Source: a virus. From it: a stretch of DNA of 20,592 bases. Location of the stretch: the IMG/VR virus record IMGVR_UViG_3300030098_003271, positions 1 through 20,592 of that record. The stretch is one strand, 5' to 3'. Of the stretch, positions 1-20,592 are shown piece by piece (positions within the stretch are counted from its first letter, which is position 1; every line of letters starts with the position of its first letter). Under the pieces are notes generated by a model. The model was not told where the DNA came from. It saw only the letters and a program-made list of their open reading frames with translations, and made no database searches. Both the position numbers and the translations under genes were made by a program.

Positions 1-1
1 T

Positions 2-223
2 ATCAGTACAACTGATTATACTGACACTCTCAAAACATGGACTGGTATATACTTATATGAGACAGATCGATTAGCTCAACATCTTTACGTACCTAATTAT
101 CGTAATCCTGAGCAAGCTAGATATCGATTTAATCGTGAGGGTGCTGAATTTATACAGGCACTCCCTGGACCAGCTGATGTTGCAGTTGGAACCAGACTTA
201 TGTTTGCTACAGAACTTAGATAG
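2..223 (+). CDS. 3' end of a phage protein, probably structural (partial)
   Basis: The reading frame is open from the window edge to a TAG at 221-223 and gives the last 73 residues of a protein whose start lies outside the window. The tail end is rich in Tyr, Arg and Asn and finishes in PADVAVGTRLMFATELR. It shows no signal peptide, membrane segment or catalytic motif. It sits directly upstream of, and on the same strand as, a run of structural genes, so a virion role is inferred from context. I do not recognise the family. The next gene starts 11 nt after the stop, which suggests one transcript. Confidence 0.75.
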   Translation: MSTTDYTDTLKTWTGIYLYETDRLAQHLYVPNYRNPEQARYRFNREGAEFIQALPGPADVAVGTRLMFATELR

Positions 224-234
224 TACTTATTATT

Positions 235-390
235 ATGGCTAAAGAAAAAAAGATGCCACCTCAGCTTCTTGAGTATTTTAAAAATAAGAACAAGAAGAAA
301 GAAGATGGTGAAAAAATGTCTGATAAAGAAAAGCGTAAAGAAGCTTTAGAAAAAGCTAGAGAAGCTAAAAAGAAAAAAGAGGACAAATAG
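235..390 (+). CDS. Small Lys/Glu-rich charged protein (51 aa), unknown function
   Basis: An ATG at 235 opens a 51-residue frame ending in TAG at 388-390. It begins MAKEKKMPPQLLEYFKNK and becomes an almost uninterrupted Lys/Glu/Ala helix (KRKEALEKAREAKKKKEDK). There is no Cys, signal peptide or membrane segment. Small proteins with an 'MPPQLLEYFK' start followed by a charged tail occur in marine T4-like phages as far as I recall, but their role is not known to me. The start lacks a Shine-Dalgarno; it has the AT-rich context TTATTATTATGGCT, also seen at 13819. The composition would fit a nucleic-acid or scaffold-binding peptide, which is only a guess. Confidence 0.7.
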   Translation: MAKEKKMPPQLLEYFKNKNKKKEDGEKMSDKEKRKEALEKAREAKKKKEDK

Positions 391-413
391 TACTCACGCT
401 AAAATAAATCTAA

Positions 414-420
414 AAGAAGG
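414..420 (+). promoter_or_regulatory. Strong Shine-Dalgarno supporting a TTG start
   Basis: The string AGAAGG, ending at 420, lies 8 nt before TTG at 429. It is one of the best ribosome-binding sites in the window and decides the start of the downstream gene. The first ATG alternatives in that frame are residues 11-12 (459-464), and they would delete a TSTNKQP leader. Confidence 0.6.
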
Positions 421-428
421 ACAGTAAA

Positions 429-1208
429 TTGGCATCTACCTCTACAAATAAACAACCTATGATGTTGGATAGACCAGCATCTACTAGTACTCTTGTAAGA
501 ACACAGACAGGACAGCTATTCTCCACTAGTTTGTTACCAACATCAATTGGTAATGTAACTAAGATATTTGATGTTGACCAAGCGTTGACAGATACTCAAA
601 TCAGTGGTGCATATATTGATGAGATATTTATCAGATATACAAAGGATGTCAGTAGAGTTATTGATTCTGTAACAGCATCTGCAGCTACCTATACAAGAGC
701 TGCTGCAGTTTTAACTGTTACTTTAACTAATCATAATTTTAAAGTAGGACAGAAGTTATTCTTTGATGTACAGAGTGGTGGAGCACCAACTGAAGAGGTC
801 ACTGTAACAGCTGTAACTGGTGCAAATACTTTTACAGCAACTTCCTCTACCTCTGGAACTATAAATAACAGCAATGTAAATATTCAAAAACCTGTTGACT
901 TTGTATTTTACTTGACGAATGTAACAACAGTGACAGGGACTTCACAGTTCTTACCTTTATTTGTCGCTAATGTTGAATCTGTTCCAGCTGATCAAAGTTT
1001 TAGTTTAAGTGAAAAATTAATACTTCCTTTTATAAATTCACCTGTAGTTCATTCAGGATCAGCTAACTTTGGTGGTACTAATAACAGCTTTGCTCCTAAA
1101 TTAAGAGGATTGATGCTACCTCGTGGTGCAGGTTTACATGTAGGCATCAGTGGTACAGGGTCTCTTACTAATGGATTCTATGTGAATGTTCAAGGTGGAT
1201 ACTATTAA
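429..1208 (+). CDS. Virion structural protein with one E1_FCCH-like beta-module (259 aa)
   Basis: The gene starts at TTG 429, backed by an AGAAGG ribosome site, and stops at TAA 1206-1208. Residues 1-80 (MASTSTNKQPMMLDRP...) and 153-259 appear to form one split domain. The C-terminal part has the strings FLPLFVANVESVPADQSFSL and LMLPRGAGLHVGISGTGS. Residues about 86-152 are an inserted beta-rich module (TYTRAAAVLTVTLTNHNF... VTGANTFTATS...) of the same kind as the three modules in the 768-aa neighbour. Phage modules of this pattern are often annotated as ubiquitin-activating-enzyme FCCH-like folds, which implies a beta-barrel shape and not an enzyme. No signal peptide is seen. Context and composition point to a tail or neck surface protein; the exact position in the particle is unknown. 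Confidence 0.8.
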   Translation: MASTSTNKQPMMLDRPASTSTLVRTQTGQLFSTSLLPTSIGNVTKIFDVDQALTDTQISGAYIDEIFIRYTKDVSRVIDSVTASAATYTRAAAVLTVTLTNHNFKVGQKLFFDVQSGGAPTEEVTVTAVTGANTFTATSSTSGTINNSNVNIQKPVDFVFYLTNVTTVTGTSQFLPLFVANVESVPADQSFSLSEKLILPFINSPVVHSGSANFGGTNNSFAPKLRGLMLPRGAGLHVGISGTGSLTNGFYVNVQGGYY

Positions 1209-1598
1209 ATGGAAAATAAATTCAGAGAGATAGCATCATCTAATCAGGGTTTTCCAATTGTTAATCAATTTTTAGATGAAACAGGTGCTAAAGATGCTGC
1301 AATAGATTTTGCAAAGAACTTTGTAAAGAATAGATTTAATAAAAAAGATAATAACAATAATAAAGAAGAGACTCTTTTAGAAAATAATGAAAATCAAAAT
1401 ATTAGTGCTATAGAAAAAACTAAAAATCTTTTAAATAGAATTAATCAGACAGGAATAACAGCAGATCTTTCAGGTGTGGGTTTTGAGAAAACATTTGGTG
1501 ATGAGAATCAGGGAATAAATACCACTGTTTTTGGTAGACAGAATTTTGGAGGACCTACAGAATATGGTGCAAAATTAGGTTTTAATTATAAGTTTTAG
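1209..1598 (+). CDS. Unknown 129-aa protein, Asn/Lys-rich middle and beta C-terminus
   Basis: The ATG follows the preceding TAA with no gap, and AAGGTGGA about 9 nt upstream can act as a ribosome site. Residues 1-45 look helical (DAAIDFAKNFVKNRF). Residues 46-66 are a low-complexity Asn/Lys/Glu linker. Residues 84-129 alternate glycine and aromatics and end in GAKLGFNYKF. The terminal pattern, with its last residue Phe, resembles the closing strand of an outer-membrane beta-barrel, but one or two hairpins cannot form a barrel and no signal peptide is present. It lies between two structural genes and is probably co-expressed with them. I do not recognise the family. Confidence 0.7.
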   Translation: MENKFREIASSNQGFPIVNQFLDETGAKDAAIDFAKNFVKNRFNKKDNNNNKEETLLENNENQNISAIEKTKNLLNRINQTGITADLSGVGFEKTFGDENQGINTTVFGRQNFGGPTEYGAKLGFNYKF

Positions 1599-1602
1599 AT
1601 AG

Positions 1603-3909
1603 ATGCCAAGAAGAAGATCTGGTTTCGGTACTTCTTTTGATAATTCTTTTAAAGGTTTTTCTGATGCCGTATTAAAAAAAGAGAAATCAGATCAGGGAGA
1701 TTATACTGATATACCTTATCAGTTCGTTCCTATAGGTAGAGGAGATGATTACAGTGAAGTCAGATTCTATGACTTTGATAGTACATGGTGTAGGTGGAGA
1801 AGAGGATATGAACTCTATGTTATAACTCAACAGTATTTAGGATCATCTGCTACAGGCAGAAATACAAGAGGGGACTTTAGAATGTTCTTTACATTCCAAT
1901 TTTTCCCAGGTCTTTTTGTACCTGTAAGAATATTTACTTTCCCCAGTGCTGGCAATGAAGAAGGAGAGCATACAGTTGGTATACGTGATGCTAATAGTCT
2001 TAACCTTTATGATCTTGGTTTACCTATTGATTCTGTTAGATATGTCACTGCAGCAAAAGCAGGAACATATGACAAGAATGGGACTACTGTTATTGTCACC
2101 TTGGTTGGACATGGATTACGTGTAGGAGAAAGTGCCTTTCTTGATTACACATCAGGAACTGCAGTTGATGAAACATTAACTATAATTTCTACAACTGAAG
2201 ATACTTTCACATGTACGAGTGCAGCTTCAGTAACAACGGCTGGGACTGTGAATGTCAGACAGGAATTTGCAGATACAGCAGAAGGATTTGCTGATACCAG
2301 ATGGACAGAGCAGAGAGTAAAGATAAGAAGTATGCCAACACCAGTTACTTTATTAGCTGGAGAGAGACTTGTTGATCGTGTAATAGAAAGAGATCCAGGG
2401 GTTGGTGGAACATACTCCCAATCAGGCAATACGATAACTGTCACTTGTGGATCAGCTCATGGATTGTCTACAGGTAATCAAGTATTTCTGCAGATATCAA
2501 CAGGGACTGCACGAATAGGATTATATAAAGTTATAGTTACAAGTACTACACAATTTACAGTAGAATCAATTGCAAGTGTAACAACTAGTGGGAATGTAAA
2601 TGTAATTAGAAGAATAAAGGGATTCGACTTTAATAACTATGTAGGAAATACAGTCACTGGAGTTGATCTAGCCACTGAAGAAATATTATTTAAACGTGAG
2701 GAAAGTTATGGTGTTCAGTTTGTTAACAATAGAGCAAAGACAGTAGTTCCTGCACCTAGAGGGTTTCTTGCATCACAGAATAGATTTCTTACAACAGAAG
2801 TTAGATATCAATGTAACTGTCCAGATTTTATGCGTCGTAGAAAATTTAATTTATATAAAGATAATACTGATGCAAGATTTCCTAACACAGGTATTGAAAG
2901 TGTTATCCCAGGTACAAGACAAGATAGAGAGGGAAACATAATTAATACCAGAGATAATATTGGAGTACACAATGATTTTGGATATGCTCCAACATCTAAC
3001 TTTTACGAGATACCTGAATATAATGATGATTTAGAAGCATCTCTTCCAGGTCTTTTATACTATCAAACACGTTGGTGTAAACATATCTATGCTGCTTTAT
3101 GGTCTATGAAACATGATGAAGGTAATGATAAATTTTCTTTTGAAGGACGATATCAACAGAGTGGACCTAATGTAACAATAACTATTACCAATCACGGTTT
3201 ACTTGCTAATAAACGGGTGAGCATTGATTTTACAAGTGGTGATTTATTAGATGGGCAATATGTAGTTAGTTCTGTTTCAGATGAAAATACAATTGTAATT
3301 GTTTATCCTTTTTCTGGAACAACACAAGGAGATTGCACTGTCAGTAATCTAAAAATACATGAGTATGTGGATACATGGTTGCTTGAACCTAACGATCAAC
3401 CAGCTGGTAATGCTTTAGATAGATTCTATAAAAATTTTGATAAAGAACAGGACAGAACTAAGAAAGCAGCTGAACGTATGGCACTTTTAGGTTATGGATT
3501 ACCCTGGACAGGAAATAAAGATATTGAATTTGGACAGAGAAATGCACCTGAAGAAGTGGCTCAATTTGATCCTACTCTTGTAACTATGAAACTTACAGAC
3601 ACCATCCGACGTGACAATGGTGAACTAAGTCGTGATGGTCAGATATTAAATAATGCAGCCACCACATTAATGTCTATGCAAAAAGTTCTTAATTTAGATT
3701 TTGATTTAATAGAAGATGTACGTATTGGACTAGTTAATCAACCACTTACCGACTTTACACCTGACTTTCAGTTTGGAGAAGTTGAAGGAGGTACATATCT
3801 GAATGGAGAAAGAATAACGGGTGCAGGTATAAGTTCTATGGATTGCTCAACTTATAATCCAGGTGTGGAGCAAACCATAAATGTAGACGCAGGACTCTAT
3901 ATAAATTAA
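1603..3909 (+). CDS. Large virion structural protein with SWIM-like zinc motif and three beta-modules (768 aa)
   Basis: The protein starts MPRRRSGFGTSFDN and has no signal peptide. The order seen is: an N-terminal domain 1-147 (YQFVPIGRGDDYSEVRFYDF, RGYELYVITQQY); beta-module 1 at about 154-219; a short bridge; beta-module 2 at about 269-336; then a Cys/His region with CNC at 404-406 and CKH at 492-494; beta-module 3 at about 514-582; and a C-terminal domain 583-768. The CxC...CxHIYAAL pattern matches SWIM zinc fingers, but the 85 residues between the two halves are far more than usual. The modules carry the HGL...G...TGT...NTFTV signature. Between CxC and CxH lies an acidic, Tyr/Asn-rich loop. 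Position among appendage genes suggests a tail-associated or neck protein. The SWIM half-sites may bind a structural zinc rather than DNA. Confidence 0.8.
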   Translation: MPRRRSGFGTSFDNSFKGFSDAVLKKEKSDQGDYTDIPYQFVPIGRGDDYSEVRFYDFDSTWCRWRRGYELYVITQQYLGSSATGRNTRGDFRMFFTFQFFPGLFVPVRIFTFPSAGNEEGEHTVGIRDANSLNLYDLGLPIDSVRYVTAAKAGTYDKNGTTVIVTLVGHGLRVGESAFLDYTSGTAVDETLTIISTTEDTFTCTSAASVTTAGTVNVRQEFADTAEGFADTRWTEQRVKIRSMPTPVTLLAGERLVDRVIERDPGVGGTYSQSGNTITVTCGSAHGLSTGNQVFLQISTGTARIGLYKVIVTSTTQFTVESIASVTTSGNVNVIRRIKGFDFNNYVGNTVTGVDLATEEILFKREESYGVQFVNNRAKTVVPAPRGFLASQNRFLTTEVRYQCNCPDFMRRRKFNLYKDNTDARFPNTGIESVIPGTRQDREGNIINTRDNIGVHNDFGYAPTSNFYEIPEYNDDLEASLPGLLYYQTRWCKHIYAALWSMKHDEGNDKFSFEGRYQQSGPNVTITITNHGLLANKRVSIDFTSGDLLDGQYVVSSVSDENTIVIVYPFSGTTQGDCTVSNLKIHEYVDTWLLEPNDQPAGNALDRFYKNFDKEQDRTKKAAERMALLGYGLPWTGNKDIEFGQRNAPEEVAQFDPTLVTMKLTDTIRRDNGELSRDGQILNNAATTLMSMQKVLNLDFDLIEDVRIGLVNQPLTDFTPDFQFGEVEGGTYLNGERITGAGISSMDCSTYNPGVEQTINVDAGLYIN
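2062..2259 (+). repeat. Beta-module copy 1 in the 768-aa protein
   Basis: This encodes residues about 154-219 (TYDKNGTTVIVTLVGHGLRV ... TFTCTSAASVTTAGTVNV). It shares the order 'TY..NG..V.VT..GHGL..G......TSGT......I.ST....FT' with the copies at about 2407-2610 and 3142-3348 and with one copy in the gene at 429. The similarity is at protein level; the DNA has diverged, so these are old duplications or shuffled domains. Confidence 0.65.
2407..2610 (+). repeat. Beta-module copy 2 in the 768-aa protein
   Basis: Residues about 269-336 read TYSQSGNTITVTCGSAHGL, then a TGTARIGLYKV core and TQFTVESIASVTTSGNVNV. The ending SVTTxGxVNV is almost the same as in copy 1, so copies 1 and 2 are the closest pair. 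Confidence 0.65.
3142..3348 (+). repeat. Beta-module copy 3 in the 768-aa protein
   Basis: Residues about 514-582 read RYQQSGPNVTITITNHGL, then FTSGDLLDGQYVVSSVSDEN and an IVIVYPFSGTT ending. It is more diverged than copies 1 and 2 and lies just after the CxH half of the SWIM-like motif. Confidence 0.6.
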
Positions 3910-3911
3910 GT

Positions 3912-4343
3912 ATGACTATACAAATTCAAACTAGAAGATCAAGTTTATTAAATGATAGACCAGTACCAACTCGAATAGCAGCTGGTGAACTCTGTGTAAA
4001 CATAAACTCTGGAGATCCTGGATTATTCTTTGCTGATAATGTTGCTTCTCCTAGTACAGGTTTAATCAAAGTTGGACCAATTCATGTAGGTTCTACTCAA
4101 CCTAATAATGCACCTACCGGATTCAATAGCTTTTCCAAAGGTGAATCATGGCTTGATACATCAAGTACAGAACTATTTAGAGTGCATGATGGGACTGATT
4201 GGCAATATGCCAAAGCAGTAGCTTCTATAACTAATACAGGGTTTCCATCTAATCCTGTAAATGGTCAACTACATTTTATAGAATCAACAACTACTTTACA
4301 CATTTATAGAACTAGCATCGGGGGATGGACTGCGATAACTTAA
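3912..4343 (+). CDS. Short tail-fibre-like structural protein (143 aa)
   Basis: The protein opens MTIQIQTRRSSLLNDRPVPT and carries GELCVNINSGDPGLFFAD at 25-42, a pattern common at the beginning of marine phage fibre proteins ('GELAVN...DPGLFF'). It ends in GESWLDTSSTELFRVHDGTDW and a short beta region. It lacks a long repetitive shaft, so it may be an adaptor or short spike rather than a full fibre. It starts 2 nt after the stop of the 768-aa gene, with no clear ribosome site. Its last 19 nt overlap the start of a Cys-rich mini-ORF in another frame. Confidence 0.75.
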   Translation: MTIQIQTRRSSLLNDRPVPTRIAAGELCVNINSGDPGLFFADNVASPSTGLIKVGPIHVGSTQPNNAPTGFNSFSKGESWLDTSSTELFRVHDGTDWQYAKAVASITNTGFPSNPVNGQLHFIESTTTLHIYRTSIGGWTAIT

Positions 4344-4480
4344 AAGAGAAATGTGATTGTAAACATTGCATGAATGTAGAAGAACAAACAAAACAAGCAG
4401 GAAAACGGTGGGATGAAAAAACTAAATCAGAAAAAAGAAATATCTGGTTTAAAGGAAGTAGAGATAGAGGACTGCGATAA
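4325..4480 (+). CDS. Cys-rich mini-protein (51 aa), overlapping frame
   Basis: An ATG at 4325, inside the end of the preceding gene, opens a 51-residue frame to TAA 4478-4480. The sequence MDCDNLKEKCDCKHCMN carries four Cys and a His within 15 residues, a plausible zinc site, followed by a basic tail ending WFKGSRDRGLR. It fills part of a 211-nt gap that otherwise has no gene. Against it, no good ribosome site is seen and it overlaps another mini-ORF for 68 nt. The Cys/His cluster is the best argument that it is real. Function unknown. Confidence 0.5.
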   Translation: MDCDNLKEKCDCKHCMNVEEQTKQAGKRWDEKTKSEKRNIWFKGSRDRGLR

Positions 4481-4562
4481 GAAACTAATTAAACTTAATC
4501 TCAAAGCAGAAAAATGTAAGACACGTAAGAAAGCTATAAAAATATTATCTAAAGTTAAGTAA
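4413..4562 (+). CDS. Lys-rich mini-protein (49 aa), overlapping frame
   Basis: An ATG at 4413 preceded by GGTGGG (very close spacing) opens a 49-residue frame ending at TAA 4560-4562. The product is a charged helix-like peptide (MKKLNQKKEISGLKEVEIED... KTRKKAIKILSKVK) with two Cys. It overlaps the Cys-rich mini-ORF by 68 nt in another frame and runs 8 nt into the end of the convergent gene on the other strand. It may be a real small gene or a chance frame in Lys-rich DNA. Confidence 0.4.
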   Translation: MKKLNQKKEISGLKEVEIEDCDKKLIKLNLKAEKCKTRKKAIKILSKVK

Positions 4563-5076
4563 ACATCTTTTGTACTTCATTAAAATCAAGAGTATTTGTG
4601 GAAAAACATATCGCTTTTCGATTTATCTCCTGATCATCTAAAGGAATTACACTATGCACTTTACTTACATTTAATATGTAGATATCTCCGGGTTTTGCAA
4701 TGAAAGAATCTGTCTCAATCAAATCATCTGGATTATATACATAACCATCAGTCTGATTATCTATTTGATAAGGTTTAGCATTATCTTTTATTTCATAAAA
4801 CTGAGTTGCACAATTATTTGTTTCAACATAAAAATTTATAACTGCATTAACTCCGCTGTCAGAATGTGGAAGAATATAAGAATTAGCTTCTAAGAATAAT
4901 ATATAAAAATCTGACTGATACTCTTTTGGTATAAAATCTATCTGATTATCTATTTTCAGATTGCTATACCAAAGACCATTGAATTTATTATCTATATCAA
5001 TCCCATACTCTAATTCTTTTTCACCAACTTGATAAGAAGGTGTATCTATCTTTAAATCTAATTTTCTAAAGTACAT
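4555..5076 (-). CDS. 2OG-Fe(II)-oxygenase-like cupin protein (173 aa)
   Basis: The pattern expected of a non-haem iron dioxygenase is present: HSD at residues 71-73 (HxD) after a beta-strand ILFLEANSYILP, a second His at 141 in KPGDIYILNVSKVHSVIP, and Arg153 in place to hold 2-oxoglutarate. The order HxD...H...R with about 70 residues between the histidines fits a double-stranded beta-helix core. The family is known for hydroxylating proteins or small molecules; the substrate here cannot be read. It starts directly after the stop of the 84-aa gene (CAT at 5074-5076 abuts TTA at 5077-5079), so the two are one - strand unit embedded among + strand structural genes. It is short for the class, with little outside the core. 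Confidence 0.65.
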   Translation of the reverse strand: MYFRKLDLKIDTPSYQVGEKELEYGIDIDNKFNGLWYSNLKIDNQIDFIPKEYQSDFYILFLEANSYILPHSDSGVNAVINFYVETNNCATQFYEIKDNAKPYQIDNQTDGYVYNPDDLIETDSFIAKPGDIYILNVSKVHSVIPLDDQEINRKAICFSTNTLDFNEVQKMFT

Positions 5077-5331
5077 TTACTTAGAGTTCTGTTTAATCAT
5101 TAATTCAAGAATTCTATCTAGCTTTTGATGGACTATATCCATCTCACGGATAAAATCTTGTTTCAGTACATAACCACGTACCATATCATCCTCCACACGA
5201 TTGATTTCATCTTGCAACTTGTTAAATCTTCTCTGAATTTTATCATTGAATCCATTTAAAGATTTTATAACACCAGTGAAAGCTGCTAATCCACTGGTCA
5301 CAGCAATGGCAATAACTTCTGGGTCCATCAA
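5077..5331 (-). CDS. Small membrane protein with coiled coil (84 aa)
   Basis: Residues 5-23 (EVIAIAVTSGLAAFTGVIK) form one likely membrane segment. From 29 to 80 there is a charged helical region with heptad-like Leu/Ile/Met spacing (KIQRRFNKLQDEINRVED, VHQKLDRILELMIK), so a membrane-anchored coiled coil is predicted. Two ATG codons in tandem are possible starts (5331 or 5328). The layout resembles small phage membrane proteins of lysis or exclusion type, but no holin or spanin signature is present. It is the first gene of a two-gene - strand unit with the oxygenase-like gene. Confidence 0.65.
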   Translation of the reverse strand: MMDPEVIAIAVTSGLAAFTGVIKSLNGFNDKIQRRFNKLQDEINRVEDDMVRGYVLKQDFIREMDIVHQKLDRILELMIKQNSK

Positions 5332-5406
5332 ATCTTTTGTTTTTCTTTACTTCTATTCTAAAGGATTTAACAACTTACAATAAATATATACAGATTTTGA
5401 ATTTAG
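5332..5406. other. Divergent intergenic region
   Basis: This 75-nt gap separates the - strand pair (4555-5331) from the + strand fibre block. It must hold promoters for one or both directions unless transcripts read through. The only recognisable box is AATAAATA at 5379-5386 on the + strand. Confidence 0.5.
5379..5386 (+). promoter_or_regulatory. Late-promoter-like box AATAAATA
   Basis: The box matches the T4-type late promoter TATAAATA at seven of eight positions and ends 20 nt before the ATG at 5407. T4-like phages read such boxes with a phage sigma-like factor. Its place in a divergent gap favours a real promoter for the fibre block. In AT-rich DNA chance matches are frequent, so this is tentative. 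Confidence 0.4.
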
Positions 5407-5937
5407 ATGTCTAATGCTGAAGCAAATGTAGAAGGTGCTGTAAAAGTTCTGGTAGATATATTAACAGCTAATGGATTCACTAAAACTCGTTCTCCTTATG
5501 AAAATAATTTCCGAGGCTTAGTTGATGCAATATTAGATTTAAAAGAAGGATTTCCTACTTTTTCTCCAGCAGATCGTATTGGATTCAATGCAACTGCATT
5601 TGAAAATGTAACTGCAGGAGATGCCCTATTTATGCGTACTTCTGATGGTCAAGTAGGAAAAGCTAGTGCAGCTAATGGTACTTTAGAAAATGCGATTGTC
5701 ATAGGTTTTGCTAATACCACTGTTACCGCTAATGGTACTGTGAAAGTAATAGTTGCAGGAACAATAACCCTTTCAGGTCTAGATGCTGGAGATCTTTATT
5801 TTCTATCACCAACTACAGCTGGAGCCATCACTCTTACACCACCATCTAGTGCAGGACAGGCAGTAACTCGTGTAGGTGAAGCTGCTACAGCAACTCAGTT
5901 TGCTACTCACATAGAACCCCCAGTTCTTTTAAGATAA
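5407..5937 (+). CDS. Phage structural beta-protein, paralogue 1 (176 aa)
   Basis: Residues 1-50 include SPYENNFRGLVDAILDLKEG. The rest is a beta-rich domain with the pattern FENVTAGDALFMRTSDGQVG, a GFANTTVTANGTVKV turn, then LDAGDLYFLSPTTAGAITLT and VTRVGEAATATQF. The same order occurs in the next gene, so the two are tandem paralogues. Comparable domains occur in phage decoration and fibre-associated proteins. No signal peptide or catalytic motif is seen. Starting just after a putative late promoter, it heads the fibre block, and it overlaps the next gene by 1 nt (TAATG). Confidence 0.75.
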   Translation: MSNAEANVEGAVKVLVDILTANGFTKTRSPYENNFRGLVDAILDLKEGFPTFSPADRIGFNATAFENVTAGDALFMRTSDGQVGKASAANGTLENAIVIGFANTTVTANGTVKVIVAGTITLSGLDAGDLYFLSPTTAGAITLTPPSSAGQAVTRVGEAATATQFATHIEPPVLLR

Positions 5938-6404
5938 TGGCAGGAGAAACTAATCACAGCCCTTACGCTCCTAATTTTGAAGGTGTCGTAGGTGCTCTCC
6001 TTGATTTCAAGGATACATCACCATCTGATTCAGCATTCAAACTTTTTGGTGTAGAGTTAACTTGCTTCGAAGATATAACTCAGGGGAATGCACTTTATAT
6101 AAGAGCTAGTGATGGAAAGGTAGGTAAAGCAAGAGCAAACGGAACATTAGATGAAGCAACTGTTTTTGGTATTGCAGAGACTACAAAAACTACAGGAGAA
6201 CTTGTAAGAGCAATAGTGGTAGGTCAAGCAGCAGTATCACAGACTTTAGATGCTGGAGATCTCTTCTTTCTTTCAGCTACAACACCAGGTCATCTTACTA
6301 AAACTCCTCCTTCAGGTGCAGGTCAGTTTGTAACTTTAGTAGGAGAAGCTCCTAATAATACAGAATTGACTGTCAAAATAAGACGTCCTATTCAATTGAG
6401 ATAA
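5937..6404 (+). CDS. Phage structural beta-protein, paralogue 2 (155 aa)
   Basis: It is a tandem relative of the preceding gene. It shares SPYAPNFEGVVGALLDFKD near the start, then FEDITQGNALYIRASDGKVG, LDAGDLFFLSATTPGHLTKT, FVTLVGEAPNNTELTVKI and a final short strand ending QLR. It is about 20 residues shorter at the N-terminus. The start ATG overlaps the previous stop (TAATG), giving translational coupling and probably matched amounts of the two proteins. The pair may form a hetero-oligomeric spike or decoration; that is inference. Confidence 0.75.
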   Translation: MAGETNHSPYAPNFEGVVGALLDFKDTSPSDSAFKLFGVELTCFEDITQGNALYIRASDGKVGKARANGTLDEATVFGIAETTKTTGELVRAIVVGQAAVSQTLDAGDLFFLSATTPGHLTKTPPSGAGQFVTLVGEAPNNTELTVKIRRPIQLR

Positions 6405-6430
6405 AATTGTTAAAGATAAAATAGAAGAAT

Positions 6431-6447
6431 AATAAAAGTTTTTTATT
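6431..6447 (+). terminator. Weak AT-only hairpin between paralogue 2 and the long fibre gene
   Basis: AATAAAA and TTTTATT can pair around a 3-nt GTT loop. The stem has no G-C pair, so termination would be weak at best. TTAAATA overlaps its end at 6446-6452, 25 nt before the ATG at 6478, and could be a degenerate late-promoter box instead. Confidence 0.2.
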
Positions 6448-6477
6448 AAATAAGGAACTAACAGTAGTAATTAAAAG

Positions 6478-8736
6478 ATGGCAACACGTAAGGCGATTAC
6501 GCTGGTAAGTGGTTTATTCCAGGAAGTAAATACTCCTACGGATAAATTAGACTTCGCTGGTAATACTACAGCCGACCTTGGAGAAAATACTAATTTATAC
6601 TTTACAAATACCAGGGCTAGGGCAGCTGTATCAGTAACGGATGCAGGCGGTTTAGGAAGCCTTGCATATAATAGTTCAACTGGAGTAATAACTTATACAG
6701 GTCCTTCTAACTCAGATATAAGAGGCTTACTAAGTGTAGCCTCCGGATCTGGTCTAACTTATAACTCTGGAACTGGAGAATTTGGAACCAGTGCAATACC
6801 TAACTCTCAATTAGCAAATGATGATGTAACTATTGGAAGCACTGCAGTTGCACTTGGTGCTACAGCTTCAACTATTGCTGGTCTAAGTTCTGTTTCAACT
6901 GGAGAACTTTTTGTACCATCGCAAGACGCTGCAAATTCAGTAAGAGTTACTAGTGCAAATATAATTTTTGAAGGAGCTACAGCAAATAATTTTGAAACAT
7001 TATTAGGAGTTACTGATCCTACAGCTGATAGAACAATTACATTTCCAGATGAAACAGGAACTGTATTAACAACTGCTTCATCAATTGGTAACAGTAATCT
7101 GGCTAATAGTACCATAACTTTCGGGAGTGCTTCAGCTGCTTTAGGAGACACAATTACTGGAATCTCCTTAACTAATATCCAAGCAATAACAAAATTACAA
7201 GTAGGAGAAGAAGGAGGAGCTGGAAATATAGTTCTGCATGCATCTAATAGTGGAGGATTTAGTAGAGGTATTACTTTTGAAGGTGCCTCTGGAGGTGCAG
7301 ATGCAAACGAAACATTACTAGCTGTTACAGATCCTACAGCTGATAGAACAATTACATTCCCTGATGCCACAGGAACAGTTGTATTATTAGGTTCACTTAG
7401 CGTTGCTTCTGGATCAGGGCTAACTTATAATTCAGGTACAGGAGAATTTAGTACTAATGCTATTCCCAACTCCAAACTTGCTAACAGTACTATTACTATT
7501 GGCTCTACTTCTACTGCCCTGGGCAATAGTAATACGACGTTTACTGGTCTATCTTCTATAACCTCTGCTGCTGTAGTAACTAATGATAACGGTTTCAGAG
7601 TAAGGGATAATTCAGATAATACAAAACAATTAGCTTTTGAATGCTCAGGAATATCTAGTAGCACAACTAGAACATTAACTATTCCAGATGCAAATGGAAC
7701 AATAGCAACACAGGCATATGTTAATGCTCAGATTACTGCTGAAGATTTAGATGTACAAACAGATTCAGGTAACTTTGATGTTGATTTAGATTCAGAGCCA
7801 TTAATACTTACTGGCGGAACTGGAATAGATACAAGTGGATCAGGAACTACAGCTACCTTTGCTATAGACTCAACCGTCGCAACACTTACTGGATCACAGA
7901 CTCTCACTAATAAAACTATCGCTTTAGGAAGTAATACAGTTTCCGGAACTCTGGCTCAATTTAATACTGCTGTTACAGATGCAACTCTTGTTTCGTCAGG
8001 AGCTATTGTTAATGCTGATATAAATGCAAGTGCAGCGATAGCCGGTACAAAAATTTCTCCTGATTTTGGTAGTCAAACAATAACTACAACAGGGACAGTC
8101 AATACAGGACTTATTAATGCAAGTTCAACTTCAGATCAAATACTTAATTTAAATTCTTCTGATAATGGTGCTGTTTATTTAGCTTTTAAAAGAAGTGGAA
8201 GTAGAAAAGCATATTTTGGTTACGGAGGAAGTGGAAATACGATTAGTCTTGTAAATGAGATAAGTGACGGAGATATAAATATTGCTGGAACTGATGGTGG
8301 AAGCCTGATAAATGTTTTAAATTTTGATGTAAGTGATACTGGAAAAGCTACTTTTAGCGGTGCTGTACATGCTTCTAACGGATTTGTTGGAAACTTAACT
8401 GGTAACGCTTCTGGCTCATCGGGTTCTTGTACAGGTAACTCGGCAACTGCCACTGCATTAGAAACTGCTAGAACTATTGCAGGGGTATCATTTGATGGTT
8501 CGGCAAATATTTCTTTGAACAATAATGCAATTACCAACGGAGCAGGATATATAAGCAGTCCAGAATTTGCAGACAATGTTTTCAGAGTAAAAGATAATTC
8601 AGATGCTTCTAAAAAAGTAGCATTTGAATGTTCTGGTATTTCGGGTAGTACAACTCGAACTATGACCGTTCCAGATGCAAATGGAACAATCAGCACAGAA
8701 AGTTTTGCTACTGCAATAGCAGTGGCTTTAGGATAG
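6478..8736 (+). CDS. Long repetitive tail-fibre protein (752 aa)
   Basis: The N-terminus MATRKAITLVSGLFQEVNT is followed by NTNLYFTNTRARAAVS, a familiar start of marine phage fibres. The shaft is made of short repeats: LSVASGSGLTYNSGTGEF at about 85 and 307; the TADRTITFPD block at about 182-191 and 287-296; LANSTIT...GS...ALG units; FRV(R/K)DNSD...ECSGIS at 373 and 702; and PDANGTI at about 409 and 738. The module TARTIAGVSFDGSANISLNN at about 663 is shared with the 470-aa fibre. The composition is Gly/Ser/Thr/Asn-rich with almost no Cys, as expected of trimeric beta-structured shafts. It ends in AIAVALG. No host-binding domain is recognisable at the C-terminus, so it may be a proximal fibre part. 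Confidence 0.85.
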   Translation: MATRKAITLVSGLFQEVNTPTDKLDFAGNTTADLGENTNLYFTNTRARAAVSVTDAGGLGSLAYNSSTGVITYTGPSNSDIRGLLSVASGSGLTYNSGTGEFGTSAIPNSQLANDDVTIGSTAVALGATASTIAGLSSVSTGELFVPSQDAANSVRVTSANIIFEGATANNFETLLGVTDPTADRTITFPDETGTVLTTASSIGNSNLANSTITFGSASAALGDTITGISLTNIQAITKLQVGEEGGAGNIVLHASNSGGFSRGITFEGASGGADANETLLAVTDPTADRTITFPDATGTVVLLGSLSVASGSGLTYNSGTGEFSTNAIPNSKLANSTITIGSTSTALGNSNTTFTGLSSITSAAVVTNDNGFRVRDNSDNTKQLAFECSGISSSTTRTLTIPDANGTIATQAYVNAQITAEDLDVQTDSGNFDVDLDSEPLILTGGTGIDTSGSGTTATFAIDSTVATLTGSQTLTNKTIALGSNTVSGTLAQFNTAVTDATLVSSGAIVNADINASAAIAGTKISPDFGSQTITTTGTVNTGLINASSTSDQILNLNSSDNGAVYLAFKRSGSRKAYFGYGGSGNTISLVNEISDGDINIAGTDGGSLINVLNFDVSDTGKATFSGAVHASNGFVGNLTGNASGSSGSCTGNSATATALETARTIAGVSFDGSANISLNNNAITNGAGYISSPEFADNVFRVKDNSDASKKVAFECSGISGSTTRTMTVPDANGTISTESFATAIAVALG
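7015..7043 (+). repeat. 29-nt direct repeat, copy 1, in the fibre shaft
   Basis: The 29 bases from GATCCTACAG to CAATTACATT are identical to 7330-7358. They encode DPTADRTIT of the TADRTITFPD block. An exact match in otherwise diverged repeats points to a recent duplication or gene conversion, and it offers a site for in-frame recombination. Confidence 0.75.
7330..7358 (+). repeat. 29-nt direct repeat, copy 2, in the fibre shaft
   Basis: This is identical to 7015-7043. The two copies are 315 nt apart, which is 105 codons, so deletion between them would keep the frame. Confidence 0.75.
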
Positions 8737-8740
8737 TATT

Positions 8741-9151
8741 ATGGCAACCCAAGTACAATTTAGAAGAGGAACAACCGGTCAGCATTCTGCTTTTACAGGA
8801 GCAGTCGGTGAAGTAACAGTAGATACGGAAAAGAAGACGGTCTGTATACATGATGCAACTACAGCAGGTGGATTTCCTTTATTAAAAGAAGATGCTAGTA
8901 ATTCCAGTCTGTCATTAGGATCATTATCCAGCTGTGCATTAAAATTTGCTAGTGATCCAGATACTGGAATAATGAGCACTGGACAGGATCAGATACAGCT
9001 AGTAACCGGAGGAGTTGCAAGGCTTACAATAGATTCATCAGGCACAGTTTCAATTCCAAATAACAGTAACCTGATTGTTTCAGGAAACCTGACTGTTACA
9101 GGAGAACTCGACAGCTCGGCACAACTCGCTCTCATACTAGCTTTAGGATAA
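8741..9151 (+). CDS. Short fibre protein with Mtd-N-like start (136 aa)
   Basis: Residues 1-50 read VQFRRGTTGQHSAFTGAVGE, then VTVDTEKKTVCIHDATTAGG. This is the 'qfRRGT...GE..vDt.k.tv.vHDg..aGG' pattern of the N-terminal domain of phage major tropism determinants and many fibres, where it attaches the receptor-binding part to the baseplate. A short fibre repeat follows (FASDPDTGI, ARLTIDSSGTVSI, NLTVTGELD). It ends in LALILALG, close to the AIAVALG end of the preceding fibre. No C-lectin domain is present, so it is a fibre stub or adaptor. The gene starts 4 nt after the previous stop. Confidence 0.75.
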   Translation: MATQVQFRRGTTGQHSAFTGAVGEVTVDTEKKTVCIHDATTAGGFPLLKEDASNSSLSLGSLSSCALKFASDPDTGIMSTGQDQIQLVTGGVARLTIDSSGTVSIPNNSNLIVSGNLTVTGELDSSAQLALILALG

Positions 9152-9152
9152 T

Positions 9153-9494
9153 ATGGCAAACACCTTTAAGATTGATACTAAATCTTCAGTAAGTAATGCT
9201 GGAACAGGTAACTCAGGAACTAACGTAGTCACTGCAGGAGGTTCCGCAACTTTAGTTCTCTTAAGTATTTTAATTTCAAATAAGACAGCATCAAGTGCTC
9301 AGGTTGATGTTTTTCTAGTAACAAACAGTGGAGATGATGTATTTCTAATTAAGAATGCTCCAGTTCCTGCAGGATCATCGTTAGAAATAATAAGTGGATC
9401 AAAAATAATTATGGAATCAAGTGATGTCCTGCGAATAAATGCTGGTACGGCAAGTGCTTTAGATGCTGCAGTAAGTTATTTAGAACAGACATAA
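9153..9494 (+). CDS. Small beta-rich structural protein (113 aa)
   Basis: The sequence MANTFKIDTKSSVSNAGTG, LVLLSILISNKTASSAQVDV, FLVTNSGDDVFLIKNAPVPA and IIMESSDVLRINAGTASALD predicts a single beta-sandwich. The hydrophobic LVLLSILI stretch is a core strand rather than a membrane span, because charged and polar residues flank it closely. It sits between fibre and chaperone genes, with 1-nt gaps on either side, so a tail-accessory role is likely. I recall similar unnamed proteins next to fibre genes of marine phages. Start signal: AGGATAATATG, a minimal ribosome site. Confidence 0.7.
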   Translation: MANTFKIDTKSSVSNAGTGNSGTNVVTAGGSATLVLLSILISNKTASSAQVDVFLVTNSGDDVFLIKNAPVPAGSSLEIISGSKIIMESSDVLRINAGTASALDAAVSYLEQT

Positions 9495-9495
9495 G

Positions 9496-9819
9496 ATGGC
9501 TCTAACACAAAATAGTGATCTCTCTAATTTACTCACTAAGTTCGAGATTCTTAAAGCTGAAGTTGCTTCTTTAGATGAAAGAATAAATGAACATAAAGTA
9601 TTAGAACTAGAAGATGATACCTGGGAAAATGTCAGGAAGAAAAGAAATTATTTATTGAAGTCCAGTGATTGGACTACAAATCCAGATGCAACTGTAGAGC
9701 AGTCTCAATGGGCTGCATATAGACAAATTCTTAGAGATTTACCTCAGACTTATAAAGGTAAATCTTCTAATAAAGTTGTTTGGCCAAAGCAACCATCTGT
9801 TGCTGGTCCTAATACTTAG
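9496..9819 (+). CDS. Phage tail assembly chaperone-like protein (107 aa)
   Basis: Residues 1-40 form a helical, charged segment. Residues 50-60 (RNYLLKSSDWT), W72-YR76, LRDLP at 79-83 and VVWPKQP at 94-100 reproduce the 'R..LL..SDWT...W..YRQ.LRDLP......WP..P' signature of phage tail (fibre) assembly chaperones, Pfam family Phage_tail_APC. Such small proteins help fold or attach fibres and are usually encoded next to them, as here. It follows the 113-aa gene after 1 nt. Confidence 0.75.
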   Translation: MALTQNSDLSNLLTKFEILKAEVASLDERINEHKVLELEDDTWENVRKKRNYLLKSSDWTTNPDATVEQSQWAAYRQILRDLPQTYKGKSSNKVVWPKQPSVAGPNT

Positions 9820-9838
9820 TAATTTCAAAGATTACTGA

Positions 9839-9851
9839 CCTTAAAATAAGG
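9839..9851. other. Small perfect inverted repeat before the 470-aa fibre gene
   Basis: CCTTA and TAAGG pair around an AAA loop inside the 63-nt gap 9820-9882. The stem is only 5 bp and no T-run follows, so a terminator is unlikely. The TAAGGAG string is too far (about 30 nt) from the ATG at 9883 to act as its ribosome site. Confidence 0.25.
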
Positions 9852-9882
9852 AGAGAAAAAAGAATATTGTAGTTGATTATCT

Positions 9883-11295
9883 ATGCCATATATAGGAAAT
9901 GACATAAGAAGTAACGAAGATTACAAAATCATAGATGACATATCGAGTGGTTTTAATGGTAGTGAAACTTCGTTTGCTTTACAGGTTGGAGGATCGGCAC
10001 CTGTTCCTTTTCCAAAATTTGAATCACAATTATTAATATCAGTAAATGGTGTAGTTCAGGAACCTGATCCTTCAGGTTCTGCTGGATTTAGATTATCTGG
10101 AACCAATATAGTATTCAGTTCTGCTCCTACTAATGGACATGCATTCTTTGGTGTAATTTATGCAGGTGCAGATTATGTAAATGCTGGTGGGACATTTCCT
10201 GACGGCACATCCTCTGTCCCAAGTATTACATTTACTACGGACACCGACACAGGACTCTTCAGAAGTGGTAGTGGATTAGTCTCTGTTGTTTCTAACGGAA
10301 CTAAGGTTGCTACTTTCCCGTCAGGCACAGGGAGTTCAGGCCAGGTATTGACTACAGATGGTGCAGGTGTGCTCTCATATACCACTCCAAGTACAACAGC
10401 TTCAGTAATCACAGTAGCTGATGAATCATCTGATACTACATGTTTTCCTATATTTACCACAGCAGCAACAGGTAATCTAGGTCCTAAAAGTGGATCTAAT
10501 CTAACATTTAATTCATCTTCTGGATTACTTACAGCTACGGGTTTTAGTGGATCAGGTGCCTCTTTAACTTCTCTAAATGCATCAAACATATCTTCAGGAA
10601 CTATAAGTGCATCTAGAGTTCCAACTCTTAATCAGAATACTACAGGATCAGCTGCAACATTAACAACAGCCAGAACTATTGCAGGTGTTAGCTTTGATGG
10701 ATCTGCAAACATTTCCTTAAACAACAATGCAATTTCCAATGGAGCCGGCTATATAACCAGCTCTGATAATGCTGCAACTGCAACTGCTTTACAGAATGCT
10801 AGAACTATTGGTGGAACATCCTTTGATGGGACTGCAAACATAACTCCAGCTAATGCTACAAATGCAGACACAGTTGATAGTTTACATGGTTCTCAGTTCT
10901 TAAGATCAGATACAAATGATACTTCAGCCTCAAAAATCACTTTTAATGGTGGTTCTGCAATGAATACAACTTGTTCATCAAGCATAAATACCTTATCTGA
11001 TAGCTCAACAATTACAGTTAATTTTACCGGTGCAATAATTCATACAGTTACATTAGGTGGAAATCGAACCTTAAATCAATCGAATGCTATTAATGCAATT
11101 GGTCAATCTGGATCTATATTTATTGTGCAAGATGGTACAGGGTCAAGAACTTTAGCTTTTAACTCTGCATTTAAATTCCCTGGTGGTACTGCACCAACAC
11201 TCTCGACAGCAGCAAATGCTATTGATAGACTGGATTATATAGTAAGAGGCGATGCTGATGTTCATGCTGTCGTTTCTTTAGATGTAAAAGCTTAA
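9883..11295 (+). CDS. Tail-fibre protein (470 aa)
   Basis: Residues 1-100 (MPYIGNDIRSNEDYKIIDDI, FNGSETSFALQVGG, LLISVNGVVQEPD, FSSAPTNGHAFFGVIYAG) form the N-terminal attachment domain common in cyanophage and pelagiphage fibres. Then come fibre repeats: FTTDTDTGLFRSGSG, the TTARTIAGVSFDGSANIS module at about 262 shared with the 752-aa fibre, and its half copy ARTIGGTSFDGTANI at about 306. The C-terminal part (about 350-470) has NTCTSS-like polar strands, then VTLGGNRTL and FIVQDGTGSRTLAFN, a beta-helix-like 'VTLxGNRTL' motif also seen in phage fibres. No metal-binding or enzyme motif is seen. It is likely a host-contact fibre or a component of a heteromeric one. Confidence 0.85.
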   Translation: MPYIGNDIRSNEDYKIIDDISSGFNGSETSFALQVGGSAPVPFPKFESQLLISVNGVVQEPDPSGSAGFRLSGTNIVFSSAPTNGHAFFGVIYAGADYVNAGGTFPDGTSSVPSITFTTDTDTGLFRSGSGLVSVVSNGTKVATFPSGTGSSGQVLTTDGAGVLSYTTPSTTASVITVADESSDTTCFPIFTTAATGNLGPKSGSNLTFNSSSGLLTATGFSGSGASLTSLNASNISSGTISASRVPTLNQNTTGSAATLTTARTIAGVSFDGSANISLNNNAISNGAGYITSSDNAATATALQNARTIGGTSFDGTANITPANATNADTVDSLHGSQFLRSDTNDTSASKITFNGGSAMNTTCSSSINTLSDSSTITVNFTGAIIHTVTLGGNRTLNQSNAINAIGQSGSIFIVQDGTGSRTLAFNSAFKFPGGTAPTLSTAANAIDRLDYIVRGDADVHAVVSLDVKA

Positions 11296-11299
11296 TAAA

Positions 11300-13804
11300 A
11301 TGCCTTTATTTGATCCAATCCGAATAGGAGCAGCTGGGGCTTCTACAGGCTATGAAATAGAAAAAAGTTTGATGTTAAATGATCAACGTCAAACTTATTT
11401 AACATTCACACCTAATCAACAAGGAGATAGGAGAACATATACAATCAGTTGGTGGATAAAATTTAATACAGCCGGATGGGAGCCTGAAGATGGTGAGGAT
11501 CATTATTTTATTAGTGCAAGAAGAGGTAGCAATAATCCACAAACAGATATAAATTTTAAAGGTAATAGACTTTGTTTTGAGGGTGTTACAGGTGGAAGTT
11601 ATGAATATTCAGCAGCAACAGTAAGAAGATTTAGAGATGTGGGATCTTGGTATCATTTTGTAGTTCAATTTGATACAAATCAAGGCACAGCAGCTAATAG
11701 AATTAAAGTCTATGTAAATGGTCAACAAGAAACAGCTTTTACCGGAAATAATACTAGTTTAAGTTATCCGTCACAAGGTTTTCAAACAGCTTTTGGTACG
11801 AATGAAGCTGAAATGAATATTGGAAGAACTTTTTATGGTGCTAGTAACAATAATTTAGATGCTCAATTAGCTGAGATGCATTATGTAGATGGACAGATAA
11901 AAGCTCCTACAGAATTTGGAGAGTATGACGATAATAATGTATGGATTCCAAAAGAATATGGTGGAACATATGGCAGTTCTGATGTTGGATTTTATCTAAA
12001 GTTTACTGATAATTCAAATACTACAGCTTCAACAATGGGTAAGGATTACTCAGGTAATAGCAATAATTGGACTCCTTATAGCTTCTATACGTACGATATT
12101 TCAGCAGATACTCCAACCAATAATTTCTGCACAATGAATATTAATGATAAAGGTGAAAGTGATCAAATTAAAACCCAGTATGGAGGTAGACGAGTACTAA
12201 TCAATGGTAATGGATTTAGAGCAATTAGAGGTACTTTTGGAGTTACATCAGGTAAATGGTATTGGGAAGCTAGATTAGAAACTTGGGAGCATAGTTTTAT
12301 AGGAATTACAAATACAGAAGAGGATTTAGGTGGTACTACCAGAGCAGCAGAAACTGCAAATACTGCCATGATACGGCAAAATAATGGAAATATTAGAACG
12401 AGTGGAAACACCAATGTTTCATACGGAAGTGGTCAATCTGATGGTTCCTATCTTGGTTTTGCTTTAGATATGGATAATGGAAAGTTTTATATTTCATTAA
12501 ATGGGACATATTTTAATTCTGGTAATCCGGCAAACGGAACTAACGCTGGCAAGACAGGACTTAATACAACACAAGGAAGGATTCATCCTTGTGCTGCTCC
12601 GTATGATAATAAATCTTGTTACTACAACTTTGGAGCAGATGATACTTTTAATGGAGCAGTCTCATCACAAGGTAATACAGATGGTAATGGTAATGGAGTA
12701 TTTAGATATGCACCACCAAGTGGATTCTTAGCTTTATGTTCTAAGAACTTACCAGATCCTACAATTCCAGAAGGTTCGAAATATTTTGATGTTTTGCTTT
12801 ACAGTGCTAATAATGGTTCACACCAAGCAAAAACTATATCTGGATTAGATTTTTCTCCTGATTTTGTTTGGTGTAAAAATAGAAGTCGTAATAATAGACA
12901 CGCTCTATTTGATGTTGTTAGAGGTGCTACAAAGAGAATGAGATCAGATGGTAATGAATCTGAAGTAACAGATTCAGATACATTAACAAGTTTTAATTCT
13001 GATGGTTTTTCTATAGGTGCTGATGTTGGAGAATATGGTGTCAATGCTGATGATGGATCAAACTTTGTAGCATGGTGTTGGGAAGCTGGGTCTTCTACTG
13101 TATCAGATTCGAGTGGTTCAATAACAGTTAACAGAAGAACTAGTGCAACTGCTGGATTTTCAATTATCTCTTACTCTGGTAATAATACTTCTGGTGCAAC
13201 TATCGCTCATGGATTAGGAACCGCCCCTGGAATGTTAGTTGTTAAATCTAGAAGTCAAAATAGAGGATGGAATACTCTTTGGAATGTTAATGGATCAGGT
13301 GCTGGACCAACAAGATATGTTCACTGGCAACAAGATCATAGCCCTATAAGTAATTCTGCATGGTGGAATAATACAGCACCAAGTTCATCTGTAATAACAT
13401 TAGGAAATGATAATGATGTAAATGATAGTTCCCAAAATTATATTTGTTATGCTTGGGCTAATGTTGAAGGTTATCAGGCTGTAGGCAGATATATTGGAAA
13501 TGGAAATATTTTAGGAACTTTTATCAACACTGGTTTCAGACCAGCTTGGGTCTTTATTCGTAGGTTAGACTCTACAGGCAACTGGATACTTATGGATGAA
13601 GCAAGAAATCCTGGAAACCCTGTTAATGAAAGATTAAGAGCAGAATCTAATAATGGTACAAGTGGAAGTTACAATGTTGCTTACTTCTTTTCCAATGGAT
13701 TCCAATTACAAGATCAGTATGATGGTTCTTGGAATGCTGATGGAGGAAATTTTGCCTATCTTGCAATAGCAAGACATCCTTATAAAACCTCGAATGCGAG
13801 GTAG
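11300..13804 (+). CDS. Large adhesin-type fibre: LamG-like + SPRY-like + threefold C-terminal repeat (834 aa)
   Basis: Residues about 24-235 look like a concanavalin/LamG-type jelly roll (SLMLNDQRQTYLTF, YTISWWIKFN, WYHFVVQFDT, IKVYVNGQQE, AEMHYVDGQ), as in proteins that bind glycans. Residues about 300-450 have a SPRY-like pattern (GKWYWEARLETWEHSFIGIT, LGFALDMDNGKFYISLNG, CYYNFGADDTF). From 495 onward three related blocks follow, starting near 515 (FSPDFVWCKNRS), 637 (HGLGTAPGMLVVKSRS) and 745 (FRPAWVFIRRLDS), each with a 'fRPdfVwiKxR....W.lfD..RG' theme. The composition suits a receptor-binding protein for polysaccharide. It starts 4 nt after the preceding fibre gene and ends in a GC-rich hairpin. 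No enzyme motif was found. Confidence 0.85.
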   Translation: MPLFDPIRIGAAGASTGYEIEKSLMLNDQRQTYLTFTPNQQGDRRTYTISWWIKFNTAGWEPEDGEDHYFISARRGSNNPQTDINFKGNRLCFEGVTGGSYEYSAATVRRFRDVGSWYHFVVQFDTNQGTAANRIKVYVNGQQETAFTGNNTSLSYPSQGFQTAFGTNEAEMNIGRTFYGASNNNLDAQLAEMHYVDGQIKAPTEFGEYDDNNVWIPKEYGGTYGSSDVGFYLKFTDNSNTTASTMGKDYSGNSNNWTPYSFYTYDISADTPTNNFCTMNINDKGESDQIKTQYGGRRVLINGNGFRAIRGTFGVTSGKWYWEARLETWEHSFIGITNTEEDLGGTTRAAETANTAMIRQNNGNIRTSGNTNVSYGSGQSDGSYLGFALDMDNGKFYISLNGTYFNSGNPANGTNAGKTGLNTTQGRIHPCAAPYDNKSCYYNFGADDTFNGAVSSQGNTDGNGNGVFRYAPPSGFLALCSKNLPDPTIPEGSKYFDVLLYSANNGSHQAKTISGLDFSPDFVWCKNRSRNNRHALFDVVRGATKRMRSDGNESEVTDSDTLTSFNSDGFSIGADVGEYGVNADDGSNFVAWCWEAGSSTVSDSSGSITVNRRTSATAGFSIISYSGNNTSGATIAHGLGTAPGMLVVKSRSQNRGWNTLWNVNGSGAGPTRYVHWQQDHSPISNSAWWNNTAPSSSVITLGNDNDVNDSSQNYICYAWANVEGYQAVGRYIGNGNILGTFINTGFRPAWVFIRRLDSTGNWILMDEARNPGNPVNERLRAESNNGTSGSYNVAYFFSNGFQLQDQYDGSWNADGGNFAYLAIARHPYKTSNAR
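13788..13801 (+). other. Perfect GC-rich hairpin overlapping the end of the adhesin gene
   Basis: CCTCG (13788-13792) and CGAGG (13797-13801) pair perfectly around the loop AATG; the TAG stop follows at 13802-13804. It is conspicuous in AT-rich DNA. No T-run follows, so rho-independent termination is doubtful. It could be an RNA-processing or stability element or a recombination site at the fibre gene border. Confidence 0.5.
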
Positions 13805-13818
13805 ACTATACTATTATT

Positions 13819-14412
13819 ATGGCTTATCAATTAAACGGAAATTCATTACCACTTGATGCACCTTTTACTGTAGGAACAGGAAAAGATGCAATCAATTATC
13901 CTGCAAATTGGCTGAGATTATCAACTGCTGAAGAGAAAAAAGCGATTGGCATTACAGAAGTTTCTGATCCAACAACCTATGATGGACGATTTTATAATTC
14001 AGATGGCTCTGCTAAAAGCTTAGTTGATGTCGATGCTACTTATGAAGAGGATGATCCAGACGGTACTTATAAAAAAGGTGATTTAATTAAGAATCCTGAT
14101 GGAACTCAACATGTTTATTATGGTGTTAAATCTACTTTAATTCAAACAGAAAGAGGCACTGTTAATAGTTTATTAGCTGAGTATGACTGGTATGTAACCA
14201 GAAAATCTGAGAAAGGAACTGCAATTCCAGATACGATAAGTACATATCGTGATGGGGTTAGAGCAGCTTACGAAACAAGAAAAACAGAAATAAATAATTG
14301 TGCTGATACAGCAGCTTTAATAAATTTATATGATTCAACCTATGATTCTGATGGAAAGTTTGTTAAGTTTAATATGACACAATATCCTACAGATCCAAAT
14401 AGGATAATTTAA
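13819..14412 (+). CDS. Tail-fibre-associated / assembly-chaperone-like protein (197 aa)
   Basis: It begins MAYQLNGNSLPLDAPFTVG, then NYPANWLRLSTAEEKKAIGI at 26-45, an Asp-rich linker, YYGVKSTLI, and DWYVTRKSEKGTAIP at 123-137 with YRDGVR at 143-148. The last part resembles the 'DWYvtRk.E.gt.iP....yR..vR' theme of small tail-fibre assembly proteins, so with the 107-aa gene this block has two such helpers. No Cys pattern or signal peptide is seen. The start has the context TATTATTATGGCT without a Shine-Dalgarno. It closes the fibre block. Confidence 0.7.
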   Translation: MAYQLNGNSLPLDAPFTVGTGKDAINYPANWLRLSTAEEKKAIGITEVSDPTTYDGRFYNSDGSAKSLVDVDATYEEDDPDGTYKKGDLIKNPDGTQHVYYGVKSTLIQTERGTVNSLLAEYDWYVTRKSEKGTAIPDTISTYRDGVRAAYETRKTEINNCADTAALINLYDSTYDSDGKFVKFNMTQYPTDPNRII

Positions 14413-14418
14413 AATCTG

Positions 14419-14979
14419 ATGTATAATCAAAGACCTTCTAAAATAAATAAATTGTTGGTAGGTTCTTTAGGAATTATCTTTGGTTTATCACATTTTGCAT
14501 TGATACAGTCAGCAGTTAATAAGAAAAGTAATTTACCTATAATAAATTTACCCGTAGGACCTTACACAACCTATCAGGTAGATGCTTCTGAATTTGGATA
14601 TAAGATATCATATATGGCTAATGATCCAAAGGTTTTAAATAGTATAAAGAGAAGTGAAATACCAAAAGGATTCTTTGGTAATAAGAAAGAAAAAATAGTA
14701 ATTAGTAAAGAATTTACAATGAATGGAGAGATAATTAATTCAAATACTCCTGAACAAGGCTCTGGACCAACAGACAAAGAGATAGCGTGTTACAAGATAG
14801 AAGGAAGTGGAGAGTCTACAGGAAAGCTTGTAGGGGCTTCTGTAGGTGTTAAAGCAGCTCCAGTTGTAAGTAATATACCTATCATAGGTTGGCTGGCTGC
14901 AGGATGGGTTGCAATGTTTGGACAGGACAAAGGTGCAGAGATAGGTGGTCAGATAGCACAGGACTTTAATGACTGCTAG
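14419..14979 (+). CDS. Unknown membrane protein with two hydrophobic segments (186 aa)
   Basis: Residues 11-31 (KLLVGSLGIIFGLSHFALIQ) form an N-terminal membrane anchor or uncleaved signal. Residues about 136-167 (LVGASVGVKAAPVV, IPIIGWLAAGWVAMFG) form a glycine-rich hydrophobic segment of glycine-zipper type. The polar region between them (32-135) would be outside the cytoplasm if both segments cross the membrane once each. It overlaps the next gene by 1 nt. I do not recognise a named family. Co-location with five other membrane or exported proteins suggests an envelope function; holin-like, injection-related or exclusion roles are all open. Confidence 0.7.
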   Translation: MYNQRPSKINKLLVGSLGIIFGLSHFALIQSAVNKKSNLPIINLPVGPYTTYQVDASEFGYKISYMANDPKVLNSIKRSEIPKGFFGNKKEKIVISKEFTMNGEIINSNTPEQGSGPTDKEIACYKIEGSGESTGKLVGASVGVKAAPVVSNIPIIGWLAAGWVAMFGQDKGAEIGGQIAQDFNDC

Positions 14980-15719
14980 TGTCTGAGATACCAGCAATAG
15001 GGATAGGTCAGATAAATGTCAATTCAATTCCTGTTAATAATATTAATCTTTCGACACCATTTACTCCACCTGTAACACTACAAATTGGATCTCCAATAGT
15101 TGATATTCCAGGTTGTGTTAAATTTAATCCTGCAAATAAAAATTCTATAGAACTTGTTAATCAGGATGATAGAGGATCTCGTGTCTTATGTGACGGTTCT
15201 GTACCTTGGTTTGAACCTTTGGATTATCAACCGGAGAATCTTATATACGTACAGGAAGAATCAGTTCCTGTTGTTGCACCACCTCCAGAAGCAAAGACAG
15301 ATCAACCTGGTGTAGGTGAAATACCAAAAACAGATACAGAAAAAGATGTACCGTGCCCCGGACCTACTGACCAGAGGATAGGTGACATGAGAAATGCAGA
15401 ATCCAGAGAGAAAGTTGTATCACATTCTCTCAGTCCAGATGGTAAAACCTGCATAACAAATTACGAATTAACATCACCTGTTGAAAAATATCTACCTACA
15501 ACATCACAGATAAGCACGACGGCTGCAATCGCAGTCGTGGCAACCGCTGCAGCAGCTTCAACACCCATATTATTAAGGTTAATAAAGCCACTAATAAAGC
15601 AGGTTATTAAAAGAATTAAGGCTTTGTTAGGTAAAAAAGAAAAGAAATTATTTTCTACTTCTGCTCGTCTGAAGAAGTCGAAGATTCTGACGAAAGTACG
15701 TGCTGATGATTCGGAATAA
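14979..15719 (+). CDS. Proline-rich protein with C-terminal membrane anchor (246 aa)
   Basis: The start is GTG at 14979, overlapping the previous TAG by 1 nt (TAGTG). Residues 1-90 carry IDIPGC-like strands, CVKFNPANKN at 46-55 and DDRGSRVLCDG at 63-73. A Pro-rich linker follows (97-130). Residues 179-199 (STTAAIAVVATAAAASTPIL) are a membrane span, followed at 200-223 by a strongly basic amphipathic helix (RLIKPLIKQVIKRIKALLGK) and a Lys/Arg tail. The four Cys are at 46, 71, 126 and 158. A single C-terminal span with positive residues after it puts the bulk outside and the tail in the cytoplasm. I recall proteins with the 'RGSRVLCDG' motif in cyanophages, without known function. Its end overlaps the convergent exported-protein gene by 65 nt. 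Confidence 0.7.
   Translation: MSEIPAIGIGQINVNSIPVNNINLSTPFTPPVTLQIGSPIVDIPGCVKFNPANKNSIELVNQDDRGSRVLCDGSVPWFEPLDYQPENLIYVQEESVPVVAPPPEAKTDQPGVGEIPKTDTEKDVPCPGPTDQRIGDMRNAESREKVVSHSLSPDGKTCITNYELTSPVEKYLPTTSQISTTAAIAVVATAAAASTPILLRLIKPLIKQVIKRIKALLGKKEKKLFSTSARLKKSKILTKVRADDSE
15515..15539 (+). other. GC-rich stem-loop inside the 246-aa gene
   Basis: CACGA/TCGTG and CTGC/GCAG form two stacked stems of 5 and 4 bp around the loop AATC, with a 3-nt CGG bulge on the left arm. It lies just before the part encoding the membrane span. It stands out against the AT-rich background. It may be fortuitous within an Ala-rich coding stretch. Confidence 0.35.
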
Positions 15720-16497
15720 CACCGTGAGGATTCGTCACTACAACATCTGCACAGATTTTATATGAAGGACTTTCAGGATGGAATGACACTCCAAGTTTTT
15801 TCTGCTCGGCACAGTGCTTCAATCTTGAGATCTCAAAGTCTAATCTTTTGTTAGCAACTAACTGAGCATAATATTGATTCTGTGTATCAGCAGCCTTTAG
15901 ACAGCCCTCTGTGTGTCTTCTATCTAATGGGATGGATATTGTAGCTGAGATACCCCATCCAATATTGTGATTGGATTTTTGACCTGTCCTGGTAGGTTTG
16001 TGATAAAGAATAGATCCTGGATTATCTAATACTCCATCATTGTTGGCATCACTGTTATCAAATACTGGGTCCATATAAATATCTTCATAGGGCTCTTTCC
16101 ATGAATCACTCATGGTTACAAATGGAGTGATATTCAAAGTAGATCCCTGACACTGAACTCCATTTCCATAAGTATTAGTTATATAAGGACCCTGAAGCAC
16201 CTGTATAGCTTGATTCGTAACGCTCCCTGATGAATTTGCTACTGGATTTGCAGTGGCTGATACACCTCCCACCTCATTGGCATAGACAGGAGCACCAAGA
16301 ATATTCAGTGCAATTAGTATAAACTTTACTGGCTGAACGTGGAAACCGTGTCTGTGACTGAAGTTACCTCGGTTGTTCTCTGGATTATGGTTTGAGATTT
16401 TAATCCGGGTTGACTGAGAGTTGTTGTCAGTTGCCAAGGCTTGCTGGAATCTGTTATGGAGAAGTTCGGCATGCTTGTAGCGTCTAAATTTGTCCAC
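15655..16497 (-). CDS. Exported protein, third of a secreted trio (up to 280 aa; start unresolved)
   Basis: The only upstream ATG is at 16497, but it would overlap the preceding coding region by 172 nt and put a signal peptide 56 residues inside the protein. The signal-like stretch VKFILIALNILGAPVYA|NE begins at codon 57 (16329). That codon is GTA, which overlaps the stop of the upstream gene as GTAA exactly where ATG or GTG would be expected. The mature part has GGVSATANPVANSSGSVTNQ, YITNTYGNGVQCQGSTLNIT, a calcium-loop-like DANNDGVLD, IPLDRRHTEGCLKAA, and NKRLDFEISRLKHCAEQKKL...SPSYKICADVVV near the end. These motifs are familiar from cyanophage exported proteins. The true start could be a rare codon, a frameshift or a sequence error. 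Cys pairs suggest disulphides outside the cytoplasm. Confidence 0.65.
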   Translation of the reverse strand: MDKFRRYKHAELLHNRFQQALATDNNSQSTRIKISNHNPENNRGNFSHRHGFHVQPVKFILIALNILGAPVYANEVGGVSATANPVANSSGSVTNQAIQVLQGPYITNTYGNGVQCQGSTLNITPFVTMSDSWKEPYEDIYMDPVFDNSDANNDGVLDNPGSILYHKPTRTGQKSNHNIGWGISATISIPLDRRHTEGCLKAADTQNQYYAQLVANKRLDFEISRLKHCAEQKKLGVSFHPESPSYKICADVVVTNPHGVIPNHQHVLSSESSTSSDEQK

Positions 16498-16787
16498 GTA
16501 GAATTAATTCCATTTATAGACTGGGTTGTGCTTGCAGCAGGAGGCACCAGACTATTACTATCTGTGCTTATATTATTACCTGTAACTGTATATTGCCAGC
16601 CCGTTTGATATTCAATCACATTTATGGTCTCTGTCACTGTAGAGCTAGTCTCAGTGTGACTCGTAAGACTACCACTCTGAAAGTTTGGCACTATGGGAAC
16701 GCCTATTGCAGGTGCATTCAGTGAACTTAATACGACCACAGGTATCACACTTCTCAGAATCTTCATTCTCTTTAATCGCAAAAGCAT
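16326..16787 (-). CDS. Exported Thr/Ser-rich protein, second of a secreted trio (153 aa)
   Basis: A signal peptide is visible: MKILRSVIPVVVLSSLNAPA from residue 8, with cleavage likely near 27-30. The start may be residue 1 (16787) or the ATG at residue 8 (16766). The mature part is VPIVPNFQSGSLTSHTETSS, then TVTETINVIEYQTGWQYTVT, and it is rich in Thr, Ser and Val with no Cys, suggesting a beta-structured exported protein. It lies 12 nt after the 165-aa gene. The motif 'PIVPNF..G....HTET' is known to me from cyanophage proteins without function. The stop TAA (16326-16328) overlaps the probable start region of the third gene. Confidence 0.7.
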   Translation of the reverse strand: MLLRLKRMKILRSVIPVVVLSSLNAPAIGVPIVPNFQSGSLTSHTETSSTVTETINVIEYQTGWQYTVTGNNISTDSNSLVPPAASTTQSINGINSTWTNLDATSMPNFSITDSSKPWQLTTTLSQPGLKSQTIIQRTTEVTSVTDTVSTFSQ

Positions 16788-16799
16788 GATCTTTCAGTT

Positions 16800-17297
16800 T
16801 CATTTGATTGTAATTTCACTGGTGAATTGACCTATAGCACTGGTGCCTGAGCCTCCGCCAGTTATCGTAATTGCTCCAGCTGTTGTGATTGTGCCGGCAA
16901 GGTCGCCTGCTGATCCTGATGCAGTAGAAGTTTGACTACTAAAGTTACCTACTGCTCCGACGCTAGGAGCACTTGTAGCAACTGCATCTCCTTGGGTAAA
17001 GGATTGTGTGAATGAAAAGCTGTTGCCAGCTGTCTTCTGTGTAACTTCTAAAGCTGGTATTGCACCAACTCCTGATGATATAGTCAATGATCCAAGGCCG
17101 TCAGAAACTGCACTGCCACCTGTTGGTGTATATGTTGTATCCACCCCTGATCCACTTATCGAGTAACTCGTCCCGATCCGTTCAACCTGTGTCGCTGCAG
17201 CATTAACCTGGAGCTGTATACTGCTAGATAATTTTGAAGTAATATCGGCTCTGACTGGGGCTGCAAACAACAGAAGAAAAGGTAGTATCTTCCACAT
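16800..17297 (-). CDS. Exported Gly/Ser/Thr-rich protein, first of a secreted trio (165 aa)
   Basis: The N-terminus MWKILPFLLLFAAPVRA is a clear signal peptide with a likely cleavage after A17 (VRA|D). The mature region begins DITSKLSSSIQLQVNAAATQ, then low-complexity Gly/Ser/Thr/Ala with alternating hydrophobics (AITITGGGSGTSAIGQ, FTSEITIK), a beta-solenoid or fibril-like composition. No Cys. It is the first gene of the - strand trio and is read away from the 17298-17398 gap. The ATG has no Shine-Dalgarno (ATAAACATCATG). The protein should leave the cytoplasm; whether it stays on the host surface, enters virions or is released cannot be told. Confidence 0.75.
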   Translation of the reverse strand: MWKILPFLLLFAAPVRADITSKLSSSIQLQVNAAATQVERIGTSYSISGSGVDTTYTPTGGSAVSDGLGSLTISSGVGAIPALEVTQKTAGNSFSFTQSFTQGDAVATSAPSVGAVGNFSSQTSTASGSAGDLAGTITTAGAITITGGGSGTSAIGQFTSEITIK

Positions 17298-17398
17298 GAT
17301 GTTTATGTATAAATATTCATAAGTCTATCATCCACATAAATTAGATTTACGTATCAAAAATTGATGCTTGTAGACTATCTTTAGATACAATTTTAGAT
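17298..17398. other. Divergent intergenic region
   Basis: This 101-nt AT-rich gap lies between the - strand exported trio and the + strand two-TM gene. It contains TATAAATA at 17308-17315 (+). A sigma70-like pair, TTGATG (17361) and TACAAT (17386) with 19-nt spacing, ends only 8 nt before the ATG at 17399. No clear - strand promoter box was found for the trio. Confidence 0.4.
17308..17315 (+). promoter_or_regulatory. T4-type late promoter box TATAAATA
   Basis: This is an exact match to the T4 late promoter core on the + strand, upstream of the gene at 17399 by 83 nt. It sits in a divergent gap. On the - strand it reads TATTTATA, so it does not serve the exported trio. Confidence 0.45.
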
Positions 17399-17827
17399 AT
17401 GTCTTGTCACGAAGATCATAAGGGAGAAGAAGATCCTAAAAAGAAAAAGAATGTCCTCCAGAAGATCAAAGAAAATATAGATGATAAAGAGGAACAATTA
17501 GCCTTTATCTCAGTCATAGTAAGGCTTGTCGTAGTTGGGTGGAGTGGTTTTCTCGTTAGCTTAAACTACATCTCTATACCAGGCTATGCAAATGAACCCA
17601 AGGATATCACCTTCCCGGCCAGCTTGCTGACTGCCGGAATCAGTACCTTTGGCATTGAGGCATCTCGTAAGAAGGGAGATGGTATCAATAGAAAAGATAA
17701 TGCTCCAAATTTAACTAAAGCTGATTTCGAAAAGCTTATAGAGAAGGCTTCACAATCTGCTCCTACTCAGATACTTCGTATCGAACAGGCACCTATAAAG
17801 ATTGTTACCGAGAATAAATCACAGTAG
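17399..17827 (+). CDS. Small two-TM membrane protein, holin-like candidate (142 aa)
   Basis: An acidic/basic N-tail (MSCHEDHKGEEDPKKKK, then KENIDDKEEQ) precedes a hydrophobic segment at 34-57 (AFISVIVRLVVVGWSGFLVS). A second, weaker segment is at 69-87 (ITFPASLLTAGISTFGIEA). The C-terminal tail is polar, charged and cytoplasm-like. Size and two spans would fit a holin, but the family is not recognised and no endolysin lies in the window. Proteins of this type occur in marine T4-like phages. It is read away from the exported trio and precedes the small-gene cluster. Start: ATG 17399 with no Shine-Dalgarno. A GC-rich inverted repeat lies within the gene at 17612-17639. Confidence 0.7.
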   Translation: MSCHEDHKGEEDPKKKKNVLQKIKENIDDKEEQLAFISVIVRLVVVGWSGFLVSLNYISIPGYANEPKDITFPASLLTAGISTFGIEASRKKGDGINRKDNAPNLTKADFEKLIEKASQSAPTQILRIEQAPIKIVTENKSQ

Positions 17828-17850
17828 TATTTGTTTAACTACATTTAATT

Positions 17851-18069
17851 ATGGAAACTGTAATCGCCAATCTTAAAAAACAACTGCTTGATCAGAGAAC
17901 AGAACTTAGTACGAACATTAAAAATAGTGAGGATAATTTAATTCGTACAAAGGAAGGGTTTTTAAAGGTGGAAGGTGCTCTTGAGCTTATTAACATCATT
18001 GAGACAGAGATGTCTAAAGTAGAAAAACAAACAGATGAAGTTATCGAAGAGGTAATAGGGAGTAGCTGA
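17851..18069 (+). CDS. Small coiled-coil protein (72 aa)
   Basis: The product is helical with heptad-like hydrophobics (METVIANLKKQLLDQRTELS, EDNLIRTKEGFLKVEGALEL, INIIETEMSKVEKQT). No Cys, signal or membrane span. The 'KxxExFLKVxGALE' segment is similar to small proteins in cyanophages of unknown role. It overlaps the next gene by 1 nt (TGATG), so the two are coupled. It may be a structural linker or a partner of the following protein. Confidence 0.65.
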   Translation: METVIANLKKQLLDQRTELSTNIKNSEDNLIRTKEGFLKVEGALELINIIETEMSKVEKQTDEVIEEVIGSS

Positions 18070-18287
18070 TGACTGAAGAATTCACACAAGGAAGATTCAA
18101 GGCTCTGGGATTAGTATCTCAATATCTTAAATCTCCTTCTCGTGAGTTACTTCTTGAATCAATTTACTGTGATGTTAAGGAAGAAGATCTTCGCTGGGTA
18201 ACAGAAAGATTTCATTATTACACACTCCGATTGTTAGAAGATGTTGAAGAAAAAATTAAACATTCTAGAAAATCCAGTAATAACTGA
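18069..18287 (+). CDS. Small protein of unknown function (72 aa)
   Basis: It begins MTEEFTQGRFKALGLVSQYL and continues KSPSRELLLESIYCDVKEED, then LRWVTERFHYYTLRLLEDVE. It is acidic and helical, with one Cys. It overlaps the coiled-coil gene by 1 nt and ends 13 nt before the HNH gene. I do not recognise it. Confidence 0.6.
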   Translation: MTEEFTQGRFKALGLVSQYLKSPSRELLLESIYCDVKEEDLRWVTERFHYYTLRLLEDVEEKIKHSRKSSNN

Positions 18288-18289
18288 AT

Positions 18290-18293
18290 GAGG
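18290..18293 (+). promoter_or_regulatory. Shine-Dalgarno GAGG before the HNH gene
   Basis: GAGG lies 7 nt before ATG 18301 and supports that start over the ATG at residue 8. Most neighbours lack such a site. Confidence 0.5.
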
Positions 18294-18300
18294 AAAATGT

Positions 18301-18696
18301 ATGCACATTAGGGTTGACCTAATGAAGCATGAATTGCCCATGTTCCATACGGAAAATGATTTATTACAAAACCTTGTTGTTACCAGTCCGAAGAGTGCGA
18401 GAAAGAAATTTAGAGAAAGTATTTTTGAATCGTGGGAATGGAGATGTATGTACTGCGATGAAGCACTGACAGAAATAACAGCTACGATTGATCATATAAA
18501 ACCGAAAGTAAAAGGAGGACATTCGACTAGAAATAATATGGGTCTTTGTTGTAGTAAATGTAATTCCAGTAAAGGATCACAATTGGTATTTGATTACTAT
18601 AATAAATCTCATCCCTGTTATTCAGAAGCGAGGGCTAGTAAAATAAAAGAATGGATTGACCAGCATTTTGTAGTATGGTCATTAAAACCCGGATAA
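18301..18696 (+). CDS. Free-standing HNH endonuclease (131 aa)
   Basis: A classical HNH domain fills the middle: C49-x2-C52, then IDHIKPKVKGG at about 63-73 with the catalytic His65, an N78/N79 position, and C84-x2-C87-N88 with SSKG after it. The four Cys should bind a structural zinc and the His acts as general base for phosphodiester cleavage. The N-terminal 40 residues are basic (SPKSARKKFRES) and could bind DNA. Short HNH proteins in phages are often homing endonucleases that spread into neighbours' genomes; others act in packaging. Its place among small accessory genes, with a ribosome site unlike its neighbours, fits a mobile endonuclease. No intron or intein is seen. Confidence 0.85.
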   Translation: MHIRVDLMKHELPMFHTENDLLQNLVVTSPKSARKKFRESIFESWEWRCMYCDEALTEITATIDHIKPKVKGGHSTRNNMGLCCSKCNSSKGSQLVFDYYNKSHPCYSEARASKIKEWIDQHFVVWSLKPG

Positions 18697-18700
18697 ACTG

Positions 18701-18889
18701 ATGAGAGAAAGAACATCTAATGACAGACCAGCAGCGTTAGAAGCTAAATATGATCCAAATGATCCAGAACAATCTAGAGAGTTAGGAGTACCTGCAGAGG
18801 CTGATATTTTTTTAAAAGCTTTTGCAAAAAATTTAACAGATAAATCTATGAAAGGAGATATGAGAGGATCTATGGGAGGGTATAGATAA
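18701..18889 (+). CDS. Small charged protein with SMKG motif (62 aa)
   Basis: It is hydrophilic and Asp/Glu/Pro-rich (RPAALEAKYDPNDPEQSREL), then DIFLKAFAKNLTDKSMKGD and a Gly/Arg tail RGSMGGYR. No Cys or membrane segment. The stop overlaps the next ATG (TAATG). The next gene also carries SMKG followed by a basic/Gly stretch, so the two may be related or share a partner. Confidence 0.6.
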   Translation: MRERTSNDRPAALEAKYDPNDPEQSRELGVPAEADIFLKAFAKNLTDKSMKGDMRGSMGGYR

Positions 18890-19044
18890 TGAGGGATGCT
18901 AAAGAATTCTTAGAAGATTATGATGTTGAAGGCGTCATTAGAAAAATTCAGGATGAAAGAGGTCTTGAAGCAGGGGAAAGATCTATGAAAGGTAAAGTTG
19001 GAAGAGAAATCAATGCTCCAGAAAGAGTAAGTAATTACATGTAA
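18889..19044 (+). CDS. Small charged protein with SMKG motif (51 aa)
   Basis: ATG at 18889 (overlapping the preceding TAA) to TAA 19042-19044 gives MRDAKEFLEDYDVEGVIRKI, QDERGLEAGERSMKGK, then VGREINAPERVSNYM. The N-terminal half is an acidic helix and the C-terminal half basic. The stop overlaps the next start again. The tight coupling on both sides and the shared SMKG word support it as a real gene. Function unknown. Confidence 0.65.
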   Translation: MRDAKEFLEDYDVEGVIRKIQDERGLEAGERSMKGKVGREINAPERVSNYM

Positions 19045-19325
19045 TGGCTAGTCGTAAAGAGGCTAAAAGTAAAGCCCAGATGAGAAAAGATAAGATGAAA
19101 TGTAACAAGCCTCAAAGGGCTCCAAAGGGTGCATCACAAAAATATATAGTTAAAGCCTGTGCTAAAGGTGAAGAAAAAATAGTAAGGTTTGGATATAGAG
19201 GTATGCAGGATTTCTTGCAACATAAAGATCCTAAACGTAGAGCAAGTTTCAAAGCTCGCCATAAGTGCTCAGAAAAGAAAGATAAACTTACCCCTGGTTG
19301 GTGGGCTTGTAACTACAATTGGTAG
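19044..19325 (+). CDS. Lys/Cys-rich phage protein, DUF5754-like (93 aa)
   Basis: A basic N-tail (MASRKEAKSKAQMRKDKMKC) is followed by YIVKACAKGEEKIVRFG at 34-50, KDPKRRASFKARHKCSEKKD at 61-80 and PGWWACNYNW at the end. Four Cys (20, 39, 75, 89) may bind zinc. The pattern 'vKAC..GkeKiirFG...RR.SFrARHkC...Kdk....yWsC..W' is one I recall from a conserved family of unknown function (DUF5754) in marine phages and large viruses, with the family number less certain than the motif. Nucleic-acid binding is plausible from the charge. It overlaps the preceding gene by 1 nt. Confidence 0.75.
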   Translation: MASRKEAKSKAQMRKDKMKCNKPQRAPKGASQKYIVKACAKGEEKIVRFGYRGMQDFLQHKDPKRRASFKARHKCSEKKDKLTPGWWACNYNW

Positions 19326-19359
19326 TTGCCAAAACTAAATTTCACGATAGTTTAGTGTC

Positions 19360-19551
19360 ATGCAATGTTACTACTGCGATTCTAAACTAATTCAAAAAGG
19401 TTCTAATCGTCTAGATAATGACGATGATTATCGGGATACTTTTGATTTTGTTACTTATCTGGACTGCTCTAGATGTGGAGCTACAGTAGAAACTTATCGA
19501 AGACCAATACATATTATTTCTAAATTACATACCAAGAGGGAAGCAGCATGA
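19360..19551 (+). CDS. Zinc-ribbon mini-protein, copy 1 (63 aa)
   Basis: CxxC pairs at C3/C6 (MQCYYC) and C36/C39 (LDCSRCG) make a zinc ribbon, with an acidic loop (RLDNDDDYRDTFD) between them. The basic C-terminus (RPIHIISKLHTKREAA) differs from copy 2. It overlaps the next gene by 4 nt (ATGA). Small paired zinc ribbons occur in T4-like cyanophages and may bind DNA, RNA or polymerase. The specific role is unknown. Confidence 0.75.
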   Translation: MQCYYCDSKLIQKGSNRLDNDDDYRDTFDFVTYLDCSRCGATVETYRRPIHIISKLHTKREAA

Positions 19552-19760
19552 ATTGTTGGTCTTGTAATCATGAGTTGATATGGGGAGGAGATCATGATGG
19601 AGAGGATTACTGCAATGAAGAATATAATATAGTTACTAATTTACATTGCCCACGATGTGAAGCATTTGTATTGGTGTATCACTCTCCAAAAGATCCAGAG
19701 GATAGAATAGATACTGCTCCATGTTCTGTTGAAGATGATACACCTATTTGTGATATCTAA
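19548..19760 (+). CDS. Zinc-ribbon mini-protein, copy 2 (70 aa)
   Basis: It begins MNCWSCNHELIWGGDHDGED, with C3/C6 and C34/C37 (LHCPRCE) as the metal sites, and then an acidic tail. It is a tandem relative of the preceding gene. The 'CWxCxHELIWGGDHD' start is well conserved in cyanophages from memory. The stop TAA (19758-19760) overlaps the stop of the convergent oxygenase (TAG on the other strand), the two sharing CTAA. Confidence 0.8.
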   Translation: MNCWSCNHELIWGGDHDGEDYCNEEYNIVTNLHCPRCEAFVLVYHSPKDPEDRIDTAPCSVEDDTPICDI

Positions 19761-20551
19761 ATAAGAGACCAGGCTCTATACCATTTAGTAAGAATATATT
19801 TTTTACCTTTAATGGGAGGCATTGCCTCATGCATAGTTTTATAATTAGGCCATCCAAAACCATAGAGATTGTTCCAAAAGACAGCCAGTCCACGTTCAGG
19901 TTTAATTTTTAAATTGAGATATTTGAAATGTGTTTCACCACCTTCTTTTACATCATTTAGATAAATCATAAATGTCCAGGTTCTCTGTCCCATCCATTCT
20001 GTATAGGTTTTATATTCTGCAGAAAGAGGATGATAAGAATCCCAGTGAGCTTTATAGAATTCACCTTCCTCATATTTCTGACCCTGTATAGACTCTCCTA
20101 AAAAAGGATCTAAATCTAAGTAATGTCCTATCTTTATAGTCAGATCAGCTCCTAGTTTTGTCAGATGAGGACTAAAGTTGCAGGTCATAGATGTTCTATA
20201 TGGTGATATCATCACTCTGTCATCTTCATTAGAAACTGATGAAGGATGTAATTCAGTTTCCATATATTCAATAGCTTCTTTACATTCTTCTTCACTTAAA
20301 AAATTCTTTTGCAAGTATATTTGTGTGAAAGGATACTTTAATTTCTCTGCTGTGTCAGGTATTTTTAGATCATAAAATTTTTTAAAATTTATAAATCTGG
20401 GTTTCTTTTTGAATTTATGTCTCTCCATTAATTCTTTTATTTCATCTTCACCACAGTCATAATATTCTTCCATATGTCTCATAATCTGTGCTTTACTTGC
20501 ACCACTGATGGCTGAGATTAAGAAATCCTGTTCTGCTGCTTCAGTAATCAT
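19757..20551 (-). CDS. Prolyl-4-hydroxylase-like 2OG-Fe(II) oxygenase (264 aa)
   Basis: The C-terminal 190 residues carry the P4H-type core: QKYEEGEFYKAHWDSYHP with H169-W-D171 (iron), FMIYLNDVKEGGETHF, then TMHEAMPPIKGKKYILTKWY with H241 (iron) and K251 for the 2-oxoglutarate carboxylate. These are the expected HxD...H...K residues. The family hydroxylates proline or other protein residues. The 75-residue N-terminal region (helical, Lys-rich) is separate and may guide the substrate. Reading starts at ATG 20551. Marine T4-like phages often carry several such enzymes; the target may be host or virion proteins. The stop shares CTAA with the neighbouring + gene. Confidence 0.85.
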   Translation of the reverse strand: MITEAAEQDFLISAISGASKAQIMRHMEEYYDCGEDEIKELMERHKFKKKPRFINFKKFYDLKIPDTAEKLKYPFTQIYLQKNFLSEEECKEAIEYMETELHPSSVSNEDDRVMISPYRTSMTCNFSPHLTKLGADLTIKIGHYLDLDPFLGESIQGQKYEEGEFYKAHWDSYHPLSAEYKTYTEWMGQRTWTFMIYLNDVKEGGETHFKYLNLKIKPERGLAVFWNNLYGFGWPNYKTMHEAMPPIKGKKYILTKWYRAWSLI

Positions 20552-20573
20552 AGAGTCTAGAATGGTAATAGAT

Positions 20574-20580
20574 CTAAATA
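20574..20580 (+). promoter_or_regulatory. CTAAATA late-promoter-like box at window edge
   Basis: CTAAATA on the + strand lies beyond the start of the - strand oxygenase gene and would point to a + gene outside the window. It matches the variant of the late box that I recall from cyanophages. Confidence 0.3.
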
Positions 20581-20592
20581 TGTTCGAGTGGA

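Follow-up and report, generated by a model that had tools for sequence, protein, structure and literature searches.

The closest described counterpart of the locus studied here is a gene cassette of marine cyanomyoviruses, consisting of T4-GC 218, 219, 234, 235, and 237 together with a plasmid-stability protein, which was found in 15 of 16 cyanomyovirus genomes and reported as possibly mobile, with no function assigned (Sullivan et al. 2010, PMC3037559). With regard to lysis, the sequenced marine cyanophages listed without a spanin number at least 20, with P-SSP7, P-SSM2, P-SSM4, and S-ShM2 among them, and a fragile host outer membrane is one of the reasons offered (PMC6139136). In phage T7, the holin gene 17.5 lies between the tail-fiber genes and the gene for the small terminase subunit (TerS), and Rz with Rz1 nested in its −1 frame (18.5/18.7) follows just past TerS. 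The T4 holin locus (37-38-t) comprises a single gene, t, whose product has one transmembrane segment (TM) and a large periplasmic domain. Curli operons (CsgG/CsgF) of pelagiphages and methylophages are a further case of outer-envelope secretion genes in marine phages.

We analyzed a stretch of 20,592 nucleotides of the virus record IMGVR_UViG_3300030098_003271 (the window), for which a preliminary description had proposed six membrane or exported proteins between positions 14419 and 17827, three of them with signal peptides. All six ORFs are indeed present there, and the window revealed the following features:

5077–5331, elsewhere in the window: protein with TM and coiled coil (phrog_462)
11300..14412, + strand: tail-fiber-like protein (DUF7483, 834 aa) and 197-aa tail-fiber-assembly-like protein (phrog_4912, E 8e-4), directly upstream of the module
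14419..14979, + strand: gene 219 (T4-GC 219 / phrog_605), 186 aa
14979..15719, + strand: gene 234 (T4-GC 234 / phrog_570), 246 aa, GTG start
15655..15719: genes 234 (+) and 235 (−) overlap tail to tail by 65 nt at their 3' ends
15655..16497, − strand: gene 235 (T4-GC 235 / phrog_848), 280 aa, with its GTG start located within gene 236
16279..16329, − strand: core of the signal peptide predicted for protein 235, VKFILIALNILGAPVYA, at and directly after the gene 236 stop
16326..16497, − strand: dual-coding, with the 56 terminal codons of gene 236 overlapping the −1-frame start of gene 235
16326..16787, − strand: gene 236 (T4-GC 236 / phrog_650), 153 aa, signal peptide, Pfam DUF6322 (PF19847, E 4e-30)
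16800..17297, − strand: gene 237 (T4-GC 237 / phrog_564), 165 aa, signal peptide, Gly/Ser/Thr-rich
17399..17827, + strand: gene 218 (T4-GC 218 / phrog_2714), 142 aa, Pfam DUF6450 (PF20048, E 4e-19)

Each of the six proteins matched a PHROG family of its own (E 4e-42 to 2e-114), so that none of them represents a chance ORF, and by the same PHROG and Pfam families the genes correspond to T4-GC 218, 219, 234, 235, 236, and 237 of marine cyanomyoviruses. The suggestion that the locus is an undescribed system was therefore wrong, since five of these six genes make up the cassette of Sullivan et al., whose orthologous genes are linked in the same order in S-ShM2, P-SSM2, and P-SSM4. Unlike that cassette, the module of the window comes without a plasmid-stability gene. 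The earlier report covered myoviruses only, and its main text contains no nested start of gene 235; new here are this start, the core order across virion types, and the podo- and siphovirus-type carriers, as well as the genomic slot, the promoter-like motifs, and the nearby lysozymes described below. The description of the genes as linked and as encoding envelope proteins without a known function, on the other hand, was confirmed: instead of being scattered in relatives, the genes kept linkage and order in nearly all of 249 loci from myo-, podo-, and siphovirus-type cyanophages, with the core 237>236>235 lying tail to tail with 234. Gene 219 is a looser member, as it is located about 50 kb from the other module genes in P-HM1/P-HM2.

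A simple hydropathy/AxA test on diverse family members revealed signal-peptide-like N-termini in all 165-aa (237, 34/34), 153-aa (236, 27/27), and 280-aa (235, 37/37) proteins, in agreement with the signal peptides noted earlier for the three minus-strand products. None of the six proteins belonged to a Pfam family of known function, PDB sequence searches with all six families resulted in no relatives, a search against NCBIfam gave nothing useful, and no significant structural homologs of module proteins were found. Curli was rejected, as no CsgG, CsgF, or CsgA profile matched any of the six, and no PADLOC match to known defense or exclusion families was obtained. The distribution is restricted to cyanophages, i.e., phages of marine picocyanobacteria. 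A host origin was rejected as well: among about 85,000 genomes searched, no relatives were detected in bona fide cyanobacterial chromosomes, and matches occurred in only seven contigs, mostly from MAGs or single cells and likely derived from phages.

In protein 235, the predicted signal peptide (KFILIALNILGAPVYA, residues 58–73) is internal; it is preceded by an extension of 56 residues, which overlaps the 153-aa gene out of frame, and followed by a mature domain of about 206 aa with four conserved Cys. Since this signal peptide has no local start (ATG, GTG, or TTG) at its core, a non-canonical start codon or a frameshift was first suspected. Both were dropped, because a conserved ATG or GTG is located 45–56 codons upstream and the frame is open from about there. 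The start of gene 235 thus lies within gene 236, in the −1 frame and about 45–56 codons ahead of the gene 236 stop, and this frame was open over the extension in 19 of 22 diverse lineages, compared with 1.2 expected. Judged by this conservation, the predicted upstream start is genuine and conserved, and annotating it would remove a systematic misplacement of the gene 235 start. Within the overlap, synonymous sites were only slightly suppressed (0.475 vs. 0.50, with a dip to 0.37–0.41 near the start), so that the extension peptide itself is not strongly conserved. The AF2 model of protein 235 (pLDDT 71) displayed beta strands and a helix of 43 residues; a TolC-like fold seen by eye was rejected, as the Foldseek match to VceC was not significant (E 4.0).

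In T7-like cyanophages, the module occupies the lysis-gene slot known from T7 and P60. Phages P-SSP7, KBS-P-1A, and NATL1A-7 carry a minimal set 234-218-236-235 between the tail-fiber genes and TerS, where P60 has an endolysin and no annotated module gene, and the P-SSP7 homolog of 218, annotated with two TM, is placed where T7 has holin gp17.5. The module of S-SBP1 revealed the same position relative to the fibers and TerL. The resemblance to T7 extends to the arrangement, a small membrane protein beside an exported pair, and the conserved −1-frame start of 235 within 236 recalls the genetics of Rz/Rz1. In contrast to T7, however, there was no family match, the module encodes two to three exported proteins plus one C-terminally anchored protein, and the exported proteins are not lipoproteins: an o-spanin lipobox-like motif was found in 0/37 (235), 2/27 (236), and 0/34 (237) representatives. 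An i-spanin with N-terminal TM and periplasmic coiled coil was likewise absent among the six, the TM of 234 being C-terminal (58 of 61 representatives) and 219 displaying an N-terminal TM but, by eye, no evident coiled coil.

The fiber and fiber-assembly-like genes of the window are followed immediately by the module, as 37-38 are followed by t in T4, though no similarity of t to module proteins was seen. In the T4-like isolates examined, it is located among replication and accessory genes near hsp20 and not after the tail fibers. Outside these isolates, tail-fiber genes adjoin the module, and Phage_OMP beta-barrel genes were also seen near it in some phages.

Cyanophage late promoters have been described as NATAAATA (PMC2984593). 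In isolate-type myoviruses, late-promoter-like motifs (CTAAATA/TTAAATA) were detected at a fixed distance of −27 to −38 before 237 (24 of 46, counted from non-redundant sequences) and 218 (14 of 39), compared with 1.5% of other ORFs; no such motif was found at this distance in the window or its clade. Lysozyme genes of the PF18013/phrog_512 type lie 79–103 bp from 237 in several loci, and a PF00959 lysozyme is encoded near the module in the clade of the window and also on this contig. Most module phages tested lacked a match to the three muralytic families searched, namely P-SSP7, S-SBP1, KBS-P-1A, NATL1A-7, MED4-184, P-SSM2, P-SSM4, and Oinezvirus. The idea that the module and a stand-alone endolysin exclude each other was considered and dropped, since the window contig carries the module together with a lysozyme. 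Phage S-PM2 has a lysozyme and no 218, 234, or 235, and Syn5, S-PM2, PSS2, and S-CBS4 lyse cells without these three genes being detectable.

Protein 218 has charged ends and two membrane segments, of which one is strong and the other weak. Class II holins are small proteins with two TM and a charged C-terminus; by hydropathy, most members of the 218 family have a single strong segment and 8 of 42 have two, the second being weak in many. These features suggest a putative holin-like protein. Protein 234, homologous to podoviral phrog_9426 (P-SSP7 gp42), has no signal peptide, an acidic N-terminal part with four conserved Cys, and one C-terminal membrane segment followed by a basic tail (median net +13); an N-out topology of this protein is putative. 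The C-terminal part of 219 is Gly-rich and hydrophobic, with Cys as the last residue. For gene 236, an alternative start (ATG 16766) would yield 146 aa. Its product is likely a paralog of 237 (hhalign E 1.7e-10), though the signal peptides may supply part of this signal.

Based on the genomic slot, the order kept across virion types, the Rz/Rz1-like nesting, the promoter motifs, the nearby lysozymes, and the spanin-less listing, we give about even chances to the module being a cyanophage-specific cassette for envelope disruption or lysis, in which a holin-like protein would combine with proteins that act on the outer membrane in a non-canonical way to break the envelope of the host as infection ends. 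Protein 218 would act as a holin-like inner-membrane protein, a lysozyme encoded elsewhere in the genome would cut the wall, and export would place 236, 235, and usually 237 in the periplasm or at the outer membrane. There, together with inner-membrane 234 and its basic tail, they would replace the spanin by disrupting or bridging the outer membrane. Points against this reading are the lysis of cells by phages in which 218, 234, and 235 were not detectable, the lack of muralytic matches in most module phages tested, the position near hsp20 in T4-like isolates, the promoter motif not found at its usual distance in the window and its clade, the weak second segment of many 218 proteins, and a protein 234 that lacks a signal peptide. 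It is rather doubtful that this represents a type distinct from both spanin and disruptin, in which 236 and 235 (and 237) form a ring or beta-pore with anchored 234 and holin-like 218 across morphotypes.

Among the jobs listed in the preliminary description, the evidence thus favors lysis or outer-membrane disruption. Superinfection exclusion fared worse. It is unlikely that the module changes or blocks the surface of the infected cell, e.g., by receptor masking, with 235–237 on the outer membrane and 218, 219, and 234 as anchor or export proteins. The lack of enzyme domains in the exported proteins, the cyanophage-restricted distribution, and the neighboring tail-fiber and Phage_OMP genes would fit, but the module retains its gene order and content in three virion types whose tails, and presumably receptors, differ, the motifs point to late instead of early expression, and neither the T7/P60 lysis slot nor the lack of PADLOC matches agrees with it.

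An extracellular structure, also proposed earlier, has very weak fold resemblances in its favor and nothing more. The AF2 model of 236 (pLDDT 81) displayed two very long beta strands (23–24 residues each) at its ends, and Foldseek gave weak matches to the lower-collar rings of phages (8egr, E 7e-3, prob 0.80; 6qz9, E 0.034) and to beta-pore proteins such as lysenin; the paralogs 236/237 are Gly/Ser/Thr-rich. However, all fold matches had a TM-score of ≤ 0.27 and are not reliable, and the sequence and curli searches described above speak against it, so that a ring, tube, or fiber of 235–237 outside or across the envelope, serving virion release or cell aggregation and not lysis, is less probable still.

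It also seems improbable that these are auxiliary genes for host-envelope or thylakoid physiology, kept for progeny yield and not for exit. Their confinement to phages of marine picocyanobacteria and their place near hsp20 and other accessory genes in T4-like isolates would agree, but unlike most auxiliary metabolic genes they have no relatives in bona fide host chromosomes, and the T7-like slot is left unexplained. Minor virion components passing through the periplasm or membrane are just as improbable, since despite adjacent tail-fiber genes and late-promoter-like motifs, three independent Sec signal peptides would be odd for virion proteins assembled in the cytoplasm.

Prochlorococcus and Synechococcus rank with the most abundant photosynthesizers on the planet, and many of them die through lysis by their phages. 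If the lysis reading were true, a function would be assigned to several protein families that are widespread in marine cyanophages and listed as "unknown", and the module provides a concrete candidate gene set for outer-membrane exit carried by genetically tractable phages. Homologs of 236 and 235 were also found in phage S-TIP37, which has been engineered by REEP (PMC8776855).

The contig bearing the window revealed a size of 22,176 bp, with T4-like marine cyanophages as its nearest relatives. The six ORFs at window positions 14419-17827, noticed in the preliminary description as membrane or exported proteins, proved genuine, each matching a PHROG family (E 4e-42 to 2e-114), all of unknown function. 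Under the names given by Sullivan et al. 2010 (PMC3037559), they run through the window as T4-GC 219, 234, 235, 236, 237, 218. Therefore, the proposal of an undescribed system was dropped, the cluster being already known.

Using tblastn, homologs of 235, 237, 219, and 234 were detected in 442, 410, 365, and 361 phage records, respectively, all named as cyanophage, marine virus, or uncultured phage. From three IMG/VR scans and annotated genomes, we collected 249 loci with 235 (L-numbers below), many of them short fragments, among which 234 was found in 246, 236 in 240, 237 in 217, 218 in 199, and 219 in 108. The order 237>236>235> followed by a convergent 234< was near-universal, so that the gene linkage was borne out in other marine phages. 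The sole inversion of this arrangement among the 249 loci was identified in P-SSM4 (L004), with 234 and 235 on the same strand; in L247, L248, and L147, the cassette contained an additional 237/236-type gene or a tandem duplication. Next to 234, 194 loci encoded a small TM protein annotated as "plasmid stability" (phrog_568). The collection also included siphovirus-type MED4-184 and podoviruses such as Oinezvirus S37-C6 and S-SBP1. Gene 236 was present in P-SSP7, S-RIP1/2, KBS-P-1A, NATL1A-7, and S-TIP37, and a 234-like gene, 218, and 235 in P-SSP7, KBS-P-1A, and NATL1A-7 as well; searches for 218, 234, and 235 in Syn5, S-PM2, PSS2, and S-CBS4 resulted in no match. Seven GTDB genome contigs with close 235 relatives (L261-L267; a Prochlorococcus single cell, Formosa, Nonlabens, and Euryarchaeota MAGs, among others) are probably phage sequences that were co-binned with those genomes or contaminate them.

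The signal peptide of protein 235 starts where gene 236 stops or inside its terminal part, and no ATG, GTG, or TTG adjoins it, because the protein begins at a conserved start codon in the -1 frame of gene 236, 45-56 codons before the stop of that gene (a few lineages have it further upstream); thus, 235 has a long, poorly conserved leader ahead of the signal peptide. Annotated 235 starts vary among records. Across 22 lineages sharing less than 80% identity, 19 had a -1 frame open over 45 codons or more, versus 1.24 expected from synonymous re-coding of the same proteins, while the control +1 frame gave 2 versus 1.04. The -1 frame was closed in three podoviral lineages (L095-L097), which have their own ATG at the 236/235 junction. 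In most loci, the frame extends no more than a few codons ahead of the start, near which synonymous variation dips (0.37-0.41 versus about 0.50). In L149 and L150, 235 lies several hundred bases from 236, with an in-frame ATG close before the signal peptide.

Since protein 234 harbors conserved cysteines, a basic tail, and a C-terminal TM, and 235 and 236 are exported, we favor, at about an even chance, a cassette for lysis or outer-membrane disruption, each functional step of which we infer; tools for testing such steps genetically exist (PMC8776855). The cluster could not be classed as a spanin system, because the tests for a lipobox and for an i-spanin architecture turned out negative. AlphaFold2 predicted a 43-residue helix and short strands for mature 235 (pLDDT 71), a model with no PDB analogue, whose confident viral matches were all cyanophage relatives. 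For 236 (pLDDT 81), two strands of 23-24 residues were predicted at the protein ends; its best PDB matches, phage lower-collar rings and beta-pore proteins (E 7e-3 or worse, TM <=0.27), may give a hint at most.

Of the module, P-SSP7, KBS-P-1A, and NATL1A-7 keep only the 234-like gene, 218, 236, and 235, on a single strand between the tail-fiber genes and the small terminase. The podoviral 234-like family (phrog_9426) is tied to 234 by a P-SSM2 match (E 1.6e-4) and the common motif PSYxPL (E 1.9e-6). At this slot, T7 carries its holin, and the gene pair Rz/Rz1, the latter nested in the -1 frame, lies between its two terminase genes; P60 encodes there an endolysin, a protein combining a TM with a coiled coil, and another small membrane protein. 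In the window, a tail-fiber-like protein and a weakly recognised fiber-assembly protein directly precede the module, as in the T4 arrangement 37-38-t, and fiber-like families lie within 4 kb of it in numerous loci, which belong to several phage types. In contrast, the T4-like isolates S-ShM2 and P-SSM4 harbor it among replication genes near hsp20.

Among non-redundant loci of isolate-type myoviruses, 24 of 46 have a CTAAATA/TTAAATA element whose first base is 27-38 nt ahead of 237, and 14 of 39 have one at this distance ahead of 218; the figure for other ORFs is 25 of 1621. Neither 236 nor 219 is preceded by it, and the window clade showed no occurrence at that position. Compared with the reviewed late promoters, NATAAATA in S-PM2 and TATAAATA in T4 (PMC2984593), the motif is therefore late-promoter-like, not identical.

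Other genes noted included the following:
Contig G000 (bearing the window) ~21357-22061 (L249:958-1662), just outside the window: PF00959 lysozyme (E 4e-12), ~3.5 kb beyond 218
Window 5077-5331, - strand: TM plus coiled-coil protein of 84 aa, phrog_462 "lipoprotein", related to phrog_12220
L089:8577-8966; L003:158-610; L088:10758-11738: Phage_OMP (PF24653)

The PF00959 lysozyme is the probable endolysin of the window phage; such lysozymes were located 2.2-3.7 kb from the module in 13 window-clade loci. In four loci, a PF18013/phrog_512 protein is encoded at a distance of 79-103 bp from 237, and further loci have one within about 2 kb; this protein combines a lysozyme domain with a hydrophobic segment at the N-terminus. 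The 84-aa protein looks i-spanin-type, without an obvious partner, and its relatives occupy the lysis slot of P60, Syn5, and S-SBP1. Phage_OMP, a small outer-membrane beta-barrel, was found near the module in podoviral loci and in some of the myoviral ones. An exported phrog_591 protein with an HExxH-like motif (RHEGWHAAQ), possibly a metallopeptidase, was identified at L103:10283-10945 and in 34 other loci, often adjoining 218 in cyanomyoviruses. Downstream of the module, the window carries an HNH endonuclease-like ORF and two adjacent zinc-ribbon-like small proteins (18301-18696 and 19360-19760).
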